64,000 bases of DNA from Candidatus Krumholzibacteriota bacterium (GTDB taxonomy: Bacteria; Krumholzibacteriota; Krumholzibacteriia; JAJRXK01). The DNA is taken from NCBI GenBank assembly GCA_029262065.1, contig JAJDAC010000015.1, forward strand, positions 62,001 to 126,000. The letters run 5' to 3'. The translations under genes were made by a program, and so were the position numbers. Below are positions 1 to 64,000 of the stretch, one piece after another. The notes below the pieces were generated by a model. It was not told where the DNA came from and did no database searches. It saw only the letters and a program-made list of their open reading frames with translations. Every line of letters begins with the position of its first letter. The first letter of the stretch is position 1.

Positions 1-919
1 GGGCAATGGCGGCCAGCGACAGAATCCAAACGCGCCCCGCGCCGTGGCGATCGACCTGGCTTCCCCACCAGGACGCCACGAAGAACTTGGTCACGATCAT
101 CAGGGTCAGTGCGATCGTGTATTCGATGTAGGTGAACCGAAGAGTCTCGAGCATGAAGGCGCCGTAGTAGGGCGAACTGAGGTACGCCGCGAAGTAGCAG
201 AGGAACGCGAATGCGATCAGGCGGGTTGCATGCGTGCCACGACGGCTGCCGAGGAACCGCCGCGCCTGATCGCGCCGGGCCAGGCCCGAAAACGGTGGTT
301 CTGGCGTAAGCAGAAGCAGAACGGCCGACACCATCCGAAACATCGAAGCCAGCATGAACGCAACCTGGAAGCCGGTACCGCCCACCCTGGCCCCCGCGAT
401 CGTGGGAACCGAGGGCTCCAACCCGTGCAACAGCACACCGGCGGTGATCAACCCCACCAGCGTAGCGGCGTAGATTCCCTGGTTGCGCTTGCCGAAGTAC
501 TTGCCGCGGCCCTCCAACGGAACAAGGTCACCAAACCAGGATGACCATGCGGTGCCCGCTCCCTGCCCCATCATCTGGTACACGCACGCGAGCACGATCA
601 GTAGGTCGGGTGTGGTCAGGCCCATTCGCTCAAGCAGGGCCAGGCCGGCCAACGCCAGCGACTGCAACCCCGCAGCGAAAACTACAATGTGCTTTCGCCT
701 GACGCGGTGTCGCAAGAGCGCCAACACCAACAATGGTCCGGCCCCGGCGAGCGCGAGGGGAAGAGTTACCGTGAGGCTGATCTGGATCGGTGTGGCGCCA
801 AGGCGAATGGCGTCGACGATGAAGTAGGTTTCACCCAGACCTACCATCAGGGCCCAGGCCGCACCTTCCCACAGCGACAGCCGCATGGCACGGCCACTTC
901 GAACTGGATCTATGTTCAT
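1..919 (-). CDS. MFS-type transporter, C-terminus cut by window edge
   Basis: Reading the minus strand from an ATG at 919 gives an open frame to the left edge (about 306 residues seen) that starts MNIDPVRSGRAMRLSLWEG. It is rich in hydrophobic segments separated by short basic loops such as LLRHRVRRKH, and a G-R-G-K-Y-F-G-K-R-N loop resembles the conserved loop 2-3 region of major facilitator transporters. I infer an inner-membrane major facilitator permease; the substrate cannot be told. It begins 40 bp after the stop of the PGM1-like ligase on the same strand, so the two probably share a transcript and the transporter may export the ligase product. The start and stop are not both in the window, so the full length is unknown. 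Confidence 0.75.
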   Translation of the reverse strand, partial: MNIDPVRSGRAMRLSLWEGAAWALMVGLGETYFIVDAIRLGATPIQISLTVTLPLALAGAGPLLVLALLRHRVRRKHIVVFAAGLQSLALAGLALLERMGLTTPDLLIVLACVYQMMGQGAGTAWSSWFGDLVPLEGRGKYFGKRNQGIYAATLVGLITAGVLLHGLEPSVPTIAGARVGGTGFQVAFMLASMFRMVSAVLLLLTPEPPFSGLARRDQARRFLGSRRGTHATRLIAFAFLCYFAAYLSSPYYGAFMLETLRFTYIEYTIALTLMIVTKFFVASWWGSQVDRHGAGRVWILSLAAIA

Positions 920-958
920 GTTTGGTGGAATCCAGCGCTCACCAAGTGAGCGTCCGAA

Positions 959-2551
959 TCACTCCATCTGGGGAAGTCGTTCGTGGAACGGATCCTCGAG
1001 CCGGCCCCGGTGCGAACCGGTGGCCCCGGTTTCTTCGTCGAGTATCCGCACGGTCCATTCGTAGAGTTGTTGCGCTTGTTCGTGGCTGTCACCAATGCAG
1101 GTCACACCGATCTTCCCGAACTGGGAGAGCGCCCCGATCATATGGAACAGGACCCCGCTCTGTTGCGAAGGTCTGAAGTTCAGACCGTGGTGAGCAAGGA
1201 TGTTCAGAAGGTCCTCCGGGAGCAGCCCGCGATAGAACGGCGACACCAACGCGTCGGTGGAGAAGTAGAATTTCTCCTGCCCGCCCGGCGCCACGAACAG
1301 GCCGGTCTTTTCATCCAGAGTGCCAGACGTGAGAAACTCCAACGCCTGGAACGGATGCGTCGTGCCTCCCATGCGCAGATTGATCTCGATGGCGGCGACT
1401 TCCCACTGCCCCTCCGATTGCCACGCCAGGAAATCCACCGAGAAGCGGCCGAGCACTCCGCGTTGGGCCAGAACGTCGGCCACCTTGCGCGCCTGCTCGC
1501 TGATCAACATCCGGTAGGAATCCGACGCCGGAAACTGACATCCCACGTAGGCCTGGTTGTGCGGTCCACCGAGCACCTGCTCATGCGTGGAAATGAGCGA
1601 CGGGTGGCCGTCGGGCCGAATGCGCATCTGTACGCTGGGCGCGGTCATGTTGGAGCCGGTGACCAGTTCCTCTACCACTCCACCGGCCGCGGCGAACTTC
1701 CGAAAGAACGTTGCAGTGCTCTCTTCCTCGGCGTTGAAGCTCAGTTGCTCAAGGGCCGCATCGATGGCCTGTGCGCGGTCCTTCGAACCAACCTGTTCCG
1801 GCGGAAACTGAAGCTGGGCGTTGCCTTCGCCCGAGAAGCTGTGGTTCAGCTTGACCACGGCCGCGCGCAGCCCGGGTCGGTTCTTTTCCAGATCGACCAA
1901 CGCTTCCACGCACTCTTTTCGTGTCCGCAACCCCTGGGCTCCCAGCGCGTGCGGCACGCCGGCCGCCACGAATGCCTCGCGGCTTCCCGTCTTCGTTCCC
2001 AGATCGACCAACTCGGGATCCAGGCCGTTCAACGGAATGCCCAGCTCCAATGCGAGGCGTCGTTCGAGGCCCGTGGAGTTGAAGCTGGTGAGGTAGGCGC
2101 GCCGGCGGTTGCCGATCCAGGCCCGCATGCGAGCGATGGCCCGGGGTCGATCCAGGATCTTCTGCGTCAGCGGAATGGGGCTGCTGTCCATCATGGAGAG
2201 AATTCCCAACCGATTTCGCGCGTGGCCCGAGGGCACCCCCACCAGAAGATGAAGATAGTAGTCGATGATCTCGGGGTGAATCGGCTGCGAGGTAACGTAG
2301 AGGACGCGCGCGCCAGGATTGCGCAACCTCATGAGCACGAAGAGAAGTCGCTCTTCGTAGAACGAGATTCCCGAGATCTTGGCCAGCTCCTCTGGGTCGA
2401 AACTCAGAGAAGGAACCACCACCGAAGTGTGCTCGAAGGATCGCTCAGAAACGGTCTTCTGCCAGAGAGGAAGAAGACGCGCCTGGAGCCGGGCAAACGC
2501 CGCCCGCTCCTCGTCGCTCGCGGTGGCGGGCAATTCGTTCGTCGGTGTCAT
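959..2551 (-). CDS. ATP-grasp peptide ligase, PGM1-related
   Basis: A 530-residue soluble protein. The C-terminal half has ATP-grasp features: a lysine-containing strand VVKLNHSFSGEGNA, then FSVDFLAW and the metal-binding strand AIEINLRMGGTTHPF near residue 388, which is typical of the PGM1 (pheganomycin peptide ligase) related family. The N-terminal region VLYVTSQPIHPEIIDYYLHLL is the pre-ATP-grasp segment of that family. Members couple an amino acid or peptide carboxylate to an amine using ATP. Ligase fold and family are recognition from motifs; the substrates are unknown. The gene is the first of a two-gene minus-strand unit with the MFS transporter, and it diverges from the gene at 2677. 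Confidence 0.72.
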   Translation of the reverse strand: MTPTNELPATASDEERAAFARLQARLLPLWQKTVSERSFEHTSVVVPSLSFDPEELAKISGISFYEERLLFVLMRLRNPGARVLYVTSQPIHPEIIDYYLHLLVGVPSGHARNRLGILSMMDSSPIPLTQKILDRPRAIARMRAWIGNRRRAYLTSFNSTGLERRLALELGIPLNGLDPELVDLGTKTGSREAFVAAGVPHALGAQGLRTRKECVEALVDLEKNRPGLRAAVVKLNHSFSGEGNAQLQFPPEQVGSKDRAQAIDAALEQLSFNAEEESTATFFRKFAAAGGVVEELVTGSNMTAPSVQMRIRPDGHPSLISTHEQVLGGPHNQAYVGCQFPASDSYRMLISEQARKVADVLAQRGVLGRFSVDFLAWQSEGQWEVAAIEINLRMGGTTHPFQALEFLTSGTLDEKTGLFVAPGGQEKFYFSTDALVSPFYRGLLPEDLLNILAHHGLNFRPSQQSGVLFHMIGALSQFGKIGVTCIGDSHEQAQQLYEWTVRILDEETGATGSHRGRLEDPFHERLPQME

Positions 2552-2676
2552 CAGTGCCTTTGGGTGGAAACGTTGTACCTTGGCGGTGAGTAGATATCCG
2601 AACGAAGTCAGGCGTCAATGGTAAGGTGACCCGGTTCCTACCCGCAATCGCCACCGCAAACGGAGAAGCCAATTCC

Positions 2677-3378
2677 ATGTCAGAAGTAGCCCAGTTCGAG
2701 GTCCAGGTGCTGAACTACGAGGAAGTACACCATATTCCCGGTGACTGGACGGGCAAGGACGTCCTGGAGCTGCTGTCCATTCTTGAGGTGGATACCTCCG
2801 ATGCAGCCGGCGAGGCCGACCTGCGCGACCTGCTCTTGATGGGCCTGTCCGACATGGACTCAGACGCATCGGCCGACATCGTCCTGGAGTACGTGTTTGG
2901 CGATACCATGACCAAAGGCGTCCGCCAGAACCTCGTCCAGGACCTGGAAGACGATCGACCCTGGGAACAGTTCGCGGACCCCACCAAACAGGCCGGGGTC
3001 TTCCGCGCCGTTACCCTTCTGCAGGAAGTGTTTCCCAAGCAGTTCGGGATTCCCGACGCGGCTCGCATTCGCGTCCAGCTATCGAGCCAGGACAAAGACG
3101 GAGCGGCCGAGCTGCGAGGGGCAATGGATCCGGCGCTGTTGGTACGTTTGCTCGCCGCCGGAATGGCCGATCGCTCGATCCTCCGAAGGTTGTTTGACGA
3201 GGCGATACAAGACGGACCATTTCCCGAGGCCCAGGCCATCGTCTGGCATCTGGAATCGATCGCCGCCCCCGCCGACGCCCAGCCCAACACCACCGCCTTG
3301 GAAGTGTACTCGTCGATCCAATGGCTGGGGCCGCTCGAGGATGTGGACGCCTACCAGGCCAAAGTGGTCATCGATTGA
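2677..3378 (+). CDS. conserved-looking hypothetical acidic protein
   Basis: A 233-residue soluble protein starting MSEVAQFEVQVLNYEEVHH. The frame is open from 2626, but the ATG at 2677 has a purine-rich ribosome site (GGAGAAG) about 9 bases upstream, so I use it. The sequence is strongly acidic with D/E-rich helices (for example GLSDMDSDASADIVLEYVFG) and has no signal peptide, membrane segment or cysteine pattern. I do not recognise the family. It is divergent from the PGM1-like ligase and lies upstream of two secreted proteins on the same strand, with a 167-bp gap before the next gene. Confidence 0.7.
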   Translation: MSEVAQFEVQVLNYEEVHHIPGDWTGKDVLELLSILEVDTSDAAGEADLRDLLLMGLSDMDSDASADIVLEYVFGDTMTKGVRQNLVQDLEDDRPWEQFADPTKQAGVFRAVTLLQEVFPKQFGIPDAARIRVQLSSQDKDGAAELRGAMDPALLVRLLAAGMADRSILRRLFDEAIQDGPFPEAQAIVWHLESIAAPADAQPNTTALEVYSSIQWLGPLEDVDAYQAKVVID

Positions 3379-3545
3379 GCAAGGGGCAATTGATCGGCGG
3401 CGATCGATAGGGAACGCGTCACAGACCCAGAGTTGCCGCGACCACCTTTGTACACGAGCGCGAGGTCTGCCCCGACCGGCCCTCCCGGGCCCGAATTCCG
3501 ACGTAGGCACCCATCTCGTTCGCTCCAACACAAAGGTGCGGACCC

Positions 3546-4079
3546 ATGAATCGTTCCAAGCTCCTGATTACTGCCCTGGCCCTGCTGGTCGTGACCGGCC
3601 AGGCCAGCGCCGCCGACAAGGCCACCCCTCAAAAGGGCTCGGCCGCCAAAGAGGAAACCAGCCGGCCCCAGGCAGGGTCGGTTCTCGACGTGAACCAGGC
3701 CGAACTCGACGCCTCCCGAACCGAGGCCCTGCCCGACGGCGTGGGTCTGGCCGGACTCGCTCCCGTCCCCGAGCGGCAGGAACGCCCGATGATGCTGGAG
3801 ATCCGGGCCGTGCTCGAACACGCGAGCGAACAATCGACCCAGCTCCAACTGCAGTTCGAGACCGCGACCAACGAGACCACCGCCTTGGGTATCCAACGCG
3901 AGCTCGAGAAGCTCATGCAGGACAGCGAAATCGAGGTTCTGCAGATCCAGGCCCGCTACGCGCGGGCCCGCGGTGACAACGACATGGCCGACGGAATCGA
4001 AGCCAGCATCGCCAACATTCTCGACCCCAAGGTCCCCGTTGCGCGTACCGATCGTCCTCGCCCCAGCGACAACAACTGA
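3546..4079 (+). CDS. small secreted protein with predicted coiled coil
   Basis: 177 residues beginning MNRSKLLITALALLVVTGQASA, a clear signal peptide with an A-x-A-type cleavage site near residue 22. The mature part is hydrophilic, with a long predicted helical region (residues about 75-150: LEIRAVLEHASEQSTQLQLQ and the following heptad-like stretch) that could be a coiled coil. It ends 16 bp before the start of the large metallopeptidase gene, so the two are probably cotranscribed and it could be a periplasmic partner of that protein. No known family recognised. Confidence 0.7.
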   Translation: MNRSKLLITALALLVVTGQASAADKATPQKGSAAKEETSRPQAGSVLDVNQAELDASRTEALPDGVGLAGLAPVPERQERPMMLEIRAVLEHASEQSTQLQLQFETATNETTALGIQRELEKLMQDSEIEVLQIQARYARARGDNDMADGIEASIANILDPKVPVARTDRPRPSDNN

Positions 4080-4095
4080 TTCGGAGGGCAACACC

Positions 4096-7000
4096 ATGCA
4101 AACCAAACACAGCCTCCCGCATCTTCTTCCGCTGATGTTGACCACGCTGGTGGTCCTGACACTGGCAATGACGCTGAGCGCAAGTCGCACCTGGGCCACG
4201 GTGGGCCCGCCCGTCCAAGCCCAACTGGTTTCGCCGCCGCAGGCGGCCAAGAGCGGCAGCGTCATCCAGCACTCGATCGAGATCCAGGTCGGCCGCACGG
4301 TCGAGCTGGCCAACGTTGCCCTCGAGGGCAAGGGATGGAGCATTCTGCAAAGCAACGCTCCCGACCTCATCACAATGTCGCCGGGACAAACGCTGCGCCT
4401 GGATTTCACCGCGATTCCTACGAATCCCAGTGAACCGCTGGGCCTCTACTATCAGGCGGATGGTCGCGGCTTCACGACCTACTTCGACTTCTCACCCCGT
4501 GCCTACGAAAAGACCCTGGGCCCGTTGCAGGCGCGCCAGCGCAGTGCGGTACCCAGCCCCAGCGCTTCGCCCGAACCGCGGCCGAGACCTGACGCGCGCG
4601 ACACGAGCATGACGCCGGGTCACGACGAAGAAAACAAGCCCGATCACGATCTGGCGGCCGATCCCAAGCGCGGATCCTGGAACATCCGCGTGCGCGGAAG
4701 TTTCGGCTACAACCGTTCCGATGGTCCATTCATCGGCGGCGACGGCGTGGTCGTGAAGATCTACGACGAAGACGGTGTGATCGACGAGCACCTGACGACC
4801 GTGGTCACCGATTGGCAGGGAAACTTCGACACCACGTTTCTCTGGAACCCGTGCGATATCTTCTGCGACGGCACCCCCGATCTACGCGTGGTGTTTGAGC
4901 TGAACAACAGCGTGACCACCGTGAAGACCACCGGTGGCTCGACCTACGCGTGGCAGACCGGCGAGTGGAGCGATTACACCGGCACCGACCTGGACATCGG
5001 AACCTGGTTTCCGGGCGACGCGGCCGATGATCCGGCGGTGCACATCCTGACCGACGTGGTGCGCACCTGGCGATGGATGTTGGGTCAGGGCTACGACAAC
5101 CCCCACGTCGACTCCGTGTGGCCCAACGGTCCCAAGGGAGCATGGTACAACGGATCCATCAACGTGGGCGTGGATCGCGAGTGGCGCGAAGACACGCACG
5201 CGCACGAGTACGGTCACCACTTCGTGCAGAACTTCGCCACCGCGACGTCGCCGAGCTACTGCAACGGTCTGTGCGACACGCCTCCCGATTGCGGTCACTG
5301 CATCTGGTGTCAGGAAACCAACACCGATGCCTTCGCCGAAGGCATGCCCAACTGGCTGGCTGACATCGTCACCCGCTCGTTCGCCGGCAGCTTCGGCCTG
5401 GCCGCACAATTCACGCGCAGTCAGGAGAGCCTGTTCACCTGCGGCGCTACCGGAGCCCTCGACGATCCGCTGATTACCGAAGGATTCCTGGGCGCTCTCC
5501 TGCGCGACATCGAAGATGCCGGCCAGGACAATCACCCCTCCTTCCCCGGCGTGACCGACGCGCTGGCGTTGGGTTCGGACGAGATCCTCACGGTGATCGA
5601 TCTCGACCACCCCACCACACCCATGGAATTCCTGAATGCGTTCAAGGCCCGCTATCCGGGTTTCAAGGAACAACTCTGGGAAACGGCCGCCAACTGCGGC
5701 TACTCGATCGACAACAGCGCGCCGCTGGCCGTGACCGGTCTTACGTCGCCGAGCCACTCGACCTCGGGAGATTCACCCGATGGCACGATCGATTTCACGT
5801 GGGCCACGGCGTTCGACGACTGTTCGGGTATCGACGGCTACGGCATAACCATAAGCACCGGCGGGCCATCATTCCCCAGCGCGGTGAAGGACCTCGAAGA
5901 CGTCAACAGCTACACAACGGCGCAGCTCAGTCCGGGTACCTACTACCTGAGTATCCGCGCGCTCGACAACTCGGGTAAGTGGAGCACCACATGGGCCTGG
6001 ACGGGGCCGTACACCATTCGCGCCGCCGAGCCGGCCAATCTGGCTTTCCTCCCCACTGCGGGCTGGAGCGACCAGGTGGTGCCTCGCGGGTCCGCGGACG
6101 GCACGCCCAGCAGCGTGCCCGCACCGGTTACGCTGCCGGGCAACGTGAACAGCACCTACCTGAACATGAGCGGTATCAACGATGGCGAATCGGCCACGAC
6201 GGCCGGCATCGAGACGCGCCTGCACGTCGATGGCGTGTGGCGGTACTCGCTGTTCTGGGGCACGGTGAACGCGAGCCAGTGGATGGTCGCCAACAACTGG
6301 GGCCCTCTGAACATCCGCGGCGGACGACACACCTACGAGAAGGTGCTCGATTCCACCGAGGCCATTTCCGAAACCAACGAGCTGGACAACCGGTGGGCCA
6401 AGCAATGGGTGTGGTCGCCTCTGGGCTTGACGCCAGGAGCCGCGGTCACGCGCTCGGCACCGCCCGACGCCGACGGCGGATGGGCCAGCGCCCCCGGCGT
6501 CCTCTGGTTCAACTGTGATGGCCTGCGCACCAGCCCTTCAGGATTCTGGGATGCGGTGACCATCCGGGCCACCAACAACTCCGACAACTACGACGCACGC
6601 CTGCATGCGGCGTCCACCGGAGCCAGCGACGGGTTCGCCGGCAACGTGGGCTGGTCGACGCGGGCCGCGGGTTGTCTGGACGCGGTCATCATGAATCGCA
6701 ACCTGACCGGCGCCAGTTACGACGTGGGCGTATTGAACGCCAACAACGGAACCGGTACCTACGTTGCCACGCATCGTGAAAGCCAGCTAGTGGCCCTGGA
6801 TACGGCGCACGACGAATCGGTGGCTGCCGGCGAGATGCTCCTGCTCAGGGAGTTCTGGGTAGATACCGCGCACGTGGGCCCGTTGAGCATCACCGTGAAC
6901 ATCGATCCCGGAGACGGACCGGTGTACGCCACGTGGCTCGACGCCAGTTTCGTTACTGGAGACCTGAACGACTACTCCCAGTGGGCGGTCACCGATCCGG

Positions 7001-8553
7001 TCAGCGGTCGCGCCCGGCTCGACTTCACCGTCGCGGTCGAGGACTATCACTGCCTGGTGATCTACCGCGATCCCAAGGACGGGACGCAGCCGTTGGACGT
7101 GGTGTACGAGATCACGACCACGCCGCCGGATCTTACGTCGCACTTCCCCGCGGGTTGGCATTCTCCCCTGGTACCGCGCCCCGCACTAGACGGAACGGCC
7201 GCATCCACGCCCATGCCAACGACACTGGCGGGCAACGTGGCTTCGACCTACTTCAACGTGGCGGTGCAGAACGCCAGTCCGTCGCCGGCCACGGAACTGC
7301 CGGTCAACATCTTCGTCGATGACACCTTCGTCGGCTGGGTGGTGTGGGGTGCGTTCCCCGCCGGGGGCCAGACCACGTTCAACTGGAACCAACCGTTCAA
7401 TGTAAGAGGCGGCCGCCACACGTTGGCCCAGGTACTGGACCCCGATGACAACCAGGTGGAGATCCACGAAGACAACAACGTCTGGGGCGAGCAGTGGGTC
7501 TGGAGTCCGCTGGACGTTCCCATCGGCTCGACGGTATCCCGATCGGCACCTCCGGGTATCACGGCGGGATGGAGTCAGATCACCGCGGTCGAGCCGGTTT
7601 GGTACAACTGTGACGGACTGCGCACCAACGGAGTGACCGGTTCGCCCAACTACTGGACCGGCGTGGCGCTGATGCCCAATGCCGGTGGCGACGTGAACCT
7701 GCGTTTGCACGAGGTGGCCACGGATACCAAGACCGGCTTTGGCGTCAACCATGGAATGTCCGGTTGGGGCATCGACCAAAGCGATTTCTTCATCGTGAAT
7801 CACAACCTGGTGCTACAGCAGGAATACGATGCCGGAGTACTCGAATGGGCGGGCAACCAGGGGTACACGGCCGAGGTGACTACCGCGCCGTTCGTGGATA
7901 GCGACCCCCATGGAGTGTATGGACCGTTCGCGCTGGCCAGCTCGGAGATTCTTGACCTGCACGAGTTCTGGTTCGAACCGGGCTTCTACCGAATCCGTCT
8001 GGGCTCGCTGAACAGCGAAGAAGAGGATCAGGTGGACCTGGGTCTGTCGGTGTACGCAAACGACCAACCGTACCTTACCAAATCAAATGCGATGGCCGCG
8101 GCGTGGATGGCTGGCGACAACCAGGACGAATGGCTTTCGTTCGAGGTGTCGACCGCCGACTACTACTGCGTGGTGGTATGGAAGGCGAACACGGGCGATC
8201 TGTCGGAGACGAGCGACTACGTGCTGGACTTCAACAATCTGGTGACGGGGATCGACGACGACACGACCGCACCACGGACTACGGCCATCCGCTCGATCTA
8301 TCCCAATCCGTTCAACCCGCGATCCACCGTGGCGTTTTCCCTGGCCACCGCGGGCCATGCGTCGCTGCGCATCTACGATACGCGCGGGCGCACCGTGGCC
8401 ACGTTGGTCGATGCCAACCTGGGGGCGGGATCGCACGAGCTGGTCTGGCACGGAGTGGACGATGCCGGCTCGCCGGTGTCGAGCGGCGTGTACATGGCTC
8501 AGCTGATTACCGAATCGGGGATCAGTAGAAAGAAGATGGTAATGCTCAAGTAA
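4096..8553 (+). CDS. secreted metallopeptidase with sorting-type C-terminal domain
   Basis: 1485 residues from the ATG at 4096, which has GGAGGG 9 bases upstream and opens a signal peptide (LLPLMLTTLVVLTLAMTLSA). Residues 370-374 are HEYGH and E415 lies in a D-A-F-A-E-G motif about 45 residues later, the zinc-ligand layout of gluzincin-type metallopeptidases. A fibronectin-like segment follows, then two copies of a CARDB-like unit: each starts with a '[TF]-x-[AP]-G-W' segment, contains IRGGRHT/VRGGRHT, an E-x-N-E/E-D-N step and WVWSPL, and ends near CDGLRT. The C-terminus (SIYPNPFNPRSTVAFSL to MVMLK) is a FlgD-Ig-like sorting domain. Likely exported and surface bound or released; substrate unknown. 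A tandem repeat and a terminator follow the stop codon. Confidence 0.82.
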   Translation: MQTKHSLPHLLPLMLTTLVVLTLAMTLSASRTWATVGPPVQAQLVSPPQAAKSGSVIQHSIEIQVGRTVELANVALEGKGWSILQSNAPDLITMSPGQTLRLDFTAIPTNPSEPLGLYYQADGRGFTTYFDFSPRAYEKTLGPLQARQRSAVPSPSASPEPRPRPDARDTSMTPGHDEENKPDHDLAADPKRGSWNIRVRGSFGYNRSDGPFIGGDGVVVKIYDEDGVIDEHLTTVVTDWQGNFDTTFLWNPCDIFCDGTPDLRVVFELNNSVTTVKTTGGSTYAWQTGEWSDYTGTDLDIGTWFPGDAADDPAVHILTDVVRTWRWMLGQGYDNPHVDSVWPNGPKGAWYNGSINVGVDREWREDTHAHEYGHHFVQNFATATSPSYCNGLCDTPPDCGHCIWCQETNTDAFAEGMPNWLADIVTRSFAGSFGLAAQFTRSQESLFTCGATGALDDPLITEGFLGALLRDIEDAGQDNHPSFPGVTDALALGSDEILTVIDLDHPTTPMEFLNAFKARYPGFKEQLWETAANCGYSIDNSAPLAVTGLTSPSHSTSGDSPDGTIDFTWATAFDDCSGIDGYGITISTGGPSFPSAVKDLEDVNSYTTAQLSPGTYYLSIRALDNSGKWSTTWAWTGPYTIRAAEPANLAFLPTAGWSDQVVPRGSADGTPSSVPAPVTLPGNVNSTYLNMSGINDGESATTAGIETRLHVDGVWRYSLFWGTVNASQWMVANNWGPLNIRGGRHTYEKVLDSTEAISETNELDNRWAKQWVWSPLGLTPGAAVTRSAPPDADGGWASAPGVLWFNCDGLRTSPSGFWDAVTIRATNNSDNYDARLHAASTGASDGFAGNVGWSTRAAGCLDAVIMNRNLTGASYDVGVLNANNGTGTYVATHRESQLVALDTAHDESVAAGEMLLLREFWVDTAHVGPLSITVNIDPGDGPVYATWLDASFVTGDLNDYSQWAVTDPVSGRARLDFTVAVEDYHCLVIYRDPKDGTQPLDVVYEITTTPPDLTSHFPAGWHSPLVPRPALDGTAASTPMPTTLAGNVASTYFNVAVQNASPSPATELPVNIFVDDTFVGWVVWGAFPAGGQTTFNWNQPFNVRGGRHTLAQVLDPDDNQVEIHEDNNVWGEQWVWSPLDVPIGSTVSRSAPPGITAGWSQITAVEPVWYNCDGLRTNGVTGSPNYWTGVALMPNAGGDVNLRLHEVATDTKTGFGVNHGMSGWGIDQSDFFIVNHNLVLQQEYDAGVLEWAGNQGYTAEVTTAPFVDSDPHGVYGPFALASSEILDLHEFWFEPGFYRIRLGSLNSEEEDQVDLGLSVYANDQPYLTKSNAMAAAWMAGDNQDEWLSFEVSTADYYCVVVWKANTGDLSETSDYVLDFNNLVTGIDDDTTAPRTTAIRSIYPNPFNPRSTVAFSLATAGHASLRIYDTRGRTVATLVDANLGAGSHELVWHGVDDAGSPVSSGVYMAQLITESGISRKKMVMLK

Positions 8554-8658
8554 GCCGAGCCAGAAACGACGTCGAGCATCTCAAAGTTCCGGCGCAGGCT
8601 TTCTTGAGCCGAGCCAGAAACGACGTCGAGCATCTCAAAGTTCCGGCGCAGGCTTTCT
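8553..8658 (+). repeat. tandem direct repeat, two copies, period 54 bp
   Basis: Immediately after the TAA of the metallopeptidase gene, a 52-base stretch (8553-8604, from AGCCGAGCCAG to GGCTTTCT) is repeated without change at 8607-8658. The copies are separated by 'TG', giving a 54-bp period (18 codons). It lies between the stop codon and the terminator hairpin. Exact identity suggests a recent duplication. It shows no CRISPR-like spacer arrangement. Confidence 0.95.
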
Positions 8659-8661
8659 GAA

Positions 8662-8694
8662 CGGCCGGCCCCACAAGGGCCGGCCGCTTTCTTT
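8662..8694 (+). terminator. Rho-independent terminator
   Basis: A perfect 10-bp stem, CGGCCGGCCC (8662-8671) and GGGCCGGCCG (8677-8686), has a 5-base loop and is followed by the T-rich run CTTTCTTT. It ends the transcript of the metallopeptidase gene at 4096-8553 and also separates it from the convergent gene at 8706. Confidence 0.85.
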
Positions 8695-8705
8695 ACACGC
8701 CCCGT

Positions 8706-10202
8706 CTACCGAGCCAACAAGACCCGAGTAGTCACAACCCGTCCCCCCGACCGCAACCGAACCGCGTACACGCCCCGCGGAACGGTTTGACCATTCCGGT
8801 CAGTACGATCCCAATTCAACGGATGCCAACCCGCGGGCAGCACGCTATCGGTCAGCTCTTTCACCAGCCGACCACGAATGTCGTACACCGCAAGATGAGC
8901 AGGACCCGGGCTGGACAGATACGCGCGCAAGGCGACCGTGCCCCGTGCGGGGTTCTCACCGGCGACCCGAAGATTCAACCCCGAGAATGCGTCGGCCTGG
9001 ATGTGGATGGGACCGGCCCAACCGCTGGCGCCGCCATCGGAAGAAAACTGGACCCAGTATTCGGTTTCAACGTTCGGCGCGGACGGATCGACGAGCTCGA
9101 TTCTTGACGCGCCGATGTCCTCCTGGACATCGATCAAACGACGCTCGCCCCATTGCTCCGTGCGGTGAAGCTCGACCGTGCGAACGCCAAAGGGCGCCAG
9201 TTCCACGCGAACCGTACCGTCGTGTCGGCCCGCGAACATCACATGGGCCCCGACGACCGGAGTGGCTTCCTGGAGCGGCCATCCCACGTCGCCGAACAGC
9301 TCCTTCGCCAGGTCGGGCTCGTGCGGGATGCCGGATACAATGAACGGTTCCATCAGCAGGTCGGGCGACGCGGAGCCCGTCCAGTGAGAGATAGAAGATC
9401 CCGATCGTACGGGGTTGGGCGCGAATACCTTGAGGCGGCCCTCGGCATCCTGGCCCGAAGACAACGTAGCCGCCGCGGTGGTGACCCTGGCGCCGGTCCA
9501 CACCAGGTTGCCGGTGTTGATGGCCGACTGCACACGTTCGCCGTCGCTCATGTCGCTCCAGGATTTTCCCACCGTGCGGTCGAACAGGAACAATGAGTAG
9601 ACGTCGATCTGGCCCCCAAACAATGCGCCCGTTTGCTCGTTTGCCAAACTCAGGAAACCAAGGCCGTGCGCGAACTCGTGTAGCAAGGTAACGACCAGGT
9701 CGATCTGACCCGGCGCCGCCTGGTTGTCCAGGCCGTAGTACCAACTCGACGTGGCCAGGCAACCAGGCGTGCCCACATTGGATTGAAAGGTCGCCGATAT
9801 GTCGGACTGGGTCGGAAACAGATCGACGCCCGCGAGTTGATTGGCGAGCGCCACCACGTACCAGGTGTTCAGCCGCGGCGCGCCTACAAAGTTCAACGTT
9901 ACTAGCGACGGCCCCGCCGATCCCAATACCCCACTGGTGGTCTGGCAAGGCAGCGGATCGAATTTCGCCACGACTTGAACCGGAATGAAGATGTCGAGAA
10001 TCGACTCCCAGATATCCGCCGCGAACTCGAACGCGTTCAGGCGTTGCTGGCCCACGGTGATTCCCGTGTTGCCCCCAACGGGCACGGCGGGCGTGGAATC
10101 GTTGAACCCCTCGCCGGGGTCATCGCCATTGATGATGATGATCGATGCGTGGGCCGGGATCGCCAGCGCGAGCGCACACAGCAGGACGATGATGCGGATC
10201 AT
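8706..10202 (-). CDS. secreted HExxH metallopeptidase-like protein with sorting-type tail
   Basis: 498 residues from the ATG at 10202, which has GGAG upstream and starts a signal peptide (MIRIIVLLCALALAIPAHA). HEFAHGLGF at residues 175-183 is a zinc-binding motif of the metzincin type (HExxHxxG), but the 11th position, where metzincins have the third His or Asp ligand, is Ser. The third ligand must lie elsewhere or the site is altered. The C-terminal about 90 residues (LNLRVAGENPARGTVALRAY to RVLLAR) match the FlgD-like sorting domain with a degenerate 'P-N-P-F-N-P'. The start codon overlaps the stop of the upstream gene (ATGA), so translation is probably coupled. Confidence 0.78.
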   Translation of the reverse strand: MIRIIVLLCALALAIPAHASIIIINGDDPGEGFNDSTPAVPVGGNTGITVGQQRLNAFEFAADIWESILDIFIPVQVVAKFDPLPCQTTSGVLGSAGPSLVTLNFVGAPRLNTWYVVALANQLAGVDLFPTQSDISATFQSNVGTPGCLATSSWYYGLDNQAAPGQIDLVVTLLHEFAHGLGFLSLANEQTGALFGGQIDVYSLFLFDRTVGKSWSDMSDGERVQSAINTGNLVWTGARVTTAAATLSSGQDAEGRLKVFAPNPVRSGSSISHWTGSASPDLLMEPFIVSGIPHEPDLAKELFGDVGWPLQEATPVVGAHVMFAGRHDGTVRVELAPFGVRTVELHRTEQWGERRLIDVQEDIGASRIELVDPSAPNVETEYWVQFSSDGGASGWAGPIHIQADAFSGLNLRVAGENPARGTVALRAYLSSPGPAHLAVYDIRGRLVKELTDSVLPAGWHPLNWDRTDRNGQTVPRGVYAVRLRSGGRVVTTRVLLAR

Positions 10203-10573
10203 GGTTGGCTCCGCCCGATGCTGGACGACGACCGGCATTCGGCCACGGTGGAGTCTCCTTGGATCGTCGCCACGCTGAGCGTAAGAAATCTACCCTCCAG
10301 ATCCACCCACTTCATGCCGTCAGGCTCTTCCACCACAGTCAGGCCCGCCGAAGAACGCTGGATGAGTCCGGTGAGTTCAGCCGAAAGCGCGTCGAGCTCC
10401 TGGCGAGTGGGCGCGCCCAATTTTCCACCGGTGTCGACTGAAACAATGCCATGGGGCGAAATAGGCTTCACCGGTGGGTCGAGCCGGTGCGGGGCGTACC
10501 AGGTGGCGGCAATCGCGAGCACAGCAACGGCCACCGCGGTGCGTAGGTATCGGATTCGGCGTTTGTTTTTCAT
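10199..10573 (-). CDS. small membrane-anchored hypothetical protein
   Basis: 124 residues beginning MKNKRRIRYLRTAVAVAVLA: a basic N-terminus followed by one membrane segment (residues about 12-26) and a hydrophilic domain on the outer side of the inner membrane. Its stop codon overlaps the start of the HEFAH metallopeptidase gene by the sequence ATGA, which makes a two-gene operon likely. An N-terminal anchor with a periplasmic domain would fit an accessory or inhibitor of the peptidase, but this is only an inference from context. No known family recognised. Confidence 0.62.
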   Translation of the reverse strand: MKNKRRIRYLRTAVAVAVLAIAATWYAPHRLDPPVKPISPHGIVSVDTGGKLGAPTRQELDALSAELTGLIQRSSAGLTVVEEPDGMKWVDLEGRFLTLSVATIQGDSTVAECRSSSSIGRSQP

Positions 10574-10705
10574 GATGCACTCGGGATTGCAAATCCCGAG
10601 CCATGGCGACTTGACGGGCCCCCGCTGACCTCCCTTACCCCGCGCGCCTGTGGTAACCTGCTATCGGCCAGCGTGAAACACACCGAACGCGATTGAGGTC
10701 GTCCT

Positions 10706-11161
10706 TTGCACTTCCTGAAACAGAGCATCCTGCCGGCATCGGTCGAAGAGGTCTTTGCCTTTCACGAACGCCCCGACGCCTTCGCCCTACTTCAGCCACC
10801 GTGGGATCGTGTCGAGATCATCACCCCACCCCGGAGTTTGGAGGTGGGAACCCGGGTCGAGTTACGAACGAAGGTGGGACCGTTCTGGATCCGGATCGAC
10901 GCCGAGCACGTCGCCTATGAACGAAATGAACGGTTCGAGGACGTGATGCTTCGAGGTCCGTTCGCCCGCTGGCATCACAAGCACCTCTTCTTTGCCCATG
11001 AGGAAGGCTGCCGCCTTCGCGATGAGATCGAGTACACGCCGCCCTTCGGATGGCTTGGTCGTTTGGGCGATCCCATCGCCATCCGGCCCAAGCTGAACAA
11101 GCTGTTCGATTATCGCCACGAAATCACACGGCGCGAGGTGCTCGCGGCGCGCGACGAATAG
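10706..11161 (+). CDS. SRPBCC-fold ligand-binding protein
   Basis: 151 residues from a TTG start (HFLKQSILPASVEEVFAFH). The N-terminal strand, the V-E-E-V-F-A-F-H helix, the P-P-W segment and the late D-E-I-E-Y-T-P-P-F-G-W-L-G motif are typical of the SRPBCC/cyclase-like cell-division inhibitor family found next to oxidoreductases (COG4276-like). Such proteins bind small hydrophobic ligands; no ligand can be named here. The 3' end overlaps the end of the convergent lipoprotein gene by 52 bp. Confidence 0.75.
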   Translation: MHFLKQSILPASVEEVFAFHERPDAFALLQPPWDRVEIITPPRSLEVGTRVELRTKVGPFWIRIDAEHVAYERNERFEDVMLRGPFARWHHKHLFFAHEEGCRLRDEIEYTPPFGWLGRLGDPIAIRPKLNKLFDYRHEITRREVLAARDE

Positions 11162-14049
11162 TACCGACGCGTGATCGGGGCAGACTTTGCCTTGGCATCA
11201 CCGGGATGCGACAAGCCCAGGTTCACATCAAGGGAACCACTGTAGTCGACCGAACCCGACGTGGTGCAGAACGGATCATCGTCACCACACACGTGCTCGA
11301 CCGTGGCGTGGTTGCTTGCACGCACGGACAGACGGTATTCTCTGTCGGGCGCAAGCTGACCACTGGCGCTGATTGACGAACACGGATTCTCATCGAAGTC
11401 ACACCGAACGTCGGCAAGGTAGATGCTGTAGAACGGCGTGGATATGGTACCGCTCAGCGTGAATTCAGCGCTCTCGCCCCAGACCTTGAAATCTACTTCG
11501 AAGCCCAAGGTCGAACTCGACCACGCCTGGTAGCCGTAATGGTCGGGGGTTCCGGCGATGCTGGAGCTTCCCTCCAGCAGGAAACTCACGAACGCGCCGG
11601 TCACCTCGTCTCCGTTCTGGACGTAGACATCGGAATTCTGGCGCGCGCGCGCTTGACTGGAGTAGCCGCTCGTGCCGCTGGCGCTGTCCTCGTCGGTAAG
11701 GTCGTGCTGATAGCCACCGGTGAAGTCCTCGAGATCGACTTCTTTGCCGTGGTCGTAGAGGATCGTGAGATTGGAGAACTCGTCGACTGAGTAGCTCGCC
11801 GACACCCATACCTGGGTGTCAGACTCGCGCCCGACGAACACGATGGAGTTGGGACGATGGGCCTCCAGTTCGGTCCGCACCCACTCGCCGCCGGGAAAGC
11901 CGGCCGACACGTCTACGTTCGTGTCGTTCTCGTCATCTTCCAACGTGATCGTCGTCGAGAATGATCCCCCGGCGCCGGTGAGACCCTGTTCCTGAGCGAC
12001 ATTCCCGTCGGACGCGGAAATACGGATGTCGACGCCCTCCACGTAGCTGATCGTCCCACCCGTGTCGATACCGGCGCGCACCTCGATCGTCGTGGCCACC
12101 CCGGGCTCGATCACTTCGGGAAACGTGACCTCGACGAAGGCATTGCTGTGCGTCGACAGCAGAAGCGTGTCGCGCGCGTCGAGATCTCCCTGGTAGAGAT
12201 CGGAGTAGGCGTAATAGCACAGCACGTCGAAATCGCCCGCCGACTGTTCGTCGAGTGTGAGTGGCGTTCCGTTCACGAGGAAAGAGGACACGTCGATCGA
12301 GCCGTTACCGTCGATGTCGAACGGGGCCGCGGCGCCGGGGTTACTCGTGCCATCGCCGTTGAAGTCGTAGCGATCGTGCGGCGATCCGCCACCGCCGCCG
12401 ATCTTGAACGGACTGATCAGGAGCTGGAGGTCGATTTCGTCGAACTTGCCGTTCTGACCGGGAGCTGGCTCCACTCCCGCCACGTCGAAGAGAGTGCGAT
12501 GCACGTCGCCAGTGGCATCGTCGTCGAGCGAGCGTACGGCGGCGTAGGCATCGATCAGCCCGTTCGACGAGCCGCTGCTTACGATGCGGGCAGCGACCTC
12601 GGCCGGCGTGCGATCGACCAGGCTCAACATGTAGGCGGCCAACCCAGAAACCTGGGCCGCGGCCACTCCGCCACCGCCGTACACCGCGACGCTGCCGTCG
12701 CAGAGCGAACCAGGGGCGGCCGAAGGATCGGCCGAGGCACACGGTCCGTGCACACCGACGCCCAGCGCACGCACGTCACCGCCGGCGGAGCCAGGCAACA
12801 ATGAGCCGTCGGCCTGAGCCGGCGCCACCACGAGCACATTGGTACTCGCCGTCGCGCTTCCCGGCACGGCTGCGATCACGCTGGCCCACGCGTCGTCCAG
12901 TGCCGTCTGCTCGGCTACGGCGAGGCCTTCGAAGTCGATGAGATCGCGCACGTCGTCGGCGCGACTCGACGCGATGAACGGAGACTCGAGATCGATGTTG
13001 GCCGCCGATCCGGACGAGGTGACGTGGACGAAGTCGTTGTAGTGCGTGGCCGCGGCCACGCGCCAGGCCAGCGCGTGCAGGGCGCGGTCGAACTCGCTCC
13101 ACACCGCGAAGGTGGGGTCGTTGTAAACGAGGCCGGTATTCAGCACGAATCGATCGCCCGAGCTGGCCAGTTGCCACGAGAGCATGTTGAACAGATCGAA
13201 CCATGTGAGCCCGCCAATGGGCATCGAGACGATGTCGAGCAAGTCGGTGGGCGCGGGACTCGTGCCCGTGACCGGCGTGTCGTCGAAGTTCGCGCCGATG
13301 ATCCCGGAAACCACGAAGCCCTGGTTCCCCGGGTAGATGTCCGGGCCGGGCAGCGATGTCGGTGCGCCGTAGCCCGCCATACTCTGGGCGTCGATCTCGG
13401 TATGCGGAAGCGAACTGGTGTAGAGATCGGGCACGAGCACCGTGATCTCTTCCTGGTTGTCGATGCCCAGGTCGCGCACGTTCCATGCGGCGGGAAACCC
13501 CTGGGCAATGAGGTGACCCATTTCGGGCGACACTCCGCTCTCGGGCAAGATCTTGGCGGCCTCGGTAACAGCTGGTTCGGTGGGTACCGCGCGCGCCGGC
13601 AGCACAGCGATGAATCCCCCGCCCCCCTGGATGGTTGCCGCCAGCGCGGTGGCCTCGGCACGGTCGGCCACCGCCGGAACCTTCAGCGATACGAAGGGAT
13701 TGCCCGCCTGCATCGAAACGATACGAGCCTGCACGGCATCTAGGTTCGCGTTGATCTGGGCGACCGTCGCGCCGGGAGCCAGCAGTCCCAGAAGACGCGT
13801 GGTCAGTACGCCGTCGCGGATGTCCTGCTCATCGGCCGCCGACGGCGGAAGGTCGGTCACCGCATCGGTAGCAAGGTCGGTGGGCTGGCCCGGCAGGAGT
13901 ACGCCTTCGGGGTTGGGTGGCGGCAAATCGCCGGGGCCGGGATCGTCGACGACGGGCGCGGCGGGATCGCCACTTCCGCAGGCAGCGACGAAAAGGATCA
14001 ACAGGAGCGAGAACAGATGCAGTTTGCGGTTCGCAAGACGGTGGCCCAT
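11110..14049 (-). CDS. large lipoprotein with subtilase-like fold lacking catalytic residues
   Basis: 979 residues from the ATG at 14049; a longer open frame exists upstream but runs into a tRNA fragment. The lipobox FVAAC puts the lipidated Cys at residue 24. The first 500 residues follow the subtilase (S8) order, but the key residues are replaced: the His loop reads GNQGFVVSGIIGA, the oxyanion loop VTSSGSAA, and the Ser loop (residues 457-469) YGGGGVAAAQVSG instead of the G-T-S-M-A-x-P-H-V form. TNVLVVAPAQADGSL matches the strand before the Ser loop. A dockerin-like segment (DFNGDG, DIDGNGSID) and a beta-rich C-terminal region follow. I infer an inactive, surface-anchored subtilase relative, perhaps a binding protein. 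Confidence 0.7.
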   Translation of the reverse strand: MGHRLANRKLHLFSLLLILFVAACGSGDPAAPVVDDPGPGDLPPPNPEGVLLPGQPTDLATDAVTDLPPSAADEQDIRDGVLTTRLLGLLAPGATVAQINANLDAVQARIVSMQAGNPFVSLKVPAVADRAEATALAATIQGGGGFIAVLPARAVPTEPAVTEAAKILPESGVSPEMGHLIAQGFPAAWNVRDLGIDNQEEITVLVPDLYTSSLPHTEIDAQSMAGYGAPTSLPGPDIYPGNQGFVVSGIIGANFDDTPVTGTSPAPTDLLDIVSMPIGGLTWFDLFNMLSWQLASSGDRFVLNTGLVYNDPTFAVWSEFDRALHALAWRVAAATHYNDFVHVTSSGSAANIDLESPFIASSRADDVRDLIDFEGLAVAEQTALDDAWASVIAAVPGSATASTNVLVVAPAQADGSLLPGSAGGDVRALGVGVHGPCASADPSAAPGSLCDGSVAVYGGGGVAAAQVSGLAAYMLSLVDRTPAEVAARIVSSGSSNGLIDAYAAVRSLDDDATGDVHRTLFDVAGVEPAPGQNGKFDEIDLQLLISPFKIGGGGGSPHDRYDFNGDGTSNPGAAAPFDIDGNGSIDVSSFLVNGTPLTLDEQSAGDFDVLCYYAYSDLYQGDLDARDTLLLSTHSNAFVEVTFPEVIEPGVATTIEVRAGIDTGGTISYVEGVDIRISASDGNVAQEQGLTGAGGSFSTTITLEDDENDTNVDVSAGFPGGEWVRTELEAHRPNSIVFVGRESDTQVWVSASYSVDEFSNLTILYDHGKEVDLEDFTGGYQHDLTDEDSASGTSGYSSQARARQNSDVYVQNGDEVTGAFVSFLLEGSSSIAGTPDHYGYQAWSSSTLGFEVDFKVWGESAEFTLSGTISTPFYSIYLADVRCDFDENPCSSISASGQLAPDREYRLSVRASNHATVEHVCGDDDPFCTTSGSVDYSGSLDVNLGLSHPGDAKAKSAPITRRYYSSRAASTSRRVISWR

Positions 14050-14134
14050 GGGAATTGACCTCGGCGCGAAGATGGGGAGATCGGGAGACTCTCCTACTCC
14101 GTTTGGTCGTATCTGGGAATCTCCCGCGGTTTGG

Positions 14135-14165
14135 AGAAGTCCGATGCTCAATCCAGCTGAGCTAC
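14135..14165 (-). pseudogene. tRNA-Arg fragment (D arm and 5' anticodon side)
   Basis: These 31 bases match the intact tRNA-Arg(TCT) at 19529-19605 with one mismatch, from the D arm to the anticodon TCT. The acceptor sequence that should precede the D arm is different (GCAACAG instead of GCGCCCG), and no T arm follows. It is therefore a partial tRNA sequence, in the region upstream of the subtilase-like lipoprotein gene. Confidence 0.8.
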
Positions 14166-14193
14166 TGTTGCCCACTAGCTACTGTTGCCCACT
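14160..14193. repeat. 17-bp tandem duplication at tRNA fragment edge
   Basis: The unit AGCTACTGTTGCCCACT occurs at 14160-14176 and again, unchanged, at 14177-14193. It includes the last bases of the tRNA-Arg fragment, so the duplication happened at the edge of that scar. Confidence 0.9.
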
Positions 14194-14426
14194 CTTGACC
14201 GGGGACGAAGCTTCGCCCGAACGGTCGGCGCGGGCCGGGTGGGAAGACAACCTGGGCCGCAAGGAACACGAGGAAGGTGAGGAAGACCGCGGCTCTCATG
14301 GCCAAAACGCTAGCGCGCCGCGGGCAGGCACGGGTCTCCATAGGTGTTCTCGAAATCGCTCACCTACCACCGCGAGCTTGTGCCCAACGACGCTCCAACG
14401 CGAACGGGGGAAATCGAGTACAATGC

Positions 14427-14515
14427 ATCATTATTGATTTCTTATACCACCAAATAGGACCTGTATATCAATAATGATTTGTTGGCTGATATTGACAAAA
14501 CGCATCATTTTTGAT
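14427..14515 (+). promoter_or_regulatory. operator array and promoter region of hipBA module 1
   Basis: An AT-rich stretch, unlike the GC-rich surroundings, carries three related sites: ATCATTATTGAT (14427-14438), its exact reverse complement ATCAATAATGAT (14467-14478) and ATCATTTTTGAT (14504-14515), spaced 40 and 37 bp apart. A -35-like TTGACA lies at 14492-14497; no good -10 is evident. HipB-type repressors bind several such sites to autoregulate hipBA, so I infer autoregulation. Confidence 0.65.
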
Positions 14516-14563
14516 TTGTTTTGAACTCAAGAGCAATCAATGCATCGAATATGAGGTTTTGTT

Positions 14564-14908
14564 GTGAAGGACGCTCCAATCTCCGATCGCCACGCCCTCG
14601 AGACCCTCGGCCGCCGCCTGGCCCGTCACCGGCTGAACCGGAACCTCACTCAGGCGGCCCTGGCCGAGGAAGCGGGCGTCTCCAAGCCCACCGTCCAACG
14701 CATCGAGGCCGGGCACTCCAGCCAGACCTCGAATCTCGTGCGCATCCTGCGGGCCCTGGGACTGCTGGGAAATCTGGACGGGCTCGTGCCCGAGCCGGGC
14801 GTTAGCCCAATGCAGCAGATCGAGTCGCACGGCAAGCCGCGGCAACGCGCCTCGACGCCCAAGTCGAATGACGAGGCCGAGCCCTGGCGCTGGGGAGATG
14901 AGTCATGA
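14564..14908 (+). CDS. hipB: HipB-like antitoxin (XRE helix-turn-helix)
   Basis: 114 residues from a GTG start at 14564, with GAGG 7 bases upstream. Residues about 10-70 form a Cro/C1-type helix-turn-helix (LTQAALAEEAGVSKPTVQRI), followed by a hydrophilic tail, as in HipB proteins that repress their own operon and neutralise the HipA kinase. The stop overlaps the hipA start (ATGA), so the two are translationally coupled. Three related operator-like sites lie upstream. The module stands between two tRNA-Arg fragments, which suggests it arrived by transfer. Confidence 0.85.
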   Translation: MKDAPISDRHALETLGRRLARHRLNRNLTQAALAEEAGVSKPTVQRIEAGHSSQTSNLVRILRALGLLGNLDGLVPEPGVSPMQQIESHGKPRQRASTPKSNDEAEPWRWGDES

Positions 14909-16209
14909 GTTTGGCCGAGGTCAAACTCTGGGGACGCACCATCGGCGCCGTGAGTTGGGACGCCGAACGCGAGTTGGGCTTCTTCGAGTACGCCGACGAT
15001 TTCGCGCGCAGCGCGATCGAGGTCGCCCCGCTGACCATGCCGCTGAGCCAGCGCATCTACTCCTTCCCCGCCCTCGCGCGGGAGACCTTTCACGGCCTGC
15101 CCGGGCTGCTCTCCGACTCGTTGCCCGATCGCTTCGGTAACGCGCTCATCGACGCGTGGCTGGTACGCGATGGACGCACGCCCGAGAGATTCAATCCGGT
15201 GGAGCGGTTGTGCTATGTCGGCGCGCGCGGCATGGGAGCGTTGGAATTCGAACCGATCCTCGGCCCACGCCGCCACCCTTCACGCGCGATCGACATAGCG
15301 ACGTTGGTCGAGTTGGCAAGCGACATCCTCACGCGGCGCGAGGCGCTTTCGGCTTCCTTCACCCAACCCGAACGCGAGCAGGCACTGCAGGACATCTTAC
15401 AGGTCGGCACTTCGGCTGGCGGCGCTCGCGCCAAGGCGATCATCGCATGGAACCGCGAAACCAACGAAGTCCGCTCCGGCCAGGTCGACGCCGGCAGCGG
15501 TTTTGACTACTGGCTGATGAAATTCGACGGCGTATCGGGTAACCGAGACAAGGAGCTGGAAGATCCCCAGGGCTACGGCGTCATCGAATACGCCTACCAC
15601 CACATGGCGCTCGACGCCGGAATCGAAATGATGGAGTGCCGCCTGCTACGCGAGGGCCCGCGCGCGCACTTCATGACCAAGCGCTTCGATCGTACCGAAG
15701 CAGGACAAAAGCTGCACATGCTCTCGCTGGGAGCCATCGCGCACTACGATTTCAACCAGGCCAGCGCGCACTCCTACGAGCAGGCCTTCGACGTGATGCG
15801 TCGGCTGGGGTTGCCCATGAAGGCGCTCGAGCAGCAGTTTACCCGCATGGTATTCAACATCGTCGCCCGCAACCAGGACGATCACGTGAAGAACATCGCC
15901 TTCCTCATGGACAAGGCCGGGCAGTGGGCCCTGTCGCCGGGATTCGATCTGACCTACAGCTACAACCCGTCGGGCGCGTGGACGAACCGGCATCAAATGA
16001 CCCTCAACGGCAAGCGGGACGATTTCACGCCCGCGGATTTCATCGAGTGCGAACGGCGCACCTCGCTGAAGCGAGGGCTGGGCGTGGAGACACTGCAACG
16101 CGTGCAGGAAGTGGTGCGCACATGGCCGCGGTACGCCGATGCGGCGGGTGTTCCCGCGAGCACGGCGCAACGAATTGCGCGTGCTCATCGACTCGACATC
16201 GCGAGCTAG
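14905..16209 (+). CDS. hipA: HipA-like serine/threonine kinase toxin
   Basis: 434 residues, the usual HipA length. It has a HipA N-terminal subdomain (VKLWGRTIGAVSWD), the nucleotide-binding loop GTSAGGARAKA starting at residue 168, the catalytic-loop motif NQDDHVKN around D325 and the metal-binding LSPGFDLTYSY. HipA kinases phosphorylate cellular targets such as glutamyl-tRNA synthetase and cause growth arrest; the target here is unknown. All key residues seem intact, so the toxin is probably active. The start overlaps the end of hipB by four bases. A tRNA-Arg 3' half lies 75 bp after the stop. Confidence 0.88.
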   Translation: MSLAEVKLWGRTIGAVSWDAERELGFFEYADDFARSAIEVAPLTMPLSQRIYSFPALARETFHGLPGLLSDSLPDRFGNALIDAWLVRDGRTPERFNPVERLCYVGARGMGALEFEPILGPRRHPSRAIDIATLVELASDILTRREALSASFTQPEREQALQDILQVGTSAGGARAKAIIAWNRETNEVRSGQVDAGSGFDYWLMKFDGVSGNRDKELEDPQGYGVIEYAYHHMALDAGIEMMECRLLREGPRAHFMTKRFDRTEAGQKLHMLSLGAIAHYDFNQASAHSYEQAFDVMRRLGLPMKALEQQFTRMVFNIVARNQDDHVKNIAFLMDKAGQWALSPGFDLTYSYNPSGAWTNRHQMTLNGKRDDFTPADFIECERRTSLKRGLGVETLQRVQEVVRTWPRYADAAGVPASTAQRIARAHRLDIAS

Positions 16210-16284
16210 CCCGATCTCGCCGGGCATCGTTGACGGTGGCCGAAGGCCTATGATCTGACCGCGAACAGGTCAGCTCATAGGTGT

Positions 16285-16321
16285 TTTGGCGCGCCCGCCA
16301 GGATTCGAACCTGGGACCGTC
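16285..16321 (-). pseudogene. 3' half of tRNA-Arg(TCT)
   Basis: 37 bases are identical to the 3' half of the intact tRNA-Arg at 19529-19605: the T arm, acceptor 3' strand, discriminator and CCA plus two flanking bases. Identity stops at 16321, which corresponds to position 19563 of the intact gene on the 3' side of the anticodon stem. The 5' half at 26673-26718 begins at the same tRNA position. Confidence 0.9.
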
Positions 16322-16598
16322 ATGTTCACGGAAACCAAACCGAGGTCATCGGGGGAAGGCGTGCTTGCCTCGATTTCGCCCGTCTCCCCCGCCGTTTCAA
16401 TCTCCGTGATGATGCGCGCACCCCGCCGGAACGTAGCGTAGTTCCACGCCCAAGACAAAATGACGAAGATCCGATTGCGAAATCCAATGAGAAAGAACAC
16501 GTGGATGGCCAGCCAGGCCAACCAAGCGACGATGCCCGAGAACTGCAGGCGCGGAAGCTGAGCCACCGCGCGTGCGCGACCGATGGTAGCCAGGGACC
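16322..16598 (-). pseudogene. C-terminal remnant of an NDH-2-type NADH dehydrogenase
   Basis: The translated sequence [20 protein letters not shown] followed by [19 protein letters not shown] and [18 protein letters not shown] is close to the C-terminus of the intact NDH-2 protein at 53253-54551 (about 85% identical over some 65 residues by eye). Only the membrane-binding C-terminal end is present. It is joined at its 5' side to an ftsH remnant near 16599 and reads into the tRNA-Arg 3' half at its 3' side without its own stop. It cannot make a working dehydrogenase. Confidence 0.8.
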
Positions 16599-17649
16599 CC
16601 GAACACCAGCACCTCCGCGGCGCGACCGGCAAGCAACACCACGATCTTGTTTTCCAACTCGCGCTGCGACATGAGGAACCGATCCTCGGTGGGCCGCTGG
16701 ATGGTGTAACCCAGCGCACCGATGCCGCGCGGAATGATCGAGACCTTGTGCACCGGGTCGGCCCCAGGTAGTGCCTGCGCGGTGAACGCGTGGCCCAACT
16801 CATGGAACGCCACCCGCCGACGCTCGGTCTTGTTGAGCAACCGGTTCTTCTTTTCCAGGCCCGCCACGATGCGCTCGATGGCGGCGTTGAAATCTTCCAT
16901 GGAAACGGACTCCGAGTCCCGGCGCGTGGCCAGCAGCGTGGCCTCGTTCACCAGGTTTGCCAGATCAGCGCCCGTAAAGCCCGGCGTGAGCGCCGCGACC
17001 TTCTCGAGCTGGACGTCGGAAGCCAGCTGCGTCTCCACGGCATGGATTTCCAGGATCGCCTTACGCCCGGGCAGGTCCGCACGGTCCACCAGAATCTGGC
17101 GATCGAAACGGCCGGCCCGCAACAGCGCGGGGTCGAGCACTTCCGGCCGGTTGGTGGCGGCCAGAATGATCATGCCGTTGTGCGACTCAAACCCGTCCAT
17201 CTCGACCAGGAGCTGGTTGAGGGTCTGCTCCTCTCGTCGTGACCGCCGGCCATGGGTCCAATGCCCCGCGCCCGGCCCATGGCGTCGAGCTCGTCGATGA
17301 AGATGATGCACGGAGCGCTCTTGGCGGCCTGCTCGAACAGATCGCGCACGCGCGCGGCGCCCACCCCCACGAACACAGCGCGGCCTTCCAACTGCGAAGC
17401 AAGATCGGGGTCGACGCGCACGGTGGAGAATCGGCCCGAAGTGCCGTCGTTCGGCGAGCGGAGCTTGCCGTAAATGTGGGTGTCGGTAATGCGAATGCTC
17501 TCGATCTCGTCCCCAGCCAGAAAGTCCTGGAACTCGCTGTACGACATGGACCGTACCGGATCGATCCCGCTCAGGAAGTTGTGGGCCATGAGAACGCCCA
17601 TGACCGCGAACAGGATGTACCAGGTGTTGATCTTGACGCTCTTCTTCAT
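16599..17649 (-). pseudogene. ftsH: ftsH remnant: internal deletion, frameshift, 3' truncation
   Basis: The frame starts at the ATG at 17649 (GAGGG upstream) with a single membrane segment ([19 protein letters not shown]). It then jumps from the periplasmic part ([10 protein letters not shown]) straight to [16 protein letters not shown] near 17375: the second membrane segment and the Walker A GPPGTGKT region are missing. Near 17229 one G appears lost (AGGAG where AGGGAG is expected), shifting the frame between GGHDER and [14 protein letters not shown]. The AAA+ second half, the arginine-finger region and the M41 zinc motif HELGH follow, until [12 protein letters not shown], where the sequence switches to NDH-2. 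Without Walker A it cannot be an ATP-dependent protease. Confidence 0.85.
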
Positions 17650-17763
17650 CTCTGACCCTCCACTCCACTGTGGCATGAGCGGGGCGATACGCCGGCTCCT
17701 ACGTAAAAGGATTCGACGGTACCTGGGTCATGGATTCAAAAGGCGGGGCTCAATGCGAATCGC

Positions 17764-18222
17764 TCAATTCTGCCACAGACCGTGCTGAATGCCGCCCAGG
17801 ATGTAGATGGCGAACTTCCCGCGACCGGGAATCTCTATGGGCGGGAGTGCAGCCTCGGCCCCCGCCGCCCGGGCGGCCTCGAATGCTACCTCGATGTCAT
17901 CGACCAGGACGTACGGACGTACCACGGGGTGCTCATCTTCGCGCATCGGCGCGCGCACGCCAATCATTCCGCCGCTTTTCAGCGCCGCCGTTCGAGCATT
18001 GCCAAATTCGGCCACGGGCGTGCTGAAGGGCACGCCGTGCATCTTCTCCAGGGCGCTGCACGTTTCATCCACATTGGGCGTTACGATCTCGAGGTACTGG
18101 ACGAGCATGGATTCCCCTTTGTTGGGCTCTTGTGTGTCGTCTGCGGACTGAGTGGCGAAGGCACAAACAGCGAAAAGGAGGGCTGGAATGGCGAGAATCG
18201 AACCGAGCTTCGGGCTGGTCAT
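17764..18222 (-). CDS. VOC (glyoxalase/bleomycin-resistance fold) protein
   Basis: 152 residues if started at the ATG at 18222, which overlaps the stop of the upstream VOC gene (ATGA). This version has a signal-peptide-like N-terminus (ILAIPALLFAVCAFA). A second good start at 18108 (MLVQYLEIVTP), with GGGGA just upstream, would give a cytoplasmic 114-residue VOC domain. The VOC features are the first strand LVQYLEIVTPN, a VRPYVLVDDIEVAFE middle segment and GRGKFAIYILGGIQHGLWQ at the end. The reaction is unknown. Third gene of an arsR-VOC-VOC operon. Confidence 0.75.
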   Translation of the reverse strand: MTSPKLGSILAIPALLFAVCAFATQSADDTQEPNKGESMLVQYLEIVTPNVDETCSALEKMHGVPFSTPVAEFGNARTAALKSGGMIGVRAPMREDEHPVVRPYVLVDDIEVAFEAARAAGAEAALPPIEIPGRGKFAIYILGGIQHGLWQN

Positions 18223-18614
18223 GGCTGGCTTTTCTCCTGTGTAATCTGGATCAGGTTTCCGCAGGTGTCGTCGAACACAGCGGTAACTACAGGGCCGTGG
18301 TCGACGGGGGGTTGTAGAAAGCGCACGCCGTTCGCGGCCAGCCTGTCGTACTCGGCCTGGACGTCGGCCACGGCGAACGATGCCAAAGGAATTCCGTCTT
18401 CCACCATCGCCTTCCGAAAAGGGCTTACGGCCGGATGGCTGTCGGGCTCGAGGAGAAACTCCACCCCAGTCGGCTCCTCGGGAGAAACCACGGTGAGCCA
18501 GGCGAACTCACCGACAGGAACATCTCGCTTCTTCTGAAAGCCGAGCATCTCGGTGTAGAAGCGCAGTGCCTTCCTCTGGTCGTCTACGAACACGCCCGTG
18601 ATGTTTATTCTCAT
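18219..18614 (-). CDS. VOC family protein, glyoxalase-like
   Basis: 131 residues from the ATG at 18614 (MRINITGVFVDDQRKALRFY), which overlaps the stop of the arsR gene by ATGA. The pattern 'V-D-D-Q-x-K-A-L-x-F-Y-x-x-x-L-G-F', PTGVEFLLEP and the late FDDTCGNLIQI are those of a complete single VOC domain often annotated as glyoxalase. Such proteins bind a metal and act on small molecules; the substrate is unknown. The regulator-enzyme-enzyme layout suggests a detoxification function under ArsR control. Confidence 0.82.
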   Translation of the reverse strand: MRINITGVFVDDQRKALRFYTEMLGFQKKRDVPVGEFAWLTVVSPEEPTGVEFLLEPDSHPAVSPFRKAMVEDGIPLASFAVADVQAEYDRLAANGVRFLQPPVDHGPVVTAVFDDTCGNLIQITQEKSQP

Positions 18615-18898
18615 GATTTGGATTTTCCTCTCGGGATTGGCCACCGCGAGACGATCGACTTCAGCGGAGAGCCATCGAACCAGTGGAGCTTGGTTCTCCC
18701 CTGACGCTCGGTGCGAACCAACCCGACCTCTTCCAGGACAGCCAGGTGCTGCGAGACCGCCTGCCGAGAAGAAGCGATTCCATGCGCCATCGCCAGGCGA
18801 CCGCACACCTCAAAAAGCGTCTGCCCCTCGCGCTTGATCAACTCGTCCAGGATGGCTCGTCTCGTTGGGTCGGCCAGGGCTCGGTAGATGTCAGCCAC
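18611..18898 (-). CDS. ArsR/SmtB-family winged-helix regulator
   Basis: 95 residues from a GTG start at 18898, chosen because GGAGG lies 6 bases upstream; an upstream TTG would add five residues. It begins ADIYRALADPTRRAILDEL, the hallmark ArsR first helix, and has a recognition helix SSRQAVSQHLAVLEEVGLV and a wing VRTERQGRTKLHW. There is no cysteine pair of the classical metal site, so it is more likely a non-metal sensor of the type found next to VOC or SRPBCC genes. It heads the operon with two VOC genes, with stop-start overlaps at both joints. Confidence 0.85.
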   Translation of the reverse strand: MADIYRALADPTRRAILDELIKREGQTLFEVCGRLAMAHGIASSRQAVSQHLAVLEEVGLVRTERQGRTKLHWFDGSPLKSIVSRWPIPRGKSKS

Positions 18899-19104
18899 AA
18901 CCAGCCTCCGCAATCAGGATAGGCAAGTCGTACCTTGCATTTCAACCGGAACATATCGGATCCGCAGCTTGCGTGTCAAGCTCACGGAGCGGTTGGCAAT
19001 TGCCTAGCCGGGTGGGACTGGTTCTTGAATGACGCTGTGATTACTGTATCCAATCGAACGCGGATCATGCCGAATTGCTACCGTGTGCAACGAGGAGGCC
19101 CCCA

Positions 19105-19506
19105 TTGTTTCGGACAACACTGTATTCCCTGACGGCGATCTGCCTGGCCGGCGTGCTGATTTCATGCAGCGACGATCCCGTAGCCCCGGGTATCGAGCCG
19201 GAAATCGTCAACAACAGCGAGAGTTTTGAATTCCAGGTGACTCAAGTGAGCAACTACACGGGTGCTCTGAACTACACGTGGGCAAATTCGCAGATCAGCG
19301 CAAACCTCGACGAATCTTCTGATCTCAACGGCGGCTCCGTTCGCCTCACGGTAGTCGACTCGGAGGGTACGACCGTCCACAGCGCCCCGCTTGACGACGG
19401 CAGCGTGGCCACGTCGGAGGGTGAAGCCGGCGATTGGACGGTCCGCGTCATCTTCGAGGGAGCAAGCGGAACGTTGAACTTCCGCCTTCAGCCCCGGACT
19501 CCCTGA
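19105..19506 (+). CDS. small lipoprotein, unknown function
   Basis: 133 residues from a TTG start with a strong GAGGAGG site upstream; an ATG at 19075 is in frame but has a poorer context. The N-terminus (TLYSLTAICLAGVLISC) is a lipoprotein signal with lipobox LISC. The mature protein is a small beta-rich domain (FEFQVTQVSNYTGALNYTW to VRVIFEGASGTLNFRLQP). No family recognised. It lies just upstream of the intact tRNA-Arg, on the opposite strand. Confidence 0.72.
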   Translation: MFRTTLYSLTAICLAGVLISCSDDPVAPGIEPEIVNNSESFEFQVTQVSNYTGALNYTWANSQISANLDESSDLNGGSVRLTVVDSEGTTVHSAPLDDGSVATSEGEAGDWTVRVIFEGASGTLNFRLQPRTP

Positions 19507-19528
19507 GCGAAAACAGCGAGAGGGGCTT

Positions 19529-19605
19529 TGGCGCGCCCGCCAGGATTCGAACCTGGGACCGTCGGATTAGAAGTCCGATGCTCTATCCAGCTGAGCTACG
19601 GGCGC
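19529..19605 (-). tRNA. tRNA-Arg(TCT), intact
   Basis: A complete 77-nt tRNA: acceptor GCGCCCG pairs with CGGGCGC, D arm GCTCAGCTGGATAGAGC, anticodon stem-loop ATCGGA-CTTCTAA-TCCGA with anticodon TCT, T arm CCAGG-TTCGAAT-CCTGG, discriminator G and an encoded CCA. It is the only complete copy in the window and has partial copies on both sides. Confidence 0.97.
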
Positions 19606-19609
19606 GCCC

Positions 19610-20085
19610 AAGTCGTTGTGAGGGAGCAGGATACACTATCCTTGCACGGCAAGAAAACACTAGAAACCATCGGAGTGGTATTCCGATGCCCTCTCCGATC
19701 TCTTTCGCGAGCCACGCGCGTAACCTGCACCGTTGCTTGGTGTTCGACCGCCGGGAGCAAGCGCAAGTGCAGCTCAAGAACGCAGGCGGCTACCAACATG
19801 GCCACCATTCGCCCTACTTATTCTTGCGGAGCGGTGTCCGTTCCCGATCACGGCTGCATCGCCACGCGTACCCGTAGACCTCGGCCCTGGCGTTCGTCGT
19901 TCGTCTGGCCCGTTAAGTCACCGAACATGTTGGCTGTTTGGCTGTTTGGCGCCGTGCGGAGGACAAAATGGATTGAGCTGTGGGTGGACTGCCGTAGTTG
20001 CCGGACATCACCTTTTGAGTGACGGGACGGTTTGGCCGCAACGGTGGGTTTCCAGGCATGGAGCGGTCGTCGGTGTGATCTGTTG
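19610..20085 (-). pseudogene. gene-poor stretch with a remnant of a VCBS-protein 3' end
   Basis: No convincing gene is present. On the minus strand, around 19970-20037, the sequence closely resembles the region near 22572-22640 inside the intact VCBS-repeat gene: both translate to a P-S-L/P-V-T core followed by GNYGSPP. In the intact gene it encodes SLDKVVFGNYGSPPSQ. The copy here lacks the rest of the gene. I see a decayed partial duplicate; the rest of the stretch holds nothing I can name. Confidence 0.65.
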
Positions 20086-21474
20086 CTATCGCACCAGTGC
20101 GAGTTTCTCCGTCACGTGATAGCCCTCTCCACTGCGAAGCGTCGCGAGGTAAACGCCGCTGGCCACGGCGCGTCCTGATTCGTCGATCCCCCGCCAAGAA
20201 AACGAATGCATACCAGAAGCGAGTGCCCCGGTCCAAAGCGTCGCAACGAATCTTCCTCTGAGGTCGACAATCGAGAGCTCTGCGTTCGTCGCGCGCGGCA
20301 CGTCGAGGCTGATTGTCGTAACAGGATTGAGTGGATTCGGAAAGACACGGATCGTGGGTAGCAAACGGGTTGGAACGAGCGGGGCTGCGACGACCGGATC
20401 GACCAAGAACCCTGAGAAGTCGACTGTGGCCAGTATGGAGCTGTCGTCGTTGCTGTCGTGGATCCAGGCGGCGATGGAATCGGGTTCGCTGGTGCCCCAG
20501 TAGTTTCCCGTGAGATCGATGGTGATGGGGCCGACGACGTAGGAGCTGGTATTGATCGCAAGACCTTGCGTCCTAAGAATGTGATTGCCATGGAGGTCTG
20601 CTGTTGCGCCCCCGTCTAGGGTAATCGTTGCGAACGATCCGCCGTTGAAGACATTTCCCGAGCCCTGGCAGTGACTGACCAATACGCCAAGGTTTCGAGT
20701 TCCACCAGTGACTGAGTTACGAAGAATCGTTGCGTCGGCATCGCTGGTGACGAGAATGCCACCCGCAGAGGCTCCTACGAAAGAACAGTCTTGGACGGAG
20801 CCGACCGTTCCTTGCTCTAGCTGAACGCCGCTCACACCGCCCGAGAATTGGCACGAGTAGGTGTTAGCATTGGGCGTCTGAGCGTAGCTGATGCCACAAT
20901 CGTTGTTTGTGAATACGGAGTTTCTTACTGTTATGTTCTGACTTGGCGCGAATGTAACAATGCCAAGTTCGTTGTCCTCAAACACGCATGACGAAATGTC
21001 AACGCTGCCCACGGAAAACCCCGAGATTCCTTGCTCACAGCCCCGGAACACACAATCAACGACTGACATTTCCCCCGTGGAAATGATTCCATCGAACATG
21101 TTTTCGAACGTCAGATTTTCGACGGACACCGTGCCCGGCGTGATGTCCACCGCCATGCCCTGTGGTCCGAAGGCGGCGTTGTTTGCGACCTCCGGCCCGA
21201 TGATCACCTGGGAAGCATCGGTACCACGGATAACCAGCGGCCCGGTTTCAATCCCCACGATCGTTTGCACAACCAGTGCCGAGATCTGAAAGGATGCGAA
21301 GGTGTCGTAGCGCCCTGGGCCCACAAGGATCGTATCTCCCGGTGCGGCGGAATTGACAGCATCCTGGATCAATGAGAACTGGCCGAACCCGTCCTTCTCC
21401 ACGGTCAGGGTCGCAGCCTCGACGAGTGTCGGAGCCGAGATGACCAGCAGGAATACGAGCCTTGCGAGGTTCAT
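20086..21474 (-). CDS. secreted right-handed beta-helix protein with sorting-type tail
   Basis: 462 residues with a signal peptide (LARLVFLLVISAPTLVEA). Residues about 25-330 have short beta-strand repeats (SVVDCVFRGC, DISSCVFEDN, VRNSVFTNN) of a right-handed parallel beta-helix, as in pectate-lyase-like and carbohydrate-binding proteins; the opening GFGQFSLIQDAVNSAAPGDT is typical of that fold. No catalytic residues can be assigned. The C-terminus (TIRVFPNPLNPVTTISLDV to KLALVR) is the FlgD-like sorting domain. Its start overlaps the stop of the upstream gene (ATGA). A decayed copy lies in the opposite direction near 25720. Confidence 0.78.
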   Translation of the reverse strand: MNLARLVFLLVISAPTLVEAATLTVEKDGFGQFSLIQDAVNSAAPGDTILVGPGRYDTFASFQISALVVQTIVGIETGPLVIRGTDASQVIIGPEVANNAAFGPQGMAVDITPGTVSVENLTFENMFDGIISTGEMSVVDCVFRGCEQGISGFSVGSVDISSCVFEDNELGIVTFAPSQNITVRNSVFTNNDCGISYAQTPNANTYSCQFSGGVSGVQLEQGTVGSVQDCSFVGASAGGILVTSDADATILRNSVTGGTRNLGVLVSHCQGSGNVFNGGSFATITLDGGATADLHGNHILRTQGLAINTSSYVVGPITIDLTGNYWGTSEPDSIAAWIHDSNDDSSILATVDFSGFLVDPVVAAPLVPTRLLPTIRVFPNPLNPVTTISLDVPRATNAELSIVDLRGRFVATLWTGALASGMHSFSWRGIDESGRAVASGVYLATLRSGEGYHVTEKLALVR

Positions 21475-22343
21475 CGAACCAGTGCCATCCTTCGTACGAG
21501 AGAGTCCCCCGCGTGGTTGAGCTGGGCGAAGTACACGCCGCTCGCCACCGGCTGCCCTCGATCATCGGTTCCCAACCACGAGAACTGGTGGTCTCCCGCG
21601 TTGAGGAACTCATCGACAAGCGTGACGATTCGTTGCCCCCGCAGGTTGAAGATAGCCAGTCTTGCTGCGCCCGGCGTCGCCAGTGAGAACGATATCTCCG
21701 TCCGGGGGTTGAACGGGTTCGGAACCGGTTGACCCAAGGTCGTCCTGTACCGTGGGACAGAGAACGGTTTTGGCTTCTGAGTTTCTTGACCCTTGAGCGA
21801 TGATAGCATAACCGGCGCGGCCTTCGGCAGGACCAGGTCTGGATTGATCGCCATGGCGAAACCCCCGTGCAGGCGGGCCCACTCGACACCGTCCGCGCTG
21901 AGGTGCGTTGCCAGACCACCGGGAGCAATGGAGTATCCGATTCCCGGTCCGCCTCCGTAGCCCTCGCCGGTCATCTCCCCGTTCGGAGGAAACTCGAAGA
22001 CCACGTCGATCGATCCTGTGGTGCTGGAGACGGGAGTGGCCAAGGTCACGTCGCCCCATCCCAGGGATTCGCCGGTGATCTCCAGTAGGATCAGGGCGGT
22101 CTGGCCAAGGTCAGGGGGCGTGTTCGGCTGCCCCTCCATCAGGAGAATCCTAGGGAAAGTTGTGGACTCATCGTTGTGGTACCACGTCAGGCCGGCCAGG
22201 CTCTCACCCCCGGCCACCGACACCTCGACGGAGACGTAGGCCACCGCGCCCACCGGCTGCAGGCCGAGAATACCATCCACCTGCGCGTGGGCGTGTGACG
22301 ATACACACAGAAGGAGGGCCGCCAGGGCCACGTGATTTTTCAT
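21471..22343 (-). CDS. secreted cohesin-like or hypothetical protein with sorting-type tail
   Basis: 290 residues with a signal peptide (VALAALLLCVSSHAHAQ). The first domain, about residues 25-170, is beta-rich (YVSVEVSVAGGESLAGLTW, GSIDVVFEFPPNGEM) and resembles the cohesin-like or jelly-roll modules that sit before sorting tails, but I cannot name the family with confidence. The C-terminus (GQPVPNPFNPRTEISFSL to RMALVR) is a clear FlgD-like sorting domain. The stop overlaps the start of the beta-helix gene, so the two are probably cotranslated. Confidence 0.72.
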   Translation of the reverse strand: MKNHVALAALLLCVSSHAHAQVDGILGLQPVGAVAYVSVEVSVAGGESLAGLTWYHNDESTTFPRILLMEGQPNTPPDLGQTALILLEITGESLGWGDVTLATPVSSTTGSIDVVFEFPPNGEMTGEGYGGGPGIGYSIAPGGLATHLSADGVEWARLHGGFAMAINPDLVLPKAAPVMLSSLKGQETQKPKPFSVPRYRTTLGQPVPNPFNPRTEISFSLATPGAARLAIFNLRGQRIVTLVDEFLNAGDHQFSWLGTDDRGQPVASGVYFAQLNHAGDSLVRRMALVR

Positions 22344-22359
22344 CTATTCGCCTCCCATT

Positions 22360-24543
22360 CTATTGCGCACACAGCAGGACTTTGACGAGCTTGTTTTCCA
22401 CGGTGTTCTTGTTCGTACCAATCCCGCTCTCGACGTCATACTCGTAGAAGCAGGCCGCCGCGCAATCCTGATCCTCCCAACTGAGCTCGTGCTTCCATTT
22501 GCCGTTCGACAGGCGCGTGACCGAGTGAGTGGTGTTCGGGCCCGCCGGGGTGATCGTGACCGGGGACATGATGCATTGAGACGGCGGGCTGCCGTAGTTG
22601 CCGAACACCACCTTGTCCAGTGACGGGTCGGTTTGGCATGAGGTCGTCCACTCGAAGAAATAGTCGATCTTCGCGCCGGGCTGGAGCACCACCGAGCAGG
22701 TCACACTGGAAGACTGGATCGTGACAGGCTCGTCGTTGGTGATCGTCACGATGGATTTCAAAGAAGCCTGAGCGATGGTCTCGGTCTGCACATACCCGTT
22801 GGGCCAGATAACCGTTGCCCGGACATCAGCGTCGATGCTCGCCAGGCCAAAGGTGAGGACCAACGACGCCTGACTGCCACGGCCGCTGCCGCCATCGACG
22901 AGCTGCGTGAGGACCATCTGTGGGCTGCTCAGCGGTGCCTCGAGCTTGACCTGGGCGCCGATTCCCGCGTCGTTGGTGCAACCAAATGGAGCCTCCAACC
23001 TGACTGCCACCCAGTTGTTCGAGGGTGCATTCGTGCCCGCCTTTTCGACACCCTCGAGATAGAACTCCTGGGCGGACGTTCGGCCCAGGAATACATCCGG
23101 ATCCCCGTCGAGGTTGAAGTCCGAGCTCACCACGCCCTGCGTCGCGCCATTGGGGAGCCCGGTCAGGCCATTCACCCGGGCGAACCGAAGCTCCGGTGAT
23201 GGCGATAGACCGGCGTACAGGAGTACCTCGTCCCCCGATTCCGGAATCGAGAGGAGGTCCATGAAGCCGTTGAGGTCATGATCCATGGCGAGTAGACCCA
23301 CTCGCGGGTCCGTCACGAAGACATCCTGGGCTTCTTCGGGCTCCACGAAGGTGCCCAGATTCGTGGGTGTATTGAAGCAGATGACGTTGTTATTGAACAA
23401 CGGATCACCCTGCTTCTGGCGGGACAGGGAAATATCGAGGTATCCGTCCTGGTTGTAGTCGGCCCAGACGATGCCGCTGACGTATCCCGTCACACCGAAT
23501 CTGGATGTCACTTCCTCCGTGAACGACCCGCTGCCATCATTGACGAACAACAGTGAGTGTTCCCCGGTACCACCCACTGCTGCCAGTCTTCCCACGAACA
23601 GGTCGAGGTCGGAGTCGGAATCGATGTCAGCCCAGGATGCGCTCAGGGTTGGTGAAGTGCCCACGTCGAGACCTGCCGCTGCGGTCGCATCGATGATGGT
23701 GTCCAAGCTTGCGAAGTACGACTCGAAGAGGCGATCCTGCAGGCCGGTGATGCCCGATGGAGTTGCGGTCCCTCCGGCCCGCGTCACGTAGAGGTCGATG
23801 AAGCCGTCGTTGTTGTAGTCGCCCCAGCTTCCACTCCAGGAGGAGGCGGCCAGCGTGGCGAGGCCGATCTGGGGAGCCTTGTCTTCGAATACGCCGTTGG
23901 TGTTGATGTAGAGGCGGGGGTCCGTGGCTGCCGCGACGAAGACATCGAGGTCGCCGTCGTTGTCGTAGTCGGCGACCGCGATTCCGCGGCTGCCGGAAAC
24001 AGGAAGTTCATTGGGATCGAACGCTTGTAGCGTCACCTCGTCGAACGTGGGCCGCAGAGACAAGGGATTAATGGACAAGAGCTTGTGGAGATTCCCCGGC
24101 TCATCCACTTTGGTTACAAGCAAGTCTTCCTGTCCATCGCCATTGTAGTCAAACGACACCGAAGAGAACGGTTGCCCATCATGGTCAATCCCCGTGGATT
24201 GCGAAATGTCCTCGAACACTGCTCTCGCCGGAACACTGAACTTATCGAACACGGTGCTCACGGTGTCCGTCCCCGCCTCAGACAACCGAATCACCTCGAC
24301 GTCCAGCGTCACACCATCGGCGTTCGCCTCGATGTATACCCAGTGATGGAAGATATCGTCGTCAACGATGCCGCGGAGAACTGTCTCGTCCTGAAGGATC
24401 GGTATGTCGTCTGGCTTCTGCTCCGCTCCCGCACCGCCGATCACCAGGTAGGTGATTCCGTTCTCTTCCAGCCGCTCGTAGTCGTGTGCATGGCCGGAGA
24501 TGACCAAGTCCACTCTCAAGTCCTCGATGATAGGGAGCAACAA
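22360..24543 (-). CDS. metallophosphoesterase C-terminal half with VCBS/FG-GAP repeats (frameshifted gene)
   Basis: An open frame of 727 codons that does not begin at a natural N-terminus: it enters with the last metallophosphoesterase block (VISGHAHDYER, providing late metal-ligand His residues). The frame is open upstream through LYCHFPFFGGNERVE to about 24680, where it meets the N-terminal half in another frame. From about residue 110 there are VCBS/FG-GAP beta-propeller repeats with D-x-D/N-x-D-G-x-x-D calcium-type motifs (DYNGDGQEDL, DYDNDGDLDVFV, DYNNDGFIDLYV, DYNQDGYLDISL). An ASPIC/UnbV-like segment (FGLASIDADVRATVIWPNG) and a cysteine-containing C-terminal domain follow. It has no FlgD-like tail. 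Together the halves make a protein of roughly 990 residues. Confidence 0.72.
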   Translation of the reverse strand: MLLPIIEDLRVDLVISGHAHDYERLEENGITYLVIGGAGAEQKPDDIPILQDETVLRGIVDDDIFHHWVYIEANADGVTLDVEVIRLSEAGTDTVSTVFDKFSVPARAVFEDISQSTGIDHDGQPFSSVSFDYNGDGQEDLLVTKVDEPGNLHKLLSINPLSLRPTFDEVTLQAFDPNELPVSGSRGIAVADYDNDGDLDVFVAAATDPRLYINTNGVFEDKAPQIGLATLAASSWSGSWGDYNNDGFIDLYVTRAGGTATPSGITGLQDRLFESYFASLDTIIDATAAAGLDVGTSPTLSASWADIDSDSDLDLFVGRLAAVGGTGEHSLLFVNDGSGSFTEEVTSRFGVTGYVSGIVWADYNQDGYLDISLSRQKQGDPLFNNNVICFNTPTNLGTFVEPEEAQDVFVTDPRVGLLAMDHDLNGFMDLLSIPESGDEVLLYAGLSPSPELRFARVNGLTGLPNGATQGVVSSDFNLDGDPDVFLGRTSAQEFYLEGVEKAGTNAPSNNWVAVRLEAPFGCTNDAGIGAQVKLEAPLSSPQMVLTQLVDGGSGRGSQASLVLTFGLASIDADVRATVIWPNGYVQTETIAQASLKSIVTITNDEPVTIQSSSVTCSVVLQPGAKIDYFFEWTTSCQTDPSLDKVVFGNYGSPPSQCIMSPVTITPAGPNTTHSVTRLSNGKWKHELSWEDQDCAAACFYEYDVESGIGTNKNTVENKLVKVLLCAQ

Positions 24544-24655
24544 CGCGCACTGGCTTCTTGGGAATGTGCCATTGCAACCGCTGCTTGGAGTCTCAACTCT
24601 CTCGTTTCCACCGAAGAACGGAAAATGACAGTAGAGAATTGTTGGACCAGAGACG

Positions 24656-25345
24656 TCAAGAGCAGCGGACGGCTGCGGTGTCAGCTTCGCTCAGAGCAAA
24701 CGTTCCAACCACGCGAATGCCATCGATGTCGTCAACGTCCATGTGCTGACTTGTGCCCCACCCAAACACCGTCCCGAACTGGTCGATTACGTCGGGTATG
24801 TCGATCTGCTGAGGCGGTGGGGACGTTCCGCAAGTATTCCCAGAAACACTGCGGTTGTCATGGTTGCCGGGAACCGCTTGGAGGATGTCAGTGTCGGCTC
24901 GGAATCGGACGTGCACTTCCTCTTGGCAGGGGCAACAGGTGTTGAACTCATCTTCGCCACATCCGGGAGCGTGTACGCCGCAATTGAAGCTGTTTGAGAT
25001 CCTGATGCCGGGGTCGATGAGGCTCATGATGCCTAAGTACAGCTCGTACTCATTCCGCGAAGTATCCGGGACGGACGCGCAAGCCTCAACTATGTCCCCA
25101 CAGTCGAAAATCATGCGAACAGAATCCGGCGCGTCACCATATCGAGCAGCGATCGATAGTGCGACTTGTCGCGCCCAGACGCCGTTAAGATCCGGGTTGA
25201 TCAAGCACACCTGCCCTTGCACAGGTTCAGTTTTCAAGGTGATCTGCATGTCAGAGATGAATGCCACGCCGGCGTTTGCGCCGGTCGGTAGCGCAAAGAG
25301 CGCGAGCACTACGGGCACAACAAGGTGAAGCCGAAGGTATGTCAT
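24656..25345 (-). CDS. metallophosphoesterase N-terminal half (frameshifted gene)
   Basis: 229 residues from the ATG at 25345, which opens a signal peptide (LHLVVPVVLALFALPTGANA). It carries the first calcineurin-like metal-binding blocks in order: AFISDMQ, then FDCGDIVEA (the G-D-x-x motif) and PGNHDN. The frame ends at a TGA at 24656 just after VVGTFALSEAD. Reading one base over continues as ALDVSGPTILYCHFPFFGGN, the expected next strand with a metal-ligand His. The gene is therefore split by a single-base shift near 24670, either a true mutation or a sequence error. Together with 22360-24543 it would be a secreted phosphoesterase or phosphodiesterase. Confidence 0.7.
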   Translation of the reverse strand: MTYLRLHLVVPVVLALFALPTGANAGVAFISDMQITLKTEPVQGQVCLINPDLNGVWARQVALSIAARYGDAPDSVRMIFDCGDIVEACASVPDTSRNEYELYLGIMSLIDPGIRISNSFNCGVHAPGCGEDEFNTCCPCQEEVHVRFRADTDILQAVPGNHDNRSVSGNTCGTSPPPQQIDIPDVIDQFGTVFGWGTSQHMDVDDIDGIRVVGTFALSEADTAAVRCS

Positions 25346-25719
25346 GGTGACACCCAACGTAGGGGTTTTATGTCTTCCTCTGTTGCTCACGTCGCGCAGG
25401 GGGGATGCGACGGAAACCAGCCGTGCACGGGACCGGAGCGCTGAACTCGATACATGGCTTGCACGATGAGGCTAGACCTCAGGCTGAACGAAGTCAACGC
25501 GGACGAGGAACGGCAAGACGGGCGCCGGCTCTTGGAACCTTAGGAAGAGTCGCCTGAACGCATCGGGACCGTCGACGTCACATCTGTTCACCGAAAGCCC
25601 TCACTTGGCAGATCTGCCTGCCGGGGAGTCCGGCTCGAAGCGTCCTGTTGACCCTCCGGACATGCTGAACAGTCCCAGGCGTACCGATTGCGGTACACTC
25701 GGGGCTCCCTAGACTCGGT

Positions 25720-25945
25720 GGTGGGAATCGAAGCTGGTCCGCCTACTCTTACGGGGACTGATCGCGACAGTGTGGTCATCGGCATGGAATCTCCGGATGT
25801 CATGTTCGCCGGCCCTGTGGGTCCTAGCGATTCAGGCGGACGTGGGCAACATCGCCATATCGGATGTGATCTTCGAAAACCTCTTCGACGGAATGCTGAC
25901 GGGAGTTGAAGTCACCGTCGCCGGGTGCGCGTTTCGTGGTGGTTG
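25720..25945 (+). pseudogene. decayed partial copy of the beta-helix gene
   Basis: The plus strand translates in pieces to VGIEAGPPTLTGTDRDSVVIG-like sequence and, after a frame change, to ISDVIFENLFDGMLTGVEV and AGCAFRGG. These match VGIETGPLVIRGTDASQVIIG, VENLTFENMFDGIISTGEM and VDCVFRGC in the intact beta-helix protein at 20086-21474. It has no start, has at least one frameshift and lies in the opposite direction. Nothing else is recognisable in 25391-25719 or 25946-26135. Confidence 0.7.
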
Positions 25946-26135
25946 ACACGGTATTCGGGCGTTCGTCCTCCTGTACAGCCTAGATTTCCTCAGCGCGTTC
26001 GATGCGCGCGCGTAGTGTCCGAGAATACGAACGACGTGTTCACGCGGCCCTCCGATGATAGTAGCTCAGCATTCCGCCGAGTCGTCGACGGGCCGTCACA
26101 CGACCCAACCTTTGAGGCTCCGCACTGCTGACGAG

Positions 26136-26462
26136 TCAGTTTCTGATGCCCTGGTGACTTCGCTCCTCGTGATAGTGCTCTACGAACTCCTTGATGGTCC
26201 GGTCGAGGGACCGCTCCCCAACAAGGATCATCTGGCCGAGACACTCGGACTTGATCGACCGGATGAATCGCTCGACGTACGCGTTCATGTTCGGAGCCTG
26301 GTAAGCCGTGAGCAGGATCTCGATCTCCGTGCTGGTCACGATTGCCTTGAAGGCTGGAGAGAATATGCAGTCGCATCGAGGATGAGGAACCTGTCGCTCC
26401 CACTTTTTCCGTCCGCCGCCGAGATCGGCACCAAATCCCCAAATTTTGAGTTCATGCAGCAT
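26136..26462 (-). mobile_element. C-terminal remnant of a DDE (rve-type, IS481/IS3-like) transposase
   Basis: The last about 70 residues read FSPAFKAIVTSTEIEILLTA, QAPNMNAYVERFIRSIKSEC and FVEHYHEERSHQGIRN. This is the end of an integrase-core (rve_3) transposase, with the final catalytic Glu in N-A-Y-V-E-R-F. The region before it is scrambled: the expected L-x-D-R-D-x-x-F motif is replaced by PHPRCDCIFS, and another frame gives FLILDA-like text, so insertions or deletions have broken it. The N-terminal domain and the inverted repeats were not found. It is non-functional debris. Confidence 0.75.
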
Positions 26463-26672
26463 TCAAGTCAGCGGGCGATGACGTCGGCTCGGCCCCGCGC
26501 CAATGGCTACCGTTTGGCTACCGTTTCAGAGTGGTTATGAACTCCTCATCGCTCCTTCAGATTCCCTCACCAACAGAAAGGCCCAGCAGTATAAACTGCT
26601 GGGCCATAACAAAATGCGTTGGGGCGATGTCACTTACGTGGGCTCGGCGCCGTTTCGTGATGGATGCTTCAG
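26463..26672. other. short gene-free stretch with terminator-like hairpin
   Basis: No gene is seen. A perfect 11-bp stem, GGCCCAGCAGT (26580-26590) and ACTGCTGGGCC (26595-26605), with the loop ATAA is followed on the minus strand by TTTCTG, so it could end minus-strand transcripts. It lies downstream, on the minus strand, of the tRNA-Arg 5' half, which fits a former tRNA terminator. Confidence 0.6.
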
Positions 26673-26718
26673 CGGGTTAGAAGTCCGATGCTCTATCCAG
26701 CTGAGCTACGGGCGCGCC
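26673..26718 (-). pseudogene. 5' half of tRNA-Arg(TCT)
   Basis: 46 bases match the 5' half of the intact tRNA-Arg with one mismatch (26676): the acceptor 5' strand, D arm and anticodon loop with TCT, plus three bases of 5' flank. The match begins at 26673, corresponding to 19563 of the intact gene, the same point where the 3' half at 16285-16321 ends. The T arm and acceptor 3' strand are absent. Confidence 0.9.
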
Positions 26719-26722
26719 TGAG

Positions 26723-27001
26723 TCACCTATCGCAGGAACAGGAAATAACCTGTCCGCCGCAAGCCGGGCATCTCTCCACGTCGCAACCGGGAACGTGGAA
26801 CTGCCCCGAGATTACCGCGCAATCATGACAGTTTCGACTGTCGTCCCAACGCGGTCTTTCCTGGCCGTAGGGGATTCTGCGGTAGTTGTTCGAGTCGATC
26901 CGGTAGTGAGTGATTTCCTGGGCGTTGAGTATCTTCTGCGGCCAGTCTGCCGTGACTTCGACGTCCTGGAAGAATACGTAACCCTCTCTCTTCTTGGACA
27001 T
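26723..27001 (-). CDS. small zinc-ribbon-like protein
   Basis: 92 residues. The N-terminal half (GYVFFQDVEVTADWPQKIL) is polar. The C-terminal half carries a cysteine-rich pattern, N-C-H-D-C, then H-V-P-G-C-D-V-E-R-C-P-A-C-G-G and a final C-S-C, that can bind one or two zinc ions. Similar small proteins with the G-C-D-x-E-x-C-P-x-C-G-G-Q motif occur widely in bacteria without a known role, often in accessory regions. The stop lies 5 bp from the tRNA-Arg 5' half, so the gene abuts the recombination scar. Confidence 0.72.
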   Translation of the reverse strand: MSKKREGYVFFQDVEVTADWPQKILNAQEITHYRIDSNNYRRIPYGQERPRWDDSRNCHDCAVISGQFHVPGCDVERCPACGGQVISCSCDR

Positions 27002-27128
27002 TGTGGATTCATGCTCGATTCCGGAAGGCAGCTCGGAAAACCGCGCGAGAATAGCACAGTTGCGGGCTCGCGCCTCAGACGCGTACTTCGCTGCGAAACG
27101 CTGCTCTCAGCCCGAATTGCTTTCAAAC

Positions 27129-27185
27129 TTGACATTAAAGTCCAGAATACTATACTTTAAATGACTTAAAGGCCATTATTCTGGA
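27129..27185 (+). promoter_or_regulatory. promoter and operator of hipBA module 2
   Basis: TTGACA at 27129-27134 and TATACT at 27151-27156, spaced 16 bp, form a near-consensus sigma-70 promoter. An inverted repeat TCCAGAAT (27141-27148) / ATTCTGGA (27178-27185) brackets the -10, and a further small palindrome (CTTTAA-ATGAC-TTAAAG) lies inside. The layout is that of an autorepressed toxin-antitoxin promoter, with the antitoxin as likely repressor. Confidence 0.78.
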
Positions 27186-27192
27186 CATTATA

Positions 27193-27528
27193 ATGAGACG
27201 ACACGACACTATAAACCCACTGCCGGCCCGTCGCGCGCTTCGCAAGCTCGGACAAGACATCCGGGACGCGCGGCGCAGGCGTCGCATTCCGGTAGAAATC
27301 ATGGCGGAGAGGGCCTCAACCAGTCGGACGACCCTAAATAAGGTAGAAAAAGGCGATCCCGGGGTCTCGGTGGGCATCTACGCCCGTGTTCTCTTCGTGC
27401 TCGGCTTGATTGAGCGTCTGGCCGATCTCGCAGACGTGCGAACTGACGATGTCGGCCTTGGGCTGGACGAAGAGCGGCTCCCTGAGCGCATCCGTCGGAG
27501 CCGTCCCCACCGCAAGGACGAGGACTGA
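27193..27528 (+). CDS. hipB: HipB-like antitoxin (XRE helix-turn-helix), module 2
   Basis: 111 residues with a Cro/C1-type helix-turn-helix (IMAERASTSRTTLNKVEKGD) at residues about 36-55, preceded by a basic helix (RDARRRRRIPVE). The tail is acidic, then basic. The promoter and operator palindromes lie directly upstream, with the likely -10 about 40 bp before the ATG, so the 5' leader is short. The stop overlaps the start of hipA (TGATG). Its sequence is clearly different from module 1, so the two modules were acquired independently rather than duplicated here. Confidence 0.85.
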   Translation: MRRHDTINPLPARRALRKLGQDIRDARRRRRIPVEIMAERASTSRTTLNKVEKGDPGVSVGIYARVLFVLGLIERLADLADVRTDDVGLGLDEERLPERIRRSRPHRKDED

Positions 27529-28781
27529 TGGACCGAGAGATCCTTGTCTACATCGACACGAAGAGCGGCCTGTCACTCGTCGGGCGCCTATGGGGACGTC
27601 AACGGAAGAACCGCGAGTCAGCTAGCTTTGAGTACGACGAGGAATGGCTCGCCAACCCCGAGCGGCGCTTTGCTCTGGAGCCTGCCCTGGCACTCGCGCC
27701 CGGCCCCTTTCACACGACCGGCGACAAGCCGCTTTTCGGTGCTATCGGCGACTCCGCTCCCGATCGTTGGGGACGCGTCCTGATGCGCCGGGCGGAGCGG
27801 CGGCGTGCACGACTAGCGGGAGAGACACCCCGTACGTTGGCCGAGATCGACTACCTCCTCATGGTGAATGACGAAGCACGTCAAGGAGCGCTCCGTTTCA
27901 CCACTGAAGAGAGCGGTCAGTTCCTTGCACCTTCGGACGACACCTCAATTCCTCCTCTGGTCGAGCTGCCAAGACTTCTGTCGGCGGCCGATCGCGTGGA
28001 AGCCGAATCCGATAGCGATGAGGACTTGCGGCTCCTTCTTGCACCTGGTTCATCGCTTGGTGGTGCCCGTCCAAAGGCTTCCGTCAAGGACCGCGACACC
28101 CATCTCGCAATTGCCAAGTTCCCTCACCGGAACGACGAGATCGACACAGTCCGGTGGGAAGCTGTCGCGCTCGCTCTCGCGAACAAGGCTGGCATCCCGG
28201 TCCCAACGTGGAGATTGGAAGATGTCGCAGATCGACCAGTACTGATCCTGCGTCGCTTCGACCGTGAGAGCGCAACACGTATTCCATTCTTGTCCGCGAT
28301 GAGCATGCTCGGCGCCTTGGATCTTGAATCGCATTCCTACCTCGAGCTCGTCGACGCGCTTCGGCAGCATGGAGCGAGTCCGAAGGCCGATATGCACCAA
28401 CTCTGGCGCCGCATTGTATTCAACGTGTTGATTTCCAACACAGACGACCACTTGAGAAACCACGGGTTTCTCTATGCCGGTCCGGACGGTTGGCGCTTGT
28501 CCCCAGCGTACGACCTCAATCCCGTTCCCACAGACATCAAGGCTCGCATACTCACTACCAACATCGACTTCGACGATGGGACAGCGTCCCTCGAGCTCGC
28601 TTACAGCGTTGCTTCCTACTTCGAGCTCTCGTCCAGCGATGCACGCTCGATCGCCGCCGAAGTCGGGGCATCTGTATCGAACTGGCGCAAGGAGGCTTCT
28701 GCTGTCGGCCTTGGCAAAGCCGACATCGAACGTCTTTCCTCGGCATTCGAGCACGATGACCTCGCAGCAGCCTGTGCCTAG
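27528..28781 (+). CDS. hipA: HipA-like serine/threonine kinase toxin, module 2
   Basis: 417 residues. Typical HipA blocks are present: the N-terminal barrel (LVGRLWGRQR, FGAIGDSAPDRWGR), the nucleotide-binding loop GSSLGGARPKA, the lysine strand LAIAKFP, the catalytic motif NTDDHLRNHGFLY around D306 and LSPAYDLNPVP. All catalytic residues appear intact. It is a more canonical HipA than the module 1 toxin. Translationally coupled to its antitoxin through the overlapping TGATG. The module begins about 470 bp beyond the tRNA-Arg 5' half, with the zinc-ribbon gene between. Confidence 0.88.
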   Translation: MDREILVYIDTKSGLSLVGRLWGRQRKNRESASFEYDEEWLANPERRFALEPALALAPGPFHTTGDKPLFGAIGDSAPDRWGRVLMRRAERRRARLAGETPRTLAEIDYLLMVNDEARQGALRFTTEESGQFLAPSDDTSIPPLVELPRLLSAADRVEAESDSDEDLRLLLAPGSSLGGARPKASVKDRDTHLAIAKFPHRNDEIDTVRWEAVALALANKAGIPVPTWRLEDVADRPVLILRRFDRESATRIPFLSAMSMLGALDLESHSYLELVDALRQHGASPKADMHQLWRRIVFNVLISNTDDHLRNHGFLYAGPDGWRLSPAYDLNPVPTDIKARILTTNIDFDDGTASLELAYSVASYFELSSSDARSIAAEVGASVSNWRKEASAVGLGKADIERLSSAFEHDDLAAACA

Positions 28782-28858
28782 CTCGTCATCTGGAGCAAGC
28801 AGAGTGGACAGGCTCAGGGGAAACCTGACATAATCCAGGCCCTACGAGAGGTGCGGTA

Positions 28859-29440
28859 ATGTCTCGTCTGATCGCCATTCTGGCACTGTCGGTCTCGCTC
28901 ATCGGGTGGGTCGATCCAGCAAAGGCTGGCAATCCCCGGGTTGGAATCTACGGAGACATTGAAGGGCTCACCCAGCACGTCGACGTGGCGCCGCTCGGCA
29001 CCGGCCAGGTCTACGTGCTGGGCCACGACTACCTCCCGTTCCGTGGATACGGGCTCGGTGTGTTCGCCGACCCGGGGGTCGTCGTGACCCAGGTCACGCC
29101 GTACTGGGGTGGTCCCAACGGCTGCGGACCCAATGCCGACTTCGAGAACCTCCACTGCGCATCGTCCCCGTGCATCGACCAGTCCAACCCGATCCGACTC
29201 TTCCGCGTGGACTTCATGATCCTCCAGTCGGAGGCGTCCGGTCTCACGATCTGCGCCGGGCCGCCTAGCGTCTCCATACTGGAACCGCCGGCGCCCCACT
29301 ACACGCCGTGCAGTCCAGTGAATAGCTACCCGGCTGAACTCGCCGCATCACCGTATGGCGTGGGCTGCGTTGGTCTCGTGACTTCGCCGGTGGCAACGGA
29401 AACAGTGAACTGGGGATCGCTGAAACACCGCTTCGAGTAA
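28859..29440 (+). CDS. secreted hypothetical protein
   Basis: 193 residues with a signal peptide (RLIAILALSVSLIGWVDPAKA). The mature chain starts NPRVGIYGDIEGLTQHVDVA, is rich in Gly and Pro and has several cysteines (GCGPNADFENLHCASSPC, then ICAGPP, PCSP and VGCVG), which could form disulfides in the periplasm or outside. Proteins with this opening and a similar length occur next to sorting-domain proteins in related lineages, but I do not recognise a domain and there is no FlgD-like tail. Stands alone downstream of hipBA module 2. Confidence 0.68.
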   Translation: MSRLIAILALSVSLIGWVDPAKAGNPRVGIYGDIEGLTQHVDVAPLGTGQVYVLGHDYLPFRGYGLGVFADPGVVVTQVTPYWGGPNGCGPNADFENLHCASSPCIDQSNPIRLFRVDFMILQSEASGLTICAGPPSVSILEPPAPHYTPCSPVNSYPAELAASPYGVGCVGLVTSPVATETVNWGSLKHRFE

Positions 29441-29616
29441 TCACCCGGCACGGCTTTCCGACATCGACATATTGAATTTGCATGATCATTCAAAGTACAT
29501 GCTATCGGGCGAAGACTTCGATCCTGACCGGCGGTGGAACTGGAATCCGCATCATTCCCAGTTGTTCCGTGGTCCATGACTTGCTGGACTATCACCGTCT
29601 CGTTTCGGGAGGGATC

Positions 29617-30141
29617 ATGTCCGAGCAAGCTAAACTCACCCCTGAGCAGGTGCAGGGCCGTCTTTCTGGGCTACGCAAGTTCTGTGTCTGGGGAACCGCC
29701 GTGGTAATGGTGTTCGTGATAGTTGTGGGCGGCCATGCCCTGTTCAATGCAAAGAAACTACTGAGCGATAGCACCGTCATCGTGGCCGAGATCGTCGATC
29801 TCGACCAAGGAACACGACGGGCCAAGGGCGGACGGAAGGCGACGACGTACAACGTCACCTATGCCTTCACCGGTGTCGATGGTCGACACATGACGGACAC
29901 CTTCGGCACGAACAAGACGAAGTTCGCGAGCTACGGAAATGCTGGCTCCGTCGAGGTCGTGCAGTCGAAGTCCAACCCCGATCACTTCGATCGCAGGGCA
30001 CTGATCGAACGCCAGTCGAGCTTGCCCAAGCTGATGATGCGCCTGTTTGTGCTGCTGGGCTGCGTTGTCCTGTTTTTCGGGTTCATCTACGGTGTCTCGG
30101 CGTTGAAGCTCAAAGCTCAACTCGAGCCACAGCCGCAATAG
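29617..30141 (+). CDS. DUF3592-like membrane protein
   Basis: 174 residues from the ATG at 29617, chosen for the GGGAGGG site 4 bases upstream; the frame is open from 29482. Two membrane segments (CVWGTAVVMVFVIVVGGHAL and LMMRLFVLLGCVVLFFGFIY) flank a beta domain (TVIVAEIVDLDQGTRRAKGG, YNVTYAFTGVDGRHMTDTFG, VEVVQSKSNPDHFDRRAL). This arrangement, and the wording of the last motif, are those of the DUF3592 family of unknown function. The gene is convergent with the next, with a 10-bp gap. Confidence 0.75.
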   Translation: MSEQAKLTPEQVQGRLSGLRKFCVWGTAVVMVFVIVVGGHALFNAKKLLSDSTVIVAEIVDLDQGTRRAKGGRKATTYNVTYAFTGVDGRHMTDTFGTNKTKFASYGNAGSVEVVQSKSNPDHFDRRALIERQSSLPKLMMRLFVLLGCVVLFFGFIYGVSALKLKAQLEPQPQ

Positions 30142-30151
30142 GCGACGGGAC

Positions 30152-33100
30152 CTATTTCACCAGAGCGAACTTGTTCCCTCGCACCAGACCCGCCACCGAG
30201 AGCCGCTGGTAGTAGACGCCGCTCGACACGGATTGCCCGCGCATGTCCACGCCATTCCAGCTTCGCGTGTGGCTGCCCGCAACCAGAAGCCCCCTGGCAA
30301 GCTGGTACACCAGACGCCCACGGGAGTCGTAGATGCCCCAGTCCACGTGGCCGGTCGCGCTGAGCGACAAGGCCAGCTCGGTGGCGGCGTTGAATGGGTT
30401 GGGGCGGGCTGCAGCCAGGGTGACGTCCGCGACCACACCGGGGATCTGATCTTCGACCGCCGTGGGCGTGGGTACGATGTCTTCCAGATTGGTCAGCTGA
30501 ACCGCGAAGCGATAGGTACGTTGCAGATCGGTCTCCACGATCGAGCCCGCGGTAGGGGCCACTCCTTCTACTACGGCGCCAGCATCGGACGCAAGGCCAC
30601 CCCCGGTAATCCAGATTTCGTTGCCCGCGTCGTCGAACGGAATCACCGATCCCGCGCCACCCTGCGAGCCGTCAGCCGCGGAGTCGAGGAAGCCACACGC
30701 GATGGTCTCGCCAGGCTGGAGTTCCAGCAATCGCGAACCGATCTTGTCGAACGGAAACGCGTTCTGCCCCACTACGTACTGGCCGGCATCGCGCGTGGTG
30801 CCCACGACCAGCACGGTGAATACGCCTTCGGCCTCCACCCGCACCACGAACGGTGTGACCGGATCGGTCGATTGCCAGGCGTAGAAGTCGAACTGGTCGA
30901 CCCGCCACGACTCGAGCGTGCCGCTGCTGTTGGTGTAGGCCGTGGCTTCGTCGATCACCAGGTTCGAGACCCACGCGTCGTGACCCGAGTCACCGACCGT
31001 GGAGTTACCCAACACTACCGTCTGGACGGATTGCCCTGGCCAGAGGTTGGCAAGAATCTGCACTTCGGCCAGCGACAGCACATTCGTCGCCGCCAACTGC
31101 ACGCGCAGGTACCGGCCCTTGCGCTGCACCGGATGGGTGCTCGTGGTGGACGCAGGTCCCAGGTGGAAGATGTCATCGACCCCCACCTGTCCCTGGGTGG
31201 TGATCAGATCGGTCGACACGAACGGATCACTGCTGACGAATATGTGGAAGTCGGCGAGCCGGTCTCCGCAGCAATCGGTGCGGTTCCAGAGCACCACCTC
31301 GGTAAGGTAGTACACCTGCCCGAGGTCGATCTCCCACCACGGCTGAAACTCATTTGCGGTGTGCGTAACCGAACCGTGCGTGTATACGCCGTCGGTGCTG
31401 GTATCGATGGCCAGTTCGGCCAAGCCACCGTACAGAGTCGACGACTGCGACACCGCCGTTCCCCGGGCCACGTTGATGGGCCGGTCCACCGCCATCAACG
31501 AGATCCAGCTCTCCATGAGCTGAACCGCCACCTGGTCTTCGCGGGCCTTGGCCAGCGGTGGCATGGCAACACCCGGTATGACCGTGGCCATGCGCTGATA
31601 CATGACCGACAGTGAAGGGTCCTGCGGCTTGATCACTCGAGCGCCGGCGATCCCCAGGCCATTGGTGACCGGACCGTACAACAATCCCTGCGACGTCAAC
31701 GGTACCGGGAGTCGTGCGTCGAACTGTCCGCGGTTCCCGGTCCCGGGGCGATGGCAATAGCTGCAGTTGGCATCGACGTACGAACGCACGCGGTGCTCTC
31801 GCGACGCAGTGTCGTCGGCCACCGAAGTGGCCGTGAGCAACTGAGGCAACTTAGGGGCGTCGATGTTCGTGTCGAGCGCACCAAGAGCCGAGAGTGTGAT
31901 CAATTGGTTGGCTGTCCGACCGGTCACATCGTAGAACTGATCGCCGTTCAGCTGACGCGTCTTCGGACCCAGCACGCCACCGGCCGCGCTGGTGTGACAA
32001 GTAAGGCAGGCGGTCGAGCTGGGGTAATGCCAGTTCTGGAACCTGGATCCCGTAGCGGTAGCGATTTCCACGGGGTCGTCGAGGCCCGCCGTCAACAGGT
32101 CGGCATCGGAACCGTCGGCCCGCCACTTGTAGGTGACCCCGTAGTCGACGCCCGCGTCTCCCCGCACCAGAAAGCGCGTCTCCAGGCGGCGCACGATCGA
32201 CGGATTGGTATCGTCCACGGGCAACTCGAAGTGCTGGACCAGGACGGTGCCCACGGGAAAATCCCAATCGCCCTCTTCGCTGTAGGCAATCTGTTCGGTG
32301 GTGAGATCGTGGGTGCCATCGTTGGGGATGGCCATCCAGCGGCGCGTTTCCGCCCCGTCCCACCAGGCCGGCTGGTTGAGCGAGTAGGGCATCACACCCG
32401 GAGCCGGCGTCAAACTGGCCAGATCGGTGAAGGCTCCCGTCTGGGACAACAGCGCGGGGGCCGGGCCGTTCAACGACTGGCGGGCGAGCTTGTATATGGG
32501 CACGTCCTGGCCCAGACCACACAGGTAGATCTCACCCTCGAGATCCTGGCCAAACGTGCTGAGCAGACCGGGAGTGAACTGCGTCAGATACTCCTTGGTA
32601 CCCACTCCGGTCGCCGGGTCGTAGTCGATGGCCCAGATACGGTTCTGAGCATAGCCACCGCACACGTAACGTCCGTACAACTCCGGATGTCCGAGGCTGC
32701 GGTAGACGTAGCCACCGATGATGGCGATAGCCTCGCTGCGTTCGAAGTCGAGCACCGGCTCCTTCAGGGTTCCGTAGTAGGTCGATGGTGCGGGGCGTAC
32801 GCCGTCGATGGTCCCCTCACGAAACGGCCATCCGTAGTTGAAGCCGCGCTCGATGACGTTGATTTCTTCCCGCGAGACCTGCCCGATCTCGCCCACCCAC
32901 AGGCGACCGCTCCTCATGTCCTTGGTCAGGCGGTGAGGCGCCCGATGGCCGACCGTGTAGTACTCCTCGAAGATTCCACCGCTTACGTCGAGGAACGGAT
33001 TGTCGTTGGGAATGGTGTACCCCACCCCCGAAACCTCGTCTGGTTCGCCGGCATCGTCGGGAAACCGGCGACGCGGGACGTGGCCGGTCGCGAGGTTTGC

Positions 33101-33838
33101 ATCCACGTCGAGTCGCATGACGCCGCCCTCGAGGGTCATCTCGAGATCCTGGGCCGTCTCGTACCGAAACTGATCACCGATGGTCACGTAGAGATACCCA
33201 TCGTCGCCGAACACCATACCGCCGCCGCGATGCGAACCGTTGTAGAGCCGCAGGTTCAGCATGATGAGTTCTGATGCGGGGTCGGCGACGTAGGTCGCGG
33301 GGTCGAGATCGAATCGCGACAGGCGCAGGTAGGTTCCGAAGAATCCGTTCGTGGAACCACCAGGGTACGAAGCGCCGGGTGGGCGGGCACAGTAGTAGAT
33401 GTACGCGTAGTCGCGCCCGACTGATTGCCCAAACAAAGGATGGAAAGCAAGTCCCAGCGTGCCGCCATCCCACACCACGGCCGTGGTGTTGGTGAGATCG
33501 AGCATCTCGCTCTTGGTCGCGGTCGCGGGGTCGTTGACGAACGATTCGAAGTAACCATCGCGGCTGGCCACGAAGATACGGTTCGTGCCTGGCAGCGGCG
33601 TGAACACCAGGGGGTCGTCGAAGCGGAGGTTGGGAAACGCATCGACCGGGCGGTAACCAATTTGGCTTCCGTCTCCCGGTGTAGTCGGCGGGAACAACCC
33701 GTTCAGGAACGGCCCGACCGGCTCGGGGGTGTCCAACCCCGACTGCGCAGCAGATTCAGCCGAGACGAACAGCGCGAGCGCAAGGCAGGACAACAGCGTG
33801 CTGGCGCGCACGGCCGACGGGAAACTCGATGGGATCAT
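30152..33838 (-). CDS. secreted quinoprotein-type sugar dehydrogenase fused to cytochrome c, discoidin and sorting domains
   Basis: 1228 residues with a signal peptide (STLLSCLALALFVSAESAAQ) and GGGGA upstream of the start. Residues about 60-470 are a beta-propeller of the glucose/sorbosone dehydrogenase family, with RGGGMVFGDDGYLYVTIGDQ and INVIERGFNYGWPF. Two haem c sites follow: CLTCH at 611-615 and CSYCH at 692-696, with a Met-ligand candidate in GVAMPPLA. Next comes an F5/8-type (discoidin) region (WWEIDLGQVYYLTEVVLWNR), then a jelly-roll-like part and the FlgD-like tail (AARPNPFNAATELALSL to KFALVK). I infer an exported, PQQ-dependent aldose-type dehydrogenase with its own electron carrier and a glycan-binding module. 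Confidence 0.85.
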   Translation of the reverse strand: MIPSSFPSAVRASTLLSCLALALFVSAESAAQSGLDTPEPVGPFLNGLFPPTTPGDGSQIGYRPVDAFPNLRFDDPLVFTPLPGTNRIFVASRDGYFESFVNDPATATKSEMLDLTNTTAVVWDGGTLGLAFHPLFGQSVGRDYAYIYYCARPPGASYPGGSTNGFFGTYLRLSRFDLDPATYVADPASELIMLNLRLYNGSHRGGGMVFGDDGYLYVTIGDQFRYETAQDLEMTLEGGVMRLDVDANLATGHVPRRRFPDDAGEPDEVSGVGYTIPNDNPFLDVSGGIFEEYYTVGHRAPHRLTKDMRSGRLWVGEIGQVSREEINVIERGFNYGWPFREGTIDGVRPAPSTYYGTLKEPVLDFERSEAIAIIGGYVYRSLGHPELYGRYVCGGYAQNRIWAIDYDPATGVGTKEYLTQFTPGLLSTFGQDLEGEIYLCGLGQDVPIYKLARQSLNGPAPALLSQTGAFTDLASLTPAPGVMPYSLNQPAWWDGAETRRWMAIPNDGTHDLTTEQIAYSEEGDWDFPVGTVLVQHFELPVDDTNPSIVRRLETRFLVRGDAGVDYGVTYKWRADGSDADLLTAGLDDPVEIATATGSRFQNWHYPSSTACLTCHTSAAGGVLGPKTRQLNGDQFYDVTGRTANQLITLSALGALDTNIDAPKLPQLLTATSVADDTASREHRVRSYVDANCSYCHRPGTGNRGQFDARLPVPLTSQGLLYGPVTNGLGIAGARVIKPQDPSLSVMYQRMATVIPGVAMPPLAKAREDQVAVQLMESWISLMAVDRPINVARGTAVSQSSTLYGGLAELAIDTSTDGVYTHGSVTHTANEFQPWWEIDLGQVYYLTEVVLWNRTDCCGDRLADFHIFVSSDPFVSTDLITTQGQVGVDDIFHLGPASTTSTHPVQRKGRYLRVQLAATNVLSLAEVQILANLWPGQSVQTVVLGNSTVGDSGHDAWVSNLVIDEATAYTNSSGTLESWRVDQFDFYAWQSTDPVTPFVVRVEAEGVFTVLVVGTTRDAGQYVVGQNAFPFDKIGSRLLELQPGETIACGFLDSAADGSQGGAGSVIPFDDAGNEIWITGGGLASDAGAVVEGVAPTAGSIVETDLQRTYRFAVQLTNLEDIVPTPTAVEDQIPGVVADVTLAAARPNPFNAATELALSLSATGHVDWGIYDSRGRLVYQLARGLLVAGSHTRSWNGVDMRGQSVSSGVYYQRLSVAGLVRGNKFALVK

Positions 33839-34051
33839 GGGATGCTTTCCCCGAGAAAAGAACTTTCGAAAGCAGAGGAATAGGGGATTGCCGGACTACG
33901 CACCCAGGCCGCCGAAAGGTACCCCAAATCTTGCTCTCACTTGGCGAAACACGCTACGATTCATTCAGGCGCTAATGACGCCCCCGATCCACAACCCGAT
34001 CGTGACGCGTCTTCCGACGGCAGCGGTCCACCACCTCAACCGCGGCCCAAC

Positions 34052-37000
34052 ATGACCTCCAAAGTATCAGTCTGCTCTCTACTGCTCGCGCTCGTCGCGA
34101 TCCCAGCTGTTTCGGCCAACGGCCAGTCGGTCAACCTCGGCCTGGGGAGCTACAGCACGTCGCTGCCACCCGGCGCCGTGGGTCCGCAGAACGCATCGAA
34201 CCAGAACCTGTCGCCCAAGGTCTCGTCGGCGTTCTCATTGCCCGTGCAGACGAACGACTTCTGGAGCAGCCTGATCTATCCCTTCTATGGTAACCCGCAC
34301 TCCAACGTGCTCTACGCCCATCCGCTGATGGTCAAGGCCATCAACACAGGGATGCAGATCGGCCACACACCGACCCACGTTTTCGCGGCCAACGACTATC
34401 TGTATCCGTTCTCGCTTCAGCTGACGGTAGGTGTGGCCGGACTCTCCACTTCGCAAACGCAAACCCACGACTACGGCGACTGGACCGCCACCGCCCTGTG
34501 GGACGACGGTCCTACCACGATGGAAGCCACGTTCGGTCACGGGCTTCCCTTTGTTTTCTTCAGGGTGGCCGGCGGCGACGCCGTCGTTACTCCCGAAGGC
34601 GCGTTCACCATTTGGTACGACCAGGACGGCACGCTCGGACTCACGATCCAGGGCCGACACTACGGTGTCTTCGCACCCACGGGTTCCACGTGGACGGGCA
34701 CCGGCCCCTTGCAATCTTCGCTGAACGGTCAGGACTACCTTTCGATCGCGTTGTTGCCGGATGCTCAGACCACGACCCTGGAACTCTTCCGGAAACACGC
34801 CTACGCCTTCGTAACCAACAGCACCGTCGACTGGCAGTACGACGAGTCGACCGCCATGGTCCACACCACCTATTCGTACGAGACCGAGCTGTTGGAGAGC
34901 AATGGTACCAGCGTCAATGAGACGATGACCGCGCTCTATCGCCACCAGTGGCTGAATACGTCCTCTCCCCTGACGGCTCACTCGTACGCGTCCCCCAACG
35001 GGGAGATGAAGCTATACGAGGGGAGCTCGTTCACGACCGACCTGCCGTTCCACGGTGTATTGCCGGCGCTGCCCGATCGCGGCGACTACAACCGGGCCGA
35101 GCTGCTCGCGCATGTGCAGGCGGTGGCCACGGAGAGCCTGCCCGTCAACGGAACCTACGACAACGGCAAGGCCATGGGGCGCTTTGCCCACCTGGTCCAC
35201 ATCGCCGACCAACTTGGCGCAACCGCCGAACGCGACCATTTTCTCGGCGAGATCAAGAACCGGCTGGAAGACTGGTTCACCGTGGGCGGGGCGCAGGAGT
35301 ATTCGTACATCGACAACTGGGATGTATTGACCGGGTACCCGTCTGGCTTCGGGGCCGACAACCAGATCAACGACCATCATTTCCACGCGGCCTACGCCAT
35401 CATGAGCGCGGCCACCGTGGCACAGTACGACCCGGTGTGGGCGTCGCAGAGCAGCTGGGGCGGAATGGTCAATCTGCTGATTCGCGACGCCAACAACTGG
35501 GACCGAACGGACACGCAGTTTCCATTCCTGCGATCGCACGACGCGTACGCGGGCCATTCATGGGCCTCTGGGCACGGGGATTTCGGCGACGGCAACAACC
35601 AGGAATCCAGTTCGGAGTCCATGAACTTCGCCACGGCCGCGATTCTGTGGGGCGAAGCCACCGGGCAGACCGACATTCGCGACCTGGGAGTGTTTCTGTA
35701 CGCCACCGAGAAAACCGCCGTCGAGCAATACTGGTTCGACGTGGACGACGAGGTGTTCCCAGCCACCTACCCGCACGTGGCCATTGGAATGGTATGGGGC
35801 GGCAAGGGCGTACATTCGACCTGGTTTGGGGCCAATCCCGAGTTCATCCACGGCATCAACATTCTGCCCGTACAAGGCGGTTCGTTGTACCTCGGCCATC
35901 AGCCCGATCACGTTCTCGCCAACTACAACGAGATCGTTGCGGAGCGCAGCGGTCAACCGATCATCTGGCAGGACCTTCTGTGGGAGTATCTGGCCCTCGC
36001 CGACCCCAACCTCGCGCTGTCCTACTACTTTGCCAACAGCGGGTACACGCCGTTCGACGGTGAATCGCGGGCCCACACGATGCATTGGTTGTTCAACCTC
36101 AAGAAGATGGGCCAGGTAGAAACGACGATCCTCGCCGACATTGCGACGTACGCCGTCTTCCGGGACCCGGCCGGTGACCTGACCTACGTCGCCTACAATG
36201 CGGGCGCAGCGAACCGACTGGTAACCTTCACCGATGGGTTTTCCTTCACGGTTGGCCCCGGCGAACTGGCTTCGTTCAGCACGTCGAACCAGAATCCCGA
36301 CGCGCCCGTCGTGCTGCTCTTGCCCGACAAGACGTCGGGAAAGTCCCCGCTGACCATTCAGTTTCAGGGAAGCCAGAGCTTCGACCCGAACGGCAATCCG
36401 CTCACGTTCGATTGGTCCTTCGGCGAAATAGGCTCGAGCTCGCAGGCCGACACCACCTTCACCTTCAACGACGTCGGTGACCACCGGGTACATCTCACCG
36501 TCACCAATTCACTCGCCCTCTCTGCGCAGGACAGCGTGATTGTGACCGTATTGCCCAACGGAACGCCGTACTTTGGCTCACCGGTTCCAGTGCCGGGAAG
36601 AATCGAAGCGGAGCACTACGATCTCGGTGGCGAAGGCATCGCCTACCACGATGTGGACGCGAACAACATCGGCCTGGCCTTCCGACCGTCCGAGGGGGTC
36701 GACCTGGAGGGCGCGGCCGGCGGTGGCTTCGACGTGTACTGGATCGTCGCGGGTGAGTGGATCGAGTACACGTTTTCGGTAGCTACGGCCGGGGTCTACG
36801 ACTTCGTGCCGTACGTGGCGACCGTTCCGGGCTTCGGCAACTTCACCCTATCTATCGACAACGTAAACGTGAGCGGCAGAAAGAACGTGTTGTCCACCGG
36901 AGGCTTTCAGTTCTGGACCCCAATACCGATCGAAGGCGTGCCGCTCGGAGCCGGCCAGCACATCATGCGCTTCGACATTGCTTCCGACACCGACCAGACC

Positions 37001-37351
37001 GGCTGGCTGTTCAGCCTGAACTACATCGACGTGGCGCTGTCGGTGACCAGCGTGGACGAAGACGTTCCGCCGACCCAGTTTGGCCTGGCCCAGAACCACC
37101 CCAACCCGTTCAACCCACACACCACCATCGAGTATTCGGTGCCTTTGGAAGGCCCGGTCAGGGTGACGGTTCTCGACCTACGCGGAAGACAGGTGCGGAT
37201 CCTCGTTGATGAGCGGAAGGATCCCGGTCGGCACGCGGTGTCCTGGGACGGCCTGGATGGGGACGGGCGCGAATTGGCCAGTGGCGTTTATTTCTATCGC
37301 TACGAAACTCCCGGCGAGGTTCGTACCGGGAAGATGGTTCTCTTGAAATAG
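34052..37351 (+). CDS. GH81 endo-beta-1,3-glucanase with PKD, CBM6 and sorting domains
   Basis: 1099 residues from the ATG at 34052 (signal peptide MTSKVSVCSLLLALVAIPAVSA). Residues about 30-740 are glycoside hydrolase family 81: QINDHHFHAAY with D441, and DGNNQESSSESMN with E518 and E522, the E-x-x-x-E pair of the family active site. The substrates of GH81 are laminarin and related beta-1,3-glucans. A PKD domain (SPLTIQFQGSQSFDPNGNPL) and a CBM6-type module (GRIEAEHYDLGGEGIAYHD, AGEWIEYTFSV) follow, then the FlgD-like tail (NHPNPFNPHTTIEYSV to MVLLK). Divergent from the quinoprotein gene, so both may share a control region at 33839-34051. Confidence 0.9.
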   Translation: MTSKVSVCSLLLALVAIPAVSANGQSVNLGLGSYSTSLPPGAVGPQNASNQNLSPKVSSAFSLPVQTNDFWSSLIYPFYGNPHSNVLYAHPLMVKAINTGMQIGHTPTHVFAANDYLYPFSLQLTVGVAGLSTSQTQTHDYGDWTATALWDDGPTTMEATFGHGLPFVFFRVAGGDAVVTPEGAFTIWYDQDGTLGLTIQGRHYGVFAPTGSTWTGTGPLQSSLNGQDYLSIALLPDAQTTTLELFRKHAYAFVTNSTVDWQYDESTAMVHTTYSYETELLESNGTSVNETMTALYRHQWLNTSSPLTAHSYASPNGEMKLYEGSSFTTDLPFHGVLPALPDRGDYNRAELLAHVQAVATESLPVNGTYDNGKAMGRFAHLVHIADQLGATAERDHFLGEIKNRLEDWFTVGGAQEYSYIDNWDVLTGYPSGFGADNQINDHHFHAAYAIMSAATVAQYDPVWASQSSWGGMVNLLIRDANNWDRTDTQFPFLRSHDAYAGHSWASGHGDFGDGNNQESSSESMNFATAAILWGEATGQTDIRDLGVFLYATEKTAVEQYWFDVDDEVFPATYPHVAIGMVWGGKGVHSTWFGANPEFIHGINILPVQGGSLYLGHQPDHVLANYNEIVAERSGQPIIWQDLLWEYLALADPNLALSYYFANSGYTPFDGESRAHTMHWLFNLKKMGQVETTILADIATYAVFRDPAGDLTYVAYNAGAANRLVTFTDGFSFTVGPGELASFSTSNQNPDAPVVLLLPDKTSGKSPLTIQFQGSQSFDPNGNPLTFDWSFGEIGSSSQADTTFTFNDVGDHRVHLTVTNSLALSAQDSVIVTVLPNGTPYFGSPVPVPGRIEAEHYDLGGEGIAYHDVDANNIGLAFRPSEGVDLEGAAGGGFDVYWIVAGEWIEYTFSVATAGVYDFVPYVATVPGFGNFTLSIDNVNVSGRKNVLSTGGFQFWTPIPIEGVPLGAGQHIMRFDIASDTDQTGWLFSLNYIDVALSVTSVDEDVPPTQFGLAQNHPNPFNPHTTIEYSVPLEGPVRVTVLDLRGRQVRILVDERKDPGRHAVSWDGLDGDGRELASGVYFYRYETPGEVRTGKMVLLK

Positions 37352-37425
37352 AGCCAGCGAGGCGCCGAGCGCCTGGGATCTCGCGACGGGCGTGGAAGGC
37401 GCGGGCCTGGCGCGACCCGCGGTCC

Positions 37426-37758
37426 CTATCGGGTTCGCACGACCTTCGTCGACCGCACGGTCATGCCCGTCCCCCGGCCAAGGTACCGGCGGCCGCTGAT
37501 CTCGAGCGATGGCTCATCGAAGTGCATCGTCTGACTCGCCTCGATCGGGAGGTCATTGGCGAGGCTCTTGAGAGAGCAATCCACGAAGCAGTGGAGCTCC
37601 CTGACGGCTCCGTGGACCATTACCTTCGCAACCGTATCAGCGTCTACCCGGGGCAACCGCTCCTCAAACGGATTCCTCCCACCGATGGGAAGCCAGGTCG
37701 CAACGTACACGGCGACGTGATCGCGGCGACCCCAGGGCGGTTCCACGTTGCTTCGCAT
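37426..37758 (-). CDS. small hypothetical protein
   Basis: 110 residues from an ATG at 37758 (MRSNVEPPWGRRDHVAVYVA). The frame is open further upstream (to 37818), but that part overlaps the divergent small gene. Composition and codon use look like real coding sequence, with a soluble beta-rich character, but no motif is recognised and there is no clear ribosome site. Its start shares the bases CATG with the start of the gene on the other strand. I am not certain it is expressed. Confidence 0.4.
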   Translation of the reverse strand: MRSNVEPPWGRRDHVAVYVATWLPIGGRNPFEERLPRVDADTVAKVMVHGAVRELHCFVDCSLKSLANDLPIEASQTMHFDEPSLEISGRRYLGRGTGMTVRSTKVVRTR

Positions 37759-37972
37759 GGGCGAGCCATCTCTGGTTGAAGACCGGTTGCGGCACGCCTC
37801 GCGTTCTTGCCAGATCATTTCAGATCAGATCATTGACCTGCGCCGCCAGAATCCGGGCGCCGCGGATCCTGACCGCCAGGAAGTGTTCGACTCCAAGCTC
37901 GACGCTCTGCAGCAGGAAAGAGTGGAGAAGCGTATCTTGTGGCGACGTTGGGGCGACGACGAAGGCCCCTGA
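37757..37972 (+). CDS. small hypothetical helical protein
   Basis: 71 residues from the ATG at 37757. The protein is mostly charged helices (SCQIISDQIIDLRRQNPGAA, SKLDALQQERVEKRILWRRW), which suggests a small helical or coiled-coil protein. No clear ribosome site is seen. It ends 20 bp before the lipoprotein gene on the same strand, so the two could be cotranscribed. No family recognised. Confidence 0.42.
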   Translation: MGEPSLVEDRLRHASRSCQIISDQIIDLRRQNPGAADPDRQEVFDSKLDALQQERVEKRILWRRWGDDEGP

Positions 37973-37992
37973 AAACGTGTTATGATCTCAGC

Positions 37993-39093
37993 ATGTATGG
38001 AATCATCACATACGAACACGGTCGGCGATGTGCGCTGACCGCTGCGTTGCTCTACAGCTGCCTTGTAGGTTGCGCAAGCGACCCTACGAGCCCTGACCAG
38101 AACGATGCGCCGAAGTGGGAAAGCATCCCACTACCAGCAGACCTTCCCGATGGCGTGCTCACCGGCGTGGCATTCCATGGAGGTCGCAGCATCGCCGTCG
38201 GTATACAGGCCGTACCCATCGGCGGAATCGTGGTGACCTCCGACGGTGATGGCTGGACGACTTTACCCACAAATGTTGACGGACCATTGAACGATGTCGT
38301 CTTTACTCCCGAAAGTGACGCGGTCGCGATTGGCAGAACCAGATCCTTCCTTCCCTTCGTGCTGGACGAGCGTACAGGATGGACCGCCAACGAAATCCTA
38401 CAAACGCCAGGGTTCCTCTGCTGCGCGGAGGTTGGAATCGACGGCACCCTCCGGACCGTCGGTGGCCTCACCGCGCTTCGCAACCTCACGGCCGGCCAGT
38501 GGGAAACAGAAACGGTCACCTTTCCCAACACCTCAAACGAAAAGGGGATCATCGACCTCACAGTGGGTAGCGATGGTTCTTTCTACGCGTGCGGGTTCGA
38601 CGACGGTGGCGAAGGTACGCCGGAAGAGCCTTTCCGCATGATCATGCAAAACGCTGGTAACGGGTGGAGTTTCTTCGCGCCGATTCTGGAGGCGCCGAAC
38701 GCCAGCCAATTGGCTTACGACCCCGAGCAAGGTTTTTTCGTCGCCGGCGAGCAGTTCCAGCGAGACGGACAGCCGCTGGCAGACCTATGGGTACGAGACC
38801 TCGAGGGCGACTGGACTGAGATTGACCTTCCTGGCGCCCTTGGCTGGTCAGTCCGCGATCTGCTGGTAACGCCGGACGGCTGCGTGTACTTGACCGGGAC
38901 GAGGTTCGCCACTGGTGATATTATGGATGGAGTCCTGTGGCGGTGGGACGGCGCGACCGCGAAACAGGAAGTGGTCTGGCCGATGCGTGAACCTCGGAAG
39001 CTGGAAAACGACGGCTCCATCGTCTACGTAGTCGGGGTTGACTCCCGCTCAGGATCGACCCGCCCTTGGATGGCGCGCCGCGAGGTCCCCTAG
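37993..39093 (+). CDS. lipoprotein with predicted beta-propeller, unknown function
   Basis: 366 residues from the ATG at 37993. The N-terminal region (ALTAALLYSCLVGC) is a lipoprotein signal with lipobox LVGC. The mature part has repeated short blades with Gly-Asp/Gly-Ser turns (GVAFHGGRSIAVGIQ, VVTSDGDGWTTLP, LTVGSDGSFYACGF, LLVTPDGCVYLTGT), which suggests a YCF48/BNR-like beta-propeller. Cysteine pairs (FLCCAEVG) are present. No catalytic motif can be named. Its stop is 2 bp from the stop of the convergent YiiX-like gene. Confidence 0.7.
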   Translation: MYGIITYEHGRRCALTAALLYSCLVGCASDPTSPDQNDAPKWESIPLPADLPDGVLTGVAFHGGRSIAVGIQAVPIGGIVVTSDGDGWTTLPTNVDGPLNDVVFTPESDAVAIGRTRSFLPFVLDERTGWTANEILQTPGFLCCAEVGIDGTLRTVGGLTALRNLTAGQWETETVTFPNTSNEKGIIDLTVGSDGSFYACGFDDGGEGTPEEPFRMIMQNAGNGWSFFAPILEAPNASQLAYDPEQGFFVAGEQFQRDGQPLADLWVRDLEGDWTEIDLPGALGWSVRDLLVTPDGCVYLTGTRFATGDIMDGVLWRWDGATAKQEVVWPMREPRKLENDGSIVYVVGVDSRSGSTRPWMARREVP

Positions 39094-39095
39094 CG

Positions 39096-39644
39096 TCAGA
39101 CCCGTTCAAGTACAGGGCTCTCGCTGAAATCCTCGGTCACGATCGTGTCGGCCCGCCCCTCTGCAACCAGCTCGACGCCCGCGCCGTCACGGTAGGCGTC
39201 GGCGATCAACTTGCTGCACCACACCCGGTTGCTTTCCAATCTCCACAGCGGATGTCGGAGTCCGAACCATCGACTGGGAATATTGGTGACCAGGGCGGCA
39301 TAGTCGAGCTTACGATCCAGCGAGCGCAATGCACTCGATACAACCCGCGCGCGCTCATCTCTGGTGAGGCCTGGCGCGCGGTAGATCGCGTACCGTTCGC
39401 GGTCGAATACCTTTCGGGGTACTCGGCCCACGACCACGCCGTGTCTGGCCGTCGTATGAATCATTTGATCGCCACCGATGTAGAGCATGCTATGGACGTA
39501 GCGAGACCCCAGAAACAGCCGGTACATGAGGGCAATCAGGGAAAGCCGACGAAGTCTTGGGCTGGCCAAGACAATGTCGCCCTTCTCCATGCGGGCGAGA
39601 ATCACGCGTCGACGAGTGGCGATATGGACGCTCGACGAACGCAC
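39096..39644 (-). CDS. YiiX/NlpC-P60-like permuted papain-fold protein
   Basis: 182 residues from a GTG at 39644; a shorter start at the ATG at 39590 is possible. The order of motifs fits the circularly permuted papain-fold (YiiX/YaeF, NlpC/P60 clan) family: KGDIVLAS, then YVHSMLYIGGDQMIHTTARH, YDYAALV-like LDYAALVTN and finally NRVWCSKLIADAY with the Cys. The candidate Cys-His pair is C in V-W-C-S-K and H in Y-V-H-S. Members are thought to be amidases or peptidases acting on lipids or peptidoglycan. It lies 30 bp downstream of the kinase gene and is probably cotranscribed with it. Confidence 0.68.
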   Translation of the reverse strand: MRSSSVHIATRRRVILARMEKGDIVLASPRLRRLSLIALMYRLFLGSRYVHSMLYIGGDQMIHTTARHGVVVGRVPRKVFDRERYAIYRAPGLTRDERARVVSSALRSLDRKLDYAALVTNIPSRWFGLRHPLWRLESNRVWCSKLIADAYRDGAGVELVAEGRADTIVTEDFSESPVLERV

Positions 39645-39674
39645 GTAGGCGAAGCAGCCACGCAGGGGATGAAC

Positions 39675-41942
39675 TCAACGAATCTGCAGCCCGGCCTTGG
39701 CCAGCCCCTCGATCAGCTTGTCGGCAATAGATTCCGAAAAGGCGTTGCGTTCGATCAGCTCACGGCGAAGCGTGCCGATGTCGAGGCCGTCGCAGCCCGC
39801 CTTTTGGCACAGCTCCTTCCACAGCACGCGCAGCTCGTCGAGCGCGGGCGCAGCCTCATCGATGCGTCCGAGCTGTCCCAACGTGGCTGCGAGGAACAGA
39901 GGTTCGCGGAAATCATCGGAACCGATGACGCCGTTCTTGGAATGAACGAGCGCCTGCTCGTATCGGCCATGGACGTAGTGATCCACGAACAGCGGAAAAT
40001 CGGCAAAGACTGGAGGATGCGGGACCAGTTCGATCGCCCGGTTGGCCATCGGAACCGCCGTCTCGAACTCTCCCTGCAAGACCAGGTAGTTGGACAGCAG
40101 CGTGAGCACGATCGGATTGTTCGGATTGAGCTCGACGGCGCGACGCATCTCGGCGATTCCGCGCTCGCCATCTCCGGAGAAAAGAGCCGCCATCCCCAGA
40201 TACGCGTGGGCCAGTTGGTTGCTGTCGTCGAGTGACACCGCCCGCTCGGCCACGCGCAGCGCGCGCACGCGGGAATCGTACTCGCCATCCGGCTCGTTCC
40301 AGCGGTGGTGGAACTGGTCGACATAGAGGTAGGCCAGCCACGCGAGACCCTCGACGTAGTCGGGCTCGGCCTCGATTACGCGCTCGAGGCAGTCGCGGGC
40401 CGCCAAATGGGTCTCGGACGAGTGGTTCTGCAAGTAGTCGTAGGCCCGGAAGACGCAATCCCAGCTATCGAGACTCGCCGGAGGCTTGCGCCGTGCACTC
40501 GGCAGCTCGGCACGGGCCAGAGCTCCGTACGATCCCGCGATCTCACCGACGACGTGCTGTGTCAGCTCGTCCTGGAGGTCGAAGAGGTCCCGCGCGGTCT
40601 GTTCGCTTTCGAACGTATTACCCCAGACCGAACGGCCGTCGCGGCCGTCAAAAAGCTGCACGTTGACGCGGATGCGGTCGGGCGACGACTGCACGCGCCC
40701 CTGCAGCACGTAGCGCACGCCGATCTCCCTGCCGATCTCGCGAATGTCGACGTTCTCCCCCTCGCACGGCCCCGATCTGCACGGCATCACCGCCAGTTCG
40801 CCATAGCGAGAAAGCTCCGTCACGATTTCGCCGGTCAGCCCTTCGCTGAAGTAACGCTGCTGCGGGTCACCGCCAGCATCGGCGAACGGCAGTACGGCAA
40901 TCTTGAGGCCGGAGATCACGGGTTCCGTATTGAGGGGACGCGAGTCGTCGCCTTCAGTGCCACCTCTCCACAACTGCCAGACGCCCAGGGCGCTCAAGAG
41001 CAAGACAGAGGTAGCAACGAGCACGCGCCGACCACGTCGTGACGAGCGACGCGCCACCAGAACGGCCTGGCCCGACGCCGTCGAGCCACGCCGCAACCGC
41101 TGTAGGTCCGCGGCCAGGCCGGCGGCGCTCTGGTAGCGCAGCGCGGGATCCTTTTCGAGCGCCTTGTTGACGATACGCTCCAGCTCGACGGGCACCTGCG
41201 CGTTGAGCTGCACCGGCGCCGTCGGCGCCCGGTTGAGGATCGCGTCGAACACTGCGGCAGACGTCTTGCCGCCGAACGGGCGACGGCCAGTGATCATCTC
41301 GTACAGCACCACCCCGAGCGAGAACACATCCGTGCGCGCGTCGAGCGGTTTCCCCAATGCTTGCTCGGGAGACATGTAGGACACGGTGCCCATGACAGAG
41401 CCGGGACTCGTGACGTGGAGGGAGCGTGTCGCTTCGTCGGACCCAGGCTTCCCCTCCGGGCCGGCCGACAGTTTGGCGAGGCCGAAGTCGAGCACCTTGG
41501 CCTGCCCGCGATCGGTCACGAAGATGTTGGCCGGCTTGATGTCGCGGTGCACGATTCCCTTGGCGTGCGCCGCATCGAGTGCGTCGGCGATCTGGATCGC
41601 GAGTTCGATTGCGGTGTCTACCTCGGGCGGACCGTCTCGGACGCGTTCGTCCAGCCCGCTGCCCTCGAGCAACTCCATCACGATGAACCGCCGGCCGTCC
41701 CATTCTCCGATGTCGTGGATCGTGCAGATGTTGGGGTGGTTCAACGCCGAGGCGGCGCGTGCCTCGCGTAGATGGCGGTCGACCGCATCGGTGTTCAGGG
41801 TGTCGGCCTCGGGCACGAACTTCAGGGCGACATGGCGGTGGAGTCGAGCGTCCTCGGCTTTCCAGACGACACCCATGCCGCCCTCGCCGATCTTGCCGAT
41901 GAGGCGGTAGTGCAGTACGTGCTGTCCGGTCTCGATGGCCAC
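39675..41942 (-). CDS. membrane Ser/Thr protein kinase with TolB-like and TPR region
   Basis: 755 residues from a GTG start at 41942. The kinase domain (about residues 10-275) has the P-loop [13 protein letters not shown] with the ATP-binding Lys, [10 protein letters not shown] with H132 and D134, DFGLAKL with D152 and [10 protein letters not shown]. One membrane segment ([19 protein letters not shown]) follows near residue 310. The outer part has a TolB-like N-terminal domain ([40 protein letters not shown]) as in CadC/adenylate-cyclase-type proteins and then TPR-like repeats ([40 protein letters not shown]). All catalytic residues look intact. Role: transmembrane signalling; partners unknown. 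Confidence 0.88.
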
Positions 41943-42048
41943 GCCCCTGCTCTCTTGGCTGAATCGAAGCGCCGGGTGAATCTCCCCGCGAGGACTTCAC
42001 ATTCTATACATATATCGGATGGTGTGTCCGATGAACAGCACCCTTCGT

Positions 42049-45000
42049 CTACGCCACAACCCGGGTTCGTTCGCCGCCCCAACGCGAGAACAGTACAGGA
42101 ACGAGCACCAGGTTGAGGAACGTCGACGTAAGGAGGCCACCCAGAATCACCTGCCCCATCGGAGATTGGATCTCGTTTCCCGCCTTGTGGCCCGCGAGCA
42201 CCAGCGGTACCAGAGCCAGACCGGCCGTAAGGGCGGTCATGAGCACGGGGGCCAAGCGCTCCTCGGAGCCACGACGCACGGCTTCGATCAACTCGACTCC
42301 CTCTTGCATCAGATCCTGATAGCGTGTCACGAGCAGCACACCATTTCGGGTAGCGATCCCGAACAGCGTGATGAACCCAACGAGGGCAGCGATGCTCAGC
42401 ACGCCCTCGCCCAACGCCACGGCGACGATTCCACCGATGAGAGCGAGTGGCAAATTGACGAGAACGATCAGCGTGTAGCGATGATTTCGGAAGGCCAAGA
42501 ACAGAGCTGCGTACATTCCAACAAGGACAAGAACGGCAAGCATGGAAATATTGCGTGCGCTTCGCGCTCCCTCTTCGAACTGACCTCCGTAGTTGACACG
42601 ATACCCCACGGGAAAGTCCACCCCCTGTTCCACCGCCAGACGAGCTCGATCAACCGTTCCCGCCAGATCCGCGCCTTCGATGTTGGCTGTCAGCATTCCG
42701 ACTCTCTGCACATCTTCACGGCGAATCAAACTGGGACCGAGATCAAATCGTACAACCGCCAGGTCACTTAGCTGCAGTACCCGGCCCACATCCGTCACTA
42801 CGGGTAGCTCTTGCAGCATGTCACGGTGTTCCCGAAGTCTCTCGGGCAGTCGAACCACGACCCGCGAGACCACGCCATTGTCGACAATTTCTCCTACCGT
42901 CGTGCCTTGGAATGCGGACTCGACGTAGCGGGACAAATCCGCCGCGCTCAGGCCGTGGCGCGCGAGGGCCGGACGGTCGAAGTCGATGAGCAGTTGAGGA
43001 ATGCTCGCCTGCTCCTGATTGCTGAGATCGACGATTCCAGGAACCGCTCCCACGATCTCTTCGATACGCTCGCTGAGGCCACGGATCACCGAAAGCTCCG
43101 GCCCAAAAACCTTGATCGCAAGGTTGGACTTGCTGCCGGAAATCATGTGGTCAATTCGATGGCTGATCGGCTGACCAAAACTGACCTCAACTCCGGGTAT
43201 CATCGCGACCGCATCGCGCATGCCGGGAAGGAACTTCGTCTTGTCAGAGCCTTCCCGCAGGACGACTTCCATTTCTGACGCGTTTACTCCCTGCACATGT
43301 TCGTCCTTCTCGGCACGTCCTGTGCGGCGGCTCGTGGAAATCACCTCGGGGAAGGCCAGAAGCGCCTCCTCGACTTCTCTTCCGGCAACGTCGCTTTCTT
43401 CCAGGGTGATGCCCGGAGGGCTCACGACCGCTACCGTCAATGATCCCTCGTTGAACGTGGGCAGGAAGCTTCGACCGAGGAAGGGTAGAAGCGCGAAGGC
43501 ACCGATCACCATGGCAACGCTGATGCCGATCACGAGGCCAGGTCGCGCGAGGGCCCGAGCCAGGGCGCGGTGATAGAACCCTCCGAGCCCTCGCATGAGC
43601 CACGATTCGCGGGGCTTCGACAACGCCACCTTGCGAAGCATGATATAGGAGAGCGCCGGCGTGACCGTGACCGACACCAGGAGCGATGCACCCAGGGAAA
43701 CGAGATAGGCGAAGCCCAGCGGCTTCAAGAGTCTGCCTTCCATGCCCGGCAGGAAGAACAGCGGAACGAACACGAGCACGATGATCAGCGTCGCGAAAAA
43801 GATGGCGCCCAAGACGCTCGAGGCCGCTTGATAGACGATGTCCAGGGCTCGCTTGTCATCTTCTGTCTTGGCCTCCTTCAAGCGACGAAACACGTTCTCA
43901 ACCACGATGATCGCATCGTCCACCAGGGCGCCGATGGCGATGGTGAACCCACCAAGGGTCATGGTGTTCATCGTGCCGCCGAATGCTGAGATTACGAGCA
44001 CGCCTGTGATCAGTGAGAGCGGGATGGCCACGGCGGATATGAAAGTCGTTCGAAGGTCTCCGAGGAACAGGAAGAGAATCAAAATCACCAGCACGGCACC
44101 GTCCCGCAGGGCCACGGTGATGTTGTGAATGGCCGTCCGAATGAAGTTGGACTGACGGAAATTCTCGCGTTCGATGGTTACGCCCGCAGGAAGTGTGCGC
44201 CCGACTTCGTCGAGGACGGCGTCGACCCGCTTCATCAGCTCCAGCGTGTTCGCCCCGGGTTGCTTCTGGACACTGAGGATAACGGCCGGAGCAGCGTTGT
44301 ACGAAGCGATCCCTCGCTGCGGCTCTGCGCCCAGCTCCACCTTTGCCAGATCGCCCACCGTGAGCGGCACGCCGTCGACGACGCGTACGACCGCTGACTT
44401 CAGATCCTCCGGATCCACGGCGCGTGCCAACCCGCGTACCAGATATTCCTGGCCGCGGTCGACATGGAACCCCGCCGCAGGATTGCGCGTGACCTCCCCG
44501 AGAACATCGGCGACTTCCCCGATACTCACGCCGTGCTGGACGAGAGAGGGTACGTCGACCTCGACCTGGTATTCCCGAACGTCGCCGCCAATGGGGCTGA
44601 CCTGTGAAATTCCGGGAATGGCCAGTAGAGATCTACGCACCCCGGTTTCCGCCAGGCGCCTCAGTTCCATCTGATCAACGGTCCCGTCCGCGGTGAGCGC
44701 GACGAAGGTGATCTCGCCCATGATCGAGCTGATGGGACCGAGCTCAGGCGGCGCAACTTGGGAAGGCAGGGTGACCTTTTGGATGCGTTCCGCCACGACC
44801 TGCCGAGCGCGATAGATGTCTTCACCCCAATCGAATTCCCCCCAGATCACGGAGATGCCCGCGGCCGACACAGAGCGCACGCGGCGAATTCCCGGTGCGC
44901 CGTTCAACGCGGACTCGAGCGGGAAGGTCACCAGGAGTTCGATCTCTTCCGGCGCCATCCCCGGCCCCTCGGTGATGACGGTTACCGTGGGAGCCGACAG

Positions 45001-45123
45001 ATCTGGAAAAACGTCGACCGGCACACGAGTGATCCAGATGGAACCCGCGACGAGCAAGAGTCCGGCGAGCGCCAAGATGAACACCCGATGATGCAGAGAA
45101 AGTCCGATGAGTCGTTGCAGCAT
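42049..45123 (-). CDS. CusA/CzcA-type heavy-metal RND efflux pump
   Basis: 1024 residues from the ATG at 45123, 14 bp after the membrane-fusion gene; a longer open frame overlaps that gene and is less likely. The sequence is a full-length RND inner-membrane pump: it starts LIGLSLHHRVFILALAG, has the periplasmic parts, and carries the HME-RND signature IGALVDDAIIVVENVFRRL with the paired Asp in the fourth membrane helix. A second set of 6 membrane segments follows (GMYAALFLAFRNHRYTLIVL). Pumps of this class export Cu/Ag or Zn/Co/Cd; I cannot tell which. It is the last gene of a BlaI-M56-CusCBA operon. Confidence 0.92.
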   Translation of the reverse strand: MLQRLIGLSLHHRVFILALAGLLLVAGSIWITRVPVDVFPDLSAPTVTVITEGPGMAPEEIELLVTFPLESALNGAPGIRRVRSVSAAGISVIWGEFDWGEDIYRARQVVAERIQKVTLPSQVAPPELGPISSIMGEITFVALTADGTVDQMELRRLAETGVRRSLLAIPGISQVSPIGGDVREYQVEVDVPSLVQHGVSIGEVADVLGEVTRNPAAGFHVDRGQEYLVRGLARAVDPEDLKSAVVRVVDGVPLTVGDLAKVELGAEPQRGIASYNAAPAVILSVQKQPGANTLELMKRVDAVLDEVGRTLPAGVTIERENFRQSNFIRTAIHNITVALRDGAVLVILILFLFLGDLRTTFISAVAIPLSLITGVLVISAFGGTMNTMTLGGFTIAIGALVDDAIIVVENVFRRLKEAKTEDDKRALDIVYQAASSVLGAIFFATLIIVLVFVPLFFLPGMEGRLLKPLGFAYLVSLGASLLVSVTVTPALSYIMLRKVALSKPRESWLMRGLGGFYHRALARALARPGLVIGISVAMVIGAFALLPFLGRSFLPTFNEGSLTVAVVSPPGITLEESDVAGREVEEALLAFPEVISTSRRTGRAEKDEHVQGVNASEMEVVLREGSDKTKFLPGMRDAVAMIPGVEVSFGQPISHRIDHMISGSKSNLAIKVFGPELSVIRGLSERIEEIVGAVPGIVDLSNQEQASIPQLLIDFDRPALARHGLSAADLSRYVESAFQGTTVGEIVDNGVVSRVVVRLPERLREHRDMLQELPVVTDVGRVLQLSDLAVVRFDLGPSLIRREDVQRVGMLTANIEGADLAGTVDRARLAVEQGVDFPVGYRVNYGGQFEEGARSARNISMLAVLVLVGMYAALFLAFRNHRYTLIVLVNLPLALIGGIVAVALGEGVLSIAALVGFITLFGIATRNGVLLVTRYQDLMQEGVELIEAVRRGSEERLAPVLMTALTAGLALVPLVLAGHKAGNEIQSPMGQVILGGLLTSTFLNLVLVPVLFSRWGGERTRVVA

Positions 45124-45136
45124 TGACTTTCCGCTC

Positions 45137-46696
45137 CTAGTGGGCGTGACCGTGGCCCGCGCCACCTGAGCTAATGAGTGAGGCCCGGCGGATTGCGGGG
45201 CCGCCAGCGGTCACCAAGCGCTCCGCGACGCTGAGACCGGCGACCAGCACGCTATCGCCCTCGCGCCCGAGGATTGAAATCTCCCGACGCTCGAAGCTCT
45301 CGCCATCGAGCTGGACGAAGACCGTGGGAACTCCGGCGTCATCGACGATGGCCGAGCTGGAAATCACGATGCCAGCATGGGCTTCGGTCAGCAGGACTTC
45401 GGCCTCCACGGCGTGGCCGATGCGCAGACGATCCGAACCGGTGGTAACCTGAAGCAGACAGGTGACGCGGCCGGTGCGTGTAGTCACCTCCGGAGAGATC
45501 GACACCAGGCGAACCTGCCCGTCTTGAAACAAACGGCGTTCCTGGGCGCCCGTCGTGCGAATCCACAATCCTGAAACGCCGGCCTCCAGGCGGGATGCGT
45601 CGGCGGGCGACAAGTACACCTCGACCCAGACCGGCTCCACCCTCACCAGACGCACGAGAGGATCGCCGGCTGAGACCGCCTGCCCGGGACGAACGAGAAC
45701 CTCCGCGACTTCGCCCGAGAACGGCGCGGTCACTTCCAGAAGTGCCGACCGCGGACCCGAACCACTCCCAGAGCCTCGCACCGATGCCATCTGGCGGCGT
45801 GCCGAATCGCTCTGCGCCTCCAGGGTCTGGACTCGCGCGCGCGCGGCGTCGAATTCGGCCTGGCTGACGGCGCCCACCTCGAGCAGTCCTTCCAGCCGTA
45901 CGAATCGGTCGCGAGCCAAACCCAGCTCCGCCTTCTTCTCGGTTTCCACCGCCTGCAATTGAGCCAGCGTCTGGCCTTGCGCCACGCGAGTGCTGAAAGC
46001 GAGGACTGCGTCTCCCGCATTTCGAGAAAGACCTACATATGGCCATGGATCGGCCGCCACGATTCCATCGATGGGTGCCGCCAGTTGGAGTTCGCCACCA
46101 CTGGCCGGGCGCACCAAGCCTGTCCCCCGTGCGCTCTCGCGAATCTCACCCTCGGCGACCCACGCCGTAGAGAAACGTGTCTTCCACTGTTGTTCCTTGA
46201 GAAAGGAAACCGCTTCACCCGCCGGCGCCGCGTCATCGTTTTCTGCCAGCCCGCCCGGAGACTCATTGGTCCCCACGCGAACGCGTCCCGACAAGATCTC
46301 TTCCGTCTTACCTGCGCCAGCCACACGAAACAACAAATCGTACTCGCCACTCGATGCGGGCGTGATCGCAATGTCAAAGATGCCGCCGCGCAACGCTTGG
46401 TCCTTCGTAAACACCTGCTCACGCCCCCCGGGCTCCCGGAGCACGGCCGAGACAACGCCCTCGGTCAAGGCGCTGAAATCGCTGAGCACGGTCACGTGGG
46501 TATGCGAGTTCACCGTTTCGCCAGCGATGAGAGGATCTGCCTCGGCGAAGATCTCGAAATCATTGCCCCACGAAGTCACGGCCCAACTCTCTTCTCCACC
46601 GTGGTCATCTTCCTGAATGGAGGGCCCTCCCACCTGGCAGGCGCCCATAAGAAAAACGGCCGTGAGCCCGAGCAGAATCTTGCAGGATCTCGTCAT
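45137..46696 (-). CDS. CusB/CzcB-type periplasmic membrane-fusion lipoprotein
   Basis: 519 residues with a lipobox (LMGAC, Cys about residue 20). The first about 150 residues of the mature chain form an extra beta domain (FEIFAEADPLIAGETVNSHT, with H-T-H) seen in some metal-efflux adaptors. The adaptor core follows: a biotinyl-lipoyl-like strand, a coiled hairpin (AVETEKKAELGLARDRFVRL) and barrel parts (VTAPFSGEVAEVLVRPGQAV). The C-terminus ends in GHGHAH, a potential metal-binding tail. Its start overlaps the stop of the CusC-like gene (ATGA). The pump gene follows after 13 bases. Confidence 0.88.
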   Translation of the reverse strand: MTRSCKILLGLTAVFLMGACQVGGPSIQEDDHGGEESWAVTSWGNDFEIFAEADPLIAGETVNSHTHVTVLSDFSALTEGVVSAVLREPGGREQVFTKDQALRGGIFDIAITPASSGEYDLLFRVAGAGKTEEILSGRVRVGTNESPGGLAENDDAAPAGEAVSFLKEQQWKTRFSTAWVAEGEIRESARGTGLVRPASGGELQLAAPIDGIVAADPWPYVGLSRNAGDAVLAFSTRVAQGQTLAQLQAVETEKKAELGLARDRFVRLEGLLEVGAVSQAEFDAARARVQTLEAQSDSARRQMASVRGSGSGSGPRSALLEVTAPFSGEVAEVLVRPGQAVSAGDPLVRLVRVEPVWVEVYLSPADASRLEAGVSGLWIRTTGAQERRLFQDGQVRLVSISPEVTTRTGRVTCLLQVTTGSDRLRIGHAVEAEVLLTEAHAGIVISSSAIVDDAGVPTVFVQLDGESFERREISILGREGDSVLVAGLSVAERLVTAGGPAIRRASLISSGGAGHGHAH

Positions 46697-47943
46697 CGTG
46701 AATCTCCTTGGGTCAACACACGGCCGATGCTCAGCTCCAGATCTCGATGGGCCGCCAGGGCTTCCGCTCTGAGTTCCAGGGCCGAAAGCTGACTGTCCAA
46801 GACGGAGCGAAGGGTCTCAAGTAGATCGGTCATGCTGCTCTCTCCGGCCAAGAATGTGGCTCCGGCCGCCGTCGCAATCTCCGGCGCATCTTCCACGGCC
46901 GCCTCGACGGCAAACCAGCTATCGCGCAGTGCGGTGTAGGAAGTCAAAGCTGCCGCACTCCGCTGCTCTGCCTCCCGCTCGGTCAAATCCAGTCTTGCTT
47001 TTTGAGTCGCAAGAAGCCGCGAGTACTCATGTCGATCGCCTTGATTGCGATCGAAAACTGGAACATCCCACGACAATCCGAAGTAGGGCCCGTCGAAATC
47101 CCCGGCGTCGTCACCGATTCGTGTCCAGCCAAACTCCAGGGTCGGAAACTCGAGAACGCGACCGGCCAAACGGCGACGGAGCTCCGTCGCCTCCACGCCG
47201 CTGCGTTGTGCGAGCAGGTCTGGACGAACGGAATCTTCGAGCAATTGCGGGACCCTGGGCAGTTCGGAGAGCACGGGCATCGCGCCCGGCGGCAGATCGG
47301 CTCGTGCGGTCAGCGCGTTTCCACGCGCGCGGGCCAGGTCAGATTCTGCATACGCCAACTCCCCCCGCAGCTCAGCCATAGCCAGCCGGAAGCGACGGGC
47401 AGTCAGCTGCGACTCTTCGCCACGCGCCGCGCGCACTGTCAGCCGTCGGTCGAGGGCTGCAAGGCTCTCGAAGTGTGCGGCGATCAAAGACCGACGTTGC
47501 TGCGCCACGGCCCAACGCGTGTGAACCTCCCGAAACTGCTGTCGTAGGTCGAGCTGCGCCCATTCCAGATTCTGGTTCGCGGCTTCGACGGAAGCCTCGG
47601 TAGCATCCACCGCCAGGCCACGTCGGCCATCCAACGGCGGCCGCCAGCTGAGTTTGAGAGTGCCTTGCGCAGCCTGATTCGATGGCGCTTCGCGCTCGAA
47701 CGCGATCGTCGGATTCTCGAGCGCGCCGGCACGTCGACGCTCGGCTTCTGCGCGACCGAGTTCTTCTGTCAGCGCGACAACCGCCGGATGCGTCGGCCCA
47801 AGTGGGGCGAGAAACTCTTCCTCGCTGACGGCGACGACTTCCTGCGCGCGGGAAGAAGCACTGAGCAAACCAAAGAGAGCCCCGCCGAGCATCAGCCTGG
47901 CTACGGCGCCGTAACACCGACCCAGTATCGGTTTTCTTGCCAC
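46693..47943 (-). CDS. CusC/CzcC-type TolC-like outer-membrane channel
   Basis: 416 residues from a GTG at 47943, chosen because GAGGGGA lies upstream; the frame is open to 48036, but that would overlap the upstream gene. Signal peptide AVARLMLGGALFGLLSASSR. The mature part is two long helical repeats (NPTIAFEREAPSNQAAQ, ELRGELAYAESDLARARGNA, SMTDLLETLRSVLDSQLSAL) of the outer-membrane efflux family. It has the tandem-repeat layout of TolC-like trimers. Cotranscribed with the adaptor (overlap ATGA) and the pump. Confidence 0.88.
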   Translation of the reverse strand: MARKPILGRCYGAVARLMLGGALFGLLSASSRAQEVVAVSEEEFLAPLGPTHPAVVALTEELGRAEAERRRAGALENPTIAFEREAPSNQAAQGTLKLSWRPPLDGRRGLAVDATEASVEAANQNLEWAQLDLRQQFREVHTRWAVAQQRRSLIAAHFESLAALDRRLTVRAARGEESQLTARRFRLAMAELRGELAYAESDLARARGNALTARADLPPGAMPVLSELPRVPQLLEDSVRPDLLAQRSGVEATELRRRLAGRVLEFPTLEFGWTRIGDDAGDFDGPYFGLSWDVPVFDRNQGDRHEYSRLLATQKARLDLTEREAEQRSAAALTSYTALRDSWFAVEAAVEDAPEIATAAGATFLAGESSMTDLLETLRSVLDSQLSALELRAEALAAHRDLELSIGRVLTQGDSR

Positions 47944-47980
47944 GAATACTTCCCCTCGAGTCATGAACCGCGATTCCGTC

Positions 47981-48973
47981 TCAACCCAGAATGTGATGAA
48001 GCAGGGTTTCGGTGAGATGATGCAAAGGATCCGCAAGCGCCGCCGCCGCGGCGCAGCCTAGAAACAACGCCACCATCTTGGTGCCTCGGCTCCACCGGCT
48101 GCCGGGCGATGCGGCCAGGAGCGACTCGACGCGGGCGGAGACGCCATGCGCGTTGAAGGCGAGGGCGGCGGGACCAAACCCCGCCACGTCGTGGCGAATT
48201 CGTTCCATCCTGACGAGCGCCTCGGCAACACGAAACCGATCACCAATGCTGGCTCCTGCGTCTTCGTCGCAGGCCTGCTCGCAGGCAAGCTCGAGATCGA
48301 GATCAAGAATCCGGCGCACGCGCGGCAGATGTCCCAGCGACAGAAGTCTCGTCGCGCCTCGCCACAGTCCGTCGCTCCTACGCGCATGGGCGTTTTCGTG
48401 GGCAACGATCGCTGCGACCAGATGGGTAGGAATGCCACTCAGCAAACCCGACGACAATACGGTTCGTTTCTCCAGCAATCCCACCGAGATGGCAACGGGA
48501 TGGTCCGACTCGACAACCCACGCGTCGTATCGGGGATCGAATTGCGCGGTCTTCGCAAGCTGCCGAACGAGCTGGCGGGAAGCGTGGAAGCGAAGGCTCC
48601 TTACGAGGCCTACCACCAGGGTCGCGATCGCCGCGGAAGTCACGACCATCCAGAACACGGTTCCGCCGATCGCATGCGGTGGATGATTCAGACAAAAATG
48701 AATATGGCTGTCAGTATGGGCAGTGCAATGGTCGATGCGAGGAAGGCCGGGAAAGACCATCCCAAGGATCTTTGGGGCGAAGCAAAGGGCGGTGGCAAAA
48801 AGGCCGCCCACGAGAGGCGCGACTGACACAGCACGAAGCGCCACGGCACGCGTTCTCGGATCCAACGATCGGAGCGATGCGCGAAGCACGGGATAGATCG
48901 CGCCGATCCCAAGCGATATGACCGCAAGGAAGAGCACCCACGCCAACATGCCCAACTGGAAGAGCCCCATCAA
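47981..48973 (-). CDS. M56 (BlaR1-like) membrane metallopeptidase with His/Cys-rich loop
   Basis: 330 residues with several membrane segments (residues about 3-30, 50-75, 104-126 and near the C-terminus, about 297-317). HENAH at 191-195 is the zinc-binding motif of M56 peptidases, and E231 in C-E-Q-A-C-D-E-D-A is the likely third ligand. A loop between the second and third segments, residues 82-100, contains H82, C83, H86, H90, H92, C94, H97 and H100, which is unusual and looks metal-binding. M56 proteins such as BlaR1 sense a ligand outside and cleave the cognate BlaI repressor inside. There is no penicillin-binding domain, and the operon encodes a metal-type pump, so I infer metal sensing. 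Overlaps the repressor gene by ATGA. Confidence 0.82.
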   Translation of the reverse strand: MMGLFQLGMLAWVLFLAVISLGIGAIYPVLRASLRSLDPRTRAVALRAVSVAPLVGGLFATALCFAPKILGMVFPGLPRIDHCTAHTDSHIHFCLNHPPHAIGGTVFWMVVTSAAIATLVVGLVRSLRFHASRQLVRQLAKTAQFDPRYDAWVVESDHPVAISVGLLEKRTVLSSGLLSGIPTHLVAAIVAHENAHARRSDGLWRGATRLLSLGHLPRVRRILDLDLELACEQACDEDAGASIGDRFRVAEALVRMERIRHDVAGFGPAALAFNAHGVSARVESLLAASPGSRWSRGTKMVALFLGCAAAAALADPLHHLTETLLHHILG

Positions 48974-49380
48974 GATTTGCCCTCCGAATCCCTGCGGTCC
49001 TTGAGTCGCTCTTCGATGAGGCCTTCCAACTGCTCGAGTTGCTCCGGTCCGACCTGTTCGGCCACGCCGATGAAGGCCGAAAGCATGGCGTCCGGCTGGC
49101 CACCCATGACCCGGTCGACAACTTCCTGCAAGGCCTGGCGGTGAAACTCAGCTCGCGTCATCCGGGGAGAATACACGTGTGCGTGGCTCACCTTTTCGCG
49201 CTGAAGAAGGCCCTTCTCGAAAAGTCGCTTCAACGTTGATTGGATCGTGTTGAGCGTGATGCGCCGACTACGCCCCACCTTCTGGTGAACGGCTTTGGCG
49301 TCCTTGCCACCGCTGGACCACAGATGATCCATGACGGCAAGTTCAAGATCGCCCAGAAAGGGCGGTCGCGCGGGTTTCAT
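48970..49380 (-). CDS. BlaI/MecI-family transcriptional repressor
   Basis: 136 residues from the ATG at 49380 (AAGGATACCC upstream); an upstream in-frame extension has no good site. The N-terminal winged helix (LGDLELAVMDHLWSSGGKD, ITLNTIQSTLKRLFEKGLLQ) and the C-terminal dimerisation helices match BlaI/MecI. It has no cysteine, so it cannot sense copper in the CopY manner. It is the first gene of an operon with the M56 protein and a CusCBA-type efflux system. A perfect palindrome over the -35 box upstream is the probable operator. In this family the repressor is inactivated by cleavage by the M56 partner; here that is inference. Confidence 0.87.
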   Translation of the reverse strand: MKPARPPFLGDLELAVMDHLWSSGGKDAKAVHQKVGRSRRITLNTIQSTLKRLFEKGLLQREKVSHAHVYSPRMTRAEFHRQALQEVVDRVMGGQPDAMLSAFIGVAEQVGPEQLEQLEGLIEERLKDRRDSEGKS

Positions 49381-49435
49381 CGGGTATCCTTCCCAGGCAC
49401 ACGGCCCCAGGCACACGGGTCGTTGTGGAGCGCCC

Positions 49436-49470
49436 AAGCTAGAGTCCAAAAAACCGATTGTCAATCGGTT
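49436..49470 (-). promoter_or_regulatory. promoter and palindromic operator of the BlaI-M56-CusCBA operon
   Basis: On the minus strand TTGACA (49464-49459) and TAGCTT (49441-49436) are spaced 17 bp, about 50 bp before the BlaI start. The -35 box lies in the perfect 19-bp palindrome AACCGATTG-A-CAATCGGTT (49452-49470). A repressor bound there would block RNA polymerase. The sequence differs from the TACA/TGTA boxes of classic BlaI operators. Confidence 0.78.
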
Positions 49471-49694
49471 ATTCTGAGAACCAGCCAGGGAAGCACGAAC
49501 TCGAACGCGGGCTCACGCTCACGTGAACTCGGCTTAGCCATTTGCTAACGATTTGGCGCATATACCAGTGGGAGTCGGAATGTCGACGGTAGTGAGGAGC
49601 TCTACCCCTTTGCCCACCTCACGCAGAAAACGGCATGCTGCCCCCGCCAGAACGGACGCGCGCCCGAACGACCACCCAACCTGGAGGACCACAG

Positions 49695-50240
49695 ATGGCC
49701 GGCCGATTCCTGCCCCTCGTTTTCTTGATTCTGCTGGCTCCGGGGACGACCGATATCCCCGCCCCAGCGCACGAATCCGCGTCAGCTCAGACCGTCGCTC
49801 CGGTCGACCTCCGATCGTCCTGCACACAGAGCCAGATGTACCCGCTCGAAGTGACGGTGCGTCTGCTCGAAGAGCTGGTGCCCGGGCGCTGGGTCACCGC
49901 CGAGGTCTCGGTTCACGGCGCCGTGAGTCTTGACCGGCTGAGCCTCGAGATCTCCGCCGTCCGAGACGTAGCCATCTCGGGCATGAAGCGCGTGGATTTC
50001 GGACCATTGCCGAGCGGTAAGAAGGTTAGCCACACACTAAAGCTTCGTGTTGGTGACACCCCCGAGCAACGACAGCTCGCAGTGGTGGCCACGGGAATCG
50101 CCGAGGGCAGGACGCTGCGGCGCGGCGCATCGCTTAACATCCTGCCCCACGGCCCCCATCATCCGGCCGTGGCAAGCCCGGTCTCCAAAAAGGGCCACGA
50201 GGTCATGGAGTACCCCGGTGCCGCGAGGAGGTTACGATGA
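49695..50240 (+). CDS. small secreted protein preceding a metallopeptidase
   Basis: 181 residues from the ATG at 49695, with GGAGG at 49683; the frame is open upstream to 49635. Signal peptide AGRFLPLVFLILLAPGTTDI. The mature part is beta-rich (YPLEVTVRLLEELVPGRW, VTAEVSVHGAVSLDRLSLEI) and looks like an Ig-like domain. No family recognised. The stop overlaps the start of the metallopeptidase gene (ATGA), so the two are translationally coupled; it may be a chaperone, inhibitor or partner for that protein, which is only a guess. Confidence 0.72.
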   Translation: MAGRFLPLVFLILLAPGTTDIPAPAHESASAQTVAPVDLRSSCTQSQMYPLEVTVRLLEELVPGRWVTAEVSVHGAVSLDRLSLEISAVRDVAISGMKRVDFGPLPSGKKVSHTLKLRVGDTPEQRQLAVVATGIAEGRTLRRGASLNILPHGPHHPAVASPVSKKGHEVMEYPGAARRLR

Positions 50241-53233
50241 CCGCCCGACTCCGCATCTCGACCTTCGTGGTCCTCGCCGCGGCGGTCCTGCTGACGACGG
50301 TTCCGGTGGACCGGGCCGATGCCCAGACCCTGATCTCTTTCTGGACCCTCAACGGAAACATCGACAGCAGCGTGCCGCAGACGGCGATACTCCACGACCC
50401 CAACGTCACCGTGAGCACACTCGCCTCCACTGGGCTCGTAACCGGCGTTCATCTCAATGCGTTCATGGCCGACGGTTGGCCATCAGGACCGTTTGACCCC
50501 AGCGCATACTTCGAGTACACCGTCACGCCCAACGCAAACTTCGAGGTGACGTACATCAGCATGCAGTTCTCGTTGTACAACGACTCGGCGGGCACCTCCA
50601 CGTGGGACGTGCGGTCCAGCGTGGACGGCTTCGCCAACACCATCGCCAGCGGCACCACGTCGGTGCTCACCGGCGCGGGCGCGCTCATCCAGGCGTTTCT
50701 CCCCGGAGTGGGCACACAGACCGTACCGGTGACCTTCCGCGTGTACACACACACCAACTCCGGCGCCGCCAACCCTCAGCAGAGAGGCCTTCGCGGGTCC
50801 GCGGCTGGCGGCACGGGCCTCAGGATCAACGGCAGCGTTACTGCGAGTCCGCTCCCCTTCGTCGTTTCGGGTCGCTTCCTCTACGAGGACCGCATGTGGG
50901 ACAAGGATGGGCACACCGGCGCCGTGCAGAACCTCCCCATCCGCCACGCCGATGTAGAAATCGTCGACGCCAACGGAGACGTGGTGGTGAGCGAGGGCTC
51001 CACCGACGTCAACGGCGACTTCGCCATCGAAACGGCGCTCACGGGTACCGTGGATCTCTACGCGCGCGTGCTCACCAACACTGAAAACAACAGCACGTAC
51101 CAGCTGGTCGTCAACGGCGGGGCGAACTCGATAAACAATCCCTTGTTCATACACGCGGTTCCCACCGACGTCGTGCTCGGCCACGCCGCTGGCACGCCGC
51201 TGGATCTGGGAACCTATTTGATCGCCGACACCGACGGCACCGGTGTAGCCCAGGCGTTCAACATCCTCGACCGCGCCATTGACGGAACGGACTGGCTTGC
51301 CCAGCCGGAGGCACGAGGCTCCTACCCCGGGCTGGGGGTGTCGTTTCGATGGGGACCCGTCGAGAGCCAGTCAGGATCATTCTATGTCTCGTCTGGAGGC
51401 CGCGTCATCACCATTGCGTCTCCGGGCTCCGGCGACACCGACGGTTGGAGCGACGCGGTCATTCTCCACGAGTTCGGCCACTACGTGATCGACATCTCCC
51501 ATCAGGACGACAGTCCGGGCGGGCCGCATTTCCTGGGCGACAACCTGCAGAACCCGCTGCTGAGTTACGCCGAGGGCTACGCCACGTACTTCTGCGCAGA
51601 AGCGCGGGAGTTCACCGCGTTCACCGCGGGCACCGACGATCACGTGACCATCTACGCCGACATGGACATCCCTCCCCCAGTGGGCACGCCGGGAGGCCTG
51701 GGCTTCGGCTACGACTTCGAAACCGGAACCTTCAGCGACGGAACCCCCATCAGCCAGCTTGGGCAGGCCAACGAGTCCAACGTCACCTCTGCCATGTGGG
51801 ACCTCACAGACGGCCCCTCCACGCCGGACGAAAGCCCGGGCGTGGACGACGACTCACTCGACGGCGACGGCACCGACGTATGGGCCGTGTTGTCGGGCTA
51901 CATGGCGACATTGCCGTTCGAAGAATCCATCAGCTTCGAAGATTTCGTGCAGGGGTGGAAAAGCATCCACGGCCCAACCTACTTTTCGGCCGAGCTCGAC
52001 GAGATCCTCAATGACATCAACTCCATGGGCTTCGAGCCCGATATCCACGAGCCCGACGACGAGATCGCCGCGGTGGCAACCATTGTCGTGGGAAGCTTTG
52101 ACCTGGTGGGTCCAAGCGGTGGCGTGGTGATCAACGAGATAAACGTAAGCTCCACGGACGGCGTAGAACTGTACAACAGTTCCGATGTCACCGTGGACAT
52201 CGGCCTGTACCAGGTGGTCTGCACCGCTGATACATGGCCGACGACCACCTACACCTTCGCCCCGTCGTTTCCGTTGGCTCCGGGGAGCAGGGTGTACATC
52301 CACGAAAGGAGCGATCCGGCCAACGACTCGGCCAACGACGTCTATCTCCCAGAGAACATCTATTTTGACTACGAGCAACCCGGCGCTTGCGCTCTTCTGG
52401 ACGACGCCGGTGTGGCCATCGACTTCGTGCGCTTCGACGGTGTGGGGAATCCGACCGCCACCCCGGTGCCACCGGGGACTGTGTTCACCGGAAGCCTGGC
52501 GAGCCCTCCCGTAAGCCGCGTACTGGGTCGTGACAGTATGGGCACCGACACCGACGATGCCTCCGACTTCACCGTGCAGAACCCCAGCGGCGGCGTGCCG
52601 AACCTCATGCCGGTCCAGGCCAGGACCTTCTTCGATACGGGGGACGTGGACGAAGTGGGGGTACCCATGCTGGGCGGAAAAACCTACGTCCTGCGTACGC
52701 TCGACCTGTTCGGTGGCGGGAACAGCAACATGGTGCTTCTGGACACGGATAAGTTCACCGTGCTCGACACCAATGACGACCGCGCCCCGGGAGTTCTGGA
52801 GTCCATGATCACGTACACGGCGCCGCAGACGGGGTTGTACTACGCGCGCCTCACCCATGTGGGCACGCTCACCGACTACGGAATGTACAACTTGTTGGTG
52901 TACGCCCTACCCCAGTCGCCCACGGCCATCAACGACCCGGAGTTGCCAGCGCCGAGAGTTACCGAGCTTCGGGGGACCTATCCCAACCCCTTCAATCCTC
53001 GACTCACCGTGGCGTTCGAACTGGACCGCGAGCGACCCGTCTCCATCAAAGCGTACGATGCGCGGGGTCGGCTGGTGCGACACGTTCTCGAAGAGGCACG
53101 TCCGCCTGGTGACCACACCGTGGTGTGGGACGGAAAGGATGACAGCGGCCTCGAAGTGGCCGGGGGCGTGTACTTCCTGCGCTTCGAGTCGGAGGATGTG
53201 AAGCGCACCACCAAGGTGACGCTGGTGAAATGA
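50237..53233 (+). CDS. secreted metallopeptidase with lamin-tail-like and sorting-type domains
   Basis: 998 residues with a signal peptide (VVLAAAVLLTTVPVDRADA). HEFGH at residues 411-415, with E446 in S-Y-A-E-G-Y-A about 30 residues on, gives a gluzincin-type zinc site. A beta domain precedes it (VVSGRFLYEDRMWDKDGHTG, with an Ig-like carrier), and a lamin-tail-like module (GGVVINEINVSSTDGVELYN) lies after the catalytic region. The C-terminus (TYPNPFNPRLTVAFEL to VTLVK) is a FlgD-like sorting domain. The catalytic core layout parallels that of the protein at 4096-8553, so the two are probably related. It ends 19 bp before the convergent NDH-2 stop. Confidence 0.82.
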   Translation: MTARLRISTFVVLAAAVLLTTVPVDRADAQTLISFWTLNGNIDSSVPQTAILHDPNVTVSTLASTGLVTGVHLNAFMADGWPSGPFDPSAYFEYTVTPNANFEVTYISMQFSLYNDSAGTSTWDVRSSVDGFANTIASGTTSVLTGAGALIQAFLPGVGTQTVPVTFRVYTHTNSGAANPQQRGLRGSAAGGTGLRINGSVTASPLPFVVSGRFLYEDRMWDKDGHTGAVQNLPIRHADVEIVDANGDVVVSEGSTDVNGDFAIETALTGTVDLYARVLTNTENNSTYQLVVNGGANSINNPLFIHAVPTDVVLGHAAGTPLDLGTYLIADTDGTGVAQAFNILDRAIDGTDWLAQPEARGSYPGLGVSFRWGPVESQSGSFYVSSGGRVITIASPGSGDTDGWSDAVILHEFGHYVIDISHQDDSPGGPHFLGDNLQNPLLSYAEGYATYFCAEAREFTAFTAGTDDHVTIYADMDIPPPVGTPGGLGFGYDFETGTFSDGTPISQLGQANESNVTSAMWDLTDGPSTPDESPGVDDDSLDGDGTDVWAVLSGYMATLPFEESISFEDFVQGWKSIHGPTYFSAELDEILNDINSMGFEPDIHEPDDEIAAVATIVVGSFDLVGPSGGVVINEINVSSTDGVELYNSSDVTVDIGLYQVVCTADTWPTTTYTFAPSFPLAPGSRVYIHERSDPANDSANDVYLPENIYFDYEQPGACALLDDAGVAIDFVRFDGVGNPTATPVPPGTVFTGSLASPPVSRVLGRDSMGTDTDDASDFTVQNPSGGVPNLMPVQARTFFDTGDVDEVGVPMLGGKTYVLRTLDLFGGGNSNMVLLDTDKFTVLDTNDDRAPGVLESMITYTAPQTGLYYARLTHVGTLTDYGMYNLLVYALPQSPTAINDPELPAPRVTELRGTYPNPFNPRLTVAFELDRERPVSIKAYDARGRLVRHVLEEARPPGDHTVVWDGKDDSGLEVAGGVYFLRFESEDVKRTTKVTLVK

Positions 53234-53252
53234 TATGGAACGGTTGGTGATG

Positions 53253-54551
53253 CTACTTCTCGCGACCGGACCCAACCTTCGTAATGATGCGGGCTCCCCG
53301 CCGGAACGTGATGTAGTTCCACGCCCAGGAGAGGATCACGAAGGTCCGGTTGCGAAACCCGATGAGAAAGAACACGTGAACAAACAGCCAGGCCAACCAC
53401 GCGGCGACACCAGAGAAATGCAATCGCGGCAACTGCGCCACCGCCCGAGCGCGGCCGATGGTCGCGAGCGAGCCCTTGTCACGGTACCGGAAGCTGTTTC
53501 GCGGCTTGGCCGATAGGTCGGCGAGAATCTGTTCCGCGGCGTGCCGTCCCTGCTGCATCGCGGCAGGCGCAGTGCCGGGAACCGGTTTCCCCTGCGAGGT
53601 AACCGAAGCCGCATCACCGATCACGAAGACCTCAGGGTGACCATCCAGGGAAAGATCGGGCTGCACAACGACGCGGCCAACGCGATCCCGATCCGATCCC
53701 AGCTCCTGCATGAGGTCGGCGGCCTGCACGCCTGCCGCCCAGAAAACCGTTCTGGTAGGCAGCGTCGATCCGTCGTCGAAAACAACGGACCTCTCCGAGA
53801 TCTCGGTCACCAACGTGTCGGTGCGCACCTCCACGCCCAATTCCTCTAGTTGGCGCCTTGCGCTCTTGCCAAGTGGCTCGGTGTAGGCGGCAAGCACCCG
53901 TGACGACGCCTCGACAAGCGTCACATGCGCTTGGCCGGGATCGATGCGATCGAACTCCTGACGAAGAGCATGAACGGCGATCTCGACCATCGCTCCCGCC
54001 AGTTCGACCCCCGTGGGCCCGGCACCCACCACGACAAAGTTGAGGTACTCGGACGCGAGATCCGGATAGCGCTCAGCCTGCTCGTAGGCGTCGAAAATGC
54101 GGCGACGCATGTCCAGAGCGTCCTCGACAGTTTTCAAACCCGGCGCATGCTTGCGCCACTCGTCGTGTCCGAAGTAGGAATGCGTCGCGCCCGCCGCCAC
54201 AATCAAATATTCGTATCCAAGGCACTCGCCGTCCTCGAGCTGGACCGTACGCCCCTGACAGTCCACCCCCACGACCTCAGCAAGCAAGATGCTGGCTACA
54301 TTCCTCTGCTTGCGAAAGATCGAGCGAATAGGGTATGCGATGTCGGAAGGGTTGAGCGCCGCGGTCGCCACTTGGTAGAGCAGCGGCTGAAAGAGATGGA
54401 AGTTGCGCCGATCGACGATCGTAATCTCGACGTCTGCCTTGGCCAGGTGTTTCGCTGCGCTGAGACCAGCAAAGCCCGCGCCCACGATCAGGATTCGGGG
54501 TCGACCGTTTTGACCTGCGAAATCAACCCGCGAGGTTTCGCATGCACTCAA
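53253..54551 (-). CDS. ndh: NDH-2-type NADH dehydrogenase
   Basis: 432 residues if started at the TTG at 54551, which overlaps the stop of the K+ channel gene (TTGA); a longer open frame upstream only shadows the channel gene. The FAD site VGAGFAGLSAAKHL, the NADH site VGAGPTGVELAG, VFVIGDAA and two C-terminal hydrophobic helices ([19 protein letters not shown]) are those of non-proton-pumping type II NADH:quinone oxidoreductases. The protein is bound to the inner membrane face and passes electrons from NADH to quinone. An isolated copy of its last about 65 residues is fused to an ftsH remnant at 16322-16598. Confidence 0.88.
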   Translation of the reverse strand: MSACETSRVDFAGQNGRPRILIVGAGFAGLSAAKHLAKADVEITIVDRRNFHLFQPLLYQVATAALNPSDIAYPIRSIFRKQRNVASILLAEVVGVDCQGRTVQLEDGECLGYEYLIVAAGATHSYFGHDEWRKHAPGLKTVEDALDMRRRIFDAYEQAERYPDLASEYLNFVVVGAGPTGVELAGAMVEIAVHALRQEFDRIDPGQAHVTLVEASSRVLAAYTEPLGKSARRQLEELGVEVRTDTLVTEISERSVVFDDGSTLPTRTVFWAAGVQAADLMQELGSDRDRVGRVVVQPDLSLDGHPEVFVIGDAASVTSQGKPVPGTAPAAMQQGRHAAEQILADLSAKPRNSFRYRDKGSLATIGRARAVAQLPRLHFSGVAAWLAWLFVHVFFLIGFRNRTFVILSWAWNYITFRRGARIITKVGSGREK

Positions 54552-56053
54552 GACGGCGGTTCCAGCAGCTGCTCCTTCGCCAGATAGATCACATGGGTCC
54601 CCGAAGTGACCACGCGATTCTTGCGCGGGTTGATGACTTCCTCGCCGCTCGGATCCCGGATTCCGATCACCAGCCCTCCCCGCTCCGAGAGTCCAAGCCG
54701 GTCCAGGAGTTCGCCGAACAACATGGACTTGGGCGGAGAATCGGGGATCGCGCCAATGTACACGTTGTCGGATCCCGAGATGAGCATCCGGCTCATGGTC
54801 GAGGCCGTGCCGTGGTAGCCCAACGCGTGGGCGATCATCGAGTACCCGATGCGGCGGGTCTCGATAACCTCGTCGGCCCCCGCCGCACGTGCGTGGTCCA
54901 CATTCTCGGAGTCTAGAATCTCGGCCACAATGTAGAGCCGTTTGAACCGCTCCTTCCGTTCCGCCGTCCCCTCCATGAAGGAACGAATGGTGAATGCAGT
55001 GAGAATGGTGCGCGCGTCGGCCACCTGCGGAGTGACATCCCGTGACCCGGAGATGACCACAGCCGCCGCGTGGGTGAGCCGGACCTTGTCCAGTTCGCTC
55101 TCCTTGGTGGGGTCTCCCTGGACCCATAGGAAGTCCGGCGTCAGTTCGCGCGGCCGATCGTGGGTATCGATAAACACGACACGCGTCTTCTCGAGGTCCA
55201 GTTCTTGGCGAAGGGCGTCGAGTAGGAGGTGCGTGCTCTCATCGTGCCCGCACACGACCACGTGGTTGATGTATTCGCTCATTCGAAACTGCTCCTCGCG
55301 GATGCTGAGAATGCCTTTGACGAGGCTGGATCCCACGATACCGGCAAACAGGGCCAGCGTGAACATCCCGGCGACCATCATGACCGCGCCGATGATGCGC
55401 CCGAGCGTCGTTACGGGCGTAATGTCCCCGAACCCGACGGTGGTGATGGTCACCAGGCTCCACCAGATCCCGTCGAGCAAGCTGTCTATACCGGGATTGA
55501 GTCGGACCTCCACCAGATAGAAACTCACGCCGCCGAGCACTGTGGCAACTACGAGCCCACTGAAAGCGAAAACAAACAGGAGCCCGTTCTCTTCCAGGGC
55601 GTGTAGAAAGATGGCGAACGGGTTCTGGTACTTGAACACGCGACTGCTACGCAGGAGGCGCAGGAGTCGAAGCGCGCGTAGCCCGCGTAGCTCGGGAAAG
55701 AAGGCGAGCACCGCCAGAATGTCGATCAGGATAATGGGGCGCAGAATGAACGCCACGCGCGACAGGATGTGGGCACGAATACGTCCCACCGGCGGACGAC
55801 GAAAGACCGTGAGCGACGGTGGCTGGTAGGTGGCGACGCGCAGGAATACCTCCAGCGCAAACGCGGCCAGGACGAATCGATCGATGCGGCGAAGAATCTC
55901 ACTGGCCCGGCTGCGGTCGGGCAGGAATACCTCGGCGACCAGGAAGCCGATGGAGAGGACGATCAGCCCCCATACCAGACCCTGCACGATCCGGTAGATG
56001 CGCGTCGACGGGTCGTGGAAGGCGGCCCGCAATTGTGTGGTGAAGTGAGTCAC
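54548..56053 (-). CDS. voltage-gated-type K+ channel with RCK/TrkA-N domain
   Basis: 501 residues from a GTG at 56053. Six membrane segments are expected: S1-S3 (GLIVLSIGFLVAEVF, DRFVLAAFALEVFLRVATY, IILIDILAVLAFFP), an arginine-rich S4 (RGLRALRLLRLLRSSRVFK), then S5, the pore with selectivity filter TVGFGD (residues 205-210), and S6. The cytoplasmic part starts with a nucleotide-binding RCK/TrkA-N domain (VVVCGHDESTHLLLDALRQE) and a TrkA-C-like segment (GLVIGIRDPSGEEVI). The arrangement is that of a Kv-like prokaryotic channel gated by a ligand. It lies in one operon with NDH-2, overlapping by four bases, which couples ion balance and respiratory dehydrogenase expression. Confidence 0.85.
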   Translation of the reverse strand: MTHFTTQLRAAFHDPSTRIYRIVQGLVWGLIVLSIGFLVAEVFLPDRSRASEILRRIDRFVLAAFALEVFLRVATYQPPSLTVFRRPPVGRIRAHILSRVAFILRPIILIDILAVLAFFPELRGLRALRLLRLLRSSRVFKYQNPFAIFLHALEENGLLFVFAFSGLVVATVLGGVSFYLVEVRLNPGIDSLLDGIWWSLVTITTVGFGDITPVTTLGRIIGAVMMVAGMFTLALFAGIVGSSLVKGILSIREEQFRMSEYINHVVVCGHDESTHLLLDALRQELDLEKTRVVFIDTHDRPRELTPDFLWVQGDPTKESELDKVRLTHAAAVVISGSRDVTPQVADARTILTAFTIRSFMEGTAERKERFKRLYIVAEILDSENVDHARAAGADEVIETRRIGYSMIAHALGYHGTASTMSRMLISGSDNVYIGAIPDSPPKSMLFGELLDRLGLSERGGLVIGIRDPSGEEVINPRKNRVVTSGTHVIYLAKEQLLEPPS

Positions 56054-56120
56054 GGGCAGGTAGCGTTTTCCAGGACGAGGGGGCTGTCAAGAGACGAGTT
56101 GACCAACTTCAAAACCGGTG

Positions 56121-57161
56121 TCAGAAGGCGAGGTCCTGCGATGGACGAAAGCCGAAACCATGGTTTCCGGCCGAGGTTCCGGCCCCACAAGTGAGGCGTT
56201 TGGCCGACCGCGCGGCGCCGGCGCCTCCGGCGTAGTTGCCTCCGCGAGCCTGGCGTTCCCCGGAAACGCCAGGTCGCAGTCCCGTCCCCTTCTCAGGTTG
56301 TACTTCATAGCTGAAGTAGTCGTCCCGGCACCATTCATTCAGGTTCCCGTGGACGTCGAACAGGCCGAACGCATTGCATTCGAACATTCCTATTTCAGCG
56401 GTCTCGTTCCCATACCCGTCTCGCCAGGGTTCCGTCATGCCCTCCATCTCGATCCAATCCGGCGGGCACTCCGCACTGCCGATGTTCGCGAACTGGATCA
56501 GATCGCGCTTGTTGTCCCCCATCGCCCAAGTCGTCGTGGTTCCCGCGCGGCACATGTACTCCCACTGTGCCTCAGTCGGAAACGTCAGGTTGGCCTCGCT
56601 ACACCAGGCCTCCACATCAAGGGGGCTTATCCCGCCGACAGGGAGTTGATCTGATCCGGAAAACGAGCCGCCCTCTATAGCTGCGGGGGTTGCTATCTTG
56701 GCCCAGGCCTCCTGCGTGCACTCCGTCCGCGCGATCAGGAATGGATCCAAGGTGACCCAATGCTGAAGCTCGTCGGCTCGGCGATTCGCCTCGTTCGCCG
56801 GAGATCCCATCTGGAACCTTCCGCCCGGCACCAGCGCGAATTCGAGACCCGTCTTGCGGTGCGACCAGATCGACATCCAGTACGCGACTTCGCCCGCTGA
56901 AAAACGCTCGACGCGCAGAAAGGTGAACCCCGAGAACTCTTCCGGCCAGTGCGCTTTGGCTTCGTGTGCAAGAGCCTCGATGGCCGGCTTGCCCAGTTCG
57001 GCATATTCCGAACGCTCCCTCAATACGTCGAGTGATACTGCCTCCCCCAACTGATCGACGGCGGGAACACTATCCTGCGTCGACTCGGCTTTCTGCGCGG
57101 GAGCGCAGGCGAGCAGCGTGGCAACGAAGTGCATGGCAAAGATGGTGGGATGGTTTCGCAT
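56121..57161 (-). CDS. FGE-sulfatase/SUMF1-domain lipoprotein
   Basis: 346 residues from the ATG at 57161; further starts at 57215 and 57134 exist and none has a clear ribosome site. The N-terminus (FAMHFVATLLACAP) is a lipoprotein-like signal. From about residue 110 the FGE-sulfatase (formylglycine-generating enzyme-like) domain is seen: FALVPGGRFQMGSPANEA, then FPTEAQWEYMCRAGTTTTWA, ANIGSA, NAFGLFDVHGNLNEWC, RGGNYAGGAGAAR and HGFGFRPSQ. The domain is common in secreted proteins that do not make formylglycine; I cannot say that the copper-binding active-site Cys pair is present. The role is unknown. Confidence 0.82.
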   Translation of the reverse strand: MRNHPTIFAMHFVATLLACAPAQKAESTQDSVPAVDQLGEAVSLDVLRERSEYAELGKPAIEALAHEAKAHWPEEFSGFTFLRVERFSAGEVAYWMSIWSHRKTGLEFALVPGGRFQMGSPANEANRRADELQHWVTLDPFLIARTECTQEAWAKIATPAAIEGGSFSGSDQLPVGGISPLDVEAWCSEANLTFPTEAQWEYMCRAGTTTTWAMGDNKRDLIQFANIGSAECPPDWIEMEGMTEPWRDGYGNETAEIGMFECNAFGLFDVHGNLNEWCRDDYFSYEVQPEKGTGLRPGVSGERQARGGNYAGGAGAARSAKRLTCGAGTSAGNHGFGFRPSQDLAF

Positions 57162-57274
57162 GGCTCGGTGAGCAGCAGGATACATCACCGAACCGCCGCA
57201 AGCTACTACCCACAAATGCCTCGCTGACCACGTCGCGCTATCTTCCGTCTCCCCAAGACTCCTCAGAAGACGCG

Positions 57275-59632
57275 CTACTTCAGAAGCACCGCGCGTCCCG
57301 TCGCGCGAATCCCAGGACCATTCAGCCGCAGGAAGTACGAACCGGAGGCTACCTCACGGCCAAGACGATCGCGGCCGTCCCAGGTGAACGATTGCTCTCC
57401 CGCCTTGATCCAACCGCGGTGAATCGTATCGACGAGCCGGCCGTCCAGCGAGTACACACGCAGCGAAACATCGGCGTCGTTCTCAAGTTCGAAGCTCACG
57501 CGCGTGCGAGGGTTGAAAGGATTGGGCGCGAGACGCAGGCGCGAGACGACGGACGTCTGCGGCGGCACGGCGGTCGCGACCGACGAGGTGACGTGGGTCA
57601 CCAACACGCTCTCGGTGCCCTGAAAGGACGTGTTCCACAGGACCACGCTCTGCAGGGGAGCGATGGGATTCTCCACGAGGATCCGGATTTCGTTTCCCGT
57701 CGCGCTGCGTTTGGAGATTCCCGGAACGGTGATGGTCGAACCATCGTCGAGGAACACGGTGTAGCCGTAGGGCGCCATGGTACTGGGATACTCCTCGATG
57801 GCCACCCGGGACGGTAGGCGACTGTTTCCCACCGTAGCCACGTCGCCGAACGACAGACCGGCAAACTGGTCCACGAACTGGCCGTCGTTCATCACGACCA
57901 CACGGGCCGTGACGGCGTTCATCGACGAGTAGTCCACGGCGAAGGTGAAGTCGATGTGGTTGTTGCGGAGTACCATGCTGCCACCCGAGCGAGGTGAGAG
58001 GCCCGCCGGCTCGATGAACGCTTCGATATCCTGCCGGTCGAACCCATTCAGCAGGATGTGGTCGACGCTGCGAGTGACTACCTCCAGCTGTTGCGGCATA
58101 CCTTCGACCACCAACGAGGCACCCGGAGCCAGGTCCTTACGATCGGTCAGTGCGAGCAGGTTGCCACCCCCGCGGTTGATCGCGCCTTGGCCGAGCACCG
58201 TAGCCAACGAAAAAACACTCGTGCTGTCGGGAACCACACCGCGGGGCCCGTCGTAGCGAAGGACGATGTCTTCGACAATGCCAGAGCCGCCAAAGGTAAG
58301 GTCCATTCGACTGGCGACGTAGGGAGGCGCAGGCGAGTTGAGGATGAGGTGCACCTCGTCGACCTGCACGGTGCCGCCGAAGGGCGCCTGCATCGTGACC
58401 TCCGGATCGAAGCGAAACAGAAAGCCCAGGTCGAACTGGCCGGCGAAGAAGCTACCGGTGCCGGTAGGAAGGGTGGTTTCCAATACCACGTTGGAAGCGC
58501 CCGGGGGTGGCACGGCGGCCACCTGGCCGTCGTTGTAGTAGATGGCCCGACCGGTGGCAGCTACGCCGGAAAAGTCGGCACTGAGTTCAACCGTCGAGGC
58601 CACTCGCGCAGCTTGCGCCGTGGCCAGGACCACCTCGCCCGCGCCCAGGTCTCCGAGCAGCGCCACGTCGATGCATTCGGCTCCCGATCCCTTCAATAAG
58701 ACCTCCTCGAAACTAATACCGAGCTTGCGCCAGTGGTCTTCGAGGGTCATGGACACGCCGGATTGTCCGCAGCCGGCGAGATTCAGCAGCTTCGCTCCGT
58801 CGCTCAACGGCAAGAAGCTCGTCGAGCCCAACGCGGTCAGGCGGATGGCATCGACGGTGAGATTCGCGGCGACCACCTCCAACGTTCCCAAACCCGGGCG
58901 GTCCACCATGAATTCCATTTCATGGAAGCGGGTCAGGTACTTCTCGAACGATTGTGCGGGAATGATAAACATCTCGTCGCCTTCCTCGTCGTCCTCGTCG
59001 TCACCCTTGCCGAAGTCGAACGCGAAGCCGGTGTTCTGGGGAAACCGAACGCGCATGCCGGAGGGTACACGTCCCGCTCCTCCGCTCGGATCGGCCATGC
59101 TGGGCGCATCGGCGGGAACGGCGGTCCGCAACAGCTCGGCCCCCAGGGGCACCGCGTCCGCGCGCAACAAACTGGGACTGTTGAGGGTCCGAACGAGATT
59201 TCCGTCGTCATAGATCTCCACACGCACGCCCCCGCTTGACAGCGCGGGAAAGCTCGCCGTCAGCACGGCCCGCGTTCCGAGGATGTCTACATCGAGTTGC
59301 ACAGCCGTCTGGTCAGGAACGCCGTCGACCGTGGCCGTCGCCGTCAGGTTGAAGAATGGACCGTCCCCGTACGCGCTGGGAGCAAAGAAGGGTGCCCATT
59401 CGATGCCACCACCGCCGGGGCCCAGCGGCATGGCCAGACCGTCGCCGGCGCCGGGGATGACGGCCACCAGTTGGGGCGGCGGGCCGGGCAGGACCGTCAA
59501 CGATCCCTGCCCTCGCGGCTGGAAAGACAGCCCACTGAACTCGGCAGCGCCTTTACTACCGGCGCCAGCGCCATTGGTAACAACGGCCAGAAGTGCGAGG
59601 ACGAACAAGACGGAAAGAAGCGAACGACGCAT
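57275..59632 (-). CDS. large secreted beta-rich protein with sorting-type tail
   Basis: 785 residues from the ATG at 59632 (MRRSLLSVLFVLALLAVVTN), which has GGAGG 8 bases upstream; the open frame extends further but without a start that fits. The signal peptide is followed by a long beta-rich region with an acidic insert (KGDDEDDEEGDEMF) near residue 190 and a pair of cysteines (LAGCGQSG, AECIDVA). The C-terminus (RLRLAPNPFNPRTRVSFEL to RAVLLK) is a FlgD-like sorting domain. No enzyme motif is recognised; a surface or matrix protein is likely. Confidence 0.75.
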   Translation of the reverse strand: MRRSLLSVLFVLALLAVVTNGAGAGSKGAAEFSGLSFQPRGQGSLTVLPGPPPQLVAVIPGAGDGLAMPLGPGGGGIEWAPFFAPSAYGDGPFFNLTATATVDGVPDQTAVQLDVDILGTRAVLTASFPALSSGGVRVEIYDDGNLVRTLNSPSLLRADAVPLGAELLRTAVPADAPSMADPSGGAGRVPSGMRVRFPQNTGFAFDFGKGDDEDDEEGDEMFIIPAQSFEKYLTRFHEMEFMVDRPGLGTLEVVAANLTVDAIRLTALGSTSFLPLSDGAKLLNLAGCGQSGVSMTLEDHWRKLGISFEEVLLKGSGAECIDVALLGDLGAGEVVLATAQAARVASTVELSADFSGVAATGRAIYYNDGQVAAVPPPGASNVVLETTLPTGTGSFFAGQFDLGFLFRFDPEVTMQAPFGGTVQVDEVHLILNSPAPPYVASRMDLTFGGSGIVEDIVLRYDGPRGVVPDSTSVFSLATVLGQGAINRGGGNLLALTDRKDLAPGASLVVEGMPQQLEVVTRSVDHILLNGFDRQDIEAFIEPAGLSPRSGGSMVLRNNHIDFTFAVDYSSMNAVTARVVVMNDGQFVDQFAGLSFGDVATVGNSRLPSRVAIEEYPSTMAPYGYTVFLDDGSTITVPGISKRSATGNEIRILVENPIAPLQSVVLWNTSFQGTESVLVTHVTSSVATAVPPQTSVVSRLRLAPNPFNPRTRVSFELENDADVSLRVYSLDGRLVDTIHRGWIKAGEQSFTWDGRDRLGREVASGSYFLRLNGPGIRATGRAVLLK

Positions 59633-59738
59633 GGCGAACCTCCGGGAACGGGGTCGACGGCTCCCCCGCTCACAGCGGGGTCTCGCTTCGTATTCACGCC
59701 GGGAGGGCGGTTTTCTCCTGCGATTACAAAATAGTCCG

Positions 59739-61223
59739 TCAGTCCATGTCCCGGTCCAACGGAAAGATCGGCCTTCGCACGTTCCGGTACGGCAGACGTT
59801 CGTAGTGCAGCGTGCAAAGGGCGCCACTGTCGCAGACGATGACCTGGCCGGCGATGGGCTCAAAGGCAGCCCGAAAATGCTGCATCGATTTGAGCGCGAT
59901 GACGTCTTTGTTTTCGGGCTCGATGCCGAACGCCTTGAACTGTTGCAGGTCAAGCATCTGCGCGGCGATCGTCACGATCAAGATCTCAATACCGTCAACG
60001 AGCAGAACCGCGCTCGGACCATAGGATCGCGACAACCCGCCCAGGATCGGTCCGTCCCCCACGTATTCCCCGTCGCTGATCGAGAGTAGCTTTCCGTCGA
60101 GAGCTAGCGGGCCGCCGCCAAACGAGGCGTCGATCTTGCCGCCGAGAACAACACGAACGTGTTCACCTATCTCTACGTCCTGGAGCGTTCGGGCTACCTC
60201 GCCGTCCACCATCGGCCCGAAGCAAGCGTTTTGCACATTCGCCGCGAGGAGCGCGCCAAGTAAGGCGGTGGAGTCGCCATAGGCTCCGGCACCAGGGTTA
60301 TCGGCGTAGTCCGCGATCACAAGCGGACCGTCCTTGGCGTCGAAACCAGCGGCAACGCCGGCCGCCGCCTCAACTGTCAGGAAGTCCATCAGCACTTCAT
60401 GGCGCCTGTCCCAGATGTCGTCGGCCAGCGTCTCGGCGAAGGCAACGTGGGAGTCGAGGTTACCCTGGCCGGTGACCAAAACCGTCGGTCCGACGTCGGC
60501 GATATCTGTACTGGCGAACCCCGCGTTGATACTGACCGCGAACACGTCGGCTTGCTCTTCATACTTTCGGGCGGCCGCCAGGCGCTCGATCATCGGGCCA
60601 ATATCGGTGCGACCCCCGTTGGTTTCCTCGAGCATGGGACGGTCCACGCGGATCGTGCGCGGTGTGATTTCACCGGCCATGGTTCTGTGCAGTATCTTGC
60701 CCGCCCACTCGCCGGTCTTGCGCATGTCGACGTGCGGGTACGTCTGAAACGACACAATGATATCGGCGAGCGCGCACATCTGCCGACTGACGTTCGCGTG
60801 AGGATCCAGCGTGATGGCGATCGGCGTATCGTTGCCGCAGGCGGCTCGAACGCGACGCAAGATTTCGCCGTCGCCGTCGTCGCAGAAATCAAGAACCATC
60901 GCGCCATGCAAGGCGAGGAGAATGCCATCGAAACCACCCTGCTCGACCGCCGCGACGATCGGATCACAAAGCCACTCGAACGCAGCTCGCATCACCTTGC
61001 CGCTCGGCCCCGCCGCCGCACTGAGCACGTGTTCGATTTGCCAGCCATGCGCCTGGCCTGCATCCAGAAAACCGGCGAGCTCGGTATTGGCCTCACGTCG
61101 CTGGGCGATTGCCTCGTCGCCAAGGCGAACGAAGCGGTCCTTGAACGCCTGTTTGCCGGTCAGCAAACGACTGAAGGTGTTGGTCTCGTGTGAAAATTCT
61201 GCCGTGAGGACTCGAAATGTCAT
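59739..61223 (-). CDS. M81-family (MlrC-like) metallopeptidase
   Basis: 494 residues from the ATG at 61223 (CGGAG upstream). The opening RVLTAEFSHETNTFS, the middle GILLALHGAMVLDFCDDGDG, ITLDPHANVS, VSFQTYPHVDMRKTG and the late VIADYADNPGAGAYGDST are hallmarks of the M81 family, named after microcystinase MlrC, whose members are zinc enzymes with Asp and His ligands. In non-cyanotoxin bacteria the natural substrate is not known; linear or cyclic peptides are likely. It is cytoplasmic, since there is no signal peptide. A divergent region of about 200 bp separates it from the small gene at 61421. Confidence 0.85.
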   Translation of the reverse strand: MTFRVLTAEFSHETNTFSRLLTGKQAFKDRFVRLGDEAIAQRREANTELAGFLDAGQAHGWQIEHVLSAAAGPSGKVMRAAFEWLCDPIVAAVEQGGFDGILLALHGAMVLDFCDDGDGEILRRVRAACGNDTPIAITLDPHANVSRQMCALADIIVSFQTYPHVDMRKTGEWAGKILHRTMAGEITPRTIRVDRPMLEETNGGRTDIGPMIERLAAARKYEEQADVFAVSINAGFASTDIADVGPTVLVTGQGNLDSHVAFAETLADDIWDRRHEVLMDFLTVEAAAGVAAGFDAKDGPLVIADYADNPGAGAYGDSTALLGALLAANVQNACFGPMVDGEVARTLQDVEIGEHVRVVLGGKIDASFGGGPLALDGKLLSISDGEYVGDGPILGGLSRSYGPSAVLLVDGIEILIVTIAAQMLDLQQFKAFGIEPENKDVIALKSMQHFRAAFEPIAGQVIVCDSGALCTLHYERLPYRNVRRPIFPLDRDMD

Positions 61224-61420
61224 TCGTCAACTCCGTAGCGAAGCGGGACTTCGCTAATTCCGGTTCTTCATGACCTTTGCGAGGAAGGGTGAGGTCATAG
61301 CGGGTACCAACGTACTGTAATTGAGATGAAACGCGATCTCGGTGCCAATGGCGCGCCCTTCCCACCGAGCGTACCTTCTAGCTAGTATTTCACGATTTCC
61401 CAAGCCAGAGGTGGTGCCCC

Positions 61421-61552
61421 ATGGGCGACAAGTCACCAAAGTCCAAGGAACGGAACAAGAAGCAGGATGCCGCCCAGAAAAGCCGGGAGAAAGCCGAGGC
61501 ATTCTCCAAGGCGAACCGGGCTCCTGCAGCGCCGCTAAAGAAGAATAAATAG
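61421..61552 (+). CDS. 43-residue lysine-rich conserved small protein
   Basis: A 43-codon frame starting MGDKSPKSKERNKKQDAAQK and ending PAAPLKKNK, too short for many gene finders. Small proteins with the same opening (M-G-D-K-S-P-K-S-K-x-R-N-x-K-Q) and a K-rich tail are common in bacteria and annotated as hypothetical. The highly basic composition suggests binding to nucleic acid or another acidic partner, but nothing shows it. It is followed 48 bp later by the DUF4404-like gene, so the two are likely cotranscribed. Confidence 0.7.
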   Translation: MGDKSPKSKERNKKQDAAQKSREKAEAFSKANRAPAAPLKKNK

Positions 61553-61600
61553 CCCTGCACATCACGGGTCGGCAACTACAAACCAGGAAATGAGAACAAG

Positions 61601-61852
61601 ATGCCGCGCAAAGCAGCGACAAGGGCGATCGACGAACTGAAGGTCGAACTGACGAGGATCCCGAAAGAGACCGGCAAGCTTGAGGAGTTACTTGAGCAAG
61701 CAAGAGAGGGTGTTGAGGACTATACGCCGGAGGCCATCAAGGACCTGATCGAAACCCTGCAACGGGAGTCGGATGACTTCGAGGTCGAGCACCCACGCGT
61801 CACGGCGTTGATCAACCAGGTGATGCATGCGCTGAGTGGTCTTGGCATCTAG
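61601..61852 (+). CDS. DUF4404-like small helical protein
   Basis: 83 residues, almost all helical: KAATRAIDELKVELTRIPKE, EAIKDLIETLQRESDDFEVE and HPRVTALINQVMHALSGLGI. The last motif (H-P-x-x-T-x-x-x-x-x-x-x-x-A-L-x-x-x-G-I) is characteristic of the DUF4404 family, whose function is unknown. Downstream of the K-rich small protein and followed by a strong hairpin. Confidence 0.75.
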   Translation: MPRKAATRAIDELKVELTRIPKETGKLEELLEQAREGVEDYTPEAIKDLIETLQRESDDFEVEHPRVTALINQVMHALSGLGI

Positions 61853-61900
61853 ATTGCGGGTTCATATGAGCGGCCAGTCGGAGCAACCGGTTCTGGCACT

Positions 61901-61931
61901 CGAGAAGGCCCGGCATTCCCGGGCCTTCTCG
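61901..61931. terminator. bidirectional hairpin terminator
   Basis: A perfect 13-bp stem, CGAGAAGGCCCGG (61901-61913) and CCGGGCCTTCTCG (61919-61931), has a 5-base loop. It stands between the convergent genes at 61601-61852 and 61941-62315. There is no clear T-run on either side, so termination strength is uncertain. Confidence 0.6.
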
Positions 61932-61940
61932 GTGTAATCG

Positions 61941-62315
61941 TCAGTCGCTCCAGAGAACGGCGCCGAGCGCGAGGCCCAGGCCGAACGGTTCCGCACTGTC
62001 GATGATCCCATTCTGGGGATCGATGTCGTCGGTGATCGTCTGCACCGTGATCCTGGCGAGACCGGTTGCCTTGGGAGCCAACGAAACGATCGTCGAAGCG
62101 GTATGCACCTGTGAGCCGTCGTCGTAGTGCGCAACCACCTGAACTTCGATCGGTGAGGTGCTGGTGTTGGTAACTGGCATGGAGATGCTGTTCCCTTTGA
62201 TCTTGGCCTGGTTGACCGAGTACCCGATCGGATCGGGATTCTCGATGATCCCGTGTACCAGGGCCGGCACGAGAACCATCGAGATCAGGGCCGTGGCAAG
62301 CAAATAGCTCCGCAT
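61941..62315 (-). CDS. small secreted hypothetical protein
   Basis: 124 residues from the ATG at 62315, with GGAG 7-8 bases upstream; an in-frame start at 62333 would add six polar residues. Signal peptide YLLATALISMVLVPALVHG. The mature chain is an Ig-like beta domain (NSISMPVTNTSTSPIEVQVV, HYDDGSQVHTASTIVSLAPK) with the pattern of a small FxLYD- or DUF-like fold. No family recognised. It is followed by a strong hairpin. Confidence 0.68.
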   Translation of the reverse strand: MRSYLLATALISMVLVPALVHGIIENPDPIGYSVNQAKIKGNSISMPVTNTSTSPIEVQVVAHYDDGSQVHTASTIVSLAPKATGLARITVQTITDDIDPQNGIIDSAEPFGLGLALGAVLWSD

Positions 62316-62439
62316 ATACTTCTCCTCGGACATGCGTGTACCTCGACTGGAGGCACACGCGGTGGGTCCAACATTGGTTTTCGTATGAGGGAGTGTTTCG
62401 ATGCGTGGGGCCCGGCGTCCACCGGGCCCCGGTTGCGAA

Positions 62440-62811
62440 CTACAGGTCCAGGTTCTTGTAACCCAGGTCGCGGCAGTTGCCGTTGGCGATACTCAACCAG
62501 TTGGTCTTGGTCGCCAGTTTGTGAACTTTCCCGCCGCCAGAATAGATCAGCGGCTCCTTGCTGGAGCCACAGCGCAGAAATACCGCGGGACCGGCCGAGC
62601 TGCCACCGGAGCACGAGGCCGAACTCGTGATCTGGATGACTGGGTCGCCGATTTGACAGGGAATCGTAGGCTCGCCAGTGAATACAACGGCTGTGGTGGT
62701 GGCCGTACAACCAAAGCTGAAGCTGAAACATGTGGCCGCAGACGCCGAAATGGCGCCGGCCATGACGAAAGCCAGCGTCAAACTGAGCACTAGGATCTTG
62801 CGCGAAGACAT
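62440..62811 (-). CDS. small secreted cysteine-containing protein
   Basis: 123 residues from the ATG at 62811 (AGGAGAG 9 bases upstream); the frame extends upstream to 62889 but lacks a good start there. Signal peptide KILVLSLTLAFVMAGAISASA. The mature protein has five or six cysteines (ATCFSFSFGCTATTTA, PCQIGDP, ASCSGGSSA, LRCGSS, NCRDLG), which probably form disulfides in the periplasm or outside. No family recognised. Confidence 0.66.
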   Translation of the reverse strand: MSSRKILVLSLTLAFVMAGAISASAATCFSFSFGCTATTTAVVFTGEPTIPCQIGDPVIQITSSASCSGGSSAGPAVFLRCGSSKEPLIYSGGGKVHKLATKTNWLSIANGNCRDLGYKNLDL

Positions 62812-63057
62812 AAGACTCTCTCCTTGGAAATAGACGTAGATGTCAAATCCGCACAATCGGGCATCCGTGCTGAGGGGACACAGCAGCACACGACGGCGCG
62901 GCGTGCTTCAATGGCACGTGCACGGACGTTTCGTTTTTCTTGAGGGAGATGCCGAGACGGCAGGAGTGGTTACTACGTTAGGGTAAGTCACGAACCCCGT
63001 CAAGGCGCTCCGCGGATATTCACATCGGGATTTCACCTCGGCCTCCAGAACCAAGCG

Positions 63058-64000
63058 TCAGCGCAGCACAGTCACCTTACGCCTCGCTTCAAACGTCTCT
63101 CCCTGCACGTGCAGGAAGTAAACGCCGGCGGCCAACTGGCTGGTTCGCAGCGCCCAGGTGATGGGCTCGTTGTGTTCGACCCGCCCCTCGAACACGACAT
63201 CTACGCGCCGTCCTCGCACATCGAACAGTTCCGCAGTGAGGTGCTGGTCCCGCGCGACTTCCAACACCACGGTCGCAACCGACGCTACCGGATGAGGTGA
63301 TGGGCCGCGCAATGAGAATCGCGTGTCGTTCAGCTCGAACTCGGGGGCCGAGGTTACCTGTGTACAGTCGCCGCCGCCGTCGGTAGTACGCATCATGACA
63401 CCGCCGGCACCGGCCACGATGTATTCCAGGTTGGTGACCATCGAACTGGCGTACAGGTCCACGTTGGTATCGGGGTTCAATTGACACCAGGTCACGCCGG
63501 TGTCAGCGGACTTCAGCACGGTGCCTTGCTGACCCACTGCGAGTAGAAAGAACCCGCTCTGGCCACTGGACCCAACGTGGTAGAGGTCCGCGTTGGTCCC
63601 GGTGACCGACTGCGTCCATGTCACGCCCGCGTCCGAGCTGCGGAGCACGGTGCCATTGTCGCCCACCACGACCAGCCAGGGCTGCGCCGCCTCGATGATG
63701 TGGTGCAGGTTTTCCGTGGTACCACTCACCATTTGGGACCAGTTTGCGCCACCGTCGGTGGTGCGCAGGATGACGCCGGCGTCACCTACGATCCAGTTGG
63801 TCGAATGGGTGAAGCCTGCTCCGTGGTTCAGACCTGTGCTCACACCGGAGCTGAAGGGTGACCAATCGACGCCGAAGTTTTGCGAGTTGTAGAGCGTGCC
63901 ATCGGACCCCACCGCATTCGAAACACCGCTCGACCGGGAGTAGTTTCGAAAACGTGCATTCGCGTTCGGAACGTTGCGGACGAGCCACGTGGTTCCGTTC
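63058..64000 (-). CDS. YCF48/BNR-repeat secreted protein with sorting-type tail, 5' end beyond window
   Basis: The frame is open to the right edge (about 313 residues seen), so an N-terminus at 63912 is not real. The visible part has YCF48-type beta-propeller repeats about 40 residues long (AGVILRTTDGGANWSQMVSG, NGTVLRSSDAGVTWTQSVTG, QGTVLKSADTGVTWCQL, GGVMMRTTDGGGDC). The C-terminus (LRGPSPHPVASVATVVLEV to KVTVLR) is a FlgD-like sorting domain with a degenerate 'P-N-P' step. Probably an exported surface protein; ligand unknown. Confidence 0.82.
   Translation of the reverse strand, partial: NGTTWLVRNVPNANARFRNYSRSSGVSNAVGSDGTLYNSQNFGVDWSPFSSGVSTGLNHGAGFTHSTNWIVGDAGVILRTTDGGANWSQMVSGTTENLHHIIEAAQPWLVVVGDNGTVLRSSDAGVTWTQSVTGTNADLYHVGSSGQSGFFLLAVGQQGTVLKSADTGVTWCQLNPDTNVDLYASSMVTNLEYIVAGAGGVMMRTTDGGGDCTQVTSAPEFELNDTRFSLRGPSPHPVASVATVVLEVARDQHLTAELFDVRGRRVDVVFEGRVEHNEPITWALRTSQLAAGVYFLHVQGETFEARRKVTVLR

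Follow-up and report, generated by a model that had tools for sequence, protein, structure and literature searches.

At the locus studied in the window (the whole stretch of DNA analysed, 64,000 nucleotides), five genes on the minus strand form one operon, in the order BlaI repressor, BlaR1-like M56 protease, TolC-like channel, adaptor, and CusA/CzcA-family RND pump. A preliminary description of this DNA had given the same five-gene order on one strand, and open reading frame coordinates, gene overlaps, and family profiles confirm it. The features discussed here are listed in the direction of transcription:

49453-49469, minus strand: operator, a perfect palindrome with core ACCGATTG-A-CAATCGGT, extended AATAACCGATTGACAATCGGTTTTT; identified by recurrence upstream of BlaI in >50 loci
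49436-49464, minus strand: promoter, with a -35 box TTGACA (49464-49459) inside the operator, a 17-nt spacer, and a weak -10 box TAGCTT (49441-49436); identified by recurrence
49380-48970, minus strand: BlaI/CopY-family repressor, 136 aa, no Cys, with helix TLNTIQSTLKRL and putative cleavage site SA-F103
48970-47981, minus strand: BlaR1-like (M56/M48-type gluzincin) membrane protease, 329 aa, four predicted membrane helices, no penicillin-binding domain
48674-48730, minus strand: EL1 loop of the protease, H81-H99 (HCTAHTDSHIHFCLNHPPH), with the proposed periplasmic metal site C82/H85/H91/C93/H96; from conservation and composition
48386-48400, minus strand: HExxH (H191-H195), catalytic zinc motif of the protease, with third ligand E231 and with D200, D235, and R280; from the family alignment
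48008-48022, minus strand: HHLTE (H317-E321) just past the last membrane helix of the protease, proposed as the other half of the metal site; from conservation
~47963-46693, minus strand: TolC-like outer-membrane channel (OMF; OEP); from the ORF list and Pfam
46696-45137, minus strand: periplasmic adaptor (RND_mfp / CzcB-CusB type) with a His-rich C-terminus, HAGHGHAH
42049-45165, minus strand: CusA/CzcA-family RND pump without the CusA Met triad; likely start ATG 45123

The BlaI gene starts with ATG behind a GGAAGGA-type ribosome site, the ATG of the protease gene shares one base with the BlaI stop codon, and the channel and adaptor genes are joined by an ATGA overlap. For the pump the ATG at 45123 is the likelier start; the alternative GTG at 45165 would overlap the adaptor gene.

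The repressor belongs to the Penicillinase_R family of Pfam (93.3 bits against a cut-off of 22.6). Its 136-residue translation bears out the earlier remark that it has no Cys. It resembles CopY and TcrY of Firmicutes as a BlaI-fold repressor governing metal export, but CopY holds copper through its own cysteines, whereas here the protease partner is the proposed sensor; the window protein also fails the CopY_TcrY profile TIGR02698 (49 bits, cut-off 122). It shares with BlaI a Phe at the cleavage site. This residue, which follows the bond cut by BlaR1, is present in 85 of 93 BlaI proteins and is general to the whole family.

The protease and its repressor form the kind of pair known from BlaR1/BlaI and MecR1/MecI of S. 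aureus and B. licheniformis, in which the partner is likewise a membrane gluzincin. Residues H201, E202, H205, D210, E242, D246, and R294 of BlaR1 correspond to H191, E192, H195, D200, E231, D235, and R280, which are near-invariant: the HExxH and Asp/Glu/Asp/Arg positions are conserved at 95-100% in the family, with spacing near that of BlaR1. The predicted model has a pLDDT of 87, and BlaR1 entries of the PDB are among its best fold-search matches, with probabilities of 0.94-0.99 at weak E-values (>0.01). The clearest departure from BlaR1 is the missing sensor. No C-terminal penicillin-binding domain (SxxK) was found in the translation, by Pfam, or in the model, and the chain ends ~18 residues past the last membrane helix (295-311), in agreement with the earlier description. 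Pfam scores the protein above the cut-off for M48 (25.2 against 20.3) and below that for M56 (PF05569, 17.2 against 31), an assignment that would suit a general membrane protease (HtpX/M48-like), or a cell-wall antibiotic sensor, placed in the operon by chance while the metal response comes from elsewhere. We regard this as very improbable, given the BlaR1-type Asp/Glu/Asp/Arg residues, the lack of a beta-lactam domain, the overlapping BlaI-M56 gene pairs at most loci, and an operator that goes with the neighbouring BlaI.

Hydropathy, charge bias, and the secondary structure of the model agree in predicting four membrane helices that place EL1 outside and the protease inside. The loop lies between helices 2 and 3 and is predicted to be outside because its mean K+R content is low (0.42) relative to the linkers on either side (3.87 and 3.63). 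This is also the position of EL1 in BlaR1. In the S. aureus BlaR1 structure EL1, a signalling loop, inserts into the sensor domain, and beta-lactam is proposed to displace it; the C-terminus, outside, carries the sensor (PMC9834060). In the window protein, which differs in having no sensor domain, EL1 appears instead to be a His/Cys site. The preliminary description counted eight His and Cys within 19 residues, which is correct, but its residue numbers have to be lowered by one: from the ATG they are H81, C82, H85, H89, H91, C93, H96, and H99. An equally His/Cys-rich window arose in 94 of 100,000 shuffles of the protease sequence.

Conservation was assessed in 97 loop-bearing homologues from Gammaproteobacteria, Mariprofundaceae, Myxococcota, and the window's phylum, most of them ~25-40% identical to the window protein. 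Five loop positions are widely kept (C82.99, H85.78, H91.91, C93.95, H96.87), as are H317 (.99) and E321 (.96) beyond the last helix; the active-site residues H191 (1.0), E192 (.99), and H195 (1.0) serve for comparison. The remaining loop positions are mostly variable and the length of the mid-loop differs, the usual form being DHCxxHxxxHxHLCxxHP. By this alignment the loop is a real and strongly conserved feature, at the level of the catalytic residues, and H317 and E321 probably belong to the same metal site. Among the loop residues the two Cys vary least, and a clade represented by loci L208 and L212 has two Cys without the His in the same gene context. Both observations would fit a version of the same circuit in which the Cys pair forms a structural or redox-active periplasmic disulfide, oxidation or envelope stress serves as the signal, and the His have a secondary role. 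The retention of H85, H91, H96, and H317/E321 at 78-99%, in an operon encoding a pump of a heavy-metal family, makes this unlikely.

The BlaI operator at the window locus (ACCGATTGACnnTCGGT) overlaps the -35 box. Its palindrome upstream of BlaI reads AACCGATTGACAATCGGTT, also given as ACCGATTGACAATCGGT, and the same palindrome stands ~40-135 bp upstream of BlaI in Gammaproteobacteria, Mariprofundaceae, Myxococcota, and the window's phylum. A -10 element (TAnnnT) follows TTGACn mostly at 17 bases, with at least four of six -10 matches in 25 of 56 aligned upstream regions against 5.2 expected. At two mismatches or fewer, the operator occurs at 40 of 63 loop-type loci whose BlaI has an NTxxS helix and at none of 42 loci with an xTTxxT recognition helix, some of which have CTACTACG-type repeats instead; on these counts the operator follows the type of BlaI recognition helix. 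The window genome has no other copy of it, exact or with one mismatch. Whole-genome searches nearly always found it single and at this locus, and a genome-wide search for a regulon beyond the operon gave no convincing second target. The circuit therefore appears to be local and autoregulated. At ~19 loci a second operator site lies between the protease and channel genes.

Close relatives occur in only two of 80 genomes of the window's small phylum. A wider search, combining a scan of 84,980 genomes with profile searches in other phyla, found relatives in 11 of 369 genomes of the gammaproteobacterial class and in 65 of 284 genomes of the phylum of a myxococcotal member, as well as in Mariprofundaceae and one Desulfuromonadales bin. 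A conjugative Pseudomonas aeruginosa plasmid bears an operon of the same composition, so the operon is also a mobile metal-resistance determinant. Gene context was gathered for 145 distinct homologues, a set for which the loop itself was partly the search pattern. BlaI usually stands directly upstream of the loop protein. The preliminary description had proposed counting how often loop proteins neighbour metal exporters. An RND pump lies downstream in 72 of 76 loop proteins, counting those for which a pump was detected or the downstream sequence reached 6.5 kb or more. The four without RND comprise two loci from the myxococcotal phylum and two with a shorter loop, HCHxxxCxxHxP, beside divergent TonB-dependent receptors; no pump was detected downstream of the loop proteins L160 and L193. 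Sampled pumps of loop-type operons pass TIGR00914. Among proteins without the loop, a pump follows in 10 and none in 24, and the loop-less M56 proteins of cyanobacteria and actinobacteria have no RND alongside. These counts reflect few independent changes on the tree, so the association between loop and pump is not statistically independent, and an independent-contrast test was without power for the same reason. The weight of the case, judged from the alignments, rests on loop conservation at deep divergence.

Loop-less homologues in the same operon context, which the preliminary description had named as something that would refute its proposal, do occur: L039 is one, and in L208 and L212 only the Cys pair is left. 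In Desulfobacterota, loop-less homologues in this context have a Cys/His-rich C-terminal tail instead, and a Met-triad pump. The pumps of loop-less operons were considered as non-metal RND transporters because of a lower score against our own profile; this was dropped, as the sampled ones belong to the CusA/CzcA family by NCBIfam.

The window pump passes TIGR00914 for the CusA/CzcA family (722 against a cut-off of 701), and its operon shares the channel-adaptor-pump make-up of CusCBA, CzcCBA, and ZneCAB. Heavy-metal RND systems are usually under the control of two-component systems such as CusRS and CzcRS; in this operon a BlaI-protease pair takes that place. The label "CusCBA-type" given to it earlier is doubtful. 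At the positions of the CusA Met triad (M573/M623/M672) the window pump has A, A, and H, the triad is also absent from other loop-type pumps, and the pump is for that reason not CusA-like at its substrate site; these residues are of neither CusA nor CzcA type. Its best solved relative is ZneA, slightly ahead of CusA. Pumps of loop-type operons fall into an HRIDHM/VDDAII class (44), a CzcA/ZneA type (DFGLIVDG, 12), and a third type (3). The six Met-triad pumps in the set all come from the Desulfobacterota-side phylum searched and all accompany loop-less proteases, whose C-terminal tails are rich in Cys and His, as in DCTMERCETHAELLDDCKTHCSHKGH. Since Met-triad pumps in this set go only with loop-less proteases, a divalent metal is favoured for the window type. 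Copper or silver, in a Cus-like copper defence, would be a sub-case of the same circuit and is quite possible, if short of probable. The studied relative PetP responds to copper, and in the nearest orthologue, G008, a CusF-domain gene, the sole one in its genome, lies 103 bp beyond the pump; set against this are the missing Met triad, the CzcA/ZneA-like character of several loop-type pumps, and the window genome, in which no CusF was found. The evidence on the metal from these sequences remains contradictory, the missing Met triad speaking for Zn/Cd/Co and the CusF-like gene of G008 for Cu/Ag.

Our account of PetP/PetR rests on one commentary and two reviews, which describe Synechocystis PetP as a BlaR1-type protease that degrades the BlaI/CopY-type regulator PetR when copper is present (PMC7896320, PMC10141476, PMC12292863); homologues were noted in other phyla, with role unknown, in a 2023 survey (PMC10141476). 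The window pair is alike in combining a BlaR1-type protease with a BlaI/CopY-family regulator, which in PetP/PetR is degraded in response to metal. It differs in its output, as the PetR regulon comprises petE/petJ (the plastocyanin/cytochrome c6 switch) and no exporter, and PetR activates too. The cyanobacterial M56 homologues in our set, presumably PetP-type, have a shorter EL1 without the Cys/His cluster and a truncated C-terminus, most ending LH-x. They form a separate tree branch, do not have the loop in common with the window type, and lie in a different gene context. A metal-responsive BlaI/BlaR1-type principle is therefore not new, and the window type is a variant of it with a different sensor and output. 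The open-access literature searched yielded neither a BlaI-M56-RND system nor a branch that combines the loop, the link to a pump, and an operator of its own.

A protease that precedes an export operon and bears a conserved His/Cys loop suggests that the operon is probably induced by metal on the loop and destruction of the repressor. We consider a metal-sensing circuit wired like BlaR1/BlaI, with a metal RND pump as output and a different operator, the likely and best explanation of the locus. The earlier proposal of such a circuit is partly upheld, by the loop in the EL1 position, the operon order across phyla, and the catalytic and cleavage-site residues; the principle itself is already published. 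What the sequence shows directly is the operon and its operator, the conserved loop, the catalytic residues, and the gene context. From these we infer metal binding, protease activation, BlaI cleavage, and the kind of metal. Without metal, a BlaI dimer on AACCGATTGACAATCGGTT over the -35 box would repress the whole operon, including its own gene and that of the protease. A soft periplasmic metal ion (Zn/Cd/Co or Cu/Ag) would bind C82, H85, H91, C93, and H96 of EL1, probably joined by H317 and E321, and this site would replace the contact of loop and sensor domain that beta-lactam disturbs in BlaR1. The membrane helices would relay the change to the HExxH protease in the cytoplasm. Once activated, the protease would cut BlaI at its conserved bond between A and Phe103, after which the promoter would open and the RND export system be made.

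On balance we favour the view that these proteins form a class of metal sensors, hitherto undescribed and spread over several phyla, in which a single transmembrane protein signals by proteolysis of the repressor. Their periplasmic site would be modular, consisting of EL1 with the His/Glu after TM4 or, in Desulfobacterota with Met-triad pumps, of a Cys/His-rich tail, and its type would follow the metal class of the pump. With a sharply defined candidate metal site and an operator, the system lends itself to testing, and the joint shift of sensor type and pump type amounts to a natural experiment. Mutation and titration are simpler with a metal site than with a covalent drug sensor, so the system may also help explain how movement of EL1 activates the BlaR1 protease. 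If the proposal is true, such sensors fill the role that two-component systems (CusRS, CzcRS) have elsewhere, and BlaR1-style signalling, so far known for beta-lactams and one cyanobacterial copper switch, would extend to periplasmic metal sensing for heavy-metal efflux in Gram-negative phyla.

Genes near the window operon and features of related loci, which were gathered from other genomes and bear L-numbers:
window 50237-53233, secreted 998-aa protein with a lamin-tail domain, FlgD-Ig and a Por-type C-terminal sorting signal
window 39675-41942, same strand as the pump and directly after it, serine/threonine kinase containing both TolB-like and TPR regions
L130 (nearest relative of the window) 12165-12593, directly 3' of the pump, CusF-domain copper-binding protein
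L034 7508-8936, BlaI-M56 pair whose loop is short (HCHxxxCxxHxP), oriented divergently from a gene for a TonB-dependent receptor
L128 8500-9852, pair and arrangement as in L034

The window genome has no CusF-domain protein, in contrast to L130. In some Myxococcota (L167, L171, L176) the operon ends with small His-rich lipoproteins bearing an HMBD-like motif, WYCDMGTVH...CPxC. A PII-like DUF3240 gene follows the pump in L022 and L196 (assigned via Pfam) and L038 (by eye), and a HupE/UreJ_2 gene follows it in L035.

BlaI-M56-CusA operons also occur with proteases devoid of the His loop in EL1, between membrane helices 2 and 3 (L228, L229, L231, L232 and relatives); these proteases carry a Cys/His-rich C-terminal tail and are accompanied by Met-triad (Cu/Ag) pumps. 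In L034 and L128 the receptor gene takes the place of the pump, and their short-loop pairs possibly control metal or siderophore uptake.

An operon of the same make-up as that of the window is carried by a Pseudomonas aeruginosa conjugative plasmid (L020, CP109756.1), with a plasmid relaxase gene on one side and an IS256-family element on the other. Proteases very like the one encoded there occur in Dyella, Comamonadaceae, Dechloromonas and Stutzerimonas, which suggests recent spread.
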